Assembly (NCBI RefSeq): GCF_036010325.1
Contig: NZ_CP108549.1
Span: 2,046,001 to 2,110,000 of the forward strand
DNA: 64,000 nucleotides
Direction of reading: 5' to 3'
From: Streptomyces sp. NBC_01210
GTDB taxonomy: Bacteria; Actinomycetota; Actinomycetes; Streptomycetales; Streptomycetaceae
The notes beneath the pieces were generated by a model. That model had not been told where the DNA came from and did not search any database. It saw only the letters and a list, made by a program, of their open reading frames with translations. This document shows, one piece after another, positions 1 to 64,000 of the stretch (position 1 is its first letter; each line of letters begins with the position of its first letter). The position numbers and the translations under genes are program-made.

Positions 1-258
1 CGGGCGGAGCCGAACGACTCGGAGGCCGTGCCGCCCGCGCTGGCGGGCCTGTCACCGCGTGAGCGGGACATTCTCGCGTTGATCGGAGAGGGTCTCACCA
101 ACCGGCAGATCGGCAAGCGGCTGTATCTGTCCGAGAAGACGGTGAAGAACCACATCTCCCGCCTGCTGGCCAAGCTGGGCGTTCACCGCCGCGTCCAGGC
201 CGCGGTCCTGGCGACCCAGCTGGAGCAGCACGAGGCCCCGGACCACCCATCCCGCTGA
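1..258 (+). CDS. LuxR/NarL-family response regulator, C-terminal part (5' end outside window)
   Basis: The reading frame is open from the first base, so the start and the expected receiver domain lie outside the window. What remains is a NarL/DosR-type helix-turn-helix DNA-binding domain. It has the SPRERDILALIGEGLTNRQI signature, then the recognition helix region SEKTVKNHISRLLAKLGV and a short tail ending HPSR. Such proteins bind promoters as dimers after phosphorylation by a histidine kinase. The kinase is not visible. Neighbours give no hint of the target. It may belong to the native chromosome or be cargo of the element that follows. Confidence 0.88.
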   Translation, partial: RAEPNDSEAVPPALAGLSPRERDILALIGEGLTNRQIGKRLYLSEKTVKNHISRLLAKLGVHRRVQAAVLATQLEQHEAPDHPSR

Positions 259-691
259 AACGCCGAGCGCGTACAGGCCCCCGGAGCCGGGATCGGAATG
301 GCCCTCCCTCATCGTTTCCTCCGGCCGACTCGCGCAGACGGGGCGTTGATCTCCCCGTACACCACGGTATTGGCTCCGCACTCGGGACCGCATGCCCTCA
401 GGAACAGCCACAGGGACGTCGCTCCCAGCGCAGTAACACGGGGCGCTTTCCCCGCACGGCGACCCCGTACGGCGTCCCCCGATGTACGCGATCCCCGAGC
501 CCAAAGACCGGCGGGCCAACCGCAAACGGCGCGGCAGCAAGTGCGGCCGACCACCGGCTTCGACGCCCGCCACGAGGAGGCGTCCCGCCGGACACCATCG
601 CATTCGCCTGGATGAAGGGACGGGTACGACGTCGGCACGCTGGTATGGGTGGTGTGCAAATGCCGTGCCCGTCCCGGGCACTGGGCGTGGC
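259..691. other. Non-coding interval with degraded sequence
   Basis: I see no intact gene here. The interval holds the IS remnant described separately and otherwise no convincing codon usage on either strand. In particular I looked on the minus strand for the missing 3' half of the dnaE2 gene, whose reading would resume after FQIESPG, and did not find it. Confidence 0.6.
455..640 (+). pseudogene. Remnant of an IS5-type transposase (C-terminal fragment, frameshifted)
   Basis: Codons from 482 read IPEPKDRRANRKRRGSKCG and continue RPPA. This resembles the basic segment that precedes the last catalytic Glu in IS5-family DDE transposases, commonly of the form IPEPADQ..RKRRGS.GGRPPAFD. The expected FDARHEEASRR continuation is present only after a frame change near 560. 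Nothing recognisable of the rest of the transposase is left, and no terminal repeats were found. The assignment rests on one motif remembered from the family, so the exact limits are approximate. Confidence 0.5.
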
Positions 692-1153
692 TCAGGTTCC
701 TGGATCCGTGGTCACGAACCTGCGGCCTGGGCCGCGCCGCCTGGGCATGTGCACCACCGTGGCATCGGCGGCGTCCTCCTGCTCACGGCGGAGGTTCTCC
801 ACCTCGATCGACAGTTCCACGGTGGTACGGCGGAGGAAGGCAGTCAACTGCTGTTCTGCTGCCAACTGTTGCTTCGCCTCCTTCAGCTCCTCGGCCACGG
901 CCGCGTACCGCTCGGCGAGCTCCTGGGCGGCTGTGGGCACTCTGCCTTGCGCCTTGACACTGAGCCTGAACTCGTCAACCAGGTCCTGGTGTTGTGGATA
1001 GACCACGTCACGGCGCAGCCCGGACTCGACGATCAGTTCGGTGGCGGTCAGCTTGCCCGAGACCGAGCGCAGGGGCGTGCCGGCCAGCAGCCGCTCAGCC
1101 GCCGCCTTGATCGCGGCGGCGTCCTTGTCCCGGTCACGTGGTCTGCGCCCCAT
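692..1153 (-). CDS. Small TnpC-like accessory protein of the recombinase cassette
   Basis: 153 residues starting MGRRPRDRDKDAAAIKAAAE. This start was chosen because a GGAGGAG ribosome-binding site lies just upstream; the frame stays open further upstream without such a site. The N-terminal half resembles a small HTH-like module (KLTATELIVESGLRRDVVY). The second half, around AELAERYAAVAEELKEAKQQ, is a long charged helix likely to form a coiled coil. Small proteins of this layout follow the recombinases in Tn554-type elements, where TnpC influences orientation and frequency of transposition. It overlaps the end of the third recombinase gene by 20 bases, which supports co-expression. The function here is inferred from position and shape only. 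Confidence 0.66.
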   Translation of the reverse strand: MGRRPRDRDKDAAAIKAAAERLLAGTPLRSVSGKLTATELIVESGLRRDVVYPQHQDLVDEFRLSVKAQGRVPTAAQELAERYAAVAEELKEAKQQLAAEQQLTAFLRRTTVELSIEVENLRREQEDAADATVVHMPRRRGPGRRFVTTDPGT

Positions 1154-3326
1154 CCGCTTGCTCCTCCATCGGGTCTTCCGGGCCACTCCCACGCCGGTCC
1201 TGCTCATGTACCGCGATCACCGCGCGCATCGGGGCGGCCTTCGCCGCCGCCCGGTCCCGCAGGGGCCTCGGCGACAGCCGATCGGCCGCGGCGGCTTCCC
1301 AGCGGGCGAGTTCCAACCGCTTGTTCTCGATATCGCGGTCGGTGTAGGCGAGATTGGTGCATGTGGCGCGGCACAGTTGCTCGTCCGGCTCGGTCACGTT
1401 CAGTCCAGCCGCCTCGCGCTCCTCTCGACAGGCTGCGGTCTCGAGTCGCCAGACGCAGGTCATCCCCAGGCCGTGATGGATGTCCGGATGCTTGCTCGCC
1501 AACAGACGTCGTGCGTTGTCGGCCTGGTTGACGACTCTGCCCGCGAACGCGGCCGACGCCTTGCGCACTCTGCGCCGGTATTCCTGCGCGGAGGGCCCGC
1601 TGACATGTTCGCCTTCGTCGAGTGCCCGAAGGTCCTCGTCCACCTGCTCACTGAGCATCTCCAACTCCTCGACGGCGAGGTCTTCCATCCAACTCGTGTC
1701 GGCATCTCCTGCGTAACCGAGTGTCACCTTCGCCTTCACGTGCCCGTATTGCGCCTGCGCCGCCGCGAGCCCGCCCGGGCGTCGCACGACGAAGTACGCG
1801 AGCGTACGGCGGAAGCGCGACGCGTGCACAACCTTGGTTGGGTCCGGAGGGATGGCCGGACCGTCCGGGCCGGAGAACCGCTCGTTCACCCAGTCGATGA
1901 ACTCGCGGACGTCGTCGTTCATCGTGCCCGTTGGTTTGGCCTGTTTCCTGCGCGAGCGGACCGTGGTGCGTTGCCGACTCGGTGGGAACAGCAGCTCAGC
2001 GTCGGAGAGCGACTCCAGCATCTCCACGGCCGGAACGACTGCGCTGACCACGGCCCAGGGCCGCTCGGCGGTCTCATCGGCATCAGGGGCGGGAACATGA
2101 TCGGCGCCTTTGCTGCGCCGACCGACGAGCACGAACCCGCCGTTCTCGTCCTCGCGCAGACAGCCGCGACGGAGCTGAAGGACTTCCCCGCTGCGCATGC
2201 CGGAGAGATAGCAGATCACGACGAAGCATGCAGCCGTCAGATAGCGTACAAGCTGGTTGACCTCGCGCACACCGATCGGACGGTCACGCCAGGAAGCGCC
2301 CTGGAACGTCCCGGTGATCGGACCGAGGAAGAAAGCATCGGATTCCAGCTCCAGCCCGTACTCCTCGGCCATGGACAGCAACAGGCTGTCGTACGACTTC
2401 ACCTTGCAGCCGTAGGACGCCACCATGCGGGCGATGTGCTCGTGATCCAGCCCGAGCTGACCGCCGTGGCGCTCACGGCGACGTGTCCCGGGCAGCCCTC
2501 TGCCGGTGCGCTGCAGCTCGGCCAGGTAGCGCGCGAAGCGCTCTTTCAACGGGCCGTCGGCGAACCTTGCATGTGCGGCCAGGGTGACTGGATGCTGCCC
2601 GGCCAGGAGCATTCGTACTTCGCGGGCTGCGTTGCGGATGTCGGGGCCGAATTCCTCGATCATCCGAAGTGCCCAGGCCAGCAAGGCTTCCATGGTGATG
2701 GGGGCGATGCGTGGCGTCTTGTTGAACGGGCTCTGATCGCGTTTTCCTCCGACTAGATCCTCTGTCGAGGCGGAGCCCCACGGCCGACGCCGCGGCAACC
2801 GGTATTCCTGGGGAAGCACCTCCCGGTATCCCCACAGGACCCGTACCGCATGCAGCAGGCCCATCTTGTCGTTCGTCGATCTGGTCGTCAGATCCAGTAC
2901 ATGGCTCTTGTACAGACTCAGATCCCGGCTGCTGACATCACACAGGCGCGTGACACCGCGCGAGTCCAGCCACTTGGCGAAGACCGACATGGACATGAGC
3001 CACTTGTGGACCGTGAGGATCTCGGGCTGTTCGTCGATCCGCCCCGGTTGCAGCTGAGCAGGCCAGTTTGTGTTCAGCGCGATCCAGGCGAGCGTCTTGA
3101 ACGCGTCCCGCAAGGCGTCGGGCGTCAGGCGAGCCCAGTTCTCGCTGACCGGGCACAACTGATCGTCGAGCAATCCCGGACCCAGGTACCAGACCGGGTC
3201 CCCGAATCGGGACAGGGAAGTGGTGTCCGTCGAGTCGCGCATCGGTCGATGGGCCAGGACCAGTGTGTCCGGACCGGGCATGAAGGCCACGCCAGCGGCG
3301 GGGCCGGGCGTCGATACGCTGGTCAT
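1134..3326 (-). CDS. Tyrosine recombinase/integrase, third of the trio (TnpB-like)
   Basis: 730 residues. The C-terminal catalytic domain shows the first Arg in SGMRSGEVLQL (about residue 375), the box II Arg in ASRFRRTLAY (about 504), a QYGHV segment and a candidate nucleophilic Tyr in TLGYAGD (about 536). About 190 further residues follow, including Cys and charged stretches that may bind DNA or partners. An N-terminal SAM-like core-binding region precedes the catalytic domain. The ATG overlaps the stop of the second recombinase by four bases. The large size and the post-catalytic extension fit the accessory recombinases of Tn554-type or trio elements better than phage integrases. Confidence 0.82.
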   Translation of the reverse strand: MTSVSTPGPAAGVAFMPGPDTLVLAHRPMRDSTDTTSLSRFGDPVWYLGPGLLDDQLCPVSENWARLTPDALRDAFKTLAWIALNTNWPAQLQPGRIDEQPEILTVHKWLMSMSVFAKWLDSRGVTRLCDVSSRDLSLYKSHVLDLTTRSTNDKMGLLHAVRVLWGYREVLPQEYRLPRRRPWGSASTEDLVGGKRDQSPFNKTPRIAPITMEALLAWALRMIEEFGPDIRNAAREVRMLLAGQHPVTLAAHARFADGPLKERFARYLAELQRTGRGLPGTRRRERHGGQLGLDHEHIARMVASYGCKVKSYDSLLLSMAEEYGLELESDAFFLGPITGTFQGASWRDRPIGVREVNQLVRYLTAACFVVICYLSGMRSGEVLQLRRGCLREDENGGFVLVGRRSKGADHVPAPDADETAERPWAVVSAVVPAVEMLESLSDAELLFPPSRQRTTVRSRRKQAKPTGTMNDDVREFIDWVNERFSGPDGPAIPPDPTKVVHASRFRRTLAYFVVRRPGGLAAAQAQYGHVKAKVTLGYAGDADTSWMEDLAVEELEMLSEQVDEDLRALDEGEHVSGPSAQEYRRRVRKASAAFAGRVVNQADNARRLLASKHPDIHHGLGMTCVWRLETAACREEREAAGLNVTEPDEQLCRATCTNLAYTDRDIENKRLELARWEAAAADRLSPRPLRDRAAAKAAPMRAVIAVHEQDRRGSGPEDPMEEQADGAQTT

Positions 3327-5266
3327 CGCAGGTCCAGCCTTCCGTTGATGAGGTCGTCGACGAGCGCTCGCTCGGCGGCGGTAACGCGGTCACGTGCGTC
3401 GCTCCGCTCGGCCTGGGTGTATTGCCCCAACAGGTTGGCCAGACGGGCGAACGGCTCGGCGTGGCGGTGGTCCCACAGGCGCGGATCGAGGTCGCGCTGC
3501 AAGTGTCTGAGTCGCTCGTGGGCCTCGATCTGAACTGGCAGTTGGCGAGACAGGGCACGCGCGTTCTCACAGCGCAAGCAGTCGTCGAGGAACGACGCGC
3601 CGCACGGTTTGCTGGGGCCGGTGAACGGGCTGTTCTCCGGCTGCGTGCATGCCACCAGGACCGCATCCTGCTCACCCGAGATCAGCCGAGCGAGAGTCCT
3701 TGCGTCCAGCCCCACATCAGCCGCGGCTCGCTCCGGATCCTCGGCAGCTCGCGCGAGGAACTCATCCGTCAGAACCGGAATCTCCTGAACGGCCCGTGCC
3801 TTCGCAACCTCCTTCTCCAGCGCCTCGCGCATGACCGCACGTCCGCGTTCGACCGCGGACAGGCTTGTCCTCAGATAGTTGTGGAACGTCTCCCTGGTGT
3901 GCGCCACAGGCTGTCCACCGCGCTCCAGCACAGTCCGCCGCAGCCGGTGCACATTGACCGACAGCCCTTCATCCGCGCTTTCTCCGTCTAGTTCCTTCAC
4001 GTCGCCGGACGCCTCACCGAGCGAACCACCGCTCGAAAGCTGCCTGTTGTCAGTGCTCTTCACGGGACGGAAACCATGTCCAATGGCCCAGTCTGCGAGA
4101 TTGCTCCGGCATGTACCGTGCGCCCACGCCAAACCGCGCTGGGCCCGGACGTTCGGGTAGCAGACTGCGTGGTTTCCCCCGCTGTGGCGTCGCACGAGTT
4201 CCGTTAGGTCCAGGAGCAGTAGATAGATACGCAAGGGGGAGCGGAACAGGTGCTTGTCGTGATCCTCTGCCTGCAACACGTCGGCAAGCGCCGAAGGCAG
4301 GTCCTCCAGCGGCGTCACCATGAACTCCAACGATGGCCCGCGACGTGGCTTGACTCCGTCCACCAGAGCCAGCGCAGGCCCGCCCAGGCCGCCGTCGGGC
4401 CGGAAGTGTGCCGCCGGCCACTCCCCGATCGTGCCGAAGTTCTCGCTGGTCAGATCGATAAGCATCAAACAGAACGCCACCGTCTCTCTGCGCGTCAATG
4501 TCAGCCGGGAAACGAGATCGTGGGCCCCGCCCAATGCCTGCACCCATGGGGGAATACCGCCTTGCGGCGACGACGGCGTCACGCGCCGGGGCAAGTCCCC
4601 GGTCCGGTCAAGGATGTCCAACACGCGTCCGGCCTTCTCGACATGGTTGCGGCGGCCGGGAGTGCCGAGATCGCCACGGCGGTATGCAGCAAGAAGTTCT
4701 CGCCCTTCATAGATGCGGTCCCGTGCCACGCGGATGTCATGGCGGACCGCGGTCATGAGCTCCTGATGCTCATCGTGGCTGTACGGCTGCACCTTCGATT
4801 CGTAGACAGGCAGTCGCCCATGCAAGATGGCATTCCGTGCCTCGGCCGACAACTCTGTGTCCGCGCGAAAGATCGCACGCACCCGCTCGACATGGGACTT
4901 CCTGGAGCCCAGTGGTACAGCGAGGAAGGCCTCTCTAACCTGCGTTGCAGTGATGTCCGCGGGGCGTTGAGGTGAAGGGTTCGCCGCTGCAAGGTGCTGC
5001 GCGAAGATGCTCACACCGCTCCAGAGGCCATTGGCCGCCCTGATCCGCTTGACCCCTGAAGTCGGTCCGGTGGACCGTGCGAAGGAACGAGCAAACCACT
5101 GCTGGATCCCCGTGCAGACCTGTAATTGCGTGAAGTCGTAGATCCTGCTGTGTCGTCCTTTCTCCTCAACGAAGAGAACGCTGCACTCTTCCTCCGTAAT
5201 GACAAGTCGCTCTGGGGGCTCCCAATGGCCGGGAGGAACGCGCGCCTTTCGACCTCCCCGGCTCAT
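3323..5266 (-). CDS. Tyrosine recombinase/integrase, second of the trio
   Basis: 647 residues. The catalytic C-terminal signature is visible as HRLRRTVLERGG (box II, about residue 440) followed by the HTRETFHNYLRTS segment, with the candidate Tyr near residue 461. I could not place the first catalytic Arg: the corresponding region reads LMLIDLTSENFGTIGEW, where a G.R..E motif would be expected. This member may therefore be catalytically compromised or use a different residue. A Cys-containing segment near the end (CGASFLDDCLRCENA) resembles a small metal-binding knuckle. It overlaps both flanking recombinase genes by four bases, so the three proteins are probably made in fixed ratio. Confidence 0.78.
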   Translation of the reverse strand: MSRGGRKARVPPGHWEPPERLVITEEECSVLFVEEKGRHSRIYDFTQLQVCTGIQQWFARSFARSTGPTSGVKRIRAANGLWSGVSIFAQHLAAANPSPQRPADITATQVREAFLAVPLGSRKSHVERVRAIFRADTELSAEARNAILHGRLPVYESKVQPYSHDEHQELMTAVRHDIRVARDRIYEGRELLAAYRRGDLGTPGRRNHVEKAGRVLDILDRTGDLPRRVTPSSPQGGIPPWVQALGGAHDLVSRLTLTRRETVAFCLMLIDLTSENFGTIGEWPAAHFRPDGGLGGPALALVDGVKPRRGPSLEFMVTPLEDLPSALADVLQAEDHDKHLFRSPLRIYLLLLDLTELVRRHSGGNHAVCYPNVRAQRGLAWAHGTCRSNLADWAIGHGFRPVKSTDNRQLSSGGSLGEASGDVKELDGESADEGLSVNVHRLRRTVLERGGQPVAHTRETFHNYLRTSLSAVERGRAVMREALEKEVAKARAVQEIPVLTDEFLARAAEDPERAAADVGLDARTLARLISGEQDAVLVACTQPENSPFTGPSKPCGASFLDDCLRCENARALSRQLPVQIEAHERLRHLQRDLDPRLWDHRHAEPFARLANLLGQYTQAERSDARDRVTAAERALVDDLINGRLDLR

Positions 5267-6876
5267 GCGTCATCACCTTCGTCATCGGGGGAGAGGTCCT
5301 GCTCCACTTCTACGGGGGAAAGGACCAGTTCATTGTCCGCGGCGATTCTCCCCAACAGGATGTCGACAGCCTCCCGTTGGTCACCGTCGATCAACGCCAT
5401 CAGGTAGTCGACTTCCAGAGCTGTGAAAGGAGCCAGGTACCAGTCTCTGGTGGTCTGCGGGTTGCGATGCCCCAGCATTGTCGCCAGCTGATACCAGATG
5501 TCGCCGAACTGCTCGCGGAATGCCCGCTTCTCGGCCTCAGTGAATCCTCGAAGACGCTGCTCCCACACGGCGCTGAGGATGGAGTACCACCCTAGGGCAT
5601 AGGAGTGACGCATCATGTGTGGGCGGGCCCACAGAGGACATTGGGCTGCGCGCCTCCTCCGTTCCTCTTCCCTGAGGTCCTCGAACCCCGGCCACCGTGA
5701 CCGTGCCCACGCCTCAGCGACCCGGGAGTTGGCGGCGGCGAACGTGTTCTCCCAGCTGTGGGCCTGGTGCGGCATCCCGTTAACGCTCAACCAGACCGCG
5801 AGCGGCTCCAGCCCGCCTTGCGCCTCCCTGAACAGTCGATGTCTCTCGGCCGGTTCCAATACATCGAGGGACACAGTCGCCGAACCCCCGTGCGGAGTAC
5901 GCACTCTGAGCGCCCGCCTGCGCGGATTGTGCCCGGTCACGATTACGAGGCCCGGAAGACGCTCGTACCGGCCTTCCCGCTGCGCCCGCTCAATCGCTTC
6001 TGCGCGAGAGCCCTCCAGTAGATCCATGTAACCCGCCACGGCTTTCACAACCGCTCGGGGAATTCGATAGTTACGTCCATAACGACGCCCCTTGGCACAA
6101 GCCTTTGCCAGCCACGCCTTCGGGTACCGGCCGTCCACGTGCGCCGCTGGCAGCTCGACGTCCAGGAGGCTCGCCCACTCCTCCAGCCGCAGCCCCGTTC
6201 CCCACAACCCCTCGACGAAGGCAGTGTTGCGGTCCTCGTTGAACCCGTGCCAACTCTCCGGGCGGAGGCCATCGAACCCGTACCCCCTTAGCCCCACGTC
6301 CCGCCACTGCTCGAAAGCCTTCCGCAGAAGCCACTTCACCTGACGCCGAGGAGCTCCAGCAGGACGCGAAGGATCCCGCCCTGACCCATGGCCGCCCGAC
6401 TGAACGGACTGCGACGGGATCGGATTGAAGACCTCGTACTCGCTGGAGGCCCAGGCATAGAACCTCTTCAGCCCAGCTCGGTCGGTGTCGAACGACGTCC
6501 CCTCCACCCGCCCGCAGTTACGGGAATCCGCCATCCGCCAGTGCTTGAAGTCCGTGTAGTCGCGTGTGCTTGCCTCGAACCAGAGCCGTCCCCGCTGTTC
6601 CAGAAAGTTCAACCAGACGACGAGCGCGTAGGCGTAACGTCGCCACGTGGTCCGCTGCTTGGAGACGATCTCGTCGGCCCGGAAGAACAGGTTGATCCAC
6701 GGGTCCGCACCGTGCCGCGCCGACCACAGGATCGGCGTGCCATCCCTCGCGCCGTTCTCACGTGCTCTTTCGTGCACATCGCCGAACTGCCCTAGATCCG
6801 TGTCGCCCACGGGAGCAGGACAGTCCCGGTGAAGATCGTAGAACTCGACAGCCCAAGAGCCCTCGGACTCCTCCAT
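5263..6876 (-). CDS. Tyrosine recombinase/integrase, first of the trio (TnpA-like)
   Basis: 537 residues. All key elements of a tyrosine recombinase are visible: Arg in GTGLRLEEWASLL (about 228), H-x-x-R in RPHMMRHSYALG (about 420), TMLGHRNPQTTRDWYLAP with the GH and the nucleophilic Tyr (about 479). A core-binding N-terminal domain precedes it. GGAGGGG sits a few bases before the ATG, so this start is well supported. It is the first gene of the cassette and the likely strand-exchange enzyme. It begins only about 50 bases inside the junction with the broken polymerase gene, as expected for a gene at the end of a mobile element. The tail ends in an acidic stretch. Confidence 0.88.
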   Translation of the reverse strand: MEESEGSWAVEFYDLHRDCPAPVGDTDLGQFGDVHERARENGARDGTPILWSARHGADPWINLFFRADEIVSKQRTTWRRYAYALVVWLNFLEQRGRLWFEASTRDYTDFKHWRMADSRNCGRVEGTSFDTDRAGLKRFYAWASSEYEVFNPIPSQSVQSGGHGSGRDPSRPAGAPRRQVKWLLRKAFEQWRDVGLRGYGFDGLRPESWHGFNEDRNTAFVEGLWGTGLRLEEWASLLDVELPAAHVDGRYPKAWLAKACAKGRRYGRNYRIPRAVVKAVAGYMDLLEGSRAEAIERAQREGRYERLPGLVIVTGHNPRRRALRVRTPHGGSATVSLDVLEPAERHRLFREAQGGLEPLAVWLSVNGMPHQAHSWENTFAAANSRVAEAWARSRWPGFEDLREEERRRRAAQCPLWARPHMMRHSYALGWYSILSAVWEQRLRGFTEAEKRAFREQFGDIWYQLATMLGHRNPQTTRDWYLAPFTALEVDYLMALIDGDQREAVDILLGRIAADNELVLSPVEVEQDLSPDDEGDDA

Positions 6877-6926
6877 ACAGACCCCTCCGAGCCGAAAACC
6901 GACAGTGGCTCAGACAATAGAGAAGG

Positions 6927-8845
6927 CCCGGCGATTCGATCTGGAAGCAGCCCAACGTCTCGGTGGACTTGATGAGTTGGTACGTCGCCGGATCGCCCGG
7001 CGGCACCTGCTCCGGGTCGTCGAGGTCGAGCTCCTCCCCCGTCGCCCGCCGCAGCTCGGCGACCGCGTGCGCCATCGCCGACTGCATCCGCACCCCCAGG
7101 ACGTCGAGCTTGAGCAACCCGAGGTCCTCCACGTCCTCCTTGTCGAACTGCGACATGGGGAAGCCCTCGCCGCTGGTGGGCACCACCGGCGTACGGGCGA
7201 GGAGCGTGGCGTCCGAGAGCAGCACCCCGCACGGGTGCATGGCGATCCCGCGCGGCAGCGCGTCCAGCGCCTCGACCAGCTCCCACAGCCGGCCGTGCCG
7301 TGCCCCTTCCTGTCGGTACTCCCTTGCCACCTCGCGCAGTTCGGGCAGTTCCTCCATGGCGGCGCGGGCGTCGCGGGCGCGGATGTGCGGGAAGGACTTG
7401 GCGATCCTGTCGATCTCGGCCGGGTCCATGGAGAGCGCGGCGCCCACGTCCCGTACCGCATGGCGCACCCGGTAGGTCTCGGGCATGGCGACGGTCGCGA
7501 CCCGCTCCTCGCCGAAGCGGCCGATGATCGCGCGGTAGACCTCGAGCCGACGGGCGGACTCGACGTCGATGTCGATATCGGGCAGTACGGCGCGCCGCTT
7601 GGAGAGGAAGCGCTCCATCAGCAGCCCGTGCTCCACGGGGTCGGCGTGCGCGATGCCGAGGAGGTGGTTGACGAGCGAGCCGGCCCCGGAGCCGCGCGCG
7701 GCGACCCGGATGCCCATCTCCCGTACGTTGTCGACGACTTGAGCGACCGTCAGGAAGTACGAGGCATAGCCCCAGTGCGCGATGATGTCCAGCTCGTGGT
7801 GCATCCGCTCCCAGTACTCACGGCGGCCGTCATAGCCGCGCAGCACCATTCCGGCGGCGGCACGGGAGGCCAGTACCCGCTGCGGGGTACGCAGACCCGC
7901 GCCGACCAGATGCGGCTCCGGGAAGTGGACGGCGCCGATCCCCAGATCGTCCTCGGGGTCGACCAGACACTCGGCCGCCGTCTCCTCCGTCATGGCGAGC
8001 AGCAGGTGGGCGGTGTCGCGCCGGAAGCCGGCGGCTTCGGCGACCCGCTCGGCGGTACTGGCCATCCCGGCCGGGTCCTTGAGCCAGCGCTCCCCGCTGT
8101 CGAGGCCCTTGCGCGGGTCGATCGGGACGAGGCGGCGGGCCGCGTCGAGGACGTCGGCGACCGGGCCCTGCCCCTGGTCGGCGTACCGGACGGCATTGGT
8201 CAGCACGGCCCGTACGCCCTGTTCGGCGGCGAAGCCGAGGGTGCGGGCGGCATGTCGCAGCGAGCCGGGGCCGGTGCCCTTGAGGCCGTGGTGCACGACC
8301 TCGAGGCGCAGCCGGTCGCCGTAGCGCTCCTGCCAGGGCACGAGCAGCTCGGCCGCGCGGTCGGGACGTCCTGCGGCCAGTGCCCGGCCGATCTCGGATG
8401 CCGGGCCGAGCAGCACGGCCAGCCCGTCGCCGTGGTTCTCGCTCCAGGGCAGCAGCGGGCTGCCGTCGTCCGCCGCGTGGGCGACGGTCACCATGCGGCA
8501 CAGCTCGGCCCAGCCCTGGCGGGACCGGGCGAGAAAGACGGTACGGGGCGCGGACTCGTCCACGAACGCCCCGCCGCGCACCGGGGTACGCCGCCGCTCG
8601 GTGGGCCCCTCCTTGCGCGCCCGCTCGCCCACCGCGAGGTCCACACCGAACAGCGGCCGCACTCCGGCCTTGTCGCAGGCCTTGGCGAAGCGAACCGCGC
8701 CCGCGAAGGTGTCGCGGTCGGTCAGAGCGAGGGCGTCCATGCCCCGCTCGGCGGCGCGCTCGGCAAGCCGCTCCGGGTGCGAGGCTCCATAGCGCAGGGA
8801 GAACCCGGAAACGGTGTGCAGATGCGTGAACCCGGGCACCCGCAC
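6927..8845 (-). pseudogene. dnaE2: DNA polymerase III alpha subunit (DnaE2/error-prone type), truncated 3' by the recombinase element
   Basis: About 639 codons match DnaE. There is an N-terminal PHP domain beginning FTHLHTVSGFSLRYGASHPE and the polymerase palm with PDIDIDVES carrying catalytic Asp residues. The match continues up to STETLGCFQIESPG. Family members go on with roughly 400-500 more residues (QRELV..., fingers, helix-hairpin-helix, OB fold). Here the frame instead runs about 55 meaningless residues into the recombinase gene and stops at 6758. The break is abrupt at a highly conserved motif, so this is an insertion or deletion junction rather than drift. The protein can hardly be an active polymerase. 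A second, essential dnaE must exist elsewhere in the genome. Confidence 0.9.
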
Positions 8846-8980
8846 CTCCTGGATCAGACCGTCTCACCTCCCCCGTCTCCACCATAGACCAAGTTTCGAA
8901 CATTCGTGCGACACCGGTCCCATCGGCCCTTCGGCCCCGTCCCACCTGCATGGACACCGTGCGCCACGGAGCGTGGGGCC
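8846..8980. promoter_or_regulatory. Divergent intergenic region upstream of dnaE2
   Basis: This 135-base spacer lies between the polymerase remnant and the divergent DUF3533 remnant. It would hold both promoters. A TTCGAAC sequence at about 8893-8900, close to the polymerase start, resembles part of an actinobacterial SOS (LexA) box (GAAC....GTTC), but I did not find a complete palindrome. Confidence 0.25.
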
Positions 8981-9315
8981 ATGGCTCAGACACAGGACGG
9001 CCCTCGTACGAGCTTCCTCAGCGAGGTCAAGGACGCGGTGAGTACGCGGGCGGCGGTCCTGGTCATCGGGGTGCCGGCGCTCCAGCTCGCCTTCATCACG
9101 CCGTACATCGGCGCCTTCCACCAGCCGAAGCCGCACGAGATTTCGACCCGCGGGGCACCACCGACAGGCTGCTGGTCGTGGTGCTCGCCGCGTGGGCGGT
9201 GGGCGGGGCGCTGGTCACGATGGCGTGCGCGCTGTTCCGGAGTGACCGGGCGCCGAGGACGATCGGGGCCGACGTGACAGTCGGGGGCGGGACCGCGGCC
9301 GGGCCCCTCGTATGA
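8981..9315 (+). pseudogene. Internally deleted DUF3533/YhgE-type membrane protein gene
   Basis: From the ATG at 8981 the frame encodes a typical start for these transporter-like membrane proteins: MAQTQDGPRTSFLSEVKDAV, then a first transmembrane helix (AAVLVIGVPALQLAFITPY) and GAFHQPKPHEI. After about 55 residues the frame is lost. In another frame near 9143 the sequence picks up as FDPRGTTDRLLVVVLAAWAV, GGALVTMACALFR and ends at 9315, which looks like the last transmembrane helix and cytoplasmic tail. Some 300 central residues are therefore missing. It is a decayed gene in the same plastic region as the polymerase remnant. Confidence 0.65.
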
Positions 9316-9356
9316 GGGCCGGGCGGCGAACTGGGGGCTCCGCCCCGGACCCCGCG

Positions 9357-9404
9357 CCTCAAACGCCGGACGGGCTGAATTTTCAGCCCGTCCGGCGTTT
9401 GAGG
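9357..9404. terminator. Perfect 23-bp inverted repeat, bidirectional terminator / Streptomyces intergenic repeat
   Basis: CCTCAAACGCCGGACGGGCT followed by GAA pairs perfectly with the copy on the other side of a two-base loop. It lies between convergent genes (the DUF3533 remnant and the S1 protease) and can terminate both. The arm GTCCGGCGTTTGAGG is a sequence that recurs in Streptomyces intergenic regions. Confidence 0.85.
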
Positions 9405-9448
9405 ACTGGGGGGGCCGGGGTGATGCCCCGGTTCTTGCCGGGCGCGCG

Positions 9449-10537
9449 TCAGCCGATCTCGGCGCCGAAGGCCGCGAGCGCCTCCGGTACCGGCTGGAAG
9501 AAGGTCTCGCCACCCGAGGAGCAGTCGCCGCTGCCGCCGGAGGTCAGACCGATCGCGGTGTCGCCCGCGAAGAGCGAGCCGCCGCTGTCGCCGGGCTCGG
9601 CGCAGACCGTGGTCTGGATGAGGCCCTCGACGATGTCACCGTTGCCGTAGTTGACCGTGGCGTCGAGTCCGGTGACCTCACCGTCGTGCACCTGGGTGGT
9701 CGAACCGCTGCGCTGCACCTTCATGCCGACGGTCGCCTCACCCGCCTTGGTGATCGGCTGCGAGCTGCCGTTGTAGAGGTTGACCTCGCTCGGGTGCTCG
9801 GTGCTGTCGCTGTACTTGACGATCGAGAAGTCGTTGCCGGGGAACTGCGAGTCGACCATGGTGCCGATCGGCGCGCCGCCCGCGGAAGCGGACCACTCGC
9901 TGCCGGCCTTCCCGCAGTGACCGGCGGTGATGAAGTGCGGCTCGCCGTCCTTGACCACGTTGAAGCCGAGCGAACAGCGTCCGCCGCCCGAATGGATGGC
10001 GTCGCCGCCCGCTATGAGCGGCTTGAACTCCCCGGCGGACTTCTTCAGTTCCGCCTTGCCACCCAGAGCCTTCACCACCTGGCTGAGCTTGGTCCACTGA
10101 GCGCCCTCGACCGTACGGTCGGCGGTGACGACCACCGTGTTGGTGACCGGGTTCACGGACCAGGAGGTGCCGGGAATGGTCGCCTTGGTGGTAAGTGTCT
10201 GCCGGGCGGTCTTCAGCTCGGCGAGGGTGTTCTCCACGATTCTGGCCTTGCCGCCCGCCTTGCGGACGATCTGGGCCGCCGCCTCGTCGACGACGTTCAC
10301 GACGAGGGACTTCGCCTCGGCGTCGTAGTACGTGCCGGCCGAGTCGGCGCCCAGGTCCTTGCTGAGGGTGGAAGCAAGGTTTCCGGCCGCCACCGCCGAC
10401 AGCGGCTTGGCGGCGAACTGCTCAGTGTTGTCACTGGCGTTCGCACTCTGGAAGGTGACGCCCGCGGCTACCAGGGCGACAACAGCGCCGCCTGCCATCG
10501 CCACTTTCCTTTTGGGCATGCGTCGGTGCTTCAACAT
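9449..10537 (-). CDS. Secreted S1 family serine protease (streptogrisin/alpha-lytic protease type) with propeptide
   Basis: 362 residues from ATG 10537, preceded closely by AGGAGG. Upstream in-frame codons have non-coding character. The N-terminus is a signal peptide (KRKVAMAGGAVVALVAAGV ... ANAS). A propeptide of about 150 residues follows, of the kind that folds and then inhibits alpha-lytic-type proteases. The mature enzyme has the triad His in ITAGHCG, Asp in GNDFSIVKYS and Ser in PGDSGGS, with [10 protein letters not shown] and a final FFQPVPEALAAFG. It is expected to be exported, self-cleaved and active outside the cell. It is longer in the prodomain than the streptogrisin B at 22.6 kb and only moderately similar. 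It sits alone, with a strong terminator after it. Confidence 0.92.
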   Translation of the reverse strand: MLKHRRMPKRKVAMAGGAVVALVAAGVTFQSANASDNTEQFAAKPLSAVAAGNLASTLSKDLGADSAGTYYDAEAKSLVVNVVDEAAAQIVRKAGGKARIVENTLAELKTARQTLTTKATIPGTSWSVNPVTNTVVVTADRTVEGAQWTKLSQVVKALGGKAELKKSAGEFKPLIAGGDAIHSGGGRCSLGFNVVKDGEPHFITAGHCGKAGSEWSASAGGAPIGTMVDSQFPGNDFSIVKYSDSTEHPSEVNLYNGSSQPITKAGEATVGMKVQRSGSTTQVHDGEVTGLDATVNYGNGDIVEGLIQTTVCAEPGDSGGSLFAGDTAIGLTSGGSGDCSSGGETFFQPVPEALAAFGAEIG

Positions 10538-10756
10538 CAACCTCCTGTGGGGGCCGCGCCCGGACAAGTGGGGTGCCCGGACACGGAGGATGGAGCGCCC
10601 ACTATTCCGATACCGCTCGGTAGCACACAAGGTCGACTTCAGGACGGGCACACGACAACGCGCGGGCGTTCACACCGCCTTCACGGAAAGCGTCCACACT
10701 GGTCGGTTTCGTTTGCGAACACCGCGTGCAACGACGCCATGGGCAGCGCGTAAGGA

Positions 10757-11596
10757 CTAGTCCTGTCTTGTTTCCGACTCTGCGGGACCAGTTTCCAAGG
10801 GCGGTTGCGCCGCTGCGGGAGGCGGTGCCGCCGACGGCGGAGCGGCCCGCTCCAGGAAGCGCAGCAACTCCACCGGGAACGGCAGCACCAGGGTGGAGTT
10901 CTTCTCGGCCGCGACGGCCACCACCGTCTGCAGCAGCCTCAACTGAAGGGCAGCCGGCTGCTCCGACATCTCCTTGGCGGCCTCGGCCAGCTTCTTGGAG
11001 GCCTGGAGCTCGGCATCGGCGTTGATGACCCGGGCCCGGCGCTCACGGTCCGCCTCGGCCTGGCGCGCCATCGACCGCTTCATCGTCTCCGGCAGCGACA
11101 CATCCTTGATCTCGACCCGGTCGATCTGCACACCCCAGCCCATCGCCGGACTGTCGATCATCAACTCCAGTCCCTGGTTGAGCTTTTCGCGGTTGGAGAG
11201 CAGATCATCCAGATCGCTCTTGCCGATGATCGACCGCAGTGATGTCTGCGCCATCTGCGAGACCGCGAAGCGATAGTCCTCCACCTGCACGATGGCCTCC
11301 GCGGCGTCCACGACCTTGAAATAGATCACGGCGTCGACCCTGACCGTCACGTTGTCCCGCGTGATGCCGTCCTGCGCGGGCACCGGCATCGTCACGATCT
11401 GCATATTGACCTTACGCAGCCGGTCGACAAACGGGACAACAAGCGTGAAACCTGGCCCGCGCACTGAAGACTTGAGCCTTCCGAGCCGGAAGACCACACC
11501 CCGCTCGTACTGCTTGACGACCCGGGCCGCCGCCATCACGTAGACGGCTCCGACGGACAGTGCCGTCGCGCCGGCCGTCACCAGTGCCTCTACCAT
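10757..11596 (-). CDS. Slipin/SPFH-domain (band 7) membrane protein
   Basis: 279 residues with one N-terminal transmembrane helix (TAGATALSVGAVYVMAAARV), then the band-7/SPFH domain: VVKQYERGVVFRLGR, VPFVDRLRKVNMQ and the DGITRDNVTVRVDAVIYFKV core. A long helical region rich in Ala, Glu and Arg follows (RQAEADRERRARVINADAE), and the tail is Pro/Ala-rich. Stomatin-like slipins oligomerise on the inner face of the membrane and are linked to lipid microdomains and stress. The start has AGGGGGC before it. The gene is divergent from the hydrolase at 11.7 kb. No NfeD-like partner, often adjacent to slipins, is visible. Confidence 0.9.
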   Translation of the reverse strand: MVEALVTAGATALSVGAVYVMAAARVVKQYERGVVFRLGRLKSSVRGPGFTLVVPFVDRLRKVNMQIVTMPVPAQDGITRDNVTVRVDAVIYFKVVDAAEAIVQVEDYRFAVSQMAQTSLRSIIGKSDLDDLLSNREKLNQGLELMIDSPAMGWGVQIDRVEIKDVSLPETMKRSMARQAEADRERRARVINADAELQASKKLAEAAKEMSEQPAALQLRLLQTVVAVAAEKNSTLVLPFPVELLRFLERAAPPSAAPPPAAAQPPLETGPAESETRQD

Positions 11597-11770
11597 CACG
11601 GCCCCCTGGGGTGCGATGTGGACGCGCGTGCACGTACCTCTTCGACGGTAGACCTCAAATGACGTCAAAGGGAGTCCCCGTATACCCGCTGATGGGTAAT
11701 CATCGAATCGGTGGGGAATGCCAGGCTCACCATGCCTGCACAGAGCACTTACGACGAAGGGGGCGCGGGA

Positions 11771-12637
11771 GTGCGACGTCGGATGCGCGTGACGGACGGG
11801 CGGCATCTGATGGTGGAACGGCTGGGGGATCCGCGCGGCAGACCGGTCTTCCTGCTGCACGGCACACCCGGCAGCCGGCTGGGCCCGGCCCCACGCGGCA
11901 TGGTGCTGTACCAGCGCGGTACACAGCTGATCGCGTACGACCGCCCCGGCTACGGCGGTTCCGACCGGCTGGCGGGCCGCAGCGTCGCCGATGTCGCCCA
12001 GGACGTACGGGCGATCGCCGACGAGCTCGGCCTGGAGCGGTTCGCCGTGGTGGGCCGCTCGGGCGGCGCACCACACGCGCTGGCCTGCGCGGCCCTGATG
12101 CCGGAGCGGGTCACCCGCACCGCCGCTCTGGTGACGCTCGCGCCCAGGGACGCCGACGGACTCGACTGGTTCGAGGGCATGGCCGCGTCCAATGTCCTGG
12201 AGTACACCAGCGCGTCGGACGACCCGGCAGGGATGACCGAGCGGTTCATCCTGCGCTCCGCCGAGATCAGGCAGGACCCGATCCGGCTGCTCGACGATCT
12301 GCGCAGGGAACTGACCGAGTCCGACCGGATGGTGGTGTCGGACGCAGGCGTCAGGTCCATGCTGCTCCGCAACTACCAGGAGGCGCTGCGCACTTCCGCG
12401 TACGGCTGGGTCGACGACGCGCTCGCCTTCTGCAGCCCCTGGGGCTTCGACCCCGCCGACATCAAGGGCCCGGTGATGCTCTGGCACGGGGAGAAGGACG
12501 TCTTCTCGCCCGTGGGGCACTCCCGCTGGCTCGCGGAGCGCATCCCGGGCGCGACGGCCGTCCTCGAACCGACCGCCGCGCACTTCGACGCCCTGCACGC
12601 ACTGCCCCGGATCCTCACCTGGCTGCTGGACCACTGA
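11771..12637 (+). CDS. Alpha/beta-fold hydrolase
   Basis: 288 residues from GTG 11771, chosen for AAGGGGG seven bases upstream. The frame is also open from GTG 11711 and ATG 11732, neither with a good ribosome-binding site. Motifs are the oxyanion-hole HGTPGSR, the nucleophile elbow VVGRSGGAPH (Ser), the acid in WHGEKDVFSP and the His in TAAHFDAL, so the triad is complete. The cap region between the nucleophile and the acid is helical. The fold covers esterases, epoxide hydrolases and haloalkane dehalogenases, and the substrate cannot be told from sequence. It is a single gene, convergent with fxsT and separated from it by a hairpin. Confidence 0.9.
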   Translation: MRRRMRVTDGRHLMVERLGDPRGRPVFLLHGTPGSRLGPAPRGMVLYQRGTQLIAYDRPGYGGSDRLAGRSVADVAQDVRAIADELGLERFAVVGRSGGAPHALACAALMPERVTRTAALVTLAPRDADGLDWFEGMAASNVLEYTSASDDPAGMTERFILRSAEIRQDPIRLLDDLRRELTESDRMVVSDAGVRSMLLRNYQEALRTSAYGWVDDALAFCSPWGFDPADIKGPVMLWHGEKDVFSPVGHSRWLAERIPGATAVLEPTAAHFDALHALPRILTWLLDH

Positions 12638-12655
12638 ATTCCAGCCACCGCCGGG

Positions 12656-12680
12656 TCCCCCCGGACCAGGTCCGGGGGGA
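12656..12680. terminator. Hairpin between convergent hydrolase and fxsT genes
   Basis: TCCCCCCGGA pairs with TCCGGGGGGA around a five-base loop, and a second GC-rich pair (GGGGCCC...GGAGCCCC) follows. It lies in the 78-base gap between two converging stops and probably ends both transcripts. Confidence 0.6.
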
Positions 12681-12715
12681 GTTCGAGGAGCGGGGCCCTG
12701 GACGGAGCCCCGGGT

Positions 12716-15700
12716 TCAGACCGCCAGCGGCTCCAGATCGCGGTGCACCCTGCGCTCGTCGCGTGCGATCCGGGTCAGCGCATGCTCCTCGCCGAGCAGC
12801 CGCTGCAGCTCCTCCACGGTCTCCGCCCGCAGATGCGCCGCCTCGGCCTTGCGGCCCAGCAGGCCGAGTGTGACGGACATGTTGGAGGCGATACCGAGCA
12901 CCTCGGGATGGTGCGCGCCCAGCACCTCGCGCAGCCTGGTCACGGTCCGCTGCTCGATCTCCAGCGCCTCCTCCAGACCGCCCAGGTCGGCGAGGGCGTT
13001 GGCGAGGTTGATGGTGCTGTACAGCGCATGCGGATGGGATTCCCCGAGGACCTCCCGCATCGTCCTGGACACCTTCAGCAGCAGTTGTTCCGCGGCTTCC
13101 GGAGCGCCGCAGCCCCAGTGGAAGATGCCGAGGTTGTTGAGGGCGGCGAGAGTGTACGGATGCCGCTCCCCCGGCACCTTCATGTACTGGTCGACGATCT
13201 CCTGCGCCAGATCCCTGGCCGCCACCGGCTCCCCGGCCGCGAACAGGTCGGCCGCCAGATTCAGATCGCAGGCGAGCGAATCCGGGTTGGCCGAGGTGTA
13301 CTTGGCGCGGTAGCGGTTGCGGGTGGCCGTGGTCAGCCGCCGCGCGTCCTCGAGACGGCCGGCCCTGCGCAGCGACACGGCGAGGCTCTTGCCCGCCGCC
13401 AGTGTGCCCGGGAAGGTCCGGCCGAGCTGCTCCTTGTAGATGTCGTACGTACGCACGAGCACCGAGACCGAGTCCTCGTACCGTCCGACCTCCCGCAGGT
13501 CCCTGGCGAGGCTGACGGCGGAGGAGAGGGTGTACGGATGCTCCGGGCCGAGCACCTCGGTACGCCGGTCGAAGACCTCCTGGTCGATCTCGCGCGCCCT
13601 GGCGTACTGGCCGACCATGCGCAGATTCAGCGCCAGGTTGTTGGCGGCCGCGAGCGTACGCGGATGGGACTCGTGGAAGATCTGGCTGAATCCCTCGTGC
13701 GCCTCGGTCGCCAGCTCCATCGCCCTGCCGTACTGGCCGAGGGTGCCCAGGTCCATCGCCAGCCCGCTGGTGGTCATGTACGTATGCGGATGGGACAGGC
13801 CCAGCACCTCCTGCTGGCGCTCCAGGGTCACCTCGTCCAGCTCCTTGGCCTCCACATAACGGCCTTGCGAGCGAAGGATGTTGGAGAGATGGAAGCGCAG
13901 GTAGAGATACTGCAGATCGTCGTTGCCCAGCATCTCCTTCCAGGTGTCGCGCAGTTCGCCGGCAAGCGTGTAGGCGGCGTTCCAGTCGCCGCGCTTCCAC
14001 AGATAGCGCACACGGTCGATCATCAGCCGACGGGTCTCAGGCTCCTTGCAGAACCGCGCCTCCGAGGTGCCGAGGTGCGGCCAGATGGTGGCGAACCTCG
14101 GCCAGGTCTCGGGGTTGTCGATCGGCTCGTCGTCGTCGGGCCGCGCGCCCGCGAGGATGCGGTGGACCGCGTGCCGCGCGTCCTGCTGCTCCTGTTCGGT
14201 CAGCTGAGCCCTGATGACCGCCTGCACCAGCCGGTGCACCTGGATGCTGTTGGAGACCTGGTCGACCTTGGCCAGGGCGAACCGGCCGATCTCCCGGATG
14301 ACCCGCCCGAGCACCAGCTTCTCCTGGAGCGAGGCGTCGTACGGCTTGAGCGCGTCGATCATCTCCTTGCTGTAGAGGAGGTTCGCGGAGATCGGCTCGG
14401 GTGCGAAGAACGCACAGAGCTGGAGGAGACGCACCGCGGCGGGCGAGCGCTCCTTGAGCCGCTCGATGGAGACGTTCCAGGTCGCGGCGACCGGCTCGGG
14501 ATATCCGGCGGGCTGGTTGAGCGCGAGGACGCTCGCGGCCTGTTCCTTCAGCTGCTCGAGATACGAGGCGACGGGTGTGGCAGTCTCCGCGATCCACGCC
14601 GCGGCCTGCTCGACGGCGAGCGGCAGGTCGCCGACGGCGGTGGCGACCTGGTCGGCGTCCTCGATGGTCAGTCCGCGGGCACGCCGCCTGAGGTGTTCGA
14701 TGGACTCCTCGCGCAGGAACACATCGACGGGCAGCGCGTCCCCGTACTGCGACCAGGCCTGATTCCTCGAGGTGACCAGGATGTGCCCGGGCCCCTGCGG
14801 CGGGAAGAACCGCTTGAGCTGCTCGGGGTCGTCGGCGTTGTCGAAGACCAGCAGCCAGCGCGAGGACGGCACTCCGTTCCGCAGCAGTTCGATGGCCTCC
14901 TCCGAGGCGGCCGCCATGTCCTCGCCACCCTGGGCGCCGAGCCGGACGGCGAGTTCGGCGAGTCCGGCGACCACGTCGTCGGGCTGCTCGGAGGAGATCC
15001 ACCACACCAGGTCGTAGTCGGCCATGAAGCGGTGGACGTACTCCAGCGCCACCTGGGTCTTGCCGACGCCGCCGAGCCCGTAGAGGGTCTGCGGCTGGGG
15101 CAGCACCGCGGCCACGGCCATGCCGCCGCCGAGCTGGTCGCGCATCCGCTCCAGCACCACCGAGCGTCCGGTGAAGCCGGGGTTGCGGGGCGGCGCGTTC
15201 CAGATCTTCGGCACGGTGCCGGGGAAGCGCGGTCCGGGCGACGCGCTGTCGGGAAGCTGCACCGGCCGGTCCAGTGCGCGCAGCAGCGCGGTGGTGGCGG
15301 CCACCTCGTCCAGGCGGAAGAGGTCCACCGGGTTGCGGTCGATGTACGGGGTGGTGAGCCGGACGTCGCCGACTCTGATCGGCAGCAGATGCCGTCGGCC
15401 GCCGCTCGGGTCCTCGGCCGCGGCCCGCGACCAGACCTCCACCGCCCGGGCGGACTTGAGATACGCGCTGGACAGCAGCACGACCGTGCGTGCGGCGTTC
15501 TCGGCGGCGAGTGCGTCCGCGTCGGCCGGTTCCTGTTCGACGGAGACATCGCGTGGCACGACCCGGAAGCCGGCCCGGGTGAGCATGTACTCGACCCAGT
15601 CGGCCCACATGCGGTTCTCCGCCACATAGCTGAGGAAGAGGTCGGCGGGCAGGGCGGGACGGCGGCGGGTGAAGGCGTCCCTGATCCGGAGCCTGATCTC

Positions 15701-16657
15701 CTCGCCGACCTGCGGCATGGAGGTGATCCGCTGCTCGGTGATGACGGAGGTCAGCCGTTCGAAGGCGGAGAGCAGGGAGTTGGTCAGACCGGCTTCGTCG
15801 CCGAAGGTGGCGAGCGTCTCCTCGTAGGCGTAGTAGGGCCGGTACGGAATCTCCACCGCGCCCCAGTAGGCGGTCAGTTCGTCGCCGCTGAGCCCGGAGG
15901 GGAAGCGGTCGAACTTCAGCCTGGCCAGCGCGCGTCCGGCGTCCGCCTTCTCCTTCTCGCCCTCGTCGATCCGCATCGGCACCGGGAAGATCTTGATGCC
16001 GCGGCCGCCGTACCGCTCGTCGATCTGCCGGGCCACCGAGGCGGCGCCGTCGATGGACTGATCGCTGAGGGTGAAGCAGTCGACCAGGACGTCGGGCAGA
16101 TGGACGGTGCAGATGTCGGCGATATCGCTGAGGCCGGTACGGCTGTCGATGAGGACGTAGTCGTAGTTGGCCTTCATGTCCTCGCGCAGCGCGTCGAAGA
16201 AGTGGCCGCCGCCGAGCCGGTCGTAGAAGTTGTCCCAGTCGAAGGTGGAGACGGTCGCGGAGTACTCGCGGTTCTGCTTCCCGGCGGAGACGAAGTCGAG
16301 CGTGCCGCCGTCCGGGAACTCCCAGCCCAGGCTCTCGGGGGTGAGGGAGACGGCGTGCGGCTGTATGCGCGCGTAGTCGAGATGCCAGTCGTCGCGGCGC
16401 GGCTCGGGGCTGGTCGCGGCCCAGGCGTACTCGGTGATCAGATCGATGACTCCGGTGGTGGCGCCGAGCGTGGAGGGGTCGAGGAAGGGGTGGAAGAAGC
16501 GGTGCAGGCCGGGCGCTTCCAGGTCCCAGTCGACCGCCAGGACCCGCTTGCCGTTCGCGGCGAGAATCCAGGCGGTGTTGGCCAGGGCCATCGTGCGGCC
16601 CGTACCTCCCTTGTACGAATAGAAGGTGACGATGCGTCCGTCACGACTGCCTGTCAT
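12716..16657 (-). CDS. fxsT: FxSxx-COOH system tetratricopeptide protein FxsT (MinD-like / TIR / NB-ARC / TPR)
   Basis: 1313 residues. ATG 16657 follows GGAGG by six bases and overlaps the end of fxsC by 17 bases. Domains in order: a ParA/MinD-like ATPase with the deviant Walker motif YSYKGGTGRT (residues 13-22) and AVDWDLEAPGL; a TIR-like domain at about 340-480 beginning ADLFLSYVAENRMWADWVEY; an NB-ARC/STAND ATPase with LYGLGGVGKTQVALEY (about 527) and the Walker B RWLLVFDNADD (about 600); a winged-helix linker; then TPR repeats (about 850-1313) with repeating H-P-x-T/A-L motifs. It is the named FxsT partner of the RiPP cluster. Its role is unknown, but the architecture is that of a signal-sensing switch protein. 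Confidence 0.9.
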   Translation of the reverse strand: MTGSRDGRIVTFYSYKGGTGRTMALANTAWILAANGKRVLAVDWDLEAPGLHRFFHPFLDPSTLGATTGVIDLITEYAWAATSPEPRRDDWHLDYARIQPHAVSLTPESLGWEFPDGGTLDFVSAGKQNREYSATVSTFDWDNFYDRLGGGHFFDALREDMKANYDYVLIDSRTGLSDIADICTVHLPDVLVDCFTLSDQSIDGAASVARQIDERYGGRGIKIFPVPMRIDEGEKEKADAGRALARLKFDRFPSGLSGDELTAYWGAVEIPYRPYYAYEETLATFGDEAGLTNSLLSAFERLTSVITEQRITSMPQVGEEIRLRIRDAFTRRRPALPADLFLSYVAENRMWADWVEYMLTRAGFRVVPRDVSVEQEPADADALAAENAARTVVLLSSAYLKSARAVEVWSRAAAEDPSGGRRHLLPIRVGDVRLTTPYIDRNPVDLFRLDEVAATTALLRALDRPVQLPDSASPGPRFPGTVPKIWNAPPRNPGFTGRSVVLERMRDQLGGGMAVAAVLPQPQTLYGLGGVGKTQVALEYVHRFMADYDLVWWISSEQPDDVVAGLAELAVRLGAQGGEDMAAASEEAIELLRNGVPSSRWLLVFDNADDPEQLKRFFPPQGPGHILVTSRNQAWSQYGDALPVDVFLREESIEHLRRRARGLTIEDADQVATAVGDLPLAVEQAAAWIAETATPVASYLEQLKEQAASVLALNQPAGYPEPVAATWNVSIERLKERSPAAVRLLQLCAFFAPEPISANLLYSKEMIDALKPYDASLQEKLVLGRVIREIGRFALAKVDQVSNSIQVHRLVQAVIRAQLTEQEQQDARHAVHRILAGARPDDDEPIDNPETWPRFATIWPHLGTSEARFCKEPETRRLMIDRVRYLWKRGDWNAAYTLAGELRDTWKEMLGNDDLQYLYLRFHLSNILRSQGRYVEAKELDEVTLERQQEVLGLSHPHTYMTTSGLAMDLGTLGQYGRAMELATEAHEGFSQIFHESHPRTLAAANNLALNLRMVGQYARAREIDQEVFDRRTEVLGPEHPYTLSSAVSLARDLREVGRYEDSVSVLVRTYDIYKEQLGRTFPGTLAAGKSLAVSLRRAGRLEDARRLTTATRNRYRAKYTSANPDSLACDLNLAADLFAAGEPVAARDLAQEIVDQYMKVPGERHPYTLAALNNLGIFHWGCGAPEAAEQLLLKVSRTMREVLGESHPHALYSTINLANALADLGGLEEALEIEQRTVTRLREVLGAHHPEVLGIASNMSVTLGLLGRKAEAAHLRAETVEELQRLLGEEHALTRIARDERRVHRDLEPLAV

Positions 16658-17975
16658 CCGTGTCCTCCGCATCAGGGGCGATGTCATGCATGTGCGGGAC
16701 GTAGTGGGTGGTGCCGTACTCGGCCATCGGGCCGCGCAGCCGGGGCCGTTCGCGCGCACCGGCGCCGGCCGGTGGCACCGGCGGGAAAACCTCGGCGTGC
16801 CGCAGATACTCCTGGGCGGCCGCCTCCACCACCTGGGGCAGGAGCTGGCCGAAGGCCTCCATGCTGAGCACGCCCTTGGCGGCCGCCCGGCAGGCGGTCC
16901 GGCCCTGGCGCATCTGGTGCGGCATGGTCCGTTCCAGCTTCTCGACCAGTTCGGCCTCCGATGTCCGGCTCTGCGGGTCGTCGCGGTTCCAGGGGACGAC
17001 GACGCTCACCCAGGGGCGCGGCTCCGCGTCGAAGGCGGCGAGCCGTTCGCGCCGTTCGTCGTCCTCCAGGGCCCAGCGGTCGACCAGAAGTATCTCGGGC
17101 CGGGTGGGTGGCTGGCTGATGTCGGGTGGCGTCTCGTGGTCGAAGGAGGAGACGGTCGCCTGGTAGTTGAGGGAGCGGACCAGGTCCTGGGCGATGTACG
17201 CCAACGGCCGTGCGGAGTCCGGGTGGTAGGGATTCCACTCCTGGGACTGCTTGCCGTAGTAGTCGGGGGCGCGTCCCTCGGGCAGATCGTGGCGGGTGGG
17301 CGCGGCAACGGTCACATGCATCGGGCGGGGGCCGCCGGTGGGCTTGCCGAAGGCGCTGGGCGCCTGCCGGTAGTCGACCGGGCTGCCGGAACCGACGCGC
17401 GTAGTGTCCGCCACGCTGACGATGCGTTTGGCGAGTTCATAGACGGCGGCCTCGTACTCCTCGGCGAATATCCGTAACTTGATCAGCCCGTAGAGCCCGT
17501 CGGTGACATACCGGTCACCGAAGGCGCGATGGTTGAACTGCAACCGCTCGGCGGGGCCCGGGAGTTGCTCCGGCGGCATCGGCACCCACAGCGCGGGCAC
17601 GATCGCCTCCGCCGGCCGGTTGCTCTTCGCATGGTGGTAGATGGCCCGCTGGGCGAAGGCGTACCACTCCTTGCCGCACATCTCGCTGGCGAAGTACCGC
17701 GGTGAGAAGAGCGGGACGAACACCCGGCAGGTGGCCAGCACTTCACCCAGCCGCTCCGACCAGCCCTCCCCCGAGCGTATTTCCCGGTCCATGAACCCGG
17801 CGGGCGCACCGGCCGGCAGATCGGTCATGGCCATCACATGGCCGCACAGATCACGGAAAAGCCGTTCGACCCACATATCGGGGTCCGGGCCGCCGGCCCC
17901 GTACCGCGGTGTGTGCGCATAGCTCAAGAAGAAGTACGGCCGGTGATCCGCCGCTCGTTGCGCTGAATCTGACAC
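16641..17975 (-). CDS. fxsC: TIR-like protein FxsC
   Basis: 444 residues from GTG 17975 (GGGGG just upstream; earlier in-frame codons read a Trp-rich, unlikely N-terminus). The N-terminal part is a TIR-like fold: RPYFFLSYAHTPRYG, a helix DMWVERLFRDLCGHV, GFMDREIRSGEGWSERLGEV and VFVPLFSPRYFASEMCGKEW. The catalytic Glu of NADase TIRs could correspond to this EMCGKEW helix, but I cannot assign it safely. The C-terminal half, from about residue 230, is a second domain with TRPEILLVDRWALEDD and VSVVVPWNRDDPQ that recalls effector-associated modules. FxsC is a constant member of FxSxx-COOH clusters, with unknown biochemical activity. Confidence 0.88.
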   Translation of the reverse strand: MSDSAQRAADHRPYFFLSYAHTPRYGAGGPDPDMWVERLFRDLCGHVMAMTDLPAGAPAGFMDREIRSGEGWSERLGEVLATCRVFVPLFSPRYFASEMCGKEWYAFAQRAIYHHAKSNRPAEAIVPALWVPMPPEQLPGPAERLQFNHRAFGDRYVTDGLYGLIKLRIFAEEYEAAVYELAKRIVSVADTTRVGSGSPVDYRQAPSAFGKPTGGPRPMHVTVAAPTRHDLPEGRAPDYYGKQSQEWNPYHPDSARPLAYIAQDLVRSLNYQATVSSFDHETPPDISQPPTRPEILLVDRWALEDDERRERLAAFDAEPRPWVSVVVPWNRDDPQSRTSEAELVEKLERTMPHQMRQGRTACRAAAKGVLSMEAFGQLLPQVVEAAAQEYLRHAEVFPPVPPAGAGARERPRLRGPMAEYGTTHYVPHMHDIAPDAEDTDDRQS

Positions 17976-18486
17976 ACGACCCCCGTCCTGTGTGAACGCC
18001 CACACCCAGACCCACAAGCGCCTAAGGCTGCGAGCGAATTAATCATTCCGGAGCCGGTCACTCTCCATCCCCCCGATGTTCGGTCAATCAACACCGCTTT
18101 TCGGTCATCCAGCTCTCCGCACGGCCCGACGCGTTCCTTGATCGGGAACAACCTTGCGAGCCTTCCTCCCAGTTGTCCCTTCTGCTCCCTTTTCCAGAAG
18201 AAGACGGCCTTGCACTCGGCCCATTGATTGTCCCCACCCGGTCGCTGCACCACACAACGGTAGGTGCGCGGGCATGCTCCGGTCCGGTATTCGGCGAGAT
18301 GGAATGCAGTGCGGCGGCGAAATCCACCCGGCCCCTCGGCGCTCCGCAGGGACTCGGCCAACCGGCCCATCCGACAGCCGTGGATCCGGCGGCGTCGATG
18401 ACCGGCAGGTCCGCCCGGAAGGCCGCCGCCTGCTCGGGTGTCATCACGGCACCGGGGTGACGGCCGGCCGGCGTGTCCGCCCGGGC
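17976..18486. other. 511-base gap inside the fxs cluster; promoter region of fxsC-fxsT with a coding-like scrap
   Basis: No convincing gene. On the minus strand, the first 25 or so codons after ATG 18444 (MTPEQAAAFRADLPVIDAAG) look coding by third-position GC. The reading frame then becomes Ser/Arg-rich with poor codon use to 18088, suggesting a short decayed reading frame just downstream of fxsB. The part nearest fxsC, around 18030-18130, is relatively AT-rich and probably carries its promoter. That would make fxsA-fxsB and fxsC-fxsT separate transcripts. Confidence 0.4.
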
Positions 18487-20694
18487 TCAGCCACAGTCCG
18501 ACTCTTTCCACAGCTCGTCCAGCAGGCGCCGGCCGCTGACGGTCAGTTCGGCCGCGCGCGCCAGGGTTTCCAGCGCGGGCCTGGCCTGCTCGGCTCCGGC
18601 CGGTTCGAAGGCCGCGAGGCCCACACGTTCGTACGCTCCGGCCAGCAGCTCGGAGAGGGGCATCGGGGTCTCCCGCCAGGGCGCCCGGTGGGTCCACCAG
18701 CCGTCCTGCGCGTAGAGATCGGTGACCTCGACCAGTGCCTGCAGTTTGGCCCGCCTGAAACCGCGCAGCAGCGCGGTTGCCAGCTCCTCGGGCGTGCCGG
18801 GCACCGCGATCCCGAGCGCTCCATAGCCGTGCCGGCGCACCGACGCCTCACCCGAGACCAGCGGTGTCAGGGTCGTCAGACAGTCGGCGGCCTCCGCGGC
18901 CTGTGCGGGTACGGTCTGCCGCAGCAGCTGCCAGGCCTCGGCCAGCCGCCTGCTCCAGCCGTCCGCTTCACGGGAGCCGAGCCGCTCCCGCACGGGTAAG
19001 CCGAAGCAGTCCCGGTACGGGTCGATGTCGTCGAGCCGCAGCGCGGGCACCCCGTCGCCGCCGAGCCTGCGCACGGGCCGCCAGTCGCCGCAGTCCTCAT
19101 CGGCACCTACGTGCCACGGCTCGCGGCCGTCCACGTGTATCAGGAACCCCTTCTCGGCCGCGCGCACCTCGGCCTCGCCGTGCTCCCCGAGGCCCGTCAG
19201 CCGCAGCTCGCCGAGTGTGGGGAGCCAGAGCCTGCCGTTCCGGTACGGCGCCCGGACGGGTACCTCGAGCCCGGCTCGTACGACCGCGGCGGCGAGGTAG
19301 GACGGCAGCCGGAGCGCGAGCCCGGCCGCCTCCGGCCGCTCCTCGCGCAGGGCGGCCAGAGTGTCCTGCAGCCAGGTGTAGGTGTAGGGATGGCCGAGCA
19401 CCACGTCGAGCGCGTCGGAGCGCCCCTCCAGGGCGGACGCCAACTCCCAGGCCTCGTCCCAGGCCTCGCCGCCCTGTCCGTCGAGCTCCAGGTGGACGTC
19501 GGCGAGCAGGGTGCGGGTCACGTCCTGGTGCTCGGCCATGAGTACGCCGGGGTCCGTGACCGCGGCGGACACGGTCGCGGCGGCGGTGCGCTGTTCGATA
19601 CCGCGGATCAGCGCCTCGAGATCGCCGCAGTACACGGAGGTGTTGTCGAAGTCGTTCCGCGAGCTGTAGCGGTGGGTGTAGAGCCCGCCGCCGCAGGACC
19701 GTACGACCGGGCACCGGTGGCAGGTCTCGCTCACTCCGGCGAGTCCCTGCTGGCGTGCTCTGATTCCGGGGTGGGCCGCGACCTCGTCGAAAGGGTGGGC
19801 ATACACATCGAATCCGGTGGCTGCGGCGCCCTCGTAGGCGCTCTTGAGGGAGTCGACCTGCTCCAGGCTGCCGTCGGTCTCGACGACGACGAGGTCGGTG
19901 GGCGCAAGGCCGAGGGATTCGGTGAGGCTGGGGCCGCCGTCGAGGGTGGAGAGCACCGATGCGAAGAGCCGTACCGGAATGCTGCGGCCCTGCTCGTCCC
20001 AGCGGTCGAAGACGGCCAGGAGCCAGTCGGCGTAGGCGGTGGCCGAGCCGTCCGGGCGGGCCGGCGGGGCGTCCCAGGTGGCGTGCGGCAGCAGAAAGTC
20101 GATACGCGGCGGTTCCAGCTCGGTGAGCGCGTCATACACCGCGATCGGATCGTTGGCCACGTCAATGGTGCAGAGGAGACCGAGATAGAGGTGGCGGTAG
20201 CGCTCCTGGCGGAGCAGGTCGACAGCTCTGAGGACCAGGGGATGGCTGGTGCGGCCGTCCGCGAAGCGGCGATGGCGGTCGTTCGCGCTCCGGTCGCCGT
20301 CGAGGGAGATCCCGACCTTGACGTCGTACTCGCTGAAGAGGTCGAGGTAGCGGGGGCTGAGCTGGAGGCCGTTCGTATGGATACGAAGATCGAGTTCGGC
20401 GATTCCGTCGAGGGCCTTGGTGAGCTCCTCGCAGATGTGTCGTAGCCGTGCGGGCCCTGCCAGAAGAGGCTCCCCTCCGTGCAGGATCACTGACACGGAG
20501 GGCAGGGCATGACTCTTGGCATGCTCGGCCAGTCGCAGAGCTGTCCAGGAAATCGCTTCGTCAGAGATTGCCTTCGGGCGAGTGCGCCAGCTCTGATCAG
20601 CGTGTTCGTAGATATAACAGTGGTCACATGCAAGATCACATCTGCTGTGGACCTTCAATACGATCTCGCGGAATGGGACCAGGGGTCCAGTCAT
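18487..20694 (-). CDS. fxsB: FxsB-type radical SAM/SPASM cyclophane-forming maturase with decayed HExxH-like C-terminal domain
   Basis: 735 residues. The radical SAM cluster motif is C19-x3-C23-x2-C26 (SRCDLACDHCYIYEH). A SPASM auxiliary-cluster region lies near residue 320 (CHRCPVVRSCGGGLYTH and FDNTSVYCGD). Enzymes of this family join an aromatic ring of the peptide to a nearby side chain to form three-residue cyclophanes. After about residue 380 a second domain follows that resembles the HExxH peptide beta-hydroxylase partner: DGWWTHRAPWRETPMPLSEL near 660-680 matches its usual APWR..PRPL segment. The position of the metal-binding HExxH reads RGFRR (about 641-645), so this half has lost its ligands. 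The start lies nine bases after the fxsA stop. Confidence 0.93.
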   Translation of the reverse strand: MTGPLVPFREIVLKVHSRCDLACDHCYIYEHADQSWRTRPKAISDEAISWTALRLAEHAKSHALPSVSVILHGGEPLLAGPARLRHICEELTKALDGIAELDLRIHTNGLQLSPRYLDLFSEYDVKVGISLDGDRSANDRHRRFADGRTSHPLVLRAVDLLRQERYRHLYLGLLCTIDVANDPIAVYDALTELEPPRIDFLLPHATWDAPPARPDGSATAYADWLLAVFDRWDEQGRSIPVRLFASVLSTLDGGPSLTESLGLAPTDLVVVETDGSLEQVDSLKSAYEGAAATGFDVYAHPFDEVAAHPGIRARQQGLAGVSETCHRCPVVRSCGGGLYTHRYSSRNDFDNTSVYCGDLEALIRGIEQRTAAATVSAAVTDPGVLMAEHQDVTRTLLADVHLELDGQGGEAWDEAWELASALEGRSDALDVVLGHPYTYTWLQDTLAALREERPEAAGLALRLPSYLAAAVVRAGLEVPVRAPYRNGRLWLPTLGELRLTGLGEHGEAEVRAAEKGFLIHVDGREPWHVGADEDCGDWRPVRRLGGDGVPALRLDDIDPYRDCFGLPVRERLGSREADGWSRRLAEAWQLLRQTVPAQAAEAADCLTTLTPLVSGEASVRRHGYGALGIAVPGTPEELATALLRGFRRAKLQALVEVTDLYAQDGWWTHRAPWRETPMPLSELLAGAYERVGLAAFEPAGAEQARPALETLARAAELTVSGRRLLDELWKESDCG

Positions 20695-20703
20695 TCCGCC
20701 AGT

Positions 20704-20868
20704 CTAGAGCGCCGAGTTGAACGTGGACGCACGCCGAGTGACGTCGACCGAGACGGGGAGCACCCGGGCAAGCTTCCTGGCGGCAACGGCGCCACGGAGA
20801 TCGATCTGAGCCAACGGGACGCGATTCTTCTTCGCAGCGGCGAAGGACGCTGAGGTCTGAAACTTCAT
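20704..20868 (-). CDS. fxsA: FxSxx-COOH cyclophane RiPP precursor FxsA
   Basis: 54 residues from ATG 20868, beginning MKFQTSASFAAAKKNRVPLA and ending RRASTFNSAL. The last five residues are F-N-S-A-L at the free carboxyl terminus, exactly the FxSxx-COOH signature that names the family; the preceding leader (AQIDLRGAVAARKLARVLPV) would be the recognition region. FxsB is expected to crosslink the Phe ring to the Ser. The frame stays open further upstream to 21012, but there the residues are Cys/Trp/Arg-rich and unlike leaders. A weak AAGGA lies 10 bases before the chosen start. It is the first gene of a fxsA-fxsB unit. Confidence 0.9.
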   Translation of the reverse strand: MKFQTSASFAAAKKNRVPLAQIDLRGAVAARKLARVLPVSVDVTRRASTFNSAL

Positions 20869-21082
20869 GAGGGGCCGTCCTTGATGTTGTGTCCAGCGTT
20901 GTGTCCAGCACAGATACCACGCACCGTTGCGATGCCGGCGGCACGACTTTACTCTCATGGCCACCCGCAGCAACTCAGCACATGGAGACGGAACAAAAGA
21001 GTTGTGGCGCATTCTCGCAGGACAGTACGGAACAAGCCATTCCGCCTAAAGAGTGAAGGCAAAACTGCAGACGGGAGTGCGC
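20869..21082. promoter_or_regulatory. Divergent control region between fxsA and the SLATT gene
   Basis: This 214-base spacer is less GC-rich than its surroundings and must contain the promoters of the fxsA-fxsB unit and of the SLATT gene. It holds the tandem GTTGTGTCCAGC repeat at 20886-20909. Confidence 0.5.
20886..20909. repeat. Tandem 12-bp repeat upstream of fxsA
   Basis: GTTGTGTCCAGC occurs twice without spacing. Read toward fxsA it is GCTGGACACAAC twice, ending 17 bases before the fxsA start codon. Its place, in the leader or promoter of fxsA, makes it a candidate operator. Confidence 0.75.
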
Positions 21083-22015
21083 GTGACCGAATTATCCGGC
21101 CCACTGCACAGCATGGTCTTTCGTAACACTGATCTGCCGGTTCTCTTCCATCGCACGGACAGCATCGCGATCTCGCACCAGCGCGAGGCCGTCGGCTCCA
21201 CCCGCTCCCAGCTGCTGCTCCTGGTCGTGGGCGCCGCCCTGGCCACGCTGCCGTCCTCACTGAGGCTCGGTGACACCTTCCAACTCGCGGGCGCACTCAG
21301 CACGTTGGCCTATGCCGGGGTGCTCGCGCTGGGCTATCGCACCTCCCGGCGCAGAGCAAAGTCGCACTGGCAACTCAACCGCTCCGCAGCGGAGTTCATC
21401 AAGTCGATGTGCTGGCGGTACGCCGTCCATGGAGCGCCCTTCGACTCCCACTCCACCGATGCGGACGAGCTGTTCGCCGTGCGCCTGGAGGAAGGGCTGC
21501 GGGAGCTGGCCAAAGTCGGCTGGCAGGACCCGCGCCACGGCGATGCCGAGGTGGCCGCCGCGGACCTGATCACCACACCCATGCGGCGGCTGCACGCGAA
21601 GACGTTCAGCATCCGCAAGGAGACCTATGTCAGGGACCGGCTGATCGAACAGCGCAACTGGTACCACCGGAGCACGGAGAACTCGCGCCGCGCCACCGCG
21701 CTCTGGTCCGCGTCGATCGGGCTGCTCACCCTGCTCGCACTCTTTTTCGCGCTGCTGAGGACCTTCTCGATCGCCGAATCCGTCGATGTGATGGGCCTGT
21801 TGTCGGCGGCGGCCGCCGCCTGTCTGGCCTGGAGCGAGATCCGGCGCCATCAACCCCTCATCGCCGCCCACTCGTTGGTCGAGGAGGACCTGGCGGCGAT
21901 GCATACGGCGATGGAGACCTCGGTCAGCGATGTGGAGTGGCCGTCGGCGGTCTACGAGACCGAGCGCATCGTCTCGCCCCAGCACACCGACTGGCTTGTG
22001 AGACACCGGAGTTGA
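21083..22015 (+). CDS. SLATT-domain (DUF4231) membrane protein
   Basis: 310 residues from GTG 21083, selected because GGGAG precedes it by five bases (GTG 21053 and 21077 are alternatives). Two pairs of hydrophobic helices are visible: SQLLLLVVGAALATLPSSL with TLAYAGVLALGY, and SIGLLTLLALFFALLRTF with VMGLLSAAAAACLAW. Charged helical segments lie between them (RDRLIEQRNWYHRSTENSRR). This two-helix-plus-cytosolic-helix plan is that of SLATT domains, proposed as membrane-damaging effectors in nucleotide-sensing conflict systems. It is followed seven bases later by a convergent SLOG-like gene and is divergent from the fxs RiPP cluster. No toxic activity has been shown for this protein. Confidence 0.8.
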   Translation: MTELSGPLHSMVFRNTDLPVLFHRTDSIAISHQREAVGSTRSQLLLLVVGAALATLPSSLRLGDTFQLAGALSTLAYAGVLALGYRTSRRRAKSHWQLNRSAAEFIKSMCWRYAVHGAPFDSHSTDADELFAVRLEEGLRELAKVGWQDPRHGDAEVAAADLITTPMRRLHAKTFSIRKETYVRDRLIEQRNWYHRSTENSRRATALWSASIGLLTLLALFFALLRTFSIAESVDVMGLLSAAAAACLAWSEIRRHQPLIAAHSLVEEDLAAMHTAMETSVSDVEWPSAVYETERIVSPQHTDWLVRHRS

Positions 22016-22022
22016 GGGATGG

Positions 22023-22502
22023 TCAGTAGCGCTCGACACCCTCGCGCCAGATGACCGTCACGGGCCTGCCGAGGTGTCGGGCGTAGCGGACGATGTCGCC
22101 CGTGCCGCCGAGACCGCGGGCCGGGCGGCCGTCCCAGACCGCCAGCAGGCGGTCGCAGTTGTCGGCGATATAGGCGCCGGCCGCGTAGTAGGCCTCGTCC
22201 GTGGAGTGCGGGAAGGACAGCTGGACCTCCCGGCTCGCCCTGCCCCTGAGGTCCCGGTACCTGGCGAGTTCGTCCGGGGCCGTGAAACCGGCTTCGTAGT
22301 CGCCACTGGGGATCACCACGGTCAGTTCCGCGCCGTATTCCAGAGCGATGTCCGCGAAGAGCTGGTCAGCGCCCGCCGCGAGACTGGAGAGTGCTTCCAT
22401 TGAGCCCTCGTGGCCGCAGAACTCGGCGCGCATCCCGGCGCGGATATGGGCGTGCGCCTCGGGCGGGATGCCTCTGTGGCCGGTCACTCCAATGCGTTTC
22501 AC
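22023..22502 (-). CDS. SLOG-like (Rossmannoid nucleotide/ADPR-sensor) protein
   Basis: 159 residues beginning MKRIGVTGHRGIPPEAHAHI, with LSSLAAGADQLFADIALEYG, LTVVIPSGDYEAGF and ADNCDRLLAVWDGRPARG. The order, a strand followed by GxxGHR, a Gly/Ala-rich loop with Asp, a strand ending in VIPS, and a late strand LLAVWDG followed by Gly-rich loop, is that of the SLOG/YpsA/LOG-like superfamily. This superfamily binds nucleotide-derived ligands and includes sensors paired with SLATT effectors. It converges tail-to-tail with the SLATT gene (stops seven bases apart). A stand-alone housekeeping role is the alternative. Confidence 0.72.
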   Translation of the reverse strand: MKRIGVTGHRGIPPEAHAHIRAGMRAEFCGHEGSMEALSSLAAGADQLFADIALEYGAELTVVIPSGDYEAGFTAPDELARYRDLRGRASREVQLSFPHSTDEAYYAAGAYIADNCDRLLAVWDGRPARGLGGTGDIVRYARHLGRPVTVIWREGVERY

Positions 22503-22567
22503 TGATCCGCAACCCCCGTTGTTCCGGTGCCCGACCGCTCTGACATCCTCTCAAAAGGGAGAGCGAC

Positions 22568-22606
22568 GTCGAGCCCCCGTCCGCTGATATTGGACGGGGG
22601 CTCGAC
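22568..22606. terminator. Strong terminator hairpin after sprB
   Basis: Perfect 15-bp arms (GTCGAGCCCCCGTCC and its complement) around a nine-base loop, located 26 bases beyond the sprB stop. Confidence 0.85.
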
Positions 22607-22631
22607 TGCTGTCGGCTGCGGTGGTGGTGCG

Positions 22632-23531
22632 TCAGTAGACGCTGACTCCGTAGGCGCTCAGCGCCTCGGTGACCGGCTGGAAGAATGTCGTACCGCCGGA
22701 GGTGCAGTTGCCGCTGCCGCCGGAGGTCAGGCCGATGGCCCGGCTGCCGGAGTAGAGCGAGCCGCCGCTGTCGCCGGGTTCGGCGCAGACGTTGGTGCGG
22801 ATCATGCCGTAGACGATGTCACCGCCGCCGTAGTTGACCGTGGCGTTGAGGCCGGTGACGCTGCCGCAGTGGATGCCCGTGGTGGAGCCGCGGCGACAGA
22901 CGGACATGCCGACGGTGGCGTTGGCCGCGCTGGTGATGTCCTGGCTGCCGACGGTGCCCGGGTGGGCGATCGAGGTGTTGGAGTACCTCACGATGCCGTA
23001 GTCGTTGCCCGGGAAGCTGGATCCGGCCGTGGGACCGATGCTCGTGGAGTGCGAGGAGTTGGTGTACCAGGGCGGGTTGCCGTCGGTGCAGTGGCCTGCG
23101 GTCAGGAAGTAGTAGGTGCTGCCGCTGCGGACGTTGAAGCCGAGCGAGCAGCGCCAGCTGGTGGCGTAGATGGCGTCGCCGCCGGAGATGAGCTTGGAGA
23201 ACGTGCCGGCGGTGCGCTCGATGCGTATCGCGCCTGCGTTGGCCCCGGCTTCCTGCTTGATCTTTGTTATTTCGGCCTTCGAGACGGTGCTGTCGGCCGT
23301 GACGACCAGGGTGTTGGTCGCCTTGTCGATGAGCCAGGCGGTGCCTGCCACATCCGCGTCGAGTACGGCGTCGCTCGCGGCGGTGAGCTGGTTGGCGCTG
23401 AAGGTCTGTGCAGGGTTGGCGCTGGCGGCGGGGACAGCCAGCGCTGCGGCGGCGATCAGGCCAGTGGTGACGGCGAGCAGACGCATGCGTCTCGCCGTGC
23501 CACTGCGGGGGATGGTGCGCTTGATCCTCAC
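22632..23531 (-). CDS. sprB: Streptogrisin B-type secreted serine protease precursor
   Basis: 299 residues from GTG 23531 (GGGAGGA upstream), the same length as the classical streptogrisin B precursor. It starts [20 protein letters not shown], with a signal peptide ending ASA and a short propeptide ([38 protein letters not shown]). The mature enzyme starts about [20 protein letters not shown]. The triad is His in LTAGHCT, Asp in NDYGIVRYS and Ser in PGDSGGS. The end [12 protein letters not shown] agrees with streptogrisin B as I remember it. It is secreted and self-processed, with chymotrypsin-like specificity for large hydrophobic residues. It has its own terminator. Confidence 0.92.
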
Positions 23532-23716
23532 TTGTCGTTCCTCCCGAGGGGAATCGGGGGCCCTTTGTGGGGTTCCGGGCCCGTGAGGCGCAGCCAGGGA
23601 GCACGTTCGCTTTTCGGACAGACTGTGCTCCTGACAAGCGCTGTTCGGGAGTATTCGGTGCGTCAACTTCCCGCGCAAGGGCGCCTTTCGGCCTCTCCGC
23701 TCCCCCATGCCGGACG

Positions 23717-23744
23717 GCCCCGGTGGCTCGTTGGCCACCGGGGC
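23717..23744. terminator. Hairpin downstream of the DUF1684 gene
   Basis: GCCCCGGTGGC pairs with GCCACCGGGGC over a six-base loop. It lies after the end of the long minus-strand transport/oxidation operon and probably terminates it. Confidence 0.7.
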
Positions 23745-23937
23745 TGTGCCGTACATGTCCGACCCGTAGGACGGGTCAGTGACTCCGAAGGTTCCGTTCG
23801 CCCGCCGGGACGGCGGTATCGAGGGTGTTCCCGGGGGGCGGGAAGGGGCAGATGAAGTGGTCCGCGAAGGCACACGGCGGCAGCAGGGACCGGTTGAAGT
23901 CGACGGTCACCGTGCCGTGGGCGGCCGGCGCGGAGGG

Positions 23938-24579
23938 CTACAGAAAGCGGAAGCGGTAACTACTGTTTCCGCTGGTCGCATCGGCGAAGACCGCCCAGAG
24001 CGAGCCGTCCGGCTCGACCGCGACCTGCAGCGTGCGCTCCTCGCCGTCGAGCTCGAAGTCGATCTCGCCGCCGAGGCCGAGGCCGCGCTCACGCCCGTCG
24101 GCATTCTCGACCCGTACGCTGCGGTGTTCCTTGTACGGACGGAAGCGTCCCGGCAGCGCCCAGCGGGCGTCGTACGCCGTCGCCTCGACGCCCTGGAAGG
24201 CGTGCCGCGCCGGTGAGTCCGGGTCGAAGTCCCGTACCGCCCACAGACCTTCGCGACGCAGTACGACCAGTCGCCGTTCGCCGTGCGCGACCCGGGATTC
24301 GGGGATCGGTCCGTGGTCCGCGGTGAGGCGGACGGGGCCGGTGAGGGGCTTGTCGTCCACGGTGAGACCGTCCTCGGCCGAGGCCGTCAGCACCACCGCG
24401 TCACCGTCCTCCCGCCAGCTCCCGGGGACGGCCGGAATTCGACCTTCCGGGTAGTCGGAGAACCAGTGGGTACCGGTGAGCGAGAGCGGTCCGTACCGGG
24501 CCGCGACCGTGGCGGCACGCTGTTCGTGCCAGTTCTGCCAGTTCCGCTGGTCTTTGGCTGCGTGTGCGTCCTTGCTCAT
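23938..24579 (-). CDS. DUF1684 family protein, truncated by an in-frame TAG
   Basis: 213 residues from ATG 24579 to a TAG at 23938. The visible part is typical: RNWQNWHEQRAATVAARYGP at the start, then FSDYPEGRIPAVPG, EATAYDARWALPGRFRPY and finally NSSYRFRFL. DUF1684 proteins normally continue with a conserved end resembling DFNRxxxPPCAFxxxxxCPxPPPxN. After the TAG that very sequence follows in frame ([20 protein letters not shown], then FPPPGNTL) to a TGA at 23776, with good codon use. The gene is therefore interrupted once, by CTG-TAG-CCC. It is the last gene of the operon, four bases after the LLM gene. The biochemical role of the family is not established. Confidence 0.85.
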   Translation of the reverse strand: MSKDAHAAKDQRNWQNWHEQRAATVAARYGPLSLTGTHWFSDYPEGRIPAVPGSWREDGDAVVLTASAEDGLTVDDKPLTGPVRLTADHGPIPESRVAHGERRLVVLRREGLWAVRDFDPDSPARHAFQGVEATAYDARWALPGRFRPYKEHRSVRVENADGRERGLGLGGEIDFELDGEERTLQVAVEPDGSLWAVFADATSGNSSYRFRFL

Positions 24580-24583
24580 ACGA

Positions 24584-25885
24584 TCAACCCTTCCACACCG
24601 GCTCGGCGAGGCCGAGGTGCGATCGCAGCGTCGAGCCGGTGTACTCCGCACGGAAGACCCCGCGCTCCTGGAGGAGCGGTACCACCTGGTCGACGAAGTC
24701 GTCGAGGCCGCCGGGGGTGAGATGGGGGACGAGGATGAAGCCGTCGGCCGCGTCCTTCGACACGAACTCCTCCAGCGCGGCGGCGACGCTCCTCGCGGTG
24801 CCGATGAAGGACTGCCGGCTGGTCGTCTCGATGACGGTCTGCCGTATGGACAGGCCCTTGGCCTCCGACAGCGCACGCCACTTGGCGGCGATCGCGAACG
24901 GGTCGCCGGCCTTGACCCGGCCCTGGACGAGCACCGAGTCAGGATCGGGATCGATGTCGGGGAGCGGCCCTTCGGGGTCGTACGAGGAGAGGTCGCGGCC
25001 CCAGACCAGCTCAAGGGCGAGGATCGCGTTCTGCGGCGAGATCTGCCGGCGGCGGATCTCCGCGGCCCGCTCCTGCGCCTCGGCGTCCGTGTCGCCGAGG
25101 ACGAAGCTGACCCCGGGCATGATCTTGAGGTCGCCGGGCTCCCGTCCGTACGCGGCGAGCCGGGCCTTGACGTCGGCGTAGAAGGCGCGGCCCGCCTCCA
25201 GCGTGCCGTGCCTGGTGAAGATCACGTCCGCGGTGGATGCGGCGAACTCCCGGCCCTCGTCGGAGTCGCCCGCCTGGATGACCACGGGGTGGCCCTGCGG
25301 TGACCGGGGAACGGTGAACTCGCCCTCGATCGCGAAGTGTTGACCTGAGTGTGCGAAGGGACGGGGCGTCCCGTCAGGCGTCCAGGAGTCCCAGAGCGTA
25401 CGGGCGACGGAGACGAACTCGGCGGCGCGGGTGTAGCGGTCGGCCCGGTCGAGATAGCCGCCGCGGCGGAAGTTCTCCCCGGTGAAGGCGTCGGAGGAGG
25501 TGACAACGTTCCAGGCGGCCCGGCCGCCGCTGAGATGGTCCAGGGAGGCGAGTCGGCGAGCCAGTTCGTACGGCTCGTTGAAGGTGGCGTTGACGGTGGC
25601 TGCGAGGCCGAGCCGTTCGGTGACGGCCGCCAGGGCATTGAGCACCGTGAGGGACTCGGGTCGGCCGACCACGTCCAGATCGTGGATCTCGCCCTTGTGC
25701 TCGCGCAGCCGCAGCCCCTCGGCGAGGAAGAAGAAATCGAAGAGTCCACGCTCGGCGGTGCGGGCGAGATGCTCGAAGGAGGAGAAGTCGATCTGGCTCT
25801 TCGAGCGCGGGTCGGCCCAGACGGTGGTGCTGTTGACGCCCGGGAAGTGGGCGGCGAGATGCATCTGTTTGCGTTCGGCGGTCAT
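24584..25885 (-). CDS. LLM-class flavin-dependent monooxygenase (NtaA/SnaA/DszA type)
   Basis: 433 residues. Features of the NtaA/DszA branch of the bacterial luciferase-like fold are clear: MHLAAHFPGVNSTTVW at the start, HLARTAERGLFDFFFLAEGL, ATVNATFNEPYELARRLASL, SGGRAAWNVVTSSD, the GHPVVIQAGDSDEGREFAA phosphate-binding region, and a C-terminal GGLDDFVDQVVPLLQERGVF followed by TLRSHLGL. Enzymes of this group use FMNH2 supplied by a separate reductase to cleave C-S or C-N bonds (dimethyl sulfide, dibenzothiophene sulfone, nitrilotriacetate, alkylated cysteines). It overlaps the previous gene by four bases. No dedicated flavin reductase is visible nearby. Confidence 0.92.
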   Translation of the reverse strand: MTAERKQMHLAAHFPGVNSTTVWADPRSKSQIDFSSFEHLARTAERGLFDFFFLAEGLRLREHKGEIHDLDVVGRPESLTVLNALAAVTERLGLAATVNATFNEPYELARRLASLDHLSGGRAAWNVVTSSDAFTGENFRRGGYLDRADRYTRAAEFVSVARTLWDSWTPDGTPRPFAHSGQHFAIEGEFTVPRSPQGHPVVIQAGDSDEGREFAASTADVIFTRHGTLEAGRAFYADVKARLAAYGREPGDLKIMPGVSFVLGDTDAEAQERAAEIRRRQISPQNAILALELVWGRDLSSYDPEGPLPDIDPDPDSVLVQGRVKAGDPFAIAAKWRALSEAKGLSIRQTVIETTSRQSFIGTARSVAAALEEFVSKDAADGFILVPHLTPGGLDDFVDQVVPLLQERGVFRAEYTGSTLRSHLGLAEPVWKG

Positions 25886-26970
25886 GAGGTTCCCCCCGAG
25901 AGGGCGTACTGGTTGGCCGGGCGGGCGAGACCGAGATGCTCACGGAGCGTGCCGCCCGGATAGAACGTGCGGAACAGGCTGCGGTGCTGGAGCAGCGCGA
26001 CCGTGCCGTTGACGATCCGCTCCAGGTCCCGGTGGGGTGCGATGGGCGCCAGATGGAAGCCGTCCACCGCCGCCGCCGCGTGCCACTGGGTGATCAGCTC
26101 GGCGAGGTCGACTGGGCCGCCGCTGTAGTGCGGACCGCCGGCGAGTCGAGGGTCACTGTCCAGTCCGGGCTCGCTCTCGCCCAGGTCGACGACGAGCGAG
26201 ACCAGGACGCGCAGCGTGTCCGGGTCACGGCCCTGCGCCTCGGCGCGCCGGCGTATGTCGTCGCGGAGCGCGGCGGCCTGCTCGGGTGCGTCCGCCCGTA
26301 CGAGAACGACGTCGGCGTGCCGGGCGGCCGCGTCCCGGCCCGGCTCCCCCGTGCCGTCCGCGACCGTGACGGGACGGCCCTGCGGCGGCCTCGGCACGAT
26401 CGAGGGGCCGCGCACACTGAACGTGCCGCCTTGGAAGTCGACACGGTGGAGCTTGTCGCGGTCGATGAAGCGCCCTGTCGATATATCGCGGATCTCCGCG
26501 TCGTCCTCCCAGCTGTCCCACAGCCGGGCGGCGACATCGGCGACCTCGCCGGCCTCCCGCCACAGCGCGTCGCCGGGCGTGGCCGGACGACGGCCGAAGA
26601 GCCGGGCCTCGGCCTCGGTGGTCGACACATCGACCTGCCAGCCCGCGCGGCCGCGGCTCACCCAGTCGAGGGTGGCCACGGCCGTGGACACATGGAAGGG
26701 CTCGGTGTGCGTGGTGGTCACGGTCGGTACGAGACCGATCCGTTCGGTGGTGGGCGCGACCCTCGACAGCACCGCGAGGGCGTCGAGCCCCGGCCGGGCG
26801 AAGGAGTCGCCGAGGGTGACGAAGTCGAGGGCGCCCTGCTCGGCGAGCCGGGCGAGCCCGGCGTAGTACTCGGCGTCGTACCGGGCCGGGCCGTCGAGGG
26901 CGACGGCCAGATGGAGGGGCCTGGTGGGGGACATGGCGATGAATGCCTCTCTGGAGCCGGCGCTGGTCAC
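25882..26970 (-). CDS. Second LLM-class flavin-dependent oxidoreductase
   Basis: 362 residues if started at GTG 26970, which overlaps the stop of the binding-protein gene by four bases; ATG 26934 (MSPTRPLHLAVAL) is an alternative. It has the luciferase-like barrel: YYAGLARLAEQGALDFVTLG, LVPTVTTTHTEPFHVSTAVA, VSRGRAGWQVDVSTTEAEAR, PRPPQGRPVTVADGTGEPG, and near the end NGTVALLQHRSLFRTF and TLREHLGL. It is shorter than and clearly diverged from its neighbour, so the two may act on different steps or substrates. Having two such enzymes behind an ABC transporter is common in sulfur-acquisition operons. Confidence 0.9.
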   Translation of the reverse strand: MTSAGSREAFIAMSPTRPLHLAVALDGPARYDAEYYAGLARLAEQGALDFVTLGDSFARPGLDALAVLSRVAPTTERIGLVPTVTTTHTEPFHVSTAVATLDWVSRGRAGWQVDVSTTEAEARLFGRRPATPGDALWREAGEVADVAARLWDSWEDDAEIRDISTGRFIDRDKLHRVDFQGGTFSVRGPSIVPRPPQGRPVTVADGTGEPGRDAAARHADVVLVRADAPEQAAALRDDIRRRAEAQGRDPDTLRVLVSLVVDLGESEPGLDSDPRLAGGPHYSGGPVDLAELITQWHAAAAVDGFHLAPIAPHRDLERIVNGTVALLQHRSLFRTFYPGGTLREHLGLARPANQYALSGGTS

Positions 26971-27944
26971 TTCTTGGTCTTGGGCAGACCCGGCGGATTG
27001 ATCTCCGACTTAGCGACGGCCTCGCCCGAGAGGCCCCAGCGCTTCAGGACCTTGGCGTACGACCCGTCCTCGATGATGCGGTCGATGGCCGCGGCGTACG
27101 CCGCGGCCAGACCGCTGTCCTTCTTCGTGGTGGCCGCGATCTTGCCCTGGACCTGCGAGCCGCCTCCCGACAGGGTGCCGATGATCTGGGTCTGTCCGGC
27201 CGAGGCCACGTGGTACGCCGCCGACGGGTTCGGCCCGAGATGGGCGTCGATGCGGCCCGACTGGAGGGCGAGGTAGTAGTCGGTGTCCTTCTGGAAGTAC
27301 TTGATGTCGACGGGCTTGAGGCCTGCCTTGACGTTCTGCTCGCTCCAGTCGACGAGGATCCTCTCCTGGTTGGTGCCGGAGGAGACGGAGATGGTCTTCC
27401 CTGCCACGTCCTTCGGCCCCTTCACCCGCCAGCCGGTGCCCTTCTTCGCCTCGAAGGCCAGGTTGTCGAGCCGGTAGGTCGCGAAGTCGTACTTCTCCTT
27501 GCGCTCCTCGGTGACGGTGACGTTGGAGAGGACCCCGTCGAACTTGGAGCTGTCCAGGCCGACGAAGAGGTTCTCCCAGGAGACCTCTTCGAACTGCGGC
27601 TTCAGGCCGAGGGTGTCGACGATCAGAGTGGCGATGTCGATCTCGGCGCCGATCCGCGTCTTGTCGTCGGTCGCGTAGAAGCCGAGCGGTGGCGAGGCAT
27701 CGGCGCTGGCGCCGATGCGTAGCGTGCCGCGCTTGCGGATCGCGGCGGGCACCTTGGCGGCGATGGCGTCGACCTGCTTGCCGCGGATGCGGTGCTGGTC
27801 GGGCGAGATATTGATACCCGTGCCCTGCTGGCCCTTGGGCTTCACCACGTCGGTCGCCGCGTCGCTGGTGCCTCCGCAGGCGGTGAGCAGACCGGAGGCG
27901 GCGATCGCGGCGACGGCGGCGGAGAAAGTGCGGCGGGTGTTCAC
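26967..27944 (-). CDS. ABC transporter substrate-binding lipoprotein, amino-acid family
   Basis: 325 residues from GTG 27944, fixed by AAGGAG seven bases upstream (the frame extends to ATG 27965). The N-terminus has RR and a hydrophobic stretch ending in the lipobox GLLTAC, so the mature protein is a lipid-anchored extracytoplasmic receptor. The family 3 (amino-acid type) binding fold is shown by GTLRIGASADASPPLGFYAT, KTRIGAEIDIATLIVDTLGL, FDGVLSNVTVTEERKEKYDF and SSGTNQERILVDWSEQN. It belongs to the eight-gene minus-strand operon with two permeases and one ATPase. The ligand is not evident, but the context favours a sulfur-containing amino acid derivative. Confidence 0.92.
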   Translation of the reverse strand: MNTRRTFSAAVAAIAASGLLTACGGTSDAATDVVKPKGQQGTGINISPDQHRIRGKQVDAIAAKVPAAIRKRGTLRIGASADASPPLGFYATDDKTRIGAEIDIATLIVDTLGLKPQFEEVSWENLFVGLDSSKFDGVLSNVTVTEERKEKYDFATYRLDNLAFEAKKGTGWRVKGPKDVAGKTISVSSGTNQERILVDWSEQNVKAGLKPVDIKYFQKDTDYYLALQSGRIDAHLGPNPSAAYHVASAGQTQIIGTLSGGGSQVQGKIAATTKKDSGLAAAYAAAIDRIIEDGSYAKVLKRWGLSGEAVAKSEINPPGLPKTKK

Positions 27945-27972
27945 GTGGAAACTCCTTGCAGACATGGGTGGT

Positions 27973-28734
27973 TCACAGGACCTTGGAAAGGAACGCGCGG
28001 GTGCGCTCGTGCTGGGGGTTGTCGAGTACGTCGGCGGGGGCGCCCTGCTCGACGATCCGGCCGTCGTCCATGAAGATCACGGTGTCGGCGACCTCACGGG
28101 CGAAGCCGATCTCGTGGGTGACGACGATCATCGTGGTGCCCTGGTGCGCCAAGTCCTTGATGACGTCGAGGACTTCACCGACCAGCTCGGGGTCGAGGGC
28201 GGACGTCGGCTCGTCGAAGAGCAGCAGTTTCGGCTCCAGGGCCAGCGCGCGGGCGATGGCGACGCGCTGCTGCTGCCCGCCGGAGAGCTGCTTGGGGTAG
28301 GCGGACGCCTTGTCCTCGAGTCCCACCCTGGCGAGGAGCTTCTCCGCGGTCGCGATGGCTTCCTTGCGGGGCCGTTTCAGCGCGGAGACCGGTGCCTCGA
28401 TGATGTTGTCGACCACGGTGAGGTGCGGGAAGAGGTTGAAGTTCTGGAAGACGAAGCCGATCTGGGTGCGCTGCTTGAGTACCTCGCGCTCGCGCAGCTC
28501 GTACAGCTTGTCGCCGGAGCGCCGGTAGCCGACGAGCGAGCCGTCGACGCTGATCCAGCCGCTGTCCACCTTCTCCAGATGGTTAATGGTGCGCAGCAGC
28601 GTGGACTTGCCCGAGCCCGAGGGCCCGAGTACGACGGCGACCTCCCCCGTGCGCACTTCGAGATCGACTCCGCGCAGCACCTCCAGCGCGCCGAAGCTCT
28701 TGTGCACGGACCGTACGTCGACCATCGCGCTCAT
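27973..28734 (-). CDS. Amino-acid-type ABC transporter ATP-binding protein
   Basis: 253 residues with all nucleotide-binding motifs: Walker [11 protein letters not shown]-loop [14 protein letters not shown], signature [15 protein letters not shown], Walker [17 protein letters not shown] and the switch His in [17 protein letters not shown]. It closely follows the GlnQ/HisP/TcyN pattern. The ATG overlaps the stop of the permease at 28731 by four bases. As the only ATPase in the locus it must energise both permeases (28.7 and 31.5 kb). Confidence 0.96.
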
Positions 28735-29624
28735 CGCGTGGCCCCCTTTGCGAAGTGGCGTTCCACGTAGTGCTGGAGGACGGAGAGCACGGTGGTCAGG
28801 AGGATGTACCAGGCGGTGGCGACCATCAGCAGCGGGACGACCCGGCCGTTGCGTCCGTAGATGACCTGGACCTGGTAGAAGAGCTCGCCGATCGCCATGA
28901 CGGAGACGATCGAGGTGCCCTTGAAGAGGGAGATGATCTCGTTGGCGGCGTTGGGGAGGATCGAGCGCATCGCCTGGGGCAGCACGATGCGGCGCAGCTG
29001 GCGCAGCCTGGGAATGCCGAGCGCGGCCGCCGCCTCCAGCTGACCGCTGTCCACGGCCAGTACGCCGCCGCGGACGATCTCCGCCGCGTACGCCGCCTGG
29101 TGCAGGGCGAGTCCGAGGACGGCCGCGCTCATCGCGCCGACCAGACCCATCGTGTCGAAGGAGAGGAAGCCCGGTCCGAAGGGGATGCCGAACTGCAGCT
29201 CCTTGTAGAGGTAGGCGAGGTTGAACCAGAACAGCAGCTGCACGATGAGCGGGATGGAGCGGAACGCCCAGATGTAGGTGAAGGCCACCGACTTGAGGAA
29301 GGGGCTCGCCGACAGCCGCATGAAGGCGAGGACGATGCCGAGGGCGAAGCCGATCGCCGTGCCGTAGAAGGTGAGCTGGAGCGTGATCCAGACGGCCTTG
29401 AGGATCACTTCGGCCGTGAAGAACTCCGCGAAAACCTCCCACTCCCAGCCGGGGTTGGTGGCCAGCCCGTGCAGAAACTGCACAAGCAGGATCGCGGTGG
29501 CGGCGACGGCCGCCCAGCGCCAGGGGTGGCGCACGGGCACCACCTTCAGCGCACCGTAGTCCTCGGGTTCCGCGACCGTGGGTGGTGGCGCTTTGTCGAC
29601 AGGTGGATCGCTGGTCAGCGACAT
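28731..29624 (-). CDS. Amino-acid-type ABC transporter permease (1)
   Basis: 297 residues. After a Pro-rich cytoplasmic N-terminus comes the first membrane helix ([19 protein letters not shown]), then the HisM/GlnP-type core: [39 protein letters not shown], and the EAA loop [20 protein letters not shown] that docks on the ATPase, and a final [20 protein letters not shown]. Family members form homo- or heterodimers; the second permease at 31.5 kb is about as similar as expected for a heterodimer partner. GAGGA precedes the ATG. Confidence 0.94.
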
Positions 29625-29678
29625 GGGGTCCTCACGTTCGTACGTACGAGACAGGGGGTGGTTCTCAGGGCGATCAGT

Positions 29679-29702
29679 CGCTCAGGCGCTCAGGCGCTCA
29701 GG
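29679..29702. repeat. Three tandem CGCTCAGG octamers across the stop of the FAD protein gene
   Basis: Three direct copies of CGCTCAGG, with a further partial copy, span the TGA stop of the 29690-31459 gene. Slippage here would change the C-terminus. Confidence 0.75.
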
Positions 29703-31459
29703 CGCTCGCGACAGGCGAGATCACGAAGCAGGGCGAGCGCGGTACGCGCGGTGGCGTCGTTCTGCCGGAACGCCGCGCCGCCCGTCCGCGGCCGGGTGAA
29801 GGCCCCGCCCGCCCGCGCGGTGGTGTGCGGGCCGAGCGCGAAGCGGCGTGGATGCGGCCGGCCGCCTCGCTCCAGCACCCGGCCGTCCTCGGGGTCCACC
29901 GACAGAAGACCGGTGGGGGTCGCGTCGGCACCGTCCGCGTACAGGGAGCGCAGCAGCGGGCTGCGGGTGCGTTCCAGCGAGGGCTCGGGCAGCCGGGCCT
30001 CGACCAGCGCCCGCGCCTCGATCCACTCCCCGGGCACGCCGGCGCCGCCTGCCCGGAAGACCGCCCGTTCCTCGTCGGCCTCGACGGTGATGCCCGCGCC
30101 GAGGAAGCGGACGACACCGGCGCGGGAGAGCGCGAGGAGCTGGCGCAGCCGGGGCCCGGGCGGGCCGGAGGCGAGATAGCTGAAGAAGCCGTGCCATCGG
30201 CCGCCGATGTCGCCGAGGCGGATCAGCTGCCCGTAGACGGAGAGCAGTCCGAGGAAGACCGCGAGGTCTTCGCTGTGGGCGCGGTCGTGGCGGCGTTCGA
30301 GGTCTGCGGTGATGTAGCTGCGCAGTCCGTCCTGGAGTGCGTCGTACGAGCCGAAGCGCAGCCCGTCCAGCGGATGGTCGAGCGCCTCGAGGTCGAGGCG
30401 GTCGCCGGGGTCGGGGACGGAGGCGGCGACCAGGGTGTGCAGTTCGGGGCTGCCCGGTGCGGCAGCGGCGTACTTCTCCTCGAAGTCGGGCCAGTTGACC
30501 GAGGTTCGCTCGGGGTGGGCGGCGAAAAGACGGTGGTAGTGGGCGAAGCCCAGCTCTTTGTCGATCAGCGGCCACAGGTCGCGCTGATAGTCGACGGGGC
30601 CGGGCCGGCTCAGCAGCGCGTCCACCTCGGCGGGACCGAAGAAGCGTGGCAGCGGCGGCCGTTCACCTTCCCAGCCGTAGCCGATCTTGGAGTGGTACGG
30701 CACACCTCGCCGTGATCCGACGTACAGGACGGGCTCCTGGCCCGATGGCAGGTACTCGCCGTTCGCGTACCGTCCGCCACGGCCCTCGGTGAGCAGCACC
30801 ATCAGATCGACAAAGGCGAGCCCGAAGCCGCGGACGATGACCGGCTCGCCCGCAGGGAGGCCTTCGAGATCGCTGTCGGCGGTGAAGTCCGGCGGCAGGT
30901 GGAGCAGCCCGCGGCGGCGCGCGAAGTCCGCCAACTGCTTCTGTTCGCCGTCGAGTTCGGCGTCGAGATGGCCCAGGGTGAGCACCACGAGATCGGCGAT
31001 GAGCGGCTGTCTGCGCCCTTCGAGCCAGACCCGCTGGCGGCCTTCACGCGGACCGCTGACGCGCAGCGCCCGCGCCCGGTGCTCGTGCACGGCGACGGCC
31101 GGCGGCAGGGCGGCCACCGCCTCCTCGTACACCCAGCGCAGATACGCGCCCTGCTGCTGTCTGCTGGGAAAGGTCTGGCCGTCGAGACCTGCCCACTCCG
31201 CGAGCGTGGGGCCCGGCAGTACGGGCCCGTCCAGCGTCACCGTGTCGTCGGTGAACATGGTGACGTCCTCGGCCATCGAGTTCATCCACAGGAGCGGGGA
31301 CTGCTCATGCCGCCAGATCCGGCCGCCGCCCGGCGGATGCGGGTCCACCAGATGGATGTCCAGTGGAAGACCGGCGTACAGCTCAGGGGCGTTGGCGGCC
31401 AGCCGCTCCAGGAAACCGGTCCCCCGCGGACCGGCTCCGATCACGACGATGGACGTCAT
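29690..31459 (-). CDS. FAD/NAD(P)-binding protein (NAD_binding_9 type)
   Basis: 589 residues. The N-terminal dinucleotide-binding fold is TSIVVIGAGPRGTGFLERLA, followed by IHLVDPHPPGGGRIW and LLWMNSMAEDVTMFTDD. A second nucleotide region is near residue 200 (PVIVRGFGLAFVDLMVLLTE). A conserved late Tyr/Gly-rich segment (PTGLLSVDPEDGRVLERGG) closes the FAD site. This layout fits the FAD/NAD(P)-dependent family of lysine/ornithine N-hydroxylase-like oxidoreductases of unknown substrate. It lies in the transport operon, overlapping the upstream permease by four bases, and could supply oxidation or reduced flavin to the LLM monooxygenases. That link is inference. Confidence 0.85.
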   Translation of the reverse strand: MTSIVVIGAGPRGTGFLERLAANAPELYAGLPLDIHLVDPHPPGGGRIWRHEQSPLLWMNSMAEDVTMFTDDTVTLDGPVLPGPTLAEWAGLDGQTFPSRQQQGAYLRWVYEEAVAALPPAVAVHEHRARALRVSGPREGRQRVWLEGRRQPLIADLVVLTLGHLDAELDGEQKQLADFARRRGLLHLPPDFTADSDLEGLPAGEPVIVRGFGLAFVDLMVLLTEGRGGRYANGEYLPSGQEPVLYVGSRRGVPYHSKIGYGWEGERPPLPRFFGPAEVDALLSRPGPVDYQRDLWPLIDKELGFAHYHRLFAAHPERTSVNWPDFEEKYAAAAPGSPELHTLVAASVPDPGDRLDLEALDHPLDGLRFGSYDALQDGLRSYITADLERRHDRAHSEDLAVFLGLLSVYGQLIRLGDIGGRWHGFFSYLASGPPGPRLRQLLALSRAGVVRFLGAGITVEADEERAVFRAGGAGVPGEWIEARALVEARLPEPSLERTRSPLLRSLYADGADATPTGLLSVDPEDGRVLERGGRPHPRRFALGPHTTARAGGAFTRPRTGGAAFRQNDATARTALALLRDLACRERLSA

Positions 31460-32319
31460 CGCGCACCTGCCGTGCCGCGCGCGTAGTACTTCTCGACATA
31501 GTGCTGACCGACGCTGAGGAGTGAGGTCACCACGACGTACCAGAGGGTGGCGACGAGCAGCAGCGGTACGACCTGGTAGGTGCGGTGGTAGACGAGCTGC
31601 ACCGAGTGGAGCAGGTCCTGCACGGCGATCACGCTGACGATCGAGGTGCCTTTGAGGGTGCCGATGAGCATGTTCCCGGCCGGCGGCACGATGGAGCGCA
31701 TCGCCTGCGGCAGAACGATCCGGCGCAGTCGGCGCCGGCGTCCGAGGCCGAGCGATTCGGCGGCCTCGATCTGTCCGCGTTCGACGGACAGGATGCCGCC
31801 GCGTACCACTTCGGCGGCGTACGCGGCCTCATGGAGGGTGAGCCCGATGATCGCGATGGTGACCGGGCCGAGCAGATTGACCGTCCTGACGCCGAGGATC
31901 TGCGGGTAGAGCGCACCGATGTTGAACCAGAACAGCAGCTGCACCAGGATCGGCGTCGAGCGCAGCAGCCAGATGTATCCCCAACTGACGTTGCGGAGCA
32001 CGGGATTGGCGGACAGCCGCATCACGGCGAGCAGCGTGCCGAGCGCGAAGCCCAGCACCATGACGACACCGGTCAGCCAGAGAGTGAGACCGAGGCCGCG
32101 CAGTACGGACGTCGAGGTGAAGTAGTCGCCGACCACGTCCCACTGGAAGGCCTCATTGCGTACGACGGAACTGACGGCGCCCGCGAGCAGCAGCAGGACG
32201 ACAACTGCGGCCGCCCACTGGCCGGTTCGGCGTACGGGCACGATGCGCGGCTGCACGGTGTCGGTCTTGGAGGGCGGAGCCGCGGGTGATTCGGGGAGGG
32301 TGTCTGTAGGCACAGCCAT
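31456..32319 (-). CDS. Amino-acid-type ABC transporter permease (2), first gene of the operon
   Basis: 287 residues. Cytoplasmic N-terminus, then helix QWAAAVVVLLLLAGAVSSVV, and the permease core [43 protein letters not shown] loop [20 protein letters not shown], and a last helix TLWYVVVTSLLSVGQHYVEK. It resembles permease 1 along its whole length, so the pair likely arose by duplication. Its promoter lies in the divergent region upstream. Confidence 0.94.
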   Translation of the reverse strand: MAVPTDTLPESPAAPPSKTDTVQPRIVPVRRTGQWAAAVVVLLLLAGAVSSVVRNEAFQWDVVGDYFTSTSVLRGLGLTLWLTGVVMVLGFALGTLLAVMRLSANPVLRNVSWGYIWLLRSTPILVQLLFWFNIGALYPQILGVRTVNLLGPVTIAIIGLTLHEAAYAAEVVRGGILSVERGQIEAAESLGLGRRRRLRRIVLPQAMRSIVPPAGNMLIGTLKGTSIVSVIAVQDLLHSVQLVYHRTYQVVPLLLVATLWYVVVTSLLSVGQHYVEKYYARGTAGAR

Positions 32320-32399
32320 GCGAAGGCTCCGTGGATGCAGAGATCGAACACGGGAATGCCTTCACCAGAAACACAACGCGGACCGAGCCCCTCAGCACG

Positions 32400-32494
32400 A
32401 TCCGTTTCTGAGACTAGGGGGTGCGCACGGCCCGATGTCAAGCCTGTCCGTACTGTGAGCCGTCTGTCTCAGGACAGTTGACGCAGAAACGGAT
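32400..32494. promoter_or_regulatory. Divergent promoter region with an 11-bp inverted repeat
   Basis: ATCCGTTTCTG at 32400-32410 is repeated inverted as CAGAAACGGAT at 32484-32494. Between them lie a minus-strand TTGACA (complement of 32437-32442) followed 19 bases on by TAGTCT, plausible -35/-10 elements for the permease operon. A plus-strand TTGACG at 32478-32483 and a small palindrome CTGTCTCAGGACAG at about 32464-32477 are also present. The symmetry suggests a shared regulator or two related promoters. Confidence 0.55.
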
Positions 32495-32512
32495 GCCTGT
32501 TCCACTTGGGCC

Positions 32513-32584
32513 ATGCATTCGCAGCAGTGGCTGGTCACGCGCTCCCACATCGACTTCGGTCGCGTGTGGTCCTCTTCCTGTTGA
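32513..32584 (+). CDS. Cys-terminated leader peptide of the actinobacterial sulfur-attenuator type
   Basis: A 23-codon frame starting MHSQQWLVTRSHIDFGRVWS and ending SSC before TGA. It matches the widespread actinobacterial leader-peptide pattern (R-R/S-H-V/I-D-L/F-x-R-V/x-S-S-x-x-C) found ahead of sulfur and cysteine genes. The terminal Cys codon allows ribosome stalling when cysteinyl-tRNA is short. It lies about 140 bases before the acetyltransferase-binding protein pair, in the same direction. The region between is pyrimidine-rich with little obvious secondary structure, so I cannot show the attenuator hairpin. Confidence 0.75.
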   Translation: MHSQQWLVTRSHIDFGRVWSSSC

Positions 32585-32723
32585 GCTGACCCCGCTGCCT
32601 TTCTCGCGCCTTCGCGCCGTTTTCCTGCATTTCTCGCATGTCGCGCCTTCACTCGCATAACACCGCGTATCACTCCCCCTCGCCACACCCTGGTTCCTTC
32701 TGCCTGCTCGAAGAAGGGCACAC

Positions 32724-33221
32724 ATGACCTTCACCCCGAGCCGTGGTTCCGCGCTGTCCGTACGCCGGACCACGGTCGACGACCCGCTCGCCCGTCCGCT
32801 CCTCGAGGAACTGGCGCACGAGTACATCAGCCGGTACGGCTCCGCCTTCGATCTGGAGCGCTACCCGTCCGAGGAGTTCGCTCCGCCGGGCGGTGCGTTT
32901 CTGCTGCTCCTGGAGCAGGGCCGGCCGGTGGCCGGTGGCGCCTACCGCCGCTACGACACCACCACGGCCGAACTCAAGAGGATCTGGACGCACTCCGCGC
33001 ACCGCCGCCGCGGCCTGGCCCGGCGCGTGCTGCGCGTACTCGAACGGGAGGCAGCCGAGCACGGCTACTCCCGGATCCATCTGACCACCGGTCCGCGCCA
33101 GCCCGAGGCCAAGGGCCTCTATCTGGCCGCCGGATACCGCCCGCTCTTCGATCTGTCCGCAGATCCGGAGTCGATCGGCCCGCTGCCGTTCGAGAAGCAC
33201 CTGGAGACCCCCGCATCATGA
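32724..33221 (+). CDS. GNAT family N-acetyltransferase
   Basis: 165 residues. The acetyl-CoA binding motif is HRRRGLARRVLRVLEREAAE (R-x-x-G-x-A) after the central strand AELKRIWTHSAHR. The end is LYLAAGYRPL, a classical GNAT C-terminal strand-helix. The gene overlaps the binding-protein gene by four bases. In Bacillus operons for S-alkylated cysteine salvage a similar acetyltransferase N-acetylates the substrate before the flavin monooxygenase cleaves it. The same order of logic could apply here, which is inference from context. AAGAAGGG precedes the ATG. Confidence 0.9.
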   Translation: MTFTPSRGSALSVRRTTVDDPLARPLLEELAHEYISRYGSAFDLERYPSEEFAPPGGAFLLLLEQGRPVAGGAYRRYDTTTAELKRIWTHSAHRRRGLARRVLRVLEREAAEHGYSRIHLTTGPRQPEAKGLYLAAGYRPLFDLSADPESIGPLPFEKHLETPAS

Positions 33222-34159
33222 GCAGGAAACGCCACGCCGCCGTCTTCGCGCTGATCACCGCCGCCGCGCTCACAGTCACCGCGTGCGGCTCGGGCGACCC
33301 GGCGACCGCCGGCGTCGGTGCCAAGCCAAGTGGCAGGCCCGGCCGGATCCCGACCGACGATGTGGTGTCGTCGGTGCCGAAGGACGAGGCGATCGCGAAG
33401 CTGCTGCCCGCGGACGTACGCAGCAGGGGCACCCTCACCATCGCCACCTCCGTCGGCAATCCGCCGGGCGCCGCCTACCTGGAGGACGGCAAGACCGTCG
33501 CGGGCCAGGACATCGACTTCGCGGAGGCCGCCGCCGAGGTGCTGGGGCTGAAGGTGAAGCGCGAGGTGGCGAGCTTCGAGGCGATCCTGCCGGCGCTGAG
33601 CAGCGGCAAGTACGACCTGGGCACCGGCAATTTCGGGGTGACGGACGAGCGACGCAGGACCATCGACTTCGTCACGTACATCAATGACGGCCAGGGCTTC
33701 GCCGCGCTCGAGAACAGCAGACTGACGAAGATCTCGGACTTCACCGATCTCTGCGGTCTGAATGTCGCGACCGGCGCGGGCACCACGTTCGAGGCGTCCC
33801 TGGAGAAGAACAAGGGCCGCTGCTCCGAGGCGGGCAAGAAGCCGTACAAGGTCCAGACGTACGGCGAGTCGGGCGCGATCTGGATCTCGCTGCAGCAGGG
33901 CCGCAGCGATGTGGTGATGAGCACCATCAACGGGCTGCGCTACGCCGTCACCCAGCAGCAGGGCACCAAGTTCCTCAATGAGTTCAAGCGGCTCGACGTC
34001 GGCTTCGCCTTCAAGAAGGGCACACCGCTGGCGCCCGCCTTCCAGGCCGCGGTGAACAAGCTCAAGACGGACGGGACGTACGACCGGATCCTGAAGAAGT
34101 GGGGCACCACGGAGTCGGCGATCGAGAAGTCGCAGATCTCGCCGCCGGAGCTGAAGTGA
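33218..34159 (+). CDS. Second ABC transporter substrate-binding lipoprotein, amino-acid family
   Basis: 313 residues. Lipoprotein signal: KRHAAVFALITAAALTVTAC, lipidated Cys at about residue 24. Family 3 binding fold: GTLTIATSVGNPPGAAYLED, KTVAGQDIDFAEAAAEVLGL, YDLGTGNFGVTDERRRTIDF, and late FAFKKGTPLAPAFQAAVNKL. It aligns in order of motifs with the other binding protein at 27 kb but is diverged, so the shared transporter may serve two related ligands. It is translationally coupled to the acetyltransferase through an ATGA overlap and has no membrane or ATPase genes on its own side. Confidence 0.92.
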   Translation: MSRKRHAAVFALITAAALTVTACGSGDPATAGVGAKPSGRPGRIPTDDVVSSVPKDEAIAKLLPADVRSRGTLTIATSVGNPPGAAYLEDGKTVAGQDIDFAEAAAEVLGLKVKREVASFEAILPALSSGKYDLGTGNFGVTDERRRTIDFVTYINDGQGFAALENSRLTKISDFTDLCGLNVATGAGTTFEASLEKNKGRCSEAGKKPYKVQTYGESGAIWISLQQGRSDVVMSTINGLRYAVTQQQGTKFLNEFKRLDVGFAFKKGTPLAPAFQAAVNKLKTDGTYDRILKKWGTTESAIEKSQISPPELK

Positions 34160-34193
34160 TCCGACGGCGGAACCGAAGTGATCCGACGGTCCG

Positions 34194-35429
34194 TCAGCAG
34201 CCGTCGCAGGGGCAGCAGCAGTCGCAGCCGGAACAATCGCAGTTGGAACAGTCGCAGTCGCGGCAGCAGCCCTCGCGCTTCTTGCGGGACCAGGGGCCCT
34301 CGTACTCCTTGGCACAGCAGATCTGGCAGGTGCAGAACAGCCCGGTGAAGACCGCGCAGCCGGCCAGGAAGCCGCGCTTCTTGGGCTTCGGCGGTTCACC
34401 GCCGAACTGCGGAGGCAGCCCACCGGGGCCGCCGGGCCCGCCGGGCCCGCCGGGCACTCCCGGGTTGCCGCCGCCGTAGGGGTTGTTCGAGCCGTAAGGG
34501 CCGTAGCCGCCGCCCTGGTACGGATTTCCGTGCTGGGGCGGCTGTGGCGCGCCGTACCCCTGGTGCGAGCAGGTCGTCGTGCGGAACGCACGGTTCACCG
34601 AGGTACGCAGCTCGTGGGCGAGCAGCACATGCACCAGCCTGTCGTCGGCGAAGCGTGCGTCGCGCAGTGCGAGGCGCACTCCGTGCACCGCGTCGTCGGC
34701 GAGCCGGCGTGCCTCGGCCAGCGAGGTGCCGGTCGCGGTCAGCGGGTTCCAGGCACCCGACGCTGCGTCAGCTTCCCTGTCCTCCACGGCATCCAGCAGA
34801 TGTGCCAGCCGTCCGAAGAGCTTGCCGGCCTCGGCGAGCGGCGCCACGTTCTCCGGCCTTCCGGCAAGTACGGCGGTGTGTGCGAAGGCTGCCGCGGTCG
34901 CCGTCTCGGTCGGTTCGGTGACGGTCAGCAGCGGGGTGCCAGGACCGGCCAGGGACTCGATCCCGGTCTGCCGGTCGATGGCGTCGAGCAGCACCGCCGT
35001 GTCGAAGCCGAGCTCGGCGCCGGTGCGTGCCCCGGCCCGGTCCCAGCCCGCGGCGACCCGGCGCGCCGCGGCGGCCACCGGCTTGCGGGCCAACACCCCG
35101 TCCCGGTCGGCCACGTGGTCCCGTACCTTCGCCGACGCCAGCACCAGCGACACGGCCGCCGCCAGGCGCGCGCCCTCGCCCCGGGCGACGGGCGCGGTAC
35201 GCATGGCGCGCAGCGGGCAGGGGCCCGCGATGCGCCGTTCGGCGGGGGTGCGTTCGGCCTGAGCCTCCGTCAGAACCGAGACGATCAGGCCGTCGTAGTT
35301 GGTGACGACCCTGGCGAACTGGCCGTGGTCGGAGCGAAGTGCCAGGCAGAGCCCGCAGAGATGGGCCATCCACTCGGCCTTGAGGCCGTCCGTGAGCCGG
35401 TGAGTGCATGGTCTGACGATTCCGAACAC
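34194..35429 (-). CDS. DUF5685 family protein with Gly/Pro linker and Cys-rich tail
   Basis: 411 residues from GTG 35429, placed by GGGGGA upstream (the frame extends to 35489). The N-terminal part, MFGIVRPCTHRLTDGLKAEW then HLCGLCLALRSDHGQ, carries early Cys pairs typical of DUF5685. The body is helical, Ala-rich and about 280 residues long. A Gly/Pro/Tyr/Asn linker with triple GPGGPG repeats follows. The last 60 residues contain about 20 Cys in GCCRDCDCSNCDCSGC-like doublets. The function is not known. The tail could hold metal clusters or be heavily disulfide-bonded. Confidence 0.85.
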   Translation of the reverse strand: MFGIVRPCTHRLTDGLKAEWMAHLCGLCLALRSDHGQFARVVTNYDGLIVSVLTEAQAERTPAERRIAGPCPLRAMRTAPVARGEGARLAAAVSLVLASAKVRDHVADRDGVLARKPVAAAARRVAAGWDRAGARTGAELGFDTAVLLDAIDRQTGIESLAGPGTPLLTVTEPTETATAAAFAHTAVLAGRPENVAPLAEAGKLFGRLAHLLDAVEDREADAASGAWNPLTATGTSLAEARRLADDAVHGVRLALRDARFADDRLVHVLLAHELRTSVNRAFRTTTCSHQGYGAPQPPQHGNPYQGGGYGPYGSNNPYGGGNPGVPGGPGGPGGPGGLPPQFGGEPPKPKKRGFLAGCAVFTGLFCTCQICCAKEYEGPWSRKKREGCCRDCDCSNCDCSGCDCCCPCDGC

Positions 35430-35716
35430 GACGGTCCCCCGAGAGTCGTTCAACAGTGCGGGAGGCATCGTATCGAGCCACCCGTTCACCCGTACGCTCC
35501 ACCATCACCCATCCGGCCCGACTTTCATATTTTGAGTCCGCCACGGCCCGTACGCACGACGAATCTTGACGAATCGCCATATCTTCTGCACCAGTACCGT
35601 CACGAATCACCTGCGCGGCGACTATCTACTTGGCGCGCGATCCGCACTATGGACGACCATAGGGATGCGGAACGATACAAGACCGCAGTGAGCGGACTGG
35701 AGCGGAAGGAGGCGTC

Positions 35717-36154
35717 ATGGGTTCGGTGCGCAAGGCGAGCGCCTGGCTGGGACTCGTCGAGGACAGTGACGAGCGTTACTACGACGACGAGTACGCCGAG
35801 GGCGCGGAGACGGGCGAAGCGTGGGTCACCGACCCCCGGGTGCGCGTGGCTTCCGAGTCCGCCCAGGAGCAGGGCCGCCGGATCGCGACGGTCTCCCCGG
35901 ACAGCTTCCGGGACGCCCGTGCCATCGGCGAGCTGTTCCGGGACGGCGTCCCGGTCATCGTGAACCTGACGTCCATGGAGCCCAGCGACGCAAAGCGGGT
36001 GGTGGACTTCGCCGCGGGACTGACCTTCGGCCTGCGCGGCTCGATCGAGCGCGTCGCCACCCGGGTCTTCCTGCTGAGCCCCGCCGACACCCAGGTGGTC
36101 AGCGGGGAGGCCGCAGGCCGTTCCACTCAGGACGGTTTCTTCAACCAGAGCTGA
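35717..36154 (+). CDS. SepF-family cell division protein (paralogue)
   Basis: 145 residues with a very good AAGGAGG site. The N-terminus [20 protein letters not shown] resembles the amphipathic membrane-targeting helix of SepF. An acidic linker and the SepF core follow: [60 protein letters not shown]. SepF ties FtsZ filaments to the membrane. Streptomyces have one SepF in the dcw cluster and additional SepF-like proteins; this one is outside that cluster and is shorter in the linker, so it is probably one of the SepF-like paralogues. Confidence 0.88.
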
Positions 36155-36212
36155 GCAAGGTGCTCGCCGGCTCGCGAGCCTGTCCGGCGTTCGAGGACGA
36201 CAGTCCGCCGGC

Positions 36213-37403
36213 CTACCGGAAGGCGTCCAGGCCGGTGAGTGCCTTGCCCAGCACCAGCTGGTGCATCTCGACGGTGCCCTCGTAGGTGAGCACCGACTCG
36301 AGGTTTGTCGCATGACGCATCACGGGGTACTCCAGCGAAATCCCGTTCGCACCGAGGATGGTGCGCGAGGTGCGGCAGATCTCGATCGCCTCCCGCACAT
36401 TGTTGAGCTTCCCGAAGCTGACCTGTTCGGGGCGGAGCTTCCCGGCGTCCATGCGGCGGCCCAGATGGTGCGCGAGCAGGATCCCCTTGTGCAGTTCGAC
36501 GGCCATGTCGGCGAGCTTGGCCTGGGTGAGCTGGAAGCCGCCGATCGGCCTGCCGAACTGCTCGCGAGTCTTCGCGTACTCAACAGCCGCCTCGAAGCTG
36601 GACCGCGCGGCGCCCATCGAGCCCCAGACGATGCCGTAGCGCGCGTGCGACAGACAGCTCAGCGGACCCTTCAGACCGGTGACTTCCGGCAGTACGGCGT
36701 CGGCCGGCAACCGCACCTCGTCGAGGACGAGTTCGCTGGTGACGCTCGCGCGCAGGGACCACTTGTGCTTGATCTCGGGCGCGGAGAAGCCTGCGGCGTC
36801 GGTCGGTACGACGAACCCGCGAATGCCTTCGTCGGTCTGCGCCCACACCACAGCGACGCCGGCCACCGAGCCATTGGTGATCCACATCTTGCGGCCGGTG
36901 AGCACCCAGTCGCCGCCGTCGCGCTTGGCGAAGGTGCGCATACCGGCCGGGTCGGAGCCGTGGTCGGGCTCGGTCAGGCCGAAGCAGCCGATGATCTCGC
37001 CGGCTGCCATGCCGGGCAGCCACCGCTGCTTCTGCTCCTCGGAGCCGAAGCGGTGGATCGCGTACATGGCGAGCGAGCCCTGTACGGAGACGAGGGAGCG
37101 GATGCCGGAGTCGGCGGCCTCGAGCTCCAGGCAGGCCAGTCCGTACTGGACGGCGGTGGCGCCCGCGCAGCCGTATCCCTTCAGCGACATGCCGAGCGCG
37201 CCGATCGAGCCGAGCTCGCGGGCCAGTTCGCGGACGGCGGGGAGCTCTCCGCTCTCGTACCAGTCGGCGATGTACGGCAGGACGCGGTCGGCGGCCCAGG
37301 CGCGGACCGTGTCGCGGATCGCCAGGTCCTCGGGGTCGAGCAGATCGTCGAGACCGAGGGGGTCGCCGGCGTCGAAGGGCGGCAGCTTCGAGGGTGCGGA
37401 CAT
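36213..37403 (-). CDS. Acyl-CoA dehydrogenase, glutaryl-CoA dehydrogenase-like
   Basis: 396 residues from ATG 37403 (GGAGG seven bases upstream). Acyl-CoA dehydrogenase motifs: CFGLTEPDHGSDPAGMRT (FAD loop), WVLTGRKMWITNGSVAGVAV, EYAKTREQFGRPIGGFQLTQ. The catalytic Glu lies in LTYEGTVEMHQLVLGKALTG, which follows the YEGT-x-x-x-H-x-L-x-L-G-x-x-x-T-G form of glutaryl-CoA dehydrogenases. Those enzymes oxidise and decarboxylate glutaryl-CoA in lysine and tryptophan breakdown. No other genes of that route are nearby, so assignment to glutaryl-CoA itself is tentative. Confidence 0.88.
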   Translation of the reverse strand: MSAPSKLPPFDAGDPLGLDDLLDPEDLAIRDTVRAWAADRVLPYIADWYESGELPAVRELARELGSIGALGMSLKGYGCAGATAVQYGLACLELEAADSGIRSLVSVQGSLAMYAIHRFGSEEQKQRWLPGMAAGEIIGCFGLTEPDHGSDPAGMRTFAKRDGGDWVLTGRKMWITNGSVAGVAVVWAQTDEGIRGFVVPTDAAGFSAPEIKHKWSLRASVTSELVLDEVRLPADAVLPEVTGLKGPLSCLSHARYGIVWGSMGAARSSFEAAVEYAKTREQFGRPIGGFQLTQAKLADMAVELHKGILLAHHLGRRMDAGKLRPEQVSFGKLNNVREAIEICRTSRTILGANGISLEYPVMRHATNLESVLTYEGTVEMHQLVLGKALTGLDAFR

Positions 37404-37535
37404 GACGTGGCCTCCGGTGGCGCTCACACAGCGGTTCACAGAAAAGTTCACGGAGAAACGGGGAAACGGAGAAGGTGACGGACAGGATCACCGAAAACTA
37501 GCAGTGTTAGTTACGGCACGGGCTGACGTTACGGC

Positions 37536-39170
37536 TCAGCGTGCCGTGCGTCCAGACCCGGTTGCCTCGGCGGGCCGGCGGCTTGCCGGCAGCGAGACTT
37601 CCGGGCGCCTGGGCTTCGGGCACTTCTCGACCGTCGCGCACTCCATCACCCGTGGCAGCCGCAGCGCGGCGAGCGCGCCGAGCATCAGCAGGCCCGCGCT
37701 GACCAGGAGCGTGACATGGAGGCCGTTGACGAAGGAGTGACGGGCGGTGGTGCGCAGCAACTCTCCGGAGGCACCTCCCAGCCGGTCCGCCACCTGGTAG
37801 GCCTCGCCCAGCGAGTGGGCCGCGGCGGAGCTCGCCGAGCCGGGGACGCCCGTGAGGTTGACGAGCGATGGCGCGTAGGCCGCGTTCATGACGCTGCCGA
37901 GCAGGGCTATCCCCATGCCCGCACCGAGTTGGTAGGAGGTCTCGCCGATCGCGGCCGCGCCGCCCGCCTGGTCCGGCGGAGCCTCGCTGAGCATCGACTC
38001 GTACGCGGCGAACAGCGTGGTCTGCAGCCCGAAGCCGAGGAATACGAAGCCCGTGGTGAGCAGCCACGGCCGGTCGTGCTGTCCCATCAGGGTCAGCAGC
38101 AGCACCGCGGCGGCGGTCAGGACGAAGCCCCAGCCGACCATCCGGCGCGGGCCGATCCGGTGCAGCGTGTGCGAGCCGGTGGCGCCGGCAGCCATCGCGG
38201 CGAAGGTCAGCGGCAGCAGCCGCAGACCGGTCTCCAGCGGGCTGAGCCCGAGGATCAGCTGCAGATACTGGACGGCGATCAGCTCCAGGCCGACCAGCGC
38301 CAGCATGGCGAGCACGATGCAGCCGACGGAGGTGGAGAAGGCGACCCTGGCGAACATCCGCATATCGATCAGCGGGTGCTCACGGCGCTTCTGCCGCCGT
38401 ACGAACAGGGCGAGCAGCACACCGCCGAGCAGCAGCGGGCCGACCGTTCTGACGTCGAGGACCGTATCGCCGGCGCCCAGCCGCTTCACGCCGAGGACCG
38501 CGCCGAGCACTCCGCCTGCCGCCATCAGCGCGCCGAGCACGTCCCAGGGTCCGTCGGCGCCGCCCCTGGACTCGGGGAGCAGCCAGCGGCCTATCGGCAG
38601 GATCAGTGCCATCAGCGGAATGTTGATCAGGAAGACCGAGCCCCACCAGAAGTGCTCGACGAGAAAGCCGCCGAGTACGGGTCCGGTGGCGGCGCCGACC
38701 GCGGCGACCGCGGTCCACATGCCGATCGCCATCGCCCGCTCCCGCCGGTCCGGGAAGACCGCGCGGAGGATCGAGAGCGTCGCGGGCATGATCATCGCGC
38801 CGCCGACGCCGAGCAGGGCGCGCGCCCCGATCAGCACCTCGGGGTTGGTGGCGAGGGCGGCGACCGCGGAGGCGGCGCCGAAGATTCCGTAGCCGATCAG
38901 CAGGACACGGCGGCAGCCGACCCGGTCACCGAGAGTGCCGAAGAGGATCAGCAGCGCGGCACAGATGAGGGGGTACGCGTCCACGATCCACAGCAGCTCG
39001 ACGCCGCTGGGGCGGAGGTCCTCGGTGACGGCGGGGACGGCGACATGCAGCACGGTCGCGTCGAGGGCGACCAGCAGAAGACTGATACAGAGGACGACAA
39101 GGACGACCCAGCGGTTGGCACCGCCGCCGACGGCACGCAGCCGTGCTCCGGCCGTGGTCGTCCCGGACAT
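37536..39170 (-). CDS. MFS transporter, DHA2 (EmrB/QacA-type, 14 helices)
   Basis: 544 residues from ATG 39170 (GGGAGG upstream; the long in-frame extension is non-coding). First helix VVLVVLCISLLLVALDATVL with the DHA2 motif Asp, then LLWIVDAYPLICAALLILFG, the MFS motif A GTLGDRVGCRRVLL, and antiporter motif C AVAAVGAATGPVLGGFL. Hydropathy suggests 14 helices with a central cytoplasmic loop around residue 200. Such pumps expel drugs, dyes or self-made antibiotics using the proton gradient. No TetR-type regulator is adjacent, and the substrate is unknown. Confidence 0.93.
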   Translation of the reverse strand: MSGTTTAGARLRAVGGGANRWVVLVVLCISLLLVALDATVLHVAVPAVTEDLRPSGVELLWIVDAYPLICAALLILFGTLGDRVGCRRVLLIGYGIFGAASAVAALATNPEVLIGARALLGVGGAMIMPATLSILRAVFPDRRERAMAIGMWTAVAAVGAATGPVLGGFLVEHFWWGSVFLINIPLMALILPIGRWLLPESRGGADGPWDVLGALMAAGGVLGAVLGVKRLGAGDTVLDVRTVGPLLLGGVLLALFVRRQKRREHPLIDMRMFARVAFSTSVGCIVLAMLALVGLELIAVQYLQLILGLSPLETGLRLLPLTFAAMAAGATGSHTLHRIGPRRMVGWGFVLTAAAVLLLTLMGQHDRPWLLTTGFVFLGFGLQTTLFAAYESMLSEAPPDQAGGAAAIGETSYQLGAGMGIALLGSVMNAAYAPSLVNLTGVPGSASSAAAHSLGEAYQVADRLGGASGELLRTTARHSFVNGLHVTLLVSAGLLMLGALAALRLPRVMECATVEKCPKPRRPEVSLPASRRPAEATGSGRTAR

Positions 39171-39652
39171 GTACACGTACCTCCCATGAGTCCCTCGCGC
39201 TCGGTGGGCCAGCCGGGGACGGTATTGAGTGGTGTCCCACAGGGCGGCCCGGCATCGACGGGCGAGTGAGCCGTCAGCGTACGCGAGTTCAGTCGTGTGG
39301 CGCGTGGTCCATCTCTCACCCCGAAGCCCACTCGCGTGTGGCGTACGCCACTCCGCAACCCTCTGGACGCCGCGCGGACGCCCTGTCGACGCCCTGACCA
39401 GGGCCTCACCGGACCCGATCCTGTGCGGCTCCGAATGGGGGGAAAATTCCGTACGGGCAAGCGGTGAACTATTTCTGATGCACAGAAAGAGCACTCCCGA
39501 GAGGGCCGCCGAGGAAATGGGACGTGAGGTCACCGGGATTTCCGTATTGGCCCGGAATAAAGCCGGAGCTGAGACATACTCCACATCACATCGTCATCAC
39601 AAACACGCCGGATCGACCTAGGCCGACACTCACTCGCTGTAACGTCGATTGG
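39171..39652. other. 482-base intergenic region between divergent MFS and PAP2 genes
   Basis: It contains both promoters. The right half (from about 39430) drops in GC, with TTCCGT and AATAAAG runs, as in promoter regions. A short frame from ATG 39478 (MHRKSTPERAAEEMGREVTG, ends 39621) has no ribosome-binding site and average codon use, so I do not call it a gene. TAACGT about ten bases before the PAP2 start could be a -10 element for a leaderless transcript. Confidence 0.45.
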
Positions 39653-40639
39653 GTGCGTACCGACATCTTTGCCCGGCTGGACCGGGAGCCGGAACCGCCG
39701 AAGATAGAGATCCCGCGGATGAGCCGCACCCGTCTCGCCCTCTTCGGCGGGACGTTGGTGTTCTATCTCGCCATCGTCGTGGCCGTGCTTGCCCCGACCT
39801 GGCTGGTGATCATCGACTGGAAGGTCATGCTCTTCCGGCCCTATCAGCAGTGGCCGGAGCTGCACGCCTTTCTCGACTACTTCGTGGTGCTCGGCCAGCG
39901 CGGGCCTACGGCCGTGATGGTGGCGGCCTGGCTGGGCTGGCGCTCCTGGCGCCAGCACACCCTGCGCCCCCTGCTCGCGCTCGGCGCCTCGCTGCTGCTG
40001 CTCAACGCGACGGTTGGCGCCGTCAAGATCGGTCTCGGCCGCCTCGGCCCCCACTACGCGACGCAGATCGGTTCCGCCGAACTCTTCGCCGGCGGCGATA
40101 TATTTCCCTCCGGGCATACCGCGAACGCGGTCGTGACCTGGGGAATCCTGGCGTATCTGGCCACCACTCCGCGAGCCAGACGCTATCTGTCGGCGGTCTC
40201 GGCGGTGGTCTCCCTCGGTGTCGGCCTCACGACCGTCTATCTCGGTACGCACTGGCTGAGCGATGTGCTGCTCGGCTGGGCAGCCGGACTGCTGATTCTG
40301 CTCGCCCTGCCCTGGTGCGAGCCGCTGATCGGCCGTGCGGAGGCCTGGATCCTCTCGCTGCGCGAGCAGTGGCGTGCGCGCCGTCGGCTCGCTCCTTCGC
40401 TGCCGGTCGCGGCCGGTGGTCCGAGGCCCTCGATGTTCCCGCAGCGCGGGGCCGGGCAGGACGAGGGTCAGAGCCGCGAGCCGGTGGCCGCAGGCGGCGG
40501 CACCCGGCCGCCGTCCAGCTCGAGGACGACGACGCAGCTCACGCAGCCGCGGTCGCACGCGGTGCGCTCCGAGCGGATGCCGATCACTCCGTCCGGCAGC
40601 CGCCGTCCGCCGACCTCACGGCCGGCCACGGGCGGCTGA
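39653..40639 (+). CDS. PAP2-family membrane phosphatase
   Basis: 328 residues from GTG 39653. Six membrane helices include RLALFGGTLVFYLAIVVAVL and VTWGILAYLATTP. The three phosphatase motifs are KIGLGRLGP, FPSGHTANAV and VYLGTHWLSDVLLGW, the last with the catalytic His. PAP2 membrane enzymes dephosphorylate lipid phosphates such as phosphatidate or undecaprenyl pyrophosphate. The last 90 residues are polar, Pro/Ser/Arg-rich and probably disordered in the cytoplasm, an extension not needed for catalysis. There is no clear ribosome-binding site, so translation may be leaderless. Confidence 0.9.
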   Translation: MRTDIFARLDREPEPPKIEIPRMSRTRLALFGGTLVFYLAIVVAVLAPTWLVIIDWKVMLFRPYQQWPELHAFLDYFVVLGQRGPTAVMVAAWLGWRSWRQHTLRPLLALGASLLLLNATVGAVKIGLGRLGPHYATQIGSAELFAGGDIFPSGHTANAVVTWGILAYLATTPRARRYLSAVSAVVSLGVGLTTVYLGTHWLSDVLLGWAAGLLILLALPWCEPLIGRAEAWILSLREQWRARRRLAPSLPVAAGGPRPSMFPQRGAGQDEGQSREPVAAGGGTRPPSSSRTTTQLTQPRSHAVRSERMPITPSGSRRPPTSRPATGG

Positions 40640-40640
40640 C

Positions 40641-40666
40641 GGGCAACGGAGCACGCTCCGTTGCCC
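40641..40666. terminator. Hairpin after the PAP2 gene
   Basis: GGGCAACGGAGC and GCTCCGTTGCCC form a near-perfect stem immediately after the stop. Confidence 0.75.
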
Positions 40667-40668
40667 GT

Positions 40669-40709
40669 ACGACGAAGGCCCCGACCGTCCTGGTCGGGGC
40701 CTTCGTCGT
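40669..40709. terminator. Long hairpin between convergent PAP2 and I78 genes
   Basis: ACGACGAAGGCCCCGACC pairs perfectly with its complement across a five-base loop, only two bases after the preceding hairpin. The double structure likely stops transcription from both sides. Confidence 0.85.
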
Positions 40710-40727
40710 ACCCGGATGTCAGCTGGG

Positions 40728-40943
40728 TCAGCCTGGCCAGCAGCGGATGACGGTGCCGCCCTCCACCTCGAAGTTGAGCCGGCCCATCAGGTACTCCATG
40801 GTGATGATCGCGCCCGGCGGCAGCGCTCTGACGGTGGTCCAGCCGCGCTCGCGGGCCAGTTGCTCGGCGTCCTCGGCGGCGAGTCCGACATACGCCTCGG
40901 CGGCATCGTCGGGCTGTGCGGGAGGAGTCGGTGTGGGAACCAT
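40728..40943 (-). CDS. Proteinase inhibitor I78 family protein
   Basis: 71 residues starting MVPTPTPPAQPDDAAEAYVG. The I78 pattern is visible: GLAAEDAEQLARERGWTTVR, LPPGAIITMEYLMGRLNFEV and a terminal GGTVIRCWPG. The final strand normally carries the reactive loop of these small subtilisin-type protease inhibitors. There is no signal peptide, so it would act in the cytoplasm. It stands alone between a double hairpin and the cytochrome oxidase gene. Confidence 0.82.
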   Translation of the reverse strand: MVPTPTPPAQPDDAAEAYVGLAAEDAEQLARERGWTTVRALPPGAIITMEYLMGRLNFEVEGGTVIRCWPG

Positions 40944-41359
40944 GCCACCCACCGTAGGCGGCGGCGGACGGTGACGGAAGCCGGGCCGCTTACGCATCAG
41001 CAGTCCCACGTACCTCACCGGTCACGCTTCTGTCACAGGATCACGACACGCGTTTAACTCGAACGCCATCACTCGAACGAGCAGTTCAGAGCGGCTTGCA
41101 CGGTAATTCAGGAGCCCTTGGCTACCATGCTCAATTCCCGGCAGAAATACCCTCGGGCAAGTGACAGAGGGCGAATTGACGGGGCGTAGAGAATTCACCG
41201 GTTCCTTACGGAATCCACCGACACCTTCGTACCATCTCTCGGCCGAACGTCCACTCCCCCGCGTACGCACCCTGTTGGAGACGACCGACGGCGAGCATCA
41301 TGTCTGGAGCCCGATACCGAATGACCGAAGCCCGAGCCGCGGACAGCCTGGGGGCAGCG
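40944..41359. other. 416-base region upstream of ctaD
   Basis: No gene on either strand. The part from 41030 to 41220 is lower in GC and should contain the ctaD promoter. I could not single out convincing -35/-10 elements. Confidence 0.4.
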
Positions 41360-43069
41360 ATGGGTACGGAGACCGCCGAGGCCACAGCGGGGCCGGCCCG
41401 GGTACGGCGGCCGGGCACGGTGCTCGTGGACTGGTTGACCACCACCGACCACAAGAAGATCGGGCATCTCTACCTGATCACGTCGTTCCTCTTCTTCCTG
41501 ATCGCCGGACTGATGGCCCTGATGATGCGGGCCGAGCTGGCCCGCCCGGGGCTGCAGCTGATGAGCAACAACCAGTTCAACCAGCTGTTCACGATGCACG
41601 GCACGATCATGCTGCTGCTCTTCGCCACTCCGGCCTTCGCCGGCTTCGCCAACGAGATCATGCCGCTGCAGATCGGCTCGCCCGACGTGGCCTTCCCCCG
41701 GCTGAACATGCTCTCGTACTGGCTGTATCTCTTCGGCGCGCTGATCGTGCTCGGCTCCCTGCTGAGCCCGAGCGGCCCGGCGAACTTCGGCTGGTTCGCC
41801 TACGCTCCGCTCAACTCCCTGGAGCGCTCGCCGGGCATCGGCGCCGACATGTGGATCATGGGTCTCGCGCTCGCGGGCTTCGGCACGATCCTCGGCGCGG
41901 TCAACTTCATCACCACCATCGTCGGGATGCGCGCGCCCGGCCTGACGATGTTCCGGCTGCCGATCTTCACCTGGAACGTACTCTTCACATCGATCCTGGT
42001 GCTGTTCGCCTTCCCCGTGCTCGCGGCGGCGCTGCTGGTGCTCGAGTCGGACCGGCGGCTCGGATCGATGGTGTTCCAGCCGCAGTTCGGCGGGGCGCTG
42101 CTGTGGCAGCACCTGTTCTGGTTCTTCGGCCATCCCGAGGTCTACATCATCGCGCTGCCCTTCTTCGGCATCGTCACCGAGATCATCCCGGTCTTCTCCC
42201 GGAAGCCGATCTTCGGTTACCTCACGCTCGTCGCCGCGACCATGGCCATCACCGGACTCTCGGTCGTGGTGTGGGCGCACCATATGTTCGCCACCGGAGC
42301 GGTGCTGCTGCCCTTCTTCTCGTTCATGTCCTTCCTGATCGCGATCCCGACCGGGGTGAAGTTCTTCAACTGGACGGGGACGATGCTCAGGGGCTCACTG
42401 TCGTTCGAGACACCGATGCTGTGGGCCATCGGTTTCCTGGTCTCGTTCCTCTTCGGCGGACTGACCGGCGTCATCCTGGCCTCGCCCCCGATGGACTTCC
42501 ATGTCACCGACTCGTACTTCGTGGTGGCGCACTTCCACTACGTCGTCTTCGGCACCGTCGTCTTCGCGACCTTCGGCGGCTTCTTCTTCTGGTGGCCCAA
42601 ATTCACCGGAAAGATGCTCGACGAACGGCTCGGCAAGATCCAGTTCTGGACGCTGTTCATCGGCTTCCACACCACCTTCCTGGTCCAGCACTGGCTGGGC
42701 GCGGAGGGCATGCCGCGGCGGTACGCGGACTATCTTGCGGCCGACGGCTTCACGGTCCTCAACACCGTCTCGACCATCGGCTCGTTCCTGCTCGGCATCT
42801 CGACGCTGCCGTTCCTCTACAACGTCTGGAAGACGGCCAAGTACGGGAAGAAGGTCGAGGTGGACGACCCATGGGGATTCGGGCGTTCGCTGGAGTGGGC
42901 GACCTCGTGCCCACCGCCGCGCCACAACTTCGTGACCATCCCGCGCATCCGCTCCGAGTCGCCCGCCTTCGATCTGCACCATCCCGAGTTCGCGGCACTG
43001 GAGCAGCTGGTGGAAGAGCAGGAGGCCATCAACCGAGGGCCCGGGACAGCCGGTCCCGCACCGTCCTGA
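41360..43069 (+). CDS. ctaD: Cytochrome c oxidase subunit I (aa3-type), solitary copy
   Basis: 569 residues from ATG 41360, which has GGGGG five bases upstream; ATG 41300 and 41321 are in-frame alternatives. It is a full-length heme-copper oxidase subunit [39 protein letters not shown] (heme ligand His), [17 protein letters not shown] with the Cu-B His and crosslinked Tyr, [10 protein letters not shown] with the His pair, and [15 protein letters not shown] with the heme a/a3 ligands. All metal ligands appear present. Subunits II, III and the bc1 genes are not nearby, unlike the main actinomycete qcr-cta cluster, so this is probably a second, isolated copy. Confidence 0.93.
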
Positions 43070-43988
43070 TGTGCTCGGTCAGCTCCTGCGGCTCGATCAC
43101 CTCGAAGTCCACGCCCATCAGCATCACATGGATGACCAGCACATCCAGGCTCGCGGCTCCGGTGCGCAGCAGACAGCTGCTGTCGTCGACCGCCTCGAGC
43201 ACCCCGTCGGACGGGCCGATGGTCCGGGCGGCCAGCTCGGCGGACGTATGGAGCCGGATGACCGCCTGTGCCGCGTAGGCGCGGGTGGAGACGCCACGGG
43301 AGACATACGCGGCGAGATCCTCGGCCGGCGGAGTACGAGGGGCGAAGCGCGGGCCGTGCGGCGGCTTCGGCGTGATGCGGTCGGCCCGGAACGTACGCCA
43401 GTCGGCGCGCTCCAGGTCCCAGGCGACGAGATACCAGCGCCGCTCGGTGCAGACGAGGCGGTGCGGTTCGACGCTGCGGCGAGTGGCGGAGCCGCTGTGG
43501 TCGAGGTAGTCGAAACGCAGTCGCTCGCTGTCCCGGCAGGCGTTGGCCAGCTCGGTCAGCACACTCGCGTCGACGGTGGAGCCGTGCGGGCTGCGCAGCA
43601 TCGGCACGGTAAAGGCGTTGAGCGCGCCGACCCGGCGGCGCAGCCGGGTGGGCAGCACCTGCTCCAGCTTGGCCAGGGCGCGTACGGACGTTTCGCCGAT
43701 GCCCTCGATGCCGTTTCCGGCGGCGGTACGCAGACCGACCGCGACGGCCACCGCCTCCTCGTCGTCGAGCAGCAGCGGCGGCAGCTCGGCCCCCGCGCCG
43801 AGCTGATAGCCGCCGCCCGTGCCGGGGCTGGCGTTGACCGGGTAGCCGAGCTCGCGCAGCCGGTCGACATCGCGCCGTACGGTGCGCGGCGTGACACCGA
43901 GCCGGTCGGCCAGATCGGAGCCGGACCATTCGCGGTGGGCCTGCAGCAATGAGAGCAGGCGCAGCAGTCTTGCCGAGGTCTCCAACAT
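43029..43988 (-). CDS. WYL-domain transcriptional regulator (YafY type)
   Basis: 319 residues from [20 protein letters not shown], with the frame open slightly further upstream. N-terminal winged helix: [40 protein letters not shown]. The WYL domain follows about residue 150: [43 protein letters not shown] domains sense nucleic acids or nucleotide ligands. Its 3' end overlaps the end of ctaD by 41 bases in the opposite direction. It probably regulates the divergent or neighbouring genes, but the target is not evident. Confidence 0.92.
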
Positions 43989-44048
43989 GGCTGCGAGTCT
44001 GCCAGCCCTTGAGGACAGCAACTGTCCTCAAAGATGCGCAGGGCGACT

Positions 44049-44849
44049 TCAGCCCGCTGCGGTGAGACGTACGCTGAGGTCGTTGTCGGCCGTGTAGCAG
44101 GCGGCTGCGTGGCAGGTGTCCGTGGTCACCTTGGGGTACACGAAGATGGCCCTCTTGTCCCAGATGTCGTCGAGGATGCGGGAGATCCGCACCCCGGCCG
44201 CGTCCCCGGCGGGGCGCAGCCACAGCTCCCACAACTGCTCCTTGCCGACGGGCTCTTCGGCCATCGGCCCGCACGGCAGAGTGAAGGCGAAGGTGCTGCC
44301 TTCGCCGGTCACCGGCACTTCGTGGACCCGGTCGCCGGAGCGGAGCCTGGCCTCGGCCACGGCTCCCTCGCCCAACTCGGCCCCGTACAGCCGGCCCTCC
44401 ACCGTCACCGCGCCCCGCTCGCGCGCGAGGCCGATGTCGCCCGCCTCGGCGTGCGGCGCGCGCACCCAGCAGCGCACCGCGAGCTTGCCGTCCGCCGTCG
44501 GGTACGGGACGCGCACGTCGATCCGGCCGGCCTCGGGGGCGCGGTCGACGAGCGCCCGCAGATCCCGTATGCCCGGCTCGATGGCGTCCCCGTCGGCGGT
44601 GCGGACATCCCAGCGGCCCTCGGCCAGTTCGACCGTGCTGGGCAGTACGGCGCGCGAAGTGCCGTCCCCCGAAGGGGTCAGCGGCAGCCGCACCTCGTCC
44701 GTCGCGTCCTTGCCGTGGCGCTTCAGCACGAGCACCGCGTCCGGCGAGCCGGCACCGGCCAGGTCGAAGGTGATACCGCAGGCCGCGTCCGCGACGCAGT
44801 CCGCCCGTGGCGTCCGCCGCTCGGTGGCCGAGGTGGTGGACGTGGTCAT
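44049..44849 (-). CDS. Conserved actinobacterial protein coupled to a glycosyltransferase, function unknown
   Basis: 266 residues. No catalytic motif recognised. The sequence alternates short beta-like segments (GITFDLAGAGSPDAVLVLKR, GRIDVRVPYPTADGKLAVRC, STFAFTLPCGPMAEEPVGKE) and looks like a tandem beta-sandwich protein without signal peptide or membrane helix. It ends DNDLSVRLTAAG. The ATG overlaps the stop of the glycosyltransferase by four bases, so both act together, probably in cell-surface glycan assembly. Similar proteins are often labelled transferase, for which I see no direct evidence. Confidence 0.75.
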   Translation of the reverse strand: MTTSTTSATERRTPRADCVADAACGITFDLAGAGSPDAVLVLKRHGKDATDEVRLPLTPSGDGTSRAVLPSTVELAEGRWDVRTADGDAIEPGIRDLRALVDRAPEAGRIDVRVPYPTADGKLAVRCWVRAPHAEAGDIGLARERGAVTVEGRLYGAELGEGAVAEARLRSGDRVHEVPVTGEGSTFAFTLPCGPMAEEPVGKEQLWELWLRPAGDAAGVRISRILDDIWDKRAIFVYPKVTTDTCHAAACYTADNDLSVRLTAAG

Positions 44850-46132
44850 GAGGTCTTCTTCCTTTTCCGGATCGCGTCGGCGGCCAGATAGCGCAGGGAG
44901 TAGACCGCGTCGTACACCGCGCCCCGGCCGCGGTGCAGCGCGTCGCGCGGCGCGCTGCGCGAACGGCCGCTCCTGGCGCGTGCGACCAGCTCGGTGAAGA
45001 GGGCCTCATGGCGCTCCGCGATCCTCGCCGGGTCGAAGCGGGCGGATGCGGTGAGCGCCGCCCGGCCTGTGCGCCGGCGCAGTTCGTCGTCGTTGATCAG
45101 CTCGAGCAGTGCGTCGGCGATCGCGTCCACGTCGCCGACCGGCACCAGCCGGCCGTCGACACCGTCCTCGATGATCTCGCCGGGCCCGTGCGGGCAGTCG
45201 GTGGAGACGACGGGGACGCCGCAGCGCATCGCCTCGACGATGGTCATGCCGAACGACTCCATGCTGGAGGTCACAGCGGCGATCGAACCCTTGACCCACT
45301 CCGGTTCGAGCGGATTGGCAGGCCCCATCAGGAAGACATGGTTGTGCAGCCCGCGCTCCTCGATGAGGGCGTGCAGGGCGCTCTTCTCGTTGCCCGTCGC
45401 GTCTCCGCTGCCGTAGATCCGCAGCCGCCAGTCGGGGCGGGCCGCGACCACCTTGGAGAAGGCCTTGACCAGCACGTCGTACCGCTTGACCTTGGTCAGC
45501 CGGCCTGCCGCGACGATCCATTTGCTGGAGGCGTCGGCCGGAGCGACGGTGGGCACGGGCACGCTGTTGGGGACGGAGTCGATGCGTACGCCGCGCAGCT
45601 TCAGCTGCGTGCGGTAGGACCCGGCGTCCGCCTCGGTGACAGTGGTGACAGCGTCGAGCAAGCGGTAGCGGTGGCCGATCTCGCGGCGGAGCCGGTAGCC
45701 GTGGCTGTCCAGCGTGAGGTGCTCCTGAGCGACACGGACCGGGCCGTTCCTGGTCTGGCGGGCGATATGGACATTGAGCCCGGGCCGGGTGCCGATCACG
45801 ACATCGGCCCGGAGGGATCCCAAGTGGGCGGCGATCCGGGCGTCGGTGAGGCGGCTGTACTGCTTGTGCCGGCCGTCGCCGCGCGGGAAGACCTTCGCCG
45901 GGCGCTTGTAGTCCGGGTGGTTGCCGTCGTAGTCGGGGCTGTTTCTGCGCAGATCGACCAGGTGCTTCATGGTGACGCCGGCGGGGGCGCCGAGGGTGGG
46001 CTCGTCACGGTGACGGAAGACGGAGACGATCTCGACGTCGTGCTGCTGAGCCAGGGCATGGGCCAGGTTGAACGCCGTCCGGATCGTCCCGCCGATGCCA
46101 TACGCGTTGTGGAGCAGGAAAGAGATGTGCAT
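44846..46132 (-). CDS. Glycosyltransferase family 4 protein
   Basis: 428 residues. GT-B fold: MHISFLLHNAYGIGGTIRTA with the Gly-rich loop of GT4 enzymes, central KWIVAAGRLTKVKRYDVLVK and RIYGSGDATGNEKSALHALI, and the donor-binding FGMTIVEAMRCGVPVVSTDC then GPGEIIEDGVDGRLVPVGD. The conserved E-x7-E appears as ESFGMTIVE. Retaining GT4 enzymes use nucleotide sugars, and the sugar and acceptor are unknown. The C-terminus is strongly basic (RKRKKTS), suggesting membrane-surface contact. It is cotranscribed with the following beta-rich protein. Confidence 0.92.
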   Translation of the reverse strand: MHISFLLHNAYGIGGTIRTAFNLAHALAQQHDVEIVSVFRHRDEPTLGAPAGVTMKHLVDLRRNSPDYDGNHPDYKRPAKVFPRGDGRHKQYSRLTDARIAAHLGSLRADVVIGTRPGLNVHIARQTRNGPVRVAQEHLTLDSHGYRLRREIGHRYRLLDAVTTVTEADAGSYRTQLKLRGVRIDSVPNSVPVPTVAPADASSKWIVAAGRLTKVKRYDVLVKAFSKVVAARPDWRLRIYGSGDATGNEKSALHALIEERGLHNHVFLMGPANPLEPEWVKGSIAAVTSSMESFGMTIVEAMRCGVPVVSTDCPHGPGEIIEDGVDGRLVPVGDVDAIADALLELINDDELRRRTGRAALTASARFDPARIAERHEALFTELVARARSGRSRSAPRDALHRGRGAVYDAVYSLRYLAADAIRKRKKTS

Positions 46133-46407
46133 ACGCTGCCGCGTCCCCCTGGTCTTGGTTTCGGCACGAGTGGACTTTACTTGGCTCCTAAGGCCGGTAG
46201 TGGAGCTGGGGCACGGTGAAGCAGCTGGCGTTCATCTCTCCATTCTGGGTGACCTGGCCCCTTGTCATCCTGTCGGCGGGCGAAGGACGGACAGGTGCGG
46301 CGGCATTGGGGGGCTCGGCCAGTACCGGGATGGTCCGAGGCCGGCGCCCGACCGCACGGAAATTCGGGAGGGCGAAGTCGTTCTCTTCGCTGACGACGCG
46401 GTAGCCC

Positions 46408-47058
<651 letters not shown>

Positions 47059-47149
47059 CTAGGCAGCGCGGCACGGCAAGAGCAGGTGCCGCGCGCGACG
47101 GCAGGCAGCCCCACCCGGTCGGACCCGGGCGGGGCTGCCGAAGGACGCC

Positions 47150-48343
<1,194 letters not shown>

Positions 48344-49123
48344 GTGCCGCGCATGCTCGACGTCAGCGAGGACGTACGCGCCGAGATCGGCGACGAAGAG
48401 GCCGACCGGCTGCTCGCCGGCAGGAACAGCCCGGGCAGCTACGACTGCACCTCCTGCCGCACTCCGGGCGACTCCGAGCAGGAACGCACCAGCACGGTGC
48501 TGTTCGTCGGCGACGAGACCGCCGTTCTCGCCTTCGCCCACGCCTCCTGCATCCCCTCACAGGTCGTCCAGGTCGCCGAGGACCAACTGCTGGGCGCGGT
48601 ACGGTCCATCACCGGCGAGGAGCAGCAGATCCCCGGCGCCGGTCCCAAACAGGCCGTCCTCGGCATCACCAGCGGACTGGTACTGATCGAGGGCGAACTG
48701 CACCCGGCCCTGGTCGTCGAACCGACCGCGCCCATCGCCCGCCCCGGCACGACCGGCAGCGGCGGCGACGACTTCCTCCCGCTCCTCATCGAACAGGGCT
48801 TCCTGCCAATCGCCGACGTGAACCAGCGGCCCAATCAACTGCCCGGCTGGTCCGTCCTGGTCGCCATGGGCCAGCTGCACGCCGTGCTCCAGCCCGGCAC
48901 CGGCGGCGGCAGCCCGGTCGCCTGGTGGCAGGCCCATCAGCCGCTGCAGGTCACGGACGGCTGGCGCGCGGCCGCCAACAAGTCGCACACGGTCCTGGTC
49001 TTCGCCGCGCCGGTGGGCTCCATCGGCCAGCAGCCCCGCGAGGACCTGCTGCGTGCGGCGCTGGAGAAGGCGGCGGCCGGCGGCCGGCTGGTCGCCGCGG
49101 CCATGCCGCTCGCGGGCACCTGA
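48344..49123 (+). CDS. Conserved Streptomyces hypothetical protein
   Basis: 259 residues from GTG 48344 with GAGGAG upstream. No known domain recognised. It begins MPRMLDVSEDVRAEIGDEEA and has a Cys pair in YDCTSCRTPGDSE and another Cys in FAHASCIPSQ, which could bind metal. A long mixed alpha/beta body follows (SGLVLIEGELHPALVVEP, FLPIADVNQRPNQLPGWSVL) without signal peptide or membrane helix, so a cytoplasmic protein is expected. Codon usage is typical of the surroundings, so it is a native gene. Confidence 0.78.
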   Translation: MPRMLDVSEDVRAEIGDEEADRLLAGRNSPGSYDCTSCRTPGDSEQERTSTVLFVGDETAVLAFAHASCIPSQVVQVAEDQLLGAVRSITGEEQQIPGAGPKQAVLGITSGLVLIEGELHPALVVEPTAPIARPGTTGSGGDDFLPLLIEQGFLPIADVNQRPNQLPGWSVLVAMGQLHAVLQPGTGGGSPVAWWQAHQPLQVTDGWRAAANKSHTVLVFAAPVGSIGQQPREDLLRAALEKAAAGGRLVAAAMPLAGT

Positions 49124-49278
49124 GCGGGCACCAGGCACCTGAGGAACGACTGACGGAGCGCGCGACATACGCCGGGAGTACGGAGACGTACACCCGGCGC
49201 ACGTCTTTGTACCGTCCCCCGGAAGAATCCGGCTCCGCCGAGACCGCATCTGTCCGACGGCGAGGTCGTTGCAGGTAC

Positions 49279-49620
49279 GTGCACTCATACGACCCCTCCC
49301 GCCAGCCGTACCAGAGCCAGATCCCCTCCATGCGCCCCGCGAGCGACGGACCGGCAGGCCACTCGCCCACGCCGATCTACGACGCGCTGTACTCCGAGTA
49401 CCGCAGGGCGTTCCGGGCCTTTCCGGGCGACCGGAGCGGGGAGGAGGATCTCGACTTCAGGGCCTTCGGCACGGGGCCGCACAGCAGCCATGGCGGCCCC
49501 TCGGGTCATCCGGGCCATACGGTCCACCCCGGGACCTGGCAGTCGTATCCCGGGGTCCGTCCGCACAGCGGTATGCACAAGCCGGCGGCGCTGCCACCGG
49601 CACCCCGCAGGGGTCTGTGA
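49279..49620 (+). CDS. Small conserved Streptomyces hypothetical protein
   Basis: 113 residues from GTG 49279, starting MHSYDPSRQPYQSQIPSMRP. The recognisable core is TPIYDALYSEYRRAFRAFPG then RSGEEDLDFRAFGTG. A His/Gly/Pro-rich, probably disordered tail follows. It has no signal peptide. The ribosome-binding site is weak, and the start could instead be slightly different. It is a family confined to streptomycetes as far as I can remember, with no assigned function. Confidence 0.65.
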   Translation: MHSYDPSRQPYQSQIPSMRPASDGPAGHSPTPIYDALYSEYRRAFRAFPGDRSGEEDLDFRAFGTGPHSSHGGPSGHPGHTVHPGTWQSYPGVRPHSGMHKPAALPPAPRRGL

Positions 49621-49622
49621 CC

Positions 49623-49648
49623 CGCGAGAGACCATCGCGAGAGACCAT
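49623..49648. repeat. Tandem 13-bp repeat
   Basis: CGCGAGAGACCAT occurs twice in direct succession right after the preceding stop codon. Confidence 0.75.
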
Positions 49649-49650
49649 AT

Positions 49651-49689
49651 GGCGCTGCCCCGGACCGTTCGCCGGTCCGGGGCAGCGCC
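49651..49689. terminator. Terminator between convergent genes upstream of der's end
   Basis: GGCGCTGCCCCGGACC pairs perfectly with its complement over a seven-base loop, 11 bases beyond the der stop. Confidence 0.88.
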
Positions 49690-49700
49690 ACGTTGTTACG

Positions 49701-51161
49701 TCACTTCTTGCGGCCGCGCTTCTCGCGCACCCGAACCGAGATGTGGATCGGGGTGCCCTCGAAGCCGAACTCCTCACGCAGCCGGCGCTCGACGAAGCGC
49801 CGGTAGCCGTGCTCCAGGAAGCCGGAGGTGAAGAGCACGAACCGCGGCGGCTTGGTGCCGGCCTGCGTGCCGAAGAGGATGCGGGGCTGCTTGCCACCGC
49901 GGATGGGGTGCGGGTGCGAGGCGACGATCTCGCCGAGGAAGGCGTTGAGCCGACCGGTGGGGACCCGGGTCTCCCAGCCCGTCAGCGCCGTCTCGATCGC
50001 CGGGACCAGCTTCTCCATGTGGCGGCCGGTACGGGCGGAGACGTTGACCCGCGGCGCCCAGGCGATCTGCCCGAGCTCGGTCTCGATCTCGCGCTCGAGG
50101 TAGTAGCGGCGCTCCTCGTCGAGGTTGTCCCACTTGTTGAACGCGACGACCATCGCGCGGCCCGCCTCGACGGCCATGGTGATGATCCGCTGGTCCTGGA
50201 CGCTGATGGACTCGGTCGCGTCGATCAGTACGACCGCGACCTCCGCCTTTTCCACGGCGGCGGCGGTACGCAGCGAGGCGTAGTAGTCCGCGCCCTCCTG
50301 GAGGTGGACGCGGCGGCGGATGCCCGCCGTGTCGACGAACTTCCAGGTGATACCGCCGAGTTCGATCAGCTCGTCGACCGGGTCACGGGTGGTGCCGGCG
50401 ATCTCGTTGACGACGACCCGTTCCTCGTTGGCCACCTTGTTCAGCAGCGAGGACTTACCCACGTTCGGGCGGCCGATCAGGGCGATACGGCGCGGGCCGC
50501 CGACGGCGTTGCCGAAGGTCTGGGCCGGGGCCTCGGGGAGCGCCTCCAGGACGGCGTCGAGCATGTCGCCCGTACCGCGGCCGTGCAGCGAGGAGACGGG
50601 GTGCGGCTGGCCGAGACCGAGCGACCACAGGGCGGTCGCGTCCGCCTCGCCGCTCGGCCCGTCGACCTTGTTGGCGCAGAGCACGACGGGCTTGCCGGCC
50701 CGGCGCAGCAGCTTGACGACGGCCTCGTCGGTGTCGGTGGCGCCGACCGTGGAGTCCACGACGAAGACGACCGCGTCGGCGGCCTCGATCGCGTACTCGG
50801 CCTGGGCGGCTACGGAGGCGTCGATGCCGAGGACGTCCTGCTCCCAGCCGCCGGTGTCGACGACCTTGAAGCGGCGGCCCGCCCACTCGGCCTCGTAGGT
50901 GACGCGGTCGCGGGTGACGCCGGGCTTGTCCTCGACGACGGCCTCGCGGCGGCCGATGATGCGGTTCACCAAGGTCGACTTGCCGACATTGGGGCGGCCG
51001 ACGACGGCGAGGACGGGCAGCGGGCCGTGACCGGCCTCGCCGATCGCGTTCTCGACGTCGTCGACGTCGAAGCCCTCTTCCGCGGCGAGCTCCATGAACT
51101 CCGCGTACTCGGCGTCGCCAAGCTCCCCGTGCTCGTCGCCGGAGTGGATCTGGTCGTTCAT
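49701..51161 (-). CDS. der: Ribosome-assembly GTPase Der (EngA)
   Basis: 486 residues. Two consecutive GTPase domains, each complete: the first with [31 protein letters not shown] and NKVD; the second with [31 protein letters not shown] and NKWD. A KH-like C-terminal domain follows, ending [11 protein letters not shown]. Der acts in 50S subunit maturation and is generally essential. The acidic N-terminal extension of about 45 residues is usual in actinobacteria. It is the last gene of the aroH-tyrA-cmk-plsC-der block. Confidence 0.97.
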
Positions 51162-51231
51162 GAAGTCCGTACCTCGTTACGTTGCATCATCGATGGCCCC
51201 GCGATCGCGCGGTCCACTACTCAAGTCTTAC

Positions 51232-51876
51232 CTAGCGCCCGGTGAGACGCTTGGCGTTTTCCAGGTGGGCGGTCAGCCGCTCCTGGATCCGTACGGTGGC
51301 GTCGTCCAGCGCCTTGCGGGTGCGCCGACCGCTGCCGTCGCCCGCTTCGAAGGCCTCGCCGAAGACGACGTCGACCTTGCTGCGCAGCGCGGGCAGCGCC
51401 TTTATCAACCGTCCGCGGCGCTCGGTGCTTCCCAGCACCGCCACCGGGAGGATCGGCGCCCCGCTGCGTACCGCGAAGTAGGCGAGCCCGGCGCGGAGCG
51501 AGGCGAAGTCGCCTTCGCCTCTGGTGCCCTCGGGGAAGATACCGAGGACTCCGCCGTTCTCCAGCACGCTCAGCGCGTTGGTGATGGCGGTGCGGTCGGC
51601 GGTCGTACGGTCCACTTTGAGCTGACCGATTCCGAGCAGGAACGGGTCGAGGGGACCGACGAACGCCTCCTTCTTGATCAGGAAGTGCACGGGACGGGGG
51701 GCGGTGCCCATGAGCATCGGCCCGTCGATGTTGTGCGAGTGGTTCACCGCGAGGATCACCGGTCCGGCCGCCGGAACCCGCCAGGCGCCCAGCACCCGCG
51801 GCCTCCACAGCCCGTACATCAGCCCGATGCCGATACCCCGGCCGACCGCCGCGCCCTTCTCGGACGGTGCCGTCAC
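51232..51876 (-). CDS. plsC: 1-acyl-sn-glycerol-3-phosphate acyltransferase family protein
   Basis: 214 residues from GTG 51876, which overlaps the cmk stop by four bases (an in-frame ATG at 51915 lies inside cmk). The acyltransferase motifs are VNHSHNIDGPML (H-x4-D), the substrate region DRTTADRTAI and GIFPEGTRGEGDF, then VLPVAVLGS-like PILPVAVLGS. It transfers an acyl group to lysophosphatidate or a related acceptor at the membrane. Together with cmk and der it forms a block conserved among actinobacteria. Confidence 0.9.
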   Translation of the reverse strand: MTAPSEKGAAVGRGIGIGLMYGLWRPRVLGAWRVPAAGPVILAVNHSHNIDGPMLMGTAPRPVHFLIKKEAFVGPLDPFLLGIGQLKVDRTTADRTAITNALSVLENGGVLGIFPEGTRGEGDFASLRAGLAYFAVRSGAPILPVAVLGSTERRGRLIKALPALRSKVDVVFGEAFEAGDGSGRRTRKALDDATVRIQERLTAHLENAKRLTGR

Positions 51877-52544
51877 CGGGCGGCCCGCTTCTCCTCGACG
51901 AGGGTGACGACGCACTCGACGACCTGCTGCAGGGTCAGGTCGGTGGTGTCCACCTCGACCGCGTCGTCCGCCTTGGCGAGCGGCGAGGTCTTACGGCTGG
52001 AGTCGGCCGCGTCCCGCTTGATCAGGGCTTCCCTGGTGGCCGCGACATCGGAGCCCTTCAGCTCGCCGGACCGGCGGGCGGCGCGAGCCTCCGGCGAAGC
52101 GGTCAGGAAGATCTTCAGGTCCGCGTCGGGCAGGACCGTGGTGCCGATGTCGCGTCCCTCGACGACGATGCCCTTCTCGGCGGCCGCGGCGATGGAACGC
52201 TGCAGCTCGGTGATCCGGGCCCGCACCTCGGGGACGGCGCTGACGGCGCTCACCTTGGAGGTGACGTCCTGGGTGCGGATCGGGCCCGCGGCGTCCACGC
52301 CGTCGACGGTGATGGCCGGGGCGGCGGGGTCGGTGCCGGAGACGATGGCGGGCTTGGCGGCGGCGGTGGCGACCGCGGCGGCGTCCTTCACATCGACGCC
52401 GTTGCTGATCATCCACCAGGTGATCGCCCGGTACTGCGCACCGGTGTCCAGGTAGCTCAGCCCCAGAGCGGCGGCGACGGCCTTGGAGGTGCTCGACTTG
52501 CCCGTGCCGGAGGGGCCATCGATGGCGACGATCACGGATTCCAC
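51873..52544 (-). CDS. cmk: Cytidylate kinase
   Basis: 223 residues if started at GTG 52544 (MESVIVAIDGPSGTGKSSTS), with AGGAAGG 11 bases before it. GTG 52556 is possible but too close to that site. P-loop GPSGTGKSS, GLSYLDTGAQYRAITWW for substrate binding, GIVVEGRDIGTTVLPDADLK, and the lid ASPEARAARRSGELKG. It phosphorylates CMP and dCMP with ATP. The stop overlaps plsC. Confidence 0.95.
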   Translation of the reverse strand: MESVIVAIDGPSGTGKSSTSKAVAAALGLSYLDTGAQYRAITWWMISNGVDVKDAAAVATAAAKPAIVSGTDPAAPAITVDGVDAAGPIRTQDVTSKVSAVSAVPEVRARITELQRSIAAAAEKGIVVEGRDIGTTVLPDADLKIFLTASPEARAARRSGELKGSDVAATREALIKRDAADSSRKTSPLAKADDAVEVDTTDLTLQQVVECVVTLVEEKRAAR

Positions 52545-52705
52545 GGTGTCGGACACCTTCCTGGTACGCGGGGTGGGCCGGCGGAAATGCCAAGGGACCC
52601 TGCACAAGGTTACCGAGTACTCAGCACCGTCCTGACACACGGATGGCGGAGCCGTAGGCAGCACCTGTGCGCCGGTCGGTGCCAGGTCGACCACAACTGC
52701 CGGAA

Positions 52706-53791
52706 CTACTGCCGGATCGACCAGCCCCTCTCCCGCAGGGATGCCGTGAGGACCGTCGCCGCCGTCGGCTCCACCATCAATTGCACCAGGCCCGCCTGCT
52801 GGCCCGTCGCATGCTCGATACGGACGTCCTCGATGTTCACGCCCGCGCGGCCGGCGTCCGCGAAGATACGGGCCAGCTCCCCCGGCTGGTCGCTGATCAG
52901 GACCGCCACGATCTCGTACGACGTCGGGGCCTGGCCGTGCTTGCCGGGGACCCGGACCCGGCCCGCGTTGCCGCGGCGCAGGACGTCCTCGATGCCCTCC
53001 GCGCCGCCCTGGCGCTTGGACTGGTCCGAGGACTGCAGGGCCCGCAGCGCCTGGACCGTCTCGTCCAGGTCCGCCGCGACCCCGGCCAGTACATCGGCCA
53101 CCGGGCCCGGGTTCGCCGAGAGGATCTCGACCCACATCCGGGGGTCGGAGGCCGCGATCCGTGTGACATCGCGGATGCCCTGGCCACAGAGCCGTACTGC
53201 CGTGTCGTCCGCCTCCTCGAGACGCGCCGCGACCATCGAGGAGATCAGCTGAGGGGTGTGGGAGACCAGGGCGACCGCCCGGTCGTGCGCGTCGGCGTCC
53301 ATGACCACCGGGACGGCACGGCAGAGCGCCACCAGCTCGAGGGCGAGGTTGAGGACCTCGGTGTCCGTGTCGCGCGTGGGCGTGAGCACCCATGGGCGGC
53401 CCTCGAACAGGTCCGCCGTGCCCGCGAGCGGGCCCGAGCGCTCCTTGCCCGCCATCGGATGCGTACCGATGTAGCCGCTCAGGTCGAGGCCGAGCGCCTC
53501 CAGCTCGCGGCGCGGCCCGCCCTTCACACTCGCCACGTCGAGGTAGCCGCGGGCGACCCCGCTGCGCATCGCTTCGGCGAGCGCGGTGGCCACATGCGCC
53601 GGCGGTACGGCGACGATCGCCAGGTCGACCCGTCCCTCCGGCGGCTGGTCCGTCCCGGCTCCGAGTGCGGCAGCGGTACGAGACCGCTCCGGATCGTGGT
53701 CGGCGAGGTGGACGGCGACTCCGCGGCCCGCCAGAGCGAGGGCCGCGGACGTGCCGATCAGACCGGTTCCGATGACGACGGCGGTTCTCAC
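52706..53791 (-). CDS. tyrA: Prephenate dehydrogenase with C-terminal ACT-like domain
   Basis: 361 residues. N-terminal NAD-binding fold RTAVVIGTGLIGTSAALALA, then YLDVASVKGGPRRELEAL and the catalytic-site region IGTHPMAGKERSGP with the conserved His. The helical dimerisation domain has LVSHTPQLISSMVAARL. From about residue 290 there is an ACT-like regulatory domain (SYEIVAVLISDQPGELARIF ... VNIEDVRIEHATGQQAG), which would bind tyrosine. It overlaps aroH by four bases, so the two enzymes of tyrosine synthesis are coupled. Confidence 0.95.
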   Translation of the reverse strand: MRTAVVIGTGLIGTSAALALAGRGVAVHLADHDPERSRTAAALGAGTDQPPEGRVDLAIVAVPPAHVATALAEAMRSGVARGYLDVASVKGGPRRELEALGLDLSGYIGTHPMAGKERSGPLAGTADLFEGRPWVLTPTRDTDTEVLNLALELVALCRAVPVVMDADAHDRAVALVSHTPQLISSMVAARLEEADDTAVRLCGQGIRDVTRIAASDPRMWVEILSANPGPVADVLAGVAADLDETVQALRALQSSDQSKRQGGAEGIEDVLRRGNAGRVRVPGKHGQAPTSYEIVAVLISDQPGELARIFADAGRAGVNIEDVRIEHATGQQAGLVQLMVEPTAATVLTASLRERGWSIRQ

Positions 53792-54150
53792 TGGGCGATG
53801 TCCTTGCGGAGGGCGGCCGCGGCACCGAGGTACACATGCGCGATCTCTGACTTGGGCAGCTCGGACTCCACGTGCGCGAGTATCCGTACGACGCGCGGCA
53901 TGGCTCCGACGATGTCCAGCTCCTGCGCGCAGATCAGCGGTACGTCGACGATGCCGAGCTTGCGCGCGGCGGCTGCCGGAAAGTCGCTGTGCAGATCGGG
54001 TGTGGCCGTGAACCAGACGCTGATGAGATCGTCCGCGCCGAGTCCGTTCCGCTCCAGGATGGCGGTGAGCAGCTCGCTGACCTGCTCGTCCATGTGTCCG
54101 GCCTCATCCCGTTCCAGCTGGACGGCTCCACGGACCGCTCGTACCGCCAC
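53788..54150 (-). CDS. aroH: Chorismate mutase, AroH class
   Basis: 120 residues from GTG 54150, supported by AAGGAG six bases upstream and by the usual length of the family; the frame extends to ATG 54180. It begins AVRAVRGAVQLERDEAGHMD, with the active-site Arg in VRAVRGA. SVWFTATPDLHSDFPAAAAR, DVPLICAQELDIVGAMPRVV and SEIAHVYLGAAAALRKDI complete the trimeric AroH fold. It converts chorismate to prephenate for tyrA. Confidence 0.95.
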   Translation of the reverse strand: MAVRAVRGAVQLERDEAGHMDEQVSELLTAILERNGLGADDLISVWFTATPDLHSDFPAAAARKLGIVDVPLICAQELDIVGAMPRVVRILAHVESELPKSEIAHVYLGAAAALRKDIAQ

Positions 54151-54372
54151 GTCGTGCTCCTTAATGTGCGAGTGCTCCATTCAGCGTAGTCAGGTGCCGG
54201 CACACACGGCCGCGGCGACCGCCCTCCGAGACGTCCGGAGTGGGCGGCCGCCGCGGGCAGGCGCGTACCTCCGTAGGTCCGTACGTCGGACCCGCTGCTG
54301 CCTGACGAGAAACGGACCACACCGCCACTTGGGCGAACCGGCGCTCGAGGGCCCTGCGCTACAACTGACGGC

Positions 54373-54705
54373 ATGCTCTTTCATGTCGTACCCGTGGACG
54401 AGTGGACGGCGGACGTGGACCGTCCGTACGCCCCGGCCTCGCTGACCACCGACGGCTTTGTGCACTGCTCGCCCGACGGGCCGGCCGCACTCGCCATCGC
54501 CAACGGCCCGTTCCGTGACCTGCCTGACCTGCTGGTGCTTCTCATCGACGAGACCGCGCTCGGCTCCGAGGTCCGCTGGGAGGGTTCCGAGGACATGCTC
54601 TTCCCGCATGTGTACGGGCCGATCGAGCGGGCGGCCGTCACCGGAGTGCTCGCGGTGCGCCGGGACACGGACGGCCACGCGCGGGAGCTCACGCCCTGGG
54701 CGTGA
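54373..54705 (+). CDS. DUF952 family protein
   Basis: 110 residues: MLFHVVPVDEWTADVDRPYA, SLTTDGFVHCSPDGPAALAI, DLLVLLIDETALGSEVRWEG and MLFPHVYGPIERAAVTGVLA. These are the standard DUF952 elements (H-V-x(3)-W, GFVH-S/C, FPHVYGP). Structural relatives of ADP-ribosyltransferase-like folds have been suggested for this family, but the activity is not known to me. It is a stand-alone gene. Confidence 0.88.
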   Translation: MLFHVVPVDEWTADVDRPYAPASLTTDGFVHCSPDGPAALAIANGPFRDLPDLLVLLIDETALGSEVRWEGSEDMLFPHVYGPIERAAVTGVLAVRRDTDGHARELTPWA

Positions 54706-54787
54706 GGCAGCGTACGACTGGACGTGGCTCTGCGGGTGCAGTTGCATGGTGGTCTGCGCATGCCCTGCCCACCGGGGAAGGCCGCCC

Positions 54788-55453
54788 ATGAAGCCCTCAG
54801 GACCTCTGTTCACACTGCTGGCCGGGCTGTTGCTGGGCATTTTCATGCTCTCGCTCAACGCCACGACGGGGACGAAGGTCAAGTCCTCGTACGACGGGGC
54901 CACAGCGACACCGACGCCGACCGCTCCCGCATCCACACCCGCCACGAGCACGACGCCGCCCGCGGCCCCCTCCCCCACGCCGACTCCGGCGCCCGACTCC
55001 GCCTACGCGGGCCGTACGGCCGACGACACCGCCGCCGTCTCCGTATCCGTACGCGACGGAAAAGCGATCGGGTACTTCTGTGACGGCAAGAGCCAGGAGT
55101 CCTGGCTGAAGGGCGATGTCGAGGACGACGGCAGCATGCGGCTGACCGGCGGAAACGGCGCCCGCCTCGACGGTGTTCTGCGCGCCGGGAAGATCGACGG
55201 TACGGTCGAAATCCGGGACCGGACCTGGCAGTTCTCCGCCGCCAAGGCGGTCAGGCCGTCCGGCCTGTACCGCGCCACGGCCGAGGTGCGCGGCGCGAAG
55301 ATCGACGGCGGCTGGATCGTCCTACCGGACGGCCGCCAGGTCGGCATTCTCAACCGCGACGGCAAGCCCGCCGCCGCGCCCCGGATCGACCCCGGAGCCG
55401 GCACCGTCGTGGTGGACGGCACCCGGCTCCCCGCCCGCCCCGTCGTCCCCTGA
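54788..55453 (+). CDS. Membrane-anchored or secreted protein of unknown function
   Basis: 221 residues with GGGGAAGG upstream. One N-terminal membrane helix (GPLFTLLAGLLLGIFMLSLN) with no obvious cleavage site. A Thr/Pro/Ala-rich linker (TPTPTAPASTPATSTTPPAA) typical of exported actinobacterial proteins follows. The C-terminal beta-rich domain includes VSVSVRDGKAIGYFCDGKSQ, GNGARLDGVLRAGKIDGTVE, KIDGGWIVLPDGRQVGILNR. It is followed nine bases later by the DUF6529-like membrane protein and the Rieske protein, so it may belong to a surface redox complex. Confidence 0.78.
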   Translation: MKPSGPLFTLLAGLLLGIFMLSLNATTGTKVKSSYDGATATPTPTAPASTPATSTTPPAAPSPTPTPAPDSAYAGRTADDTAAVSVSVRDGKAIGYFCDGKSQESWLKGDVEDDGSMRLTGGNGARLDGVLRAGKIDGTVEIRDRTWQFSAAKAVRPSGLYRATAEVRGAKIDGGWIVLPDGRQVGILNRDGKPAAAPRIDPGAGTVVVDGTRLPARPVVP

Positions 55454-55461
55454 GGTGCGTC

Positions 55462-56067
55462 ATGAGTTACGGTCCCCCCGTCGACCCCAACGCCCGCACC
55501 GCCTCGTTCCCGGGGAGCCCGAACAACCACGCGAGCACGGGGGCCGCACGCTTCCTCGTCCCCGCTCTCGTCGCCGCCGCGGTCGCGGTCGGCCTCGGGG
55601 CATACGGAAAGGTGCACGATCCGGCGGGCACGGCCTTCAACCTCGCCGGCTTCAGCAGCACCGGGGCGGTCAAGTCCTGGCTGGGCACGGCGGCCCTCGC
55701 CTTCGCCGTCGTCCAGGTCGGCTCGGCGTTCGCGATGTACGGCAGGCTGCCGGGCGTACGCGCCGCCTCCTGGACCCCCGCACTGCACCGCTGGTCGGGC
55801 AGGATCGCCTTTCTGCTCGCCGTGCCCGTCGCCGTCCACTGCCTGTACGGACTGGGCTATCAGACGTACAGCACGCGCGTTATGTGGCACTCGCTGCTGG
55901 GTTGCTTCTTCTTCGGCGTTTTCAGCGCCAAGATGCTCCTGCTGCGAGCGGAACGGCTGCCTGGCTGGCTGCTGCCGGTCGTCGGCGGAGCCGCCTTCAC
56001 GGCGCTCACGGTGATCTGGCTGACCTCGGCGCTGTGGTTCTTCCGCACGATGGGGGTCACGACATAG
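55462..56067 (+). CDS. DUF6529-like four-helix membrane protein
   Basis: 201 residues. Four or more membrane helices: RFLVPALVAAAVAVGLGAYG, WLGTAALAFAVVQVGSAFAM, RIAFLLAVPVAVHCLYGLGY, LLGCFFFGVFSAKMLLLRAE and a last AAFTALTVIWLTSALWFFRT. The His residues in LHRWSGRIAF, VAVHCLYG and MWHSLLG are placed like heme ligands in ferric-reductase or cytochrome b561-type proteins, and the next gene is a Rieske protein. A role as a b-type cytochrome electron carrier is therefore reasonable but unproven. Confidence 0.8.
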   Translation: MSYGPPVDPNARTASFPGSPNNHASTGAARFLVPALVAAAVAVGLGAYGKVHDPAGTAFNLAGFSSTGAVKSWLGTAALAFAVVQVGSAFAMYGRLPGVRAASWTPALHRWSGRIAFLLAVPVAVHCLYGLGYQTYSTRVMWHSLLGCFFFGVFSAKMLLLRAERLPGWLLPVVGGAAFTALTVIWLTSALWFFRTMGVTT

Positions 56068-56081
56068 GGAGACATACGGCC

Positions 56082-56537
56082 ATGGAGACTCCGCGACGTA
56101 CGGTGCTGGCGGTGGGCGCGGCGGGTGCCGCCGCGCTGGTGACCGGCTGCAGCAAATACGGCGACGAGGGCGGCGGTTCCACCTCCGAGCAGCCGACGCC
56201 CGCAGCGCCCAAGACCGGCGAGCCGCCGAACAGCCCGGCACCTGCGGCCGGCGAGGAGCTCGCCAAGACCTCCGTCATCCCGGTCGGCGGCGGAAAGATC
56301 TTCGGTGACCGGAAGGTCGTCGTGACGCAGCCGACGTCGGGCGACTTCAAGGCCTTCTCGGCCATCTGCACCCATCAGGGCTGCACGGTCAACAAGGTCG
56401 CGGACGGCACCATCGACTGCCCCTGCCACGGCAGCAAGTTCAGCATCGAGAACGCCTCCGTCGTCGACGGCCCCGCGCCCAGGCCGCTGCCGCCGAAGCA
56501 GATCACCGTTTCCGGGGACACCATCATGCTGACCTAG
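56082..56537 (+). CDS. Rieske (2Fe-2S) protein, exported lipoprotein
   Basis: 151 residues from ATG 56082. The N-terminus METPRRTVLAVGAAGAAALV then TGC has twin Arg and a lipobox-like VTGC, so export by Tat and lipid anchoring are likely. After a flexible Thr/Pro/Gly linker comes the Rieske fold: VVVTQPTSGDFKAFSAICTH, with cluster ligands C-T-H in CTHQGC and C-P-C-H in IDCPCHGSKF. It is the last gene of a three-gene cassette with the two preceding membrane proteins and could pass electrons to or from the multi-helix partner. Confidence 0.92.
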   Translation: METPRRTVLAVGAAGAAALVTGCSKYGDEGGGSTSEQPTPAAPKTGEPPNSPAPAAGEELAKTSVIPVGGGKIFGDRKVVVTQPTSGDFKAFSAICTHQGCTVNKVADGTIDCPCHGSKFSIENASVVDGPAPRPLPPKQITVSGDTIMLT

Positions 56538-56560
56538 CCCGCTCACGTACCCTCTCGCGC

Positions 56561-57310
56561 ATGCCTCCCGAACCGGCCCCCGCAGCACTCGTACGCGACC
56601 GCACGATCTACTCCTGCGTGATGGGGTCGCGCGCCTTCGGGCTGGCCACGGACGGCAGCGACACCGACCGCCGCGGGATCTTCCTCGCCCCGGCCCCGCT
56701 CTACTGGCGCTTCGACAAGCCCCCGACCCACATCGAGGGACCGGCCGACGAGCAGTTCTCCTGGGAGCTGGAACGCTTCCTGGAGCTCGCACTGCGCGCC
56801 AACCCGAACGTCCTCGAGTGCCTGCACTCCCCGCTCGTCGAGCACATCGACGACACCGGCCGTGAACTGCTCGCCCTGCGCGGGGCATTCCTCTCCCGCG
56901 CCGCCCACCAGACCTTCGTGCGCTACGCGGACGGTCAGCGCAAGAAGCTGGAGGCGGACGTCGCCCGGCACGGCGCCCCGCGCTGGAAGCACGCCATGCA
57001 TCTGCTGCGTCTCCTTGGCAGCTGCCGTGATCTGCTGCGTACGGGCGAGCTGGTGATCGACGTCGGCGCCGACCGGGAGCGGCTGCTCGAGGTCAAGCGG
57101 GGCGAGGTGCCGTGGCCGCGGGTCGAGGCGTGGATGACACGCCTCGCCGGTGAGGCCGACGCCGCGGCGCCGGGCTCCCCGCTGCCGCCCGAGCCGGACC
57201 GGGACCGGGTCGAGGACTTCCTGTTCCGTACGCGCAGGACCTCAGCTCTCCAGGCGTACGCGGACGACGAAGTCGCGCAAGGCTTCGTAGGCGGTGGGCT
57301 CGTCGGGTAG
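56561..57310 (+). CDS. Nucleotidyltransferase-domain protein (1)
   Basis: 249 residues. The nucleotidyltransferase signature is MGSRAFGLATDGSDTDRRGI, with the G-S and D-x-D carboxylates. EQFSWELERFLELALRANPN, LECLHSPLVEHIDDTGREL and KHAMHLLRLLGSCRDLLRTG follow, as in the large family of predicted nucleotidyltransferases (COG3541 type). The gene converges with a paralogous gene on the other strand and the two coding ends overlap by 69 bases. The last 23 residues come from that overlap. Confidence 0.85.
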   Translation: MPPEPAPAALVRDRTIYSCVMGSRAFGLATDGSDTDRRGIFLAPAPLYWRFDKPPTHIEGPADEQFSWELERFLELALRANPNVLECLHSPLVEHIDDTGRELLALRGAFLSRAAHQTFVRYADGQRKKLEADVARHGAPRWKHAMHLLRLLGSCRDLLRTGELVIDVGADRERLLEVKRGEVPWPRVEAWMTRLAGEADAAAPGSPLPPEPDRDRVEDFLFRTRRTSALQAYADDEVAQGFVGGGLVG

Positions 57311-57994
57311 CCGCGAGGCCAGCCGCGCCTCGTCGAGTACGGCGTGCAGCGCGTCCACATCGGCGCGCGCGTCTGCCGGGCCGGCCCCCGACGCCGGGCC
57401 GTGTTCGGCCTCCGCCTTGGCCGCGATCAGGCCGGGCAGATAGCCCGGGGCGTCGACCTCCCCGAGCAGCGTGGGCAGATGCGCCTGCACCTCGCCGCTG
57501 CGCATCAGATGAATACCGGTGAGCAGCGCGCGGAAGGTGTAGAGCAGCGGTTTGAGCTCGCCGGTCTTCTCGAAGAGCCGCCACTGGGTGTTCGCGAACC
57601 CCCGGTAGTGGTGGGCGTGGTGGCTGGTGAGCACGCCCGGGGCGAGCTGGGCCAGCTCCGTATGGGCGTCCGATGTGTGCACCACCAGCGGCGACAGCAG
57701 CTGTTCCAGTACGTATCCGTTGCGCCGCAGCATCAGCCGTACGAACTTCCGTACGTCATGCGTGACCAGATCCATCTCGACGCCGTCCCGGTCCCACATC
57801 CGGGACCGGGTCTCCTCCGGCTCCTTCAGCCCCAGCAGCTCCACCACCGGCAGCAGATGGATCCCGCGCAGGTCCACGTCCGAATCCCGGGACGGGAATC
57901 CGTACAGATGCGCCCCCGAGACGGTGGCGAACAGGAGCGGGTCGGGCTGTTCGGCGACGACGGGGCCGAGTTCCATGTCCAGCGGATCAGTCAT
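57242..57994 (-). CDS. Nucleotidyltransferase-domain protein (2)
   Basis: 250 residues. ATVSGAHLYGFPSRDSDVDL then RGIHLLPVVELLGLKEP holds the G-x(5)-G and D-x-D motif. MDLVTHDVRKFVRLMLRRNG, LEQLLSPLVVHTSDAHTELA and AHHYRGFANTQWRLFEKTGE are characteristic of the same family as the convergent gene. It is placed three bases behind the ADP-ribosylglycohydrolase gene, hence probably the last gene of the NAD operon. Its relation to NAD metabolism is suggested only by that position. Confidence 0.87.
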   Translation of the reverse strand: MTDPLDMELGPVVAEQPDPLLFATVSGAHLYGFPSRDSDVDLRGIHLLPVVELLGLKEPEETRSRMWDRDGVEMDLVTHDVRKFVRLMLRRNGYVLEQLLSPLVVHTSDAHTELAQLAPGVLTSHHAHHYRGFANTQWRLFEKTGELKPLLYTFRALLTGIHLMRSGEVQAHLPTLLGEVDAPGYLPGLIAAKAEAEHGPASGAGPADARADVDALHAVLDEARLASRLPDEPTAYEALRDFVVRVRLES

Positions 57995-57997
57995 GGA

Positions 57998-59029
57998 TCA
58001 AGCGTCCCAGAGGGCTGCCAGCGACATCAGATCGCTGCGGTACTCGATCCGCTCGGACCACTCCTTGGGCCAGGCGCCGGCTCCCAGGTGCGCCCCGGCG
58101 AACGCGCCGGCGAGGCAGGCGATCGAGTCCGAGTCGCCTCGGGTGCAGGCGGCCCTGCGCAGAACCGTCACCGGCTCCTCGGGGAACATCAGGAAGCAGA
58201 GCAGGGCGGTGGCGAGCGCCTCCTCGGCGATCCAGCCGTCGCCCGTCGCCAGGCAGGGGTCGACCTCCGGCTGCGGGTCGCGCAGCGCGGTGGCGAGCCG
58301 TTCCAGGACCTGCAGGCACTCGTCCCAGCCGCGTGCGATGAACGCCTCGGGCGTCTGGTCGTGCGAGTAGGTCCACAGATTGCCCAGCCAGTGGTGGTAG
58401 TAGCGGCTGCGGTTCTCGTACGCGTACGAGCGCAGCTGCCCGACCAGCCCCATCGGCTCCGCGCCCTGCGCCAGCAGGAACACGGCGCGGGCCGTGAGGT
58501 CGCTCGCCGCCAGCGCGGTGGGGTGGCCGTGGGTGAGCGCTGCCTGCAACTGCGCGGCGCCCGCCCGCTGTTCCTCGCTCAGCCCCGGTACGAGTCCGAC
58601 CGGCGCCACCCGCATATTGGCGCCGCAGCCCTTGGAGCCGATCTGGCTGGCCTCCTGCCAGGGCAGGTCGCTGTCGAGCTTCTGGCAGGCGACCAGGCAG
58701 GTGCGACCGGGGGCGCGGTTGTTCTCCGGAGAGTGGTACCACTCGACGAACTCCTCGCGCACCGGCCGGGTCAGCCGGGAGGCGACGAGCAGTCCGCGGT
58801 CCATCGCGGTGCGTATGCCGCGCGCCAGGGCGAGCGTCATCTGGGTGTCGTCCGTGACGATCGCGGGCTTGGGGAGGTTCATCCCGCGCCACGGCCCGAA
58901 TTTCGTGAGGATCTGCGGCACATCGTTGAACTCGGTCGGGAAGCCTAGAGCGTCCCCGAGCGCGAGCCCGATCAACGAGCCGGTGGCCGCCTGTTTGGTG
59001 ATGGTCCTCGTGGTCTTCATGGTGGTCAT
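57998..59029 (-). CDS. ADP-ribosylglycohydrolase (DraG type)
   Basis: 343 residues from ATG 59029 (AAGGACGG upstream). ADP-ribosylglycohydrolase fold with metal-site motifs: ATGSLIGLALGDALGFPTEF, AIVTDDTQMTLALARGIRTA (T-D-D-T), GSKGCGANMRVAPVGLVPGL, and late TRGDSDSIACLAGAFAGAHL (G-D-x-D-S/T). These enzymes remove ADP-ribose from proteins or small molecules, returning ADP-ribose, and depend on two Mg ions. It overlaps nrtR by four bases. ADP-ribosylglycohydrolase genes belong to several known NrtR regulons, which fits the operon. Confidence 0.93.
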   Translation of the reverse strand: MTTMKTTRTITKQAATGSLIGLALGDALGFPTEFNDVPQILTKFGPWRGMNLPKPAIVTDDTQMTLALARGIRTAMDRGLLVASRLTRPVREEFVEWYHSPENNRAPGRTCLVACQKLDSDLPWQEASQIGSKGCGANMRVAPVGLVPGLSEEQRAGAAQLQAALTHGHPTALAASDLTARAVFLLAQGAEPMGLVGQLRSYAYENRSRYYHHWLGNLWTYSHDQTPEAFIARGWDECLQVLERLATALRDPQPEVDPCLATGDGWIAEEALATALLCFLMFPEEPVTVLRRAACTRGDSDSIACLAGAFAGAHLGAGAWPKEWSERIEYRSDLMSLAALWDA

Positions 59030-59748
59030 GCGTGCCGTCCTTCCGGTCGCAGGAGTGGAGGGTGCAGGGCGGAGGCGGCACCCGCCCGGTACAGCGCGGC
59101 CGGTTTCCCGCGGCCGCCGGTACGGCGTGGCGGACCCTCCACTGCCTCGACGAAGCCGGGCGTGGTGAGGACCTTGCGCCGGAAGTTGGGCCGGTCGAGT
59201 TCGACGCCCCAGACGGTTTCGTAGACCTGCTGGAGCTCCCCGAGAGTGAACTCGGCCGGGCAGAAGGTGGTGGCGAGGCAGGTGTACTCGAGCTTGGCGC
59301 CGACCCGGTGGTGTGCGTCGGCGAGGATCAGGTCGTGGTCGAAGGCGAGCCGGCCGGCGGAGTCGAGCGGCGTCCACTGAGCGCGAGCCGCGTCGCCGCC
59401 GCCGCGTGGCTCCGGCAGATCCGGTACGAGCGCGGTGTACGCGACGGAGACGACGCGCATCCGGGGATCGCGGTCAGGATCGCTGTAGGTCCGCAGCTGC
59501 TCCAGGTGGAGGCCGGCGACGGTGTCCTGGGACAGGCTGGTCTCCTCGGCGAGTTCACGCCGCGCGGCGAGCCCGGCGGACTCCTTGGGCCGTACGAAGC
59601 CGCCGGGCAGCGCCCAGGCGCCCTTGTACGGATCCTCCCCGCGCTCGACGAGCAGGACATGCAGCCGGCCCTCGCGGACGGTGAAAACGGCGAGGTCGAC
59701 GGTGACCGCGAAGGGCGGGAAGGCGCCCGCGTCGTAGCCCTTCATCAT
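59026..59748 (-). CDS. nrtR: NrtR-family Nudix-related repressor of NAD metabolism
   Basis: 240 residues. N-terminal Nudix-like domain: FAVTVDLAVFTVREGRLHVL, PYKGAWALPGGFVRPKESAG with the box G-x5-E-x7-R-E-L-x-E-E fully kept (LAARRELAEETSL). The C-terminal winged helix, typical of NrtR, has FTLGELQQVYETVWGVELDR and NFRRKVLTTPGFVEAVEG. NrtR proteins repress NAD biosynthesis genes and release DNA on binding ADP-ribose. The intact Nudix box suggests this one may still hydrolyse ADP-ribose or a related compound. GGAG precedes ATG 59748. It lies within the operon it probably controls. Confidence 0.9.
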   Translation of the reverse strand: MMKGYDAGAFPPFAVTVDLAVFTVREGRLHVLLVERGEDPYKGAWALPGGFVRPKESAGLAARRELAEETSLSQDTVAGLHLEQLRTYSDPDRDPRMRVVSVAYTALVPDLPEPRGGGDAARAQWTPLDSAGRLAFDHDLILADAHHRVGAKLEYTCLATTFCPAEFTLGELQQVYETVWGVELDRPNFRRKVLTTPGFVEAVEGPPRRTGGRGKPAALYRAGAASALHPPLLRPEGRHA

Positions 59749-60824
59749 CGTTTCTCCGGGAGGGGGTCGGCGAGGTCCCAGCCCTCGTCGAGGAGCGCGT
59801 CCACAGCGGCGACGGCGGTGGCGAGCCGCTGCTCGTGCGGGCCGGTCAGCGCGACGGTCCGGCGTCCGGTGCGGGCCAGTTGTGCGGCGAAGCGGGCGGT
59901 CATCCAGGGCCGCAGATGCTCGCCGTCGCGCAGGCCGTCGTCCTCGAAGCCGACGCCGCGGTGGTCGGTGAGCAGCCACAGATGCTGCTGTCCGCGCGCG
60001 GCGATCCGCGCCACCTCCTCGTTCGGGCCGCCCATATAGCGCTCGTGCCAGATCGTGGTGGCGAAGGCGTCGGTGTCGCAGAACAGCACCGGCGATCCCG
60101 CTCGGGCGGCCTCGTCCTCCAGTTCCGCCTGCCGCCGGGCGATCAGCGGGAACTCCTCCGAGGTGAACTCGACCTCCTCCCAGCCCGCAGCCGGCCGCCC
60201 GGTGCGCAGCTCGGCGAGCTTGTGCTCGCTGAACTCCCGTCCGTACTCCGGCACATAGCGGGTCTGCGTCCAGACGCCGCCGCGGTGCCGGTAGTGCTCG
60301 GCAAGCGCCCACGCCATCGTCGTGGTGCCCGTGGACTCGGCGCCGAGCACGACCACTCGCCGGGCGAGCGCCGCGCGCACGGGCGGTTCCAGGAAGTCCC
60401 AGCAGCCGACGGGGTCCTTGCGGACGGCCGTGCCGGAGACCGGGAAGACGGTGCGGTCGGGGTCGACGCACACGGACTCGGCGCCGAAGCGCCGCCCGAG
60501 CTCCTGGCCGTACGGCTCCGAGGTGAAGACGGCGTCGACCGGCTCGGGGACGGCGGCGCGGAAGACGGCCATGTGCGCCTCCCAGATGCCGGGGTCGTTC
60601 AGGTCGACGTGGATGTCGTCGAGGGCGCCCACGACCCGTACGTCCGGGTGCACCTCGCGCATCCAGCGCACCCGGTCGGCGAGCGGAATCGACTCCACCG
60701 AGGCGGCGCAGACCAGGACGGTCAGCCGCTCGCAGCGGTCGGCCGCGGTCCGTACGAGATGGTGGTGTCCGGCGTGCGGCGGATAGAACTTCCCGAGCAC
60801 CAGGCCGTGCCGGTAGGTCTTCAT
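59745..60824 (-). CDS. nadR: NadR-like bifunctional NMN adenylyltransferase / ribosylnicotinamide kinase
   Basis: 359 residues. N-terminal NMN adenylyltransferase: HGLVLGKFYPPHAGHHHLVR with H-x-G-H, VSGTAVRKDP (the I-S-x-x-x-x-R motif). C-terminal kinase: VVVLGAESTGTTTMAWALAE followed by WTQTRYVPEYGREFSEHKLA and PVLFCDTDAFATTIWHERYM, which match NadR kinases. The P-loop reads GAESTGTTT, where a Lys would usually stand in place of the first Thr after TG. The protein would turn nicotinamide riboside, imported by pnuC, into NMN and then NAD. Confidence 0.9.
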   Translation of the reverse strand: MKTYRHGLVLGKFYPPHAGHHHLVRTAADRCERLTVLVCAASVESIPLADRVRWMREVHPDVRVVGALDDIHVDLNDPGIWEAHMAVFRAAVPEPVDAVFTSEPYGQELGRRFGAESVCVDPDRTVFPVSGTAVRKDPVGCWDFLEPPVRAALARRVVVLGAESTGTTTMAWALAEHYRHRGGVWTQTRYVPEYGREFSEHKLAELRTGRPAAGWEEVEFTSEEFPLIARRQAELEDEAARAGSPVLFCDTDAFATTIWHERYMGGPNEEVARIAARGQQHLWLLTDHRGVGFEDDGLRDGEHLRPWMTARFAAQLARTGRRTVALTGPHEQRLATAVAAVDALLDEGWDLADPLPEKR

Positions 60825-61474
60825 GCGGTCGCCTCCGCCAACTCCCGTTGCTCCGCGGCCAGATCGCGCGACCAGCTGCGCAGTCCGATGACGCACAGCG
60901 TCATGAAGCCGACATACAGCAGGGCGGTGAGGTAGAGCTCCTTGTACGCGTAGAGCGGGATGTAGACCACGTCGGCCGCGATCCACAGCCACCAGGACTC
61001 GAGGCGCTTTCGGCACTGCCCGTACGTCGCCATCAGCGACAGGGCGGTGGTGAGCGCATCCCAGAACGGGACGTTCGAGTCGGTGGCGCGGTCGAGGAGG
61101 AGCGTGAGCCCGAAAGTCCCCACCACCCCCGCCGCGAGCAGCCAGGTCCACTCGGTGCGCGTGGTGCGCCGCACCGGTAGTCCGTCGGGACCTGGTCCAC
61201 CCCCGTGGGTCCAGGTCCACCAGCCGTACACGGCGAGGGTGATGAAGACGACTTGCAGGCCTGCGTCGGCGTACAGGCGGGCCTGGGTGAAGAGAAGGAT
61301 GAAGAAGAGGTTGTTGGCGATGCCGATCGGCCAGTTGGCGATGTGCTGGCGGGCGACGAGCCAGACGCAGAGCGCACCACTGCCGAAGCCGAGGACCTCG
61401 GTCCAGCTCACCGGGGTGTCGAGAACGGTGAACAGCGGCTGCTGCAGGGGGTCGAGGATGTCCGCGAGACTCAC
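60821..61474 (-). CDS. pnuC: PnuC-type nicotinamide riboside transporter
   Basis: 217 residues from GTG 61474, fixed by AAGGAGG five bases upstream (the frame continues upstream to 61528 across the operator). Several membrane helices and the PnuC pattern are present: WTEVLGFGSGALCVWLVARQ, NWPIGIANNLFFILLFTQAR, VFITLAVYGWWTWTHGG, and ESWWLWIAADVVYIPLYAYK then LTALLYVGFMTLCVIGL. It is a facilitator for nicotinamide riboside, trapped inside by phosphorylation through nadR. The stop overlaps nadR by four bases. First gene of the operon. Confidence 0.93.
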   Translation of the reverse strand: MSLADILDPLQQPLFTVLDTPVSWTEVLGFGSGALCVWLVARQHIANWPIGIANNLFFILLFTQARLYADAGLQVVFITLAVYGWWTWTHGGGPGPDGLPVRRTTRTEWTWLLAAGVVGTFGLTLLLDRATDSNVPFWDALTTALSLMATYGQCRKRLESWWLWIAADVVYIPLYAYKELYLTALLYVGFMTLCVIGLRSWSRDLAAEQRELAEATA

Positions 61475-61487
61475 GCCCGCCTCCTTA

Positions 61488-61528
61488 ATAGTCATGTTGA
61501 CTATAAAGGTGAACCAGCCGTCCCACAA
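61488..61528 (-). promoter_or_regulatory. NAD-operon promoter overlapped by an NrtR-like palindrome
   Basis: ATAGTCATGTTGACTAT at 61488-61504 is a palindrome with perfect ATAGTC/GACTAT arms and a five-base centre. Read toward pnuC, TTGTGG (complement of 61523-61528) and TATAGT (complement of 61500-61505) lie 17 bases apart, and the palindrome covers the -10 and ends just before the AAGGAGG of pnuC. A repressor bound here would block initiation. Confidence 0.75.
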
Positions 61529-61550
61529 GGCCGTTCACACAAGATGCGAG

Positions 61551-61580
61551 AAGCCCGCGGTCAGAGGTGACCGCGGGCTT
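61551..61580. terminator. Terminator after the pseudouridine synthase gene
   Basis: AAGCCCGCGGTCA pairs perfectly with TGACCGCGGGCTT over a four-base loop, about 20 bases beyond the stop of the gene at 61601. It insulates the NAD operon from the scp operon. Confidence 0.88.
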
Positions 61581-61600
61581 CGCCCAGTGAACGGGGGTCT

Positions 61601-62737
61601 CTACAGGCCGACTTCCTTCATCAGCATGCCGACCTCGGTGATGGTCATCCGGCGCAGCCAGCCGGACTTCTGGTCGCCGAGGGCGATCGGGCCGAAGCTG
61701 ACCCGCACGAGCTTGTCGACCGGGAAGCCGGCCTCGGCGAGCATGCGACGGACGATGTGCTTCCGGCCCTCGTGGAGGGTGACCTCCACGAGGTAGTTCT
61801 TGCCGGTGTTCTCGACGACGCGGAAGTGGTCGGCGCGGGCGTAGCCGTCCTCCAGCTGAATGCCGTCCTTGAGCCGCTTGCCCAGGTCACGCGGGAGCGG
61901 TCCCTGGATCGCGGCGAGGTAGGTCTTCTTCACGCCGTACTTGGGGTGGGTCAGGCGGTGCGCGAGTTCACCGTGGTTGGTGAGCAGGATGATGCCCTCC
62001 GTCTCCGTGTCGAGACGTCCGACGTGGAAGAGCCGGGTCTCGCGGTTGGTGACGTAGTCGCCCAGGCACTGCCGACCGTCCGGGTCCTCCATGGAGGAGA
62101 CGACACCGGCGGGCTTGTTGAGCGCGAAGAAGAGGTACGACTGCGTGGCGACCGTCAGGCCGTCCACCTTGATCTCGTCCTTCTGCGGGTCGACGCGCCT
62201 GCCCTGCTCAAGGACGATCTCGCCGTTGACCTCGACACGGGCCTGCTCGATCAGTTCCTCGCACGTACGGCGCGAACCCATACCGGCCCGGGCGAGGATC
62301 TTCTGCAGGCGCTCGCCCTCCTGCTCGGCCCCGGGGAACGTCTTGGGCGTCTTGACCTGCGGCTTGTCGGCGTACCGGTCGCGGTTGCGCTGCTCGATCT
62401 TGGCGTCGAGCTCACGGGGACGGGATTCGCGCTGGCCGTGCGGGCCGCGACGCGGGGCACCGGCCCTGCCGCCGCCCTGCGGGGTCTTCGGGCCGCCCTT
62501 GGCGCCACCGCGGGCGGACGCGCCGCGGCCGCCCGACTTGCCGCCCTCGGAACTCTGGCTGCCGCCGACGTCGTAGCGGCGCTCCTCGGGCCGGGGGCGG
62601 CGGGGGCGCTGCTCCTGCTTGTCGTCGCGCCCCTTGTCGCCGCGCCCCTTGCCGCCGGCGCCCCGGGAGTCCCGGTTCCCGCCGGCGCCCCGGGAGTCCC
62701 GGTTGCCGCTTCCGCTGTTCCTGCCGCTGCTTCGCAT
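61601..62737 (-). CDS. RsuA/RluB-family rRNA pseudouridine synthase with long basic N-terminal tail
   Basis: 378 residues from ATG 62737, which shares its A with the TGA of scpB. The first about 140 residues are Gly/Arg/Lys/Asp-rich and disordered, containing the twice-repeated GNRDSRGAGG; this tail is common in actinobacteria. Then come the S4 RNA-binding domain (RLQKILARAGMGSRRTCEEL ... VEVNGEIVLEQGRRVDP) and the synthase domain with catalytic Asp in FHVGRLDTETEGIILLTNHG. LHEGRKHIVRRMLAEAGFPV and LVRVSFGPIALG complete it. It modifies a uridine in ribosomal RNA, probably 23S. Confidence 0.93.
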   Translation of the reverse strand: MRSSGRNSGSGNRDSRGAGGNRDSRGAGGKGRGDKGRDDKQEQRPRRPRPEERRYDVGGSQSSEGGKSGGRGASARGGAKGGPKTPQGGGRAGAPRRGPHGQRESRPRELDAKIEQRNRDRYADKPQVKTPKTFPGAEQEGERLQKILARAGMGSRRTCEELIEQARVEVNGEIVLEQGRRVDPQKDEIKVDGLTVATQSYLFFALNKPAGVVSSMEDPDGRQCLGDYVTNRETRLFHVGRLDTETEGIILLTNHGELAHRLTHPKYGVKKTYLAAIQGPLPRDLGKRLKDGIQLEDGYARADHFRVVENTGKNYLVEVTLHEGRKHIVRRMLAEAGFPVDKLVRVSFGPIALGDQKSGWLRRMTITEVGMLMKEVGL

Positions 62738-63339
62738 CAAAATTCCGTCTTGTCGTCTGCGTCGGTGTCCGGTGCGTCCGGATCGAACGACGGCACACCC
62801 TCTTGTGTCTCGGCCTCGATCGCTTCCGCCTCGGGGAGGAAGGGCGCGAGCTCCGGGAGCTCGTCCAGGCCTCGCAGGCCCATCCGCTCCAGAAAGTAGT
62901 TCGTCGTCGTGTACAGGATCGCACCTGTTTCAGGTTCCGCGCCCGCCTCCTGGACCAGACCGCGCTGGAGGAGGGTGCGCATGACGCCGTCGCAGTTCAC
63001 TCCGCGTACGGCGGAGACGCGTGATCGGCTGACCGGCTGCCGGTACGCGACGACCGCGAGGGTCTCCAGGGCGGCCTGGGTGAGCCGCGCCTGCTGCCCG
63101 TCGAGAACGAAGCGCTCGACGGCGTCGGCGTACTCCGCCCGCGTGTAGAACCGCCAGCCGCCCGCGACGAGCCGCAGCTCGAAGCCGCGGCCCTGGACGG
63201 TGTACTCGTCCGCGAGCTCCCGCAGCGCATCGGCGACCGCCCTGCGCGGCTGCTCCAGCACCTTGGCGAGGTGCTCCTCGGTGGCCGGCTCGTCGACGAC
63301 CATGAGAACGGCTTCGAGCGCGGGCTTGAGATCACTCAC
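62737..63339 (-). CDS. scpB: Segregation and condensation protein B
   Basis: 200 residues from GTG 63339. Tandem winged helices of ScpB: LKPALEAVLMVVDEPATEEH, RGFELRLVAGGWRFYTRAEY, LTQAALETLAVVAYRQPVSR, VSAVRGVNCDGVMRTLLQRG and ILYTTTNYFLERMGLRGLDE. ScpB dimers bind ScpA in the SMC condensin that organises the chromosome. The acidic tail of 35 residues is variable. It overlaps scpA by four bases. Confidence 0.96.
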   Translation of the reverse strand: MSDLKPALEAVLMVVDEPATEEHLAKVLEQPRRAVADALRELADEYTVQGRGFELRLVAGGWRFYTRAEYADAVERFVLDGQQARLTQAALETLAVVAYRQPVSRSRVSAVRGVNCDGVMRTLLQRGLVQEAGAEPETGAILYTTTNYFLERMGLRGLDELPELAPFLPEAEAIEAETQEGVPSFDPDAPDTDADDKTEF

Positions 63340-64000
63340 GCGTTCCCCTCCTGCTCCTGGTTCTCGCGAACCTCTTGATCGAATTCATCGGTGACCAGGG
63401 GCTGCTCCGCGCCCTCGCCGCCGGTCCAGCGCACCATCAGCTCGCCGAGGGCGACTTCCTGGTCCAGGATGACGGCCTTCTCGCGGTAGAGCTCCAGCAG
63501 CGCGAGGAAGCGGGCGACGACGGTGAGGGTGTCGGGTGCGTCTGCGGCGAGCTCCCGGAAGCTGACCTCCCCGGCCTCCCGCAGCCGCGCGACGACCACT
63601 TCGGCCTGTTCGCGCACGGACACGAGGGGCGCGTGGATGTGGTCGATGTACACCTGCGGCTTGGGCCGGGGCTGCATCGCCTTCACCGCGAGCCTGGCGA
63701 AGCCTTCGGCGCCGATGCTGATGACGACCTCGGGCAGCAGCTCGGCGTGGTGGTCCTCGAGCCCGACGGTCCTCGGGTACCGCTTGCCCTCCGCATCCAG
63801 CCGCGCGCTGAAGATCTCGGCGATCTGCTTGTACGCGCGGTACTGCAGCAGCCGCGCGAAGAGCAGATCGCGCGCCTCGAGCAACGCGAGGTCGGCCTCG
63901 TCCTCCACCTCGGCGGTGGGCAGCAGCCGCGCGGCCTTGAGATCGAGCAGCGTGGCGGCGACGACGAGGAACTCGGTGGTCTGATCGAGATCCCAGTCGG
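63336..64000 (-). CDS. scpA: Segregation and condensation protein A (5' end outside window)
   Basis: 221 codons of the C-terminal part are visible; the frame is open to the window edge, where it reads DWDLDQTTEFLVVAATLLDL then KAARLLPTAEVEDEADLALL. The kleisin C-terminal winged helix is RLREAGEVSFRELAADAPDT followed by TVVARFLALLELYREKAVIL. ScpA bridges the heads of the SMC dimer. The start and the N-terminal SMC-binding helices lie beyond base 64000. Confidence 0.95.
   Translation of the reverse strand, partial: DWDLDQTTEFLVVAATLLDLKAARLLPTAEVEDEADLALLEARDLLFARLLQYRAYKQIAEIFSARLDAEGKRYPRTVGLEDHHAELLPEVVISIGAEGFARLAVKAMQPRPKPQVYIDHIHAPLVSVREQAEVVVARLREAGEVSFRELAADAPDTLTVVARFLALLELYREKAVILDQEVALGELMVRWTGGEGAEQPLVTDEFDQEVRENQEQEGNA

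Follow-up and report, generated by a model that had tools for sequence, protein, structure and literature searches.

An FxSxx-COOH peptide and a fused FxsB enzyme with an inactivated hydroxylase domain in a conserved SLATT and SLOG-like gene island of Streptomyces

Introduction

The accessible text on MscB, an enzyme given as IPR026335, describes the joining of Phe C4 to Ser Cβ in a peptide substrate (PMC11002830), and since this bond chemistry has already been reported, it is not the bond that calls for explanation. An rSAM-fused HExxH protein once annotated as a metallopeptidase is presented, in the available part of its report, as an αKG-dependent hydroxylase acting on a preinstalled cyclophane, and HExxH enzymes of the same type can also cleave the backbone (PMC12636437). 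This result revises the peptidase reading of Kaur et al. 2020 (PMC7159879), which, in its accessible sections, predicts that FxSxx peptides serve as toxins or signals of conflict systems whose effectors are AP-ATPases. The SLATT proteins have likewise been the subject of a published prediction, found in the open part of PMC9503650, as membrane effectors regulated by ADPr derivatives. For the FxSxx class as a whole, the chemistry has been reported but we found no demonstrated role, in agreement with a preliminary description of the locus treated here; no paper describing a mature product of this type, or its role, was found in the accessible literature.

The window analysed in this study is a 64,000-nucleotide stretch of the genome of Streptomyces sp. 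NBC_01210. Within it, the preliminary description recognised an FxSxx precursor gene and took it to complete a cyclophane cluster. We confirm the observation, and the interpretation is partly supported. Our comparison of related loci indicates that the cluster belongs to a larger conserved island, which includes genes for a SLATT membrane protein, a SLOG-like protein and an alpha/beta-hydrolase (Table 1).

Results

Loci encoding FxsBH, the fused form of FxsB, were drawn from a genus sample (42 of 150 genomes scoring above the cut-off), a class sample (10 of 394 genomes, all of the same genus) and a set of named genomes (the best 80 loci of a longer list). They comprised 128 loci with a close FxsBH, which were reduced to 118 distinct in residues 61-700, and then to 107 flanked by no less than 6 kb on the upstream side and 7.5 kb on the downstream side.

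Table 1. Features of the island, with positions counted from the first nucleotide of the window.
Feature	Positions	Strand	Basis and remarks
alpha/beta-hydrolase (Abhydrolase_1, weak S33-like)	11711..12637	+	convergent with fxsT; 105/107 loci
fxsT, KGGVGR-type ATPase, TIR, NB-ARC, TPR	12716..16759	-	NF040586 1047 bits, NF047398 148 bits; TIR_2, NB-ARC, TPR_10/12; true start may be downstream
fxsC, TIR-like and FxsC C-terminal domain	16641..18017	-	NF040588 235 bits, TIGR04276 227 bits, TIR_2 E 1.5e-8; true start may be downstream
Decayed AAC(3)-family (PF02522-type) acetyltransferase remnant	18091..18444	-	tblastn; between fxsB and fxsC
fxsBH, radical SAM/SPASM cyclophane synthase (residues 8-367) and inactivated aKG-HExxH domain (375-731)	18487..20694	-	TIGR04269, NF040587
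RGFRR at HExxH position, FxsB residues 644-648	18751..18765	-	alignment of 165 H-type domains
fxsA, 54-aa precursor ending FNSAL	20704..20868	-	translation; TIGR04268 34.1 bits; ATG 20868-20866
C-terminal F-x-S-x-x tail (F at -5, S at -3)	20707..20721	-	translation; leader-only held-out test
SLATT_3-SLATT_1 membrane protein	21053..22015	+	divergent from fxsA; PF18184 122.8 bits, PF18181 127.9 bits; 101/107 loci
SLOG-like 159-aa protein	22023..22502	-	convergent with SLATT; profile comparison; 100/107 loci

The precursor and its tail

The fxsA gene encodes 54 residues followed by a stop, with a translated C-terminus of RRASTFNSAL. The coordinates, codon count and FNSAL end of the preliminary description are correct on translation; its minus strand had gone unstated, and the + strand frame across 20704-20868 encodes a different product, not FxsA. 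The protein matches the NCBIfam model TIGR04268 (FxSxx-COOH) at 34.1 bits against a curated cut-off of 28 (E 2.3e-8). As previously reported, nine bases separate the fxsA stop, which ends at 20704, from the fxsB ATG, which starts at 20694. No sigma-70-type promoter or terminator was found in 20650-21150.

A motif search beside fxsB recovered FxsA in 115 of the 118 distinct loci, with N or S prevailing at the free tail position -4 of these 115, A or S at -2 and L at -1. Because such a search presupposes the motif, a leader-only model was trained instead on 58 loci, with the last 8 residues cut off, and tested on the other 60. The leader was matched in 60/60 held-out loci and the best match ended in F-x-S-x-x in 58 of them, which shows conservation and not 60 independent events, since training and held-out loci are related. 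Together with the TIGR04268 match, this result bears out the exact F-x-S-x-x signature claimed earlier, and on the same two grounds we rejected the possibility that fxsA is a chance ORF. The two exceptions are weaker matches, L077 (7.5 bits) ending F-D-A-A-I and L079 (18.0 bits) ending F-D-A-A-L. Both have Ala for Ser at -3, yet fxsB, fxsC, fxsT and SLATT are kept, and their tails offer a natural test of what the crosslink partner has to be.

The same genome carries a second fxs-type cluster (L043, 8.826-8.832 Mb) with a separate intact HEFQH protein, an unfused FxsB and a convergent FxsT; no ORF of at least 30 aa ending in FxSxx was seen near it.

A predicted cyclophane synthase fused to an inactivated hydroxylase domain

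FxsB matches TIGR04269 at 588.5 bits, against a cut-off of 370, and carries the radical SAM motif CxxxCxxC as CDLACDHC at residues 19-26. By sequence, the nearest PDB relative of its rSAM/SPASM part is ChlB (9gm3, 256.5 bits). We take IPR026335 to denote the FxsB family. Homology to MscB, as described in the accessible text of PMC11002830, supports the Phe-Ser cyclophane proposed in the preliminary description, and the FxsA/FxsB pair, as judged from its family matches, is a further example of an already known kind of peptide and enzyme.

The earlier assignment of FxsB as a cyclophane enzyme stands on the family match; it made no mention of the fusion to an inactivated hydroxylase domain. The C-terminal part of the protein matches NF040587 at 451.2 bits, a model that NCBIfam names 'inactivated beta-hydroxylase extension form', and residues 411-697 match the PDB chain 22nu_A by sequence. 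An intact HExxH metal site is absent from the window FxsB, where H, E and H are all replaced (RGFRR), so that no beta-hydroxylation is expected and an active hydroxylase or peptidase at this locus was rejected. In the close clade (128 rows), H is never found at the first HExxH position, nor E at the second, and H occurs at the fifth only in L074; G is present at the second position in 110 and R at the fifth in 120. This loss of HExxH throughout a clade that keeps the domain points to re-use of the domain, and makes it a clean case of enzyme evolution. Of 19 fused relatives from other clades, 14 retain the motif unchanged, as do the separate H proteins examined, and the fused-and-dead H domain corresponds to two changes on the FxsB tree. 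An independent loss (SEFQR) was observed at L131:8112-10508, within an otherwise active fused clade.

The final residue of FxsA is Leu in 123 of 128 dead-hydroxylase loci and Ile or Val in 11 of 13 fused active ones. The tally was taken without removing redundant rows and is confounded by clade, so the trend is kept as a lead only, a hint at what the hydroxylase may target.

An island of seven genes

Among the 107 loci, the hydrolase was found in 105, FxsT in 102, SLATT and FxsC in 101 each, and SLOG in 100. All seven genes occur together in 98 of them; 75 share the gene order of the window, and 23 have a second order, best explained by an in-place inversion of the fxsABCT block between the hydrolase and SLATT. 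On the SLOG side, DUF1684 remains in both orders (55/78 and 14/23), as does an alpha-lytic-type protease gene (63/78 and 22/23), with a protease match on the opposite side as well in 47/78. At first, the second order seemed strong evidence for an independent translocation of SLATT-SLOG and the hydrolase, a reading that was set aside for the inversion. As the loci are related and the second order probably represents one inversion, much of the linkage within the genus may reflect vertical descent.

The incomplete loci among the 107 vary in what they retain. Only the hydrolase, fxsA and fxsBH are kept in L072, L220 and L222; FxsC, FxsT and the hydrolase are missing from L209 and L219; SLATT and SLOG are missing from L075, L205 and L212, L205 also being without FxsC; and in L077 SLOG is absent from the stretch examined. 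A conserved island with an inactivated H domain, SLATT, SLOG and a hydrolase is more than a four-gene cluster, and constitutes a new arrangement. The cluster had been called complete, which holds for the presence of fxsA, fxsB, fxsC and fxsT; the conserved hydrolase, SLATT and SLOG-like partners extend beyond it, and an AAC(3)-like gene has decayed.

This decayed gene is represented by tblastn pieces in different frames, with a best E of about 3e-21 (L144 query). The coordinate step from fxsC to fxsB is 470 (469 nt between), compared with a median of 861 in loci with the gene and about 110 where none was found. An AAC(3)-family match follows fxsB in 58 of the 107 loci, window included (57 of the other 106), and that of the window is the weakest by far, at 42.7 bits vs at least 355 in the others. 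The broken, weak match in the gap and the 57 relatives with the gene indicate that the window cluster has lost it. At L223:6884-9463, an aKG-HExxH hydroxylase domain and an AAC(3)-type acetyltransferase domain are encoded in a single 859-aa ORF, a fusion which suggests that the two act in one pathway. From this fusion and the position of the gene, the AAC(3)-like enzyme may tailor the peptide.

Partner proteins and their active sites

The fxsC and fxsT genes lie downstream of fxsB, as the preliminary description had it, and on the same strand, and their products are matched over curated cut-offs by NF040588, TIGR04276 and NF040586. The TIR glutamate of FxsC (E117) is present in 135 of 138 sequences and replaced by Q in 3. 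The Walker A Lys (K567) and Walker B Asp (D640) of the FxsT NB-ARC domain occur in 152/152, and Ser117, Asp263 and His291 of the hydrolase in 138/138 each. We take these residues to be the catalytic letters of their families. No conserved glutamate was found at the corresponding site of the FxsT TIR, which weakens FxsT as a candidate NADase. The FxsT TPRs match those of kinesin light chain among PDB sequences, repeats that bind peptides.

Both SLATT domains (PF18184 and PF18181) score over the Pfam cut-off, and the protein has three hydrophobic segments above the Kyte-Doolittle cut. The SLOG-like protein alone gave no direct NCBIfam or Pfam match, and neither it nor its profile matched a PDB sequence. 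A wider profile matched the YspA-type SLOG family over 122 columns at E 1.5e-4 with a modest probability of 51.5 (control E 0.34); an earlier profile gave no clear match to a single YspA-type sequence (probability 0.9). Among 44 relatives, weak Pfam matches (best E 0.015-0.092) were to Nuc_deoxyrib_tr in 6, DprA in 5 and YspA-type SLOG in 4, and eight unrelated Pfam families also matched 1 or 2 members each.

No recognised peptidase family was found among the seven genes, save possibly the alpha/beta-hydrolase with its weak S33-type match, and release of the FxsA tail is an assumption. In the window, the gene at 22632-23873 encodes an alpha-lytic protease prodomain (PF02983); under either gene order, most loci have such a gene on the SLOG side. 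A PADLOC scan of six proteins returned only a weak pVip match for FxsB and PDC-M28B matches for the FxsT ATPase part, with no whole-system call for these six.

Linkage beyond descent

In the genus sample (n=150), a SLOG orthologue, defined by 140 bits or more, was present in 40 of 42 FxsBH genomes vs 2 of the 108 others. One of these two (G007, L085) has SLOG-SLATT next to an unfused FxsB, FxsC, FxsT and an AAC(3)-like gene; in the other (G057, L084) the pair stands alone in the stretch examined. In the class sample (n=394), SLATT_3 was found in 21 genomes, FxsC in 36 and both in 13 (Fisher p 4e-10, uncorrected for kinship). The start-to-start distance between SLATT_3 and the nearest FxsC is 3.9-8.1 kb in every one of these 13. 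Ten of the 13 belong to the close clade. The rest are G440 (L118), from another family, with an active HEFQH and SLOG-SLATT co-directional upstream of fxsA; G332 (L225), with an FxsA ending FQSAI, an unfused FxsB and a separate H; and G340 (L223), where the H domain is fused to the AAC(3) domain.

FxsC occurs without a SLATT_3 match in 23 genomes of the class sample, and SLATT_3 without an FxsC match in 8 of 21; in one of these eight (G465, L231), SLATT adjoins a KGGVGR ATPase and an FxsC-N-like TIR protein. In the stretches examined, 18 of the 20 fused FxsBH rows from beyond the close clade lack SLATT, which among them occurs only in L118 and L221, and so do all nine rows covered of the 11 with a separate H protein. 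The SLATT state changes 8 times on an FxsB tree of 56 rows (a close-clade sample and other clades). On the SLOG tree, L118 groups with paralogues instead of the genus clade, although its branch is long. In the 11 loci checked (L086-L096), no SLATT match accompanied the SLOG paralogues of about 40% identity. Three families (f1, f17, f37) have the hydrolase after fxsT.

Discussion

The gene and family identities of the island are well supported, and from them we infer its function. The chances seem to us evenly balanced that the locus is an intracellular, immune-like conflict module of NLR-like type rather than an antibiotic cluster; that the island takes part in conflict or stress signalling in some form is slightly more probable, and that SLATT-SLOG is its output arm somewhat more so again.

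In the proposed mechanism, FxsA would be bound via its conserved leader and FxsBH would join the Phe(-5) ring to Ser(-3) Cβ, yielding a cyclophane two residues from the free C-terminus. That FxsBH forms this Phe-Ser cyclophane on FxsA is very probable, judging by homology. The former hydroxylase domain, without its metal site, would have been retained in a different function, of which substrate binding or scaffolding is the most likely. The capped C-terminus, fixed in position, may then be recognised within the cell, and the kinesin-light-chain-like TPRs of the NLR-type FxsT are its most plausible reader. Family predictions and gene linkage suggest that the FxsC TIR would make an NAD-derived messenger, which the SLOG-like protein would sense and to which the SLATT protein would respond by permeabilising the membrane. 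Cyclophane-capped FxsA could thus be the signal or safety catch of the system. A specific version, which we put forward as speculative and doubtful, gives a bacterial NLR a cyclised RiPP as its own inbuilt ligand or safety catch: the FxsT TPRs would read the Phe-Ser cyclophane at the free C-terminus of FxsA that stays uncleaved, and an attack on radical-SAM, Fe-S or SAM metabolism, or an intruder, would alter the amount of capped FxsA, fire FxsT and FxsC and open a SLOG-gated SLATT pore.

An ordinary secreted RiPP is the alternative that survives best, and we consider it rather unlikely. FxsA would be cyclised, its tail would be cut off and leave the cell to act as an antimicrobial or signal, and the remaining genes would be regulators, immunity genes or neighbours. 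No recognised transporter was found among the seven conserved genes, which were those scanned, and the TIR/NB-ARC/TPR and SLATT partners are atypical for export or immunity; to our knowledge, such proteins are not usual parts of either. FxsBH nevertheless belongs to a RiPP maturase family, the conserved hydrolase with its full triad could be a releasing peptidase, an alpha-lytic-type protease gene is often nearby, and the AAC(3)-like acetyltransferase, fused to an HExxH domain in L223, is a possible tailoring enzyme.

It is unlikely that modified FxsA serves instead as a cytoplasmic ligand for FxsT or FxsC in a regulatory or developmental switch of the filamentous life cycle, with no anti-phage role. 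The fixed C-terminus and the intracellular look of the partners would suit such a switch, as would the link that Kaur et al. draw, in the accessible part of their text, between related systems and CRP-like regulators (PMC7159879), but an accessory conflict module would better account for the patchy occurrence (42/150 genus genomes) and for SLATT-SLOG having been gained or lost repeatedly. Least probable, and improbable in our view, is that fxsABCT alone is the functional unit, with SLATT-SLOG and the hydrolase no more than conserved neighbours, as the movement of fxsABCT as a block between static neighbours and the 18 of 20 fused rows of other clades lacking SLATT in the stretch examined might suggest, since SLATT_3 lies near FxsC in 13/13 class genomes with both, in several architectures and two families, and the hydrolase follows fxsT in three.

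The conflict-module reading ties the FxSxx class, in several architectures, to a rare SLATT effector and SLOG-like sensor, a conserved hydrolase and often an acetyltransferase, and so provides a testable model. If it is true, a RiPP is part of an NLR-like immune circuit.

Thoeris-like signalling follows the logic of a TIR enzyme, a SLOG sensor and an effector. The island resembles it in this proposed logic and differs in using, as its sensor arm, an NLR-like protein linked to a RiPP, with SLOG and effector as separate small genes. With ChlBH, as described in the available part of PMC12636437, it shares the fusion of an rSAM domain to an HExxH-fold domain, ChlB being the best PDB match, whereas here HExxH is lost (RGFRR). 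The peptide-processing conflict systems of Actinobacteria in Kaur et al. 2020 likewise combine an FxSxx peptide, rSAM-SPASM and an AP-ATPase with TPR, with a MinD/ParA-like domain in stand-alone versions; according to the accessible text, however, they have a zincin peptidase core, a domain that lacks its metal site here, and SLATT belongs to their GAP1 systems, not to FxSxx (PMC7159879). Beyond that source, no paper on a link of SLATT to FxSxx or cyclophanes was found in the openly accessible literature, as judged by title, and subscription papers may contain one. The closest likeness is to the FxSxx-COOH/FxsB triceptide systems (TIGR04268, TIGR04269; MscB), with which the locus shares the precursor tail, the rSAM/SPASM family and the FxsC and FxsT partners, and from which it is set apart by its fused, inactivated HExxH domain, its SLATT-SLOG and hydrolase partners and its decayed AAC(3)-like gene.
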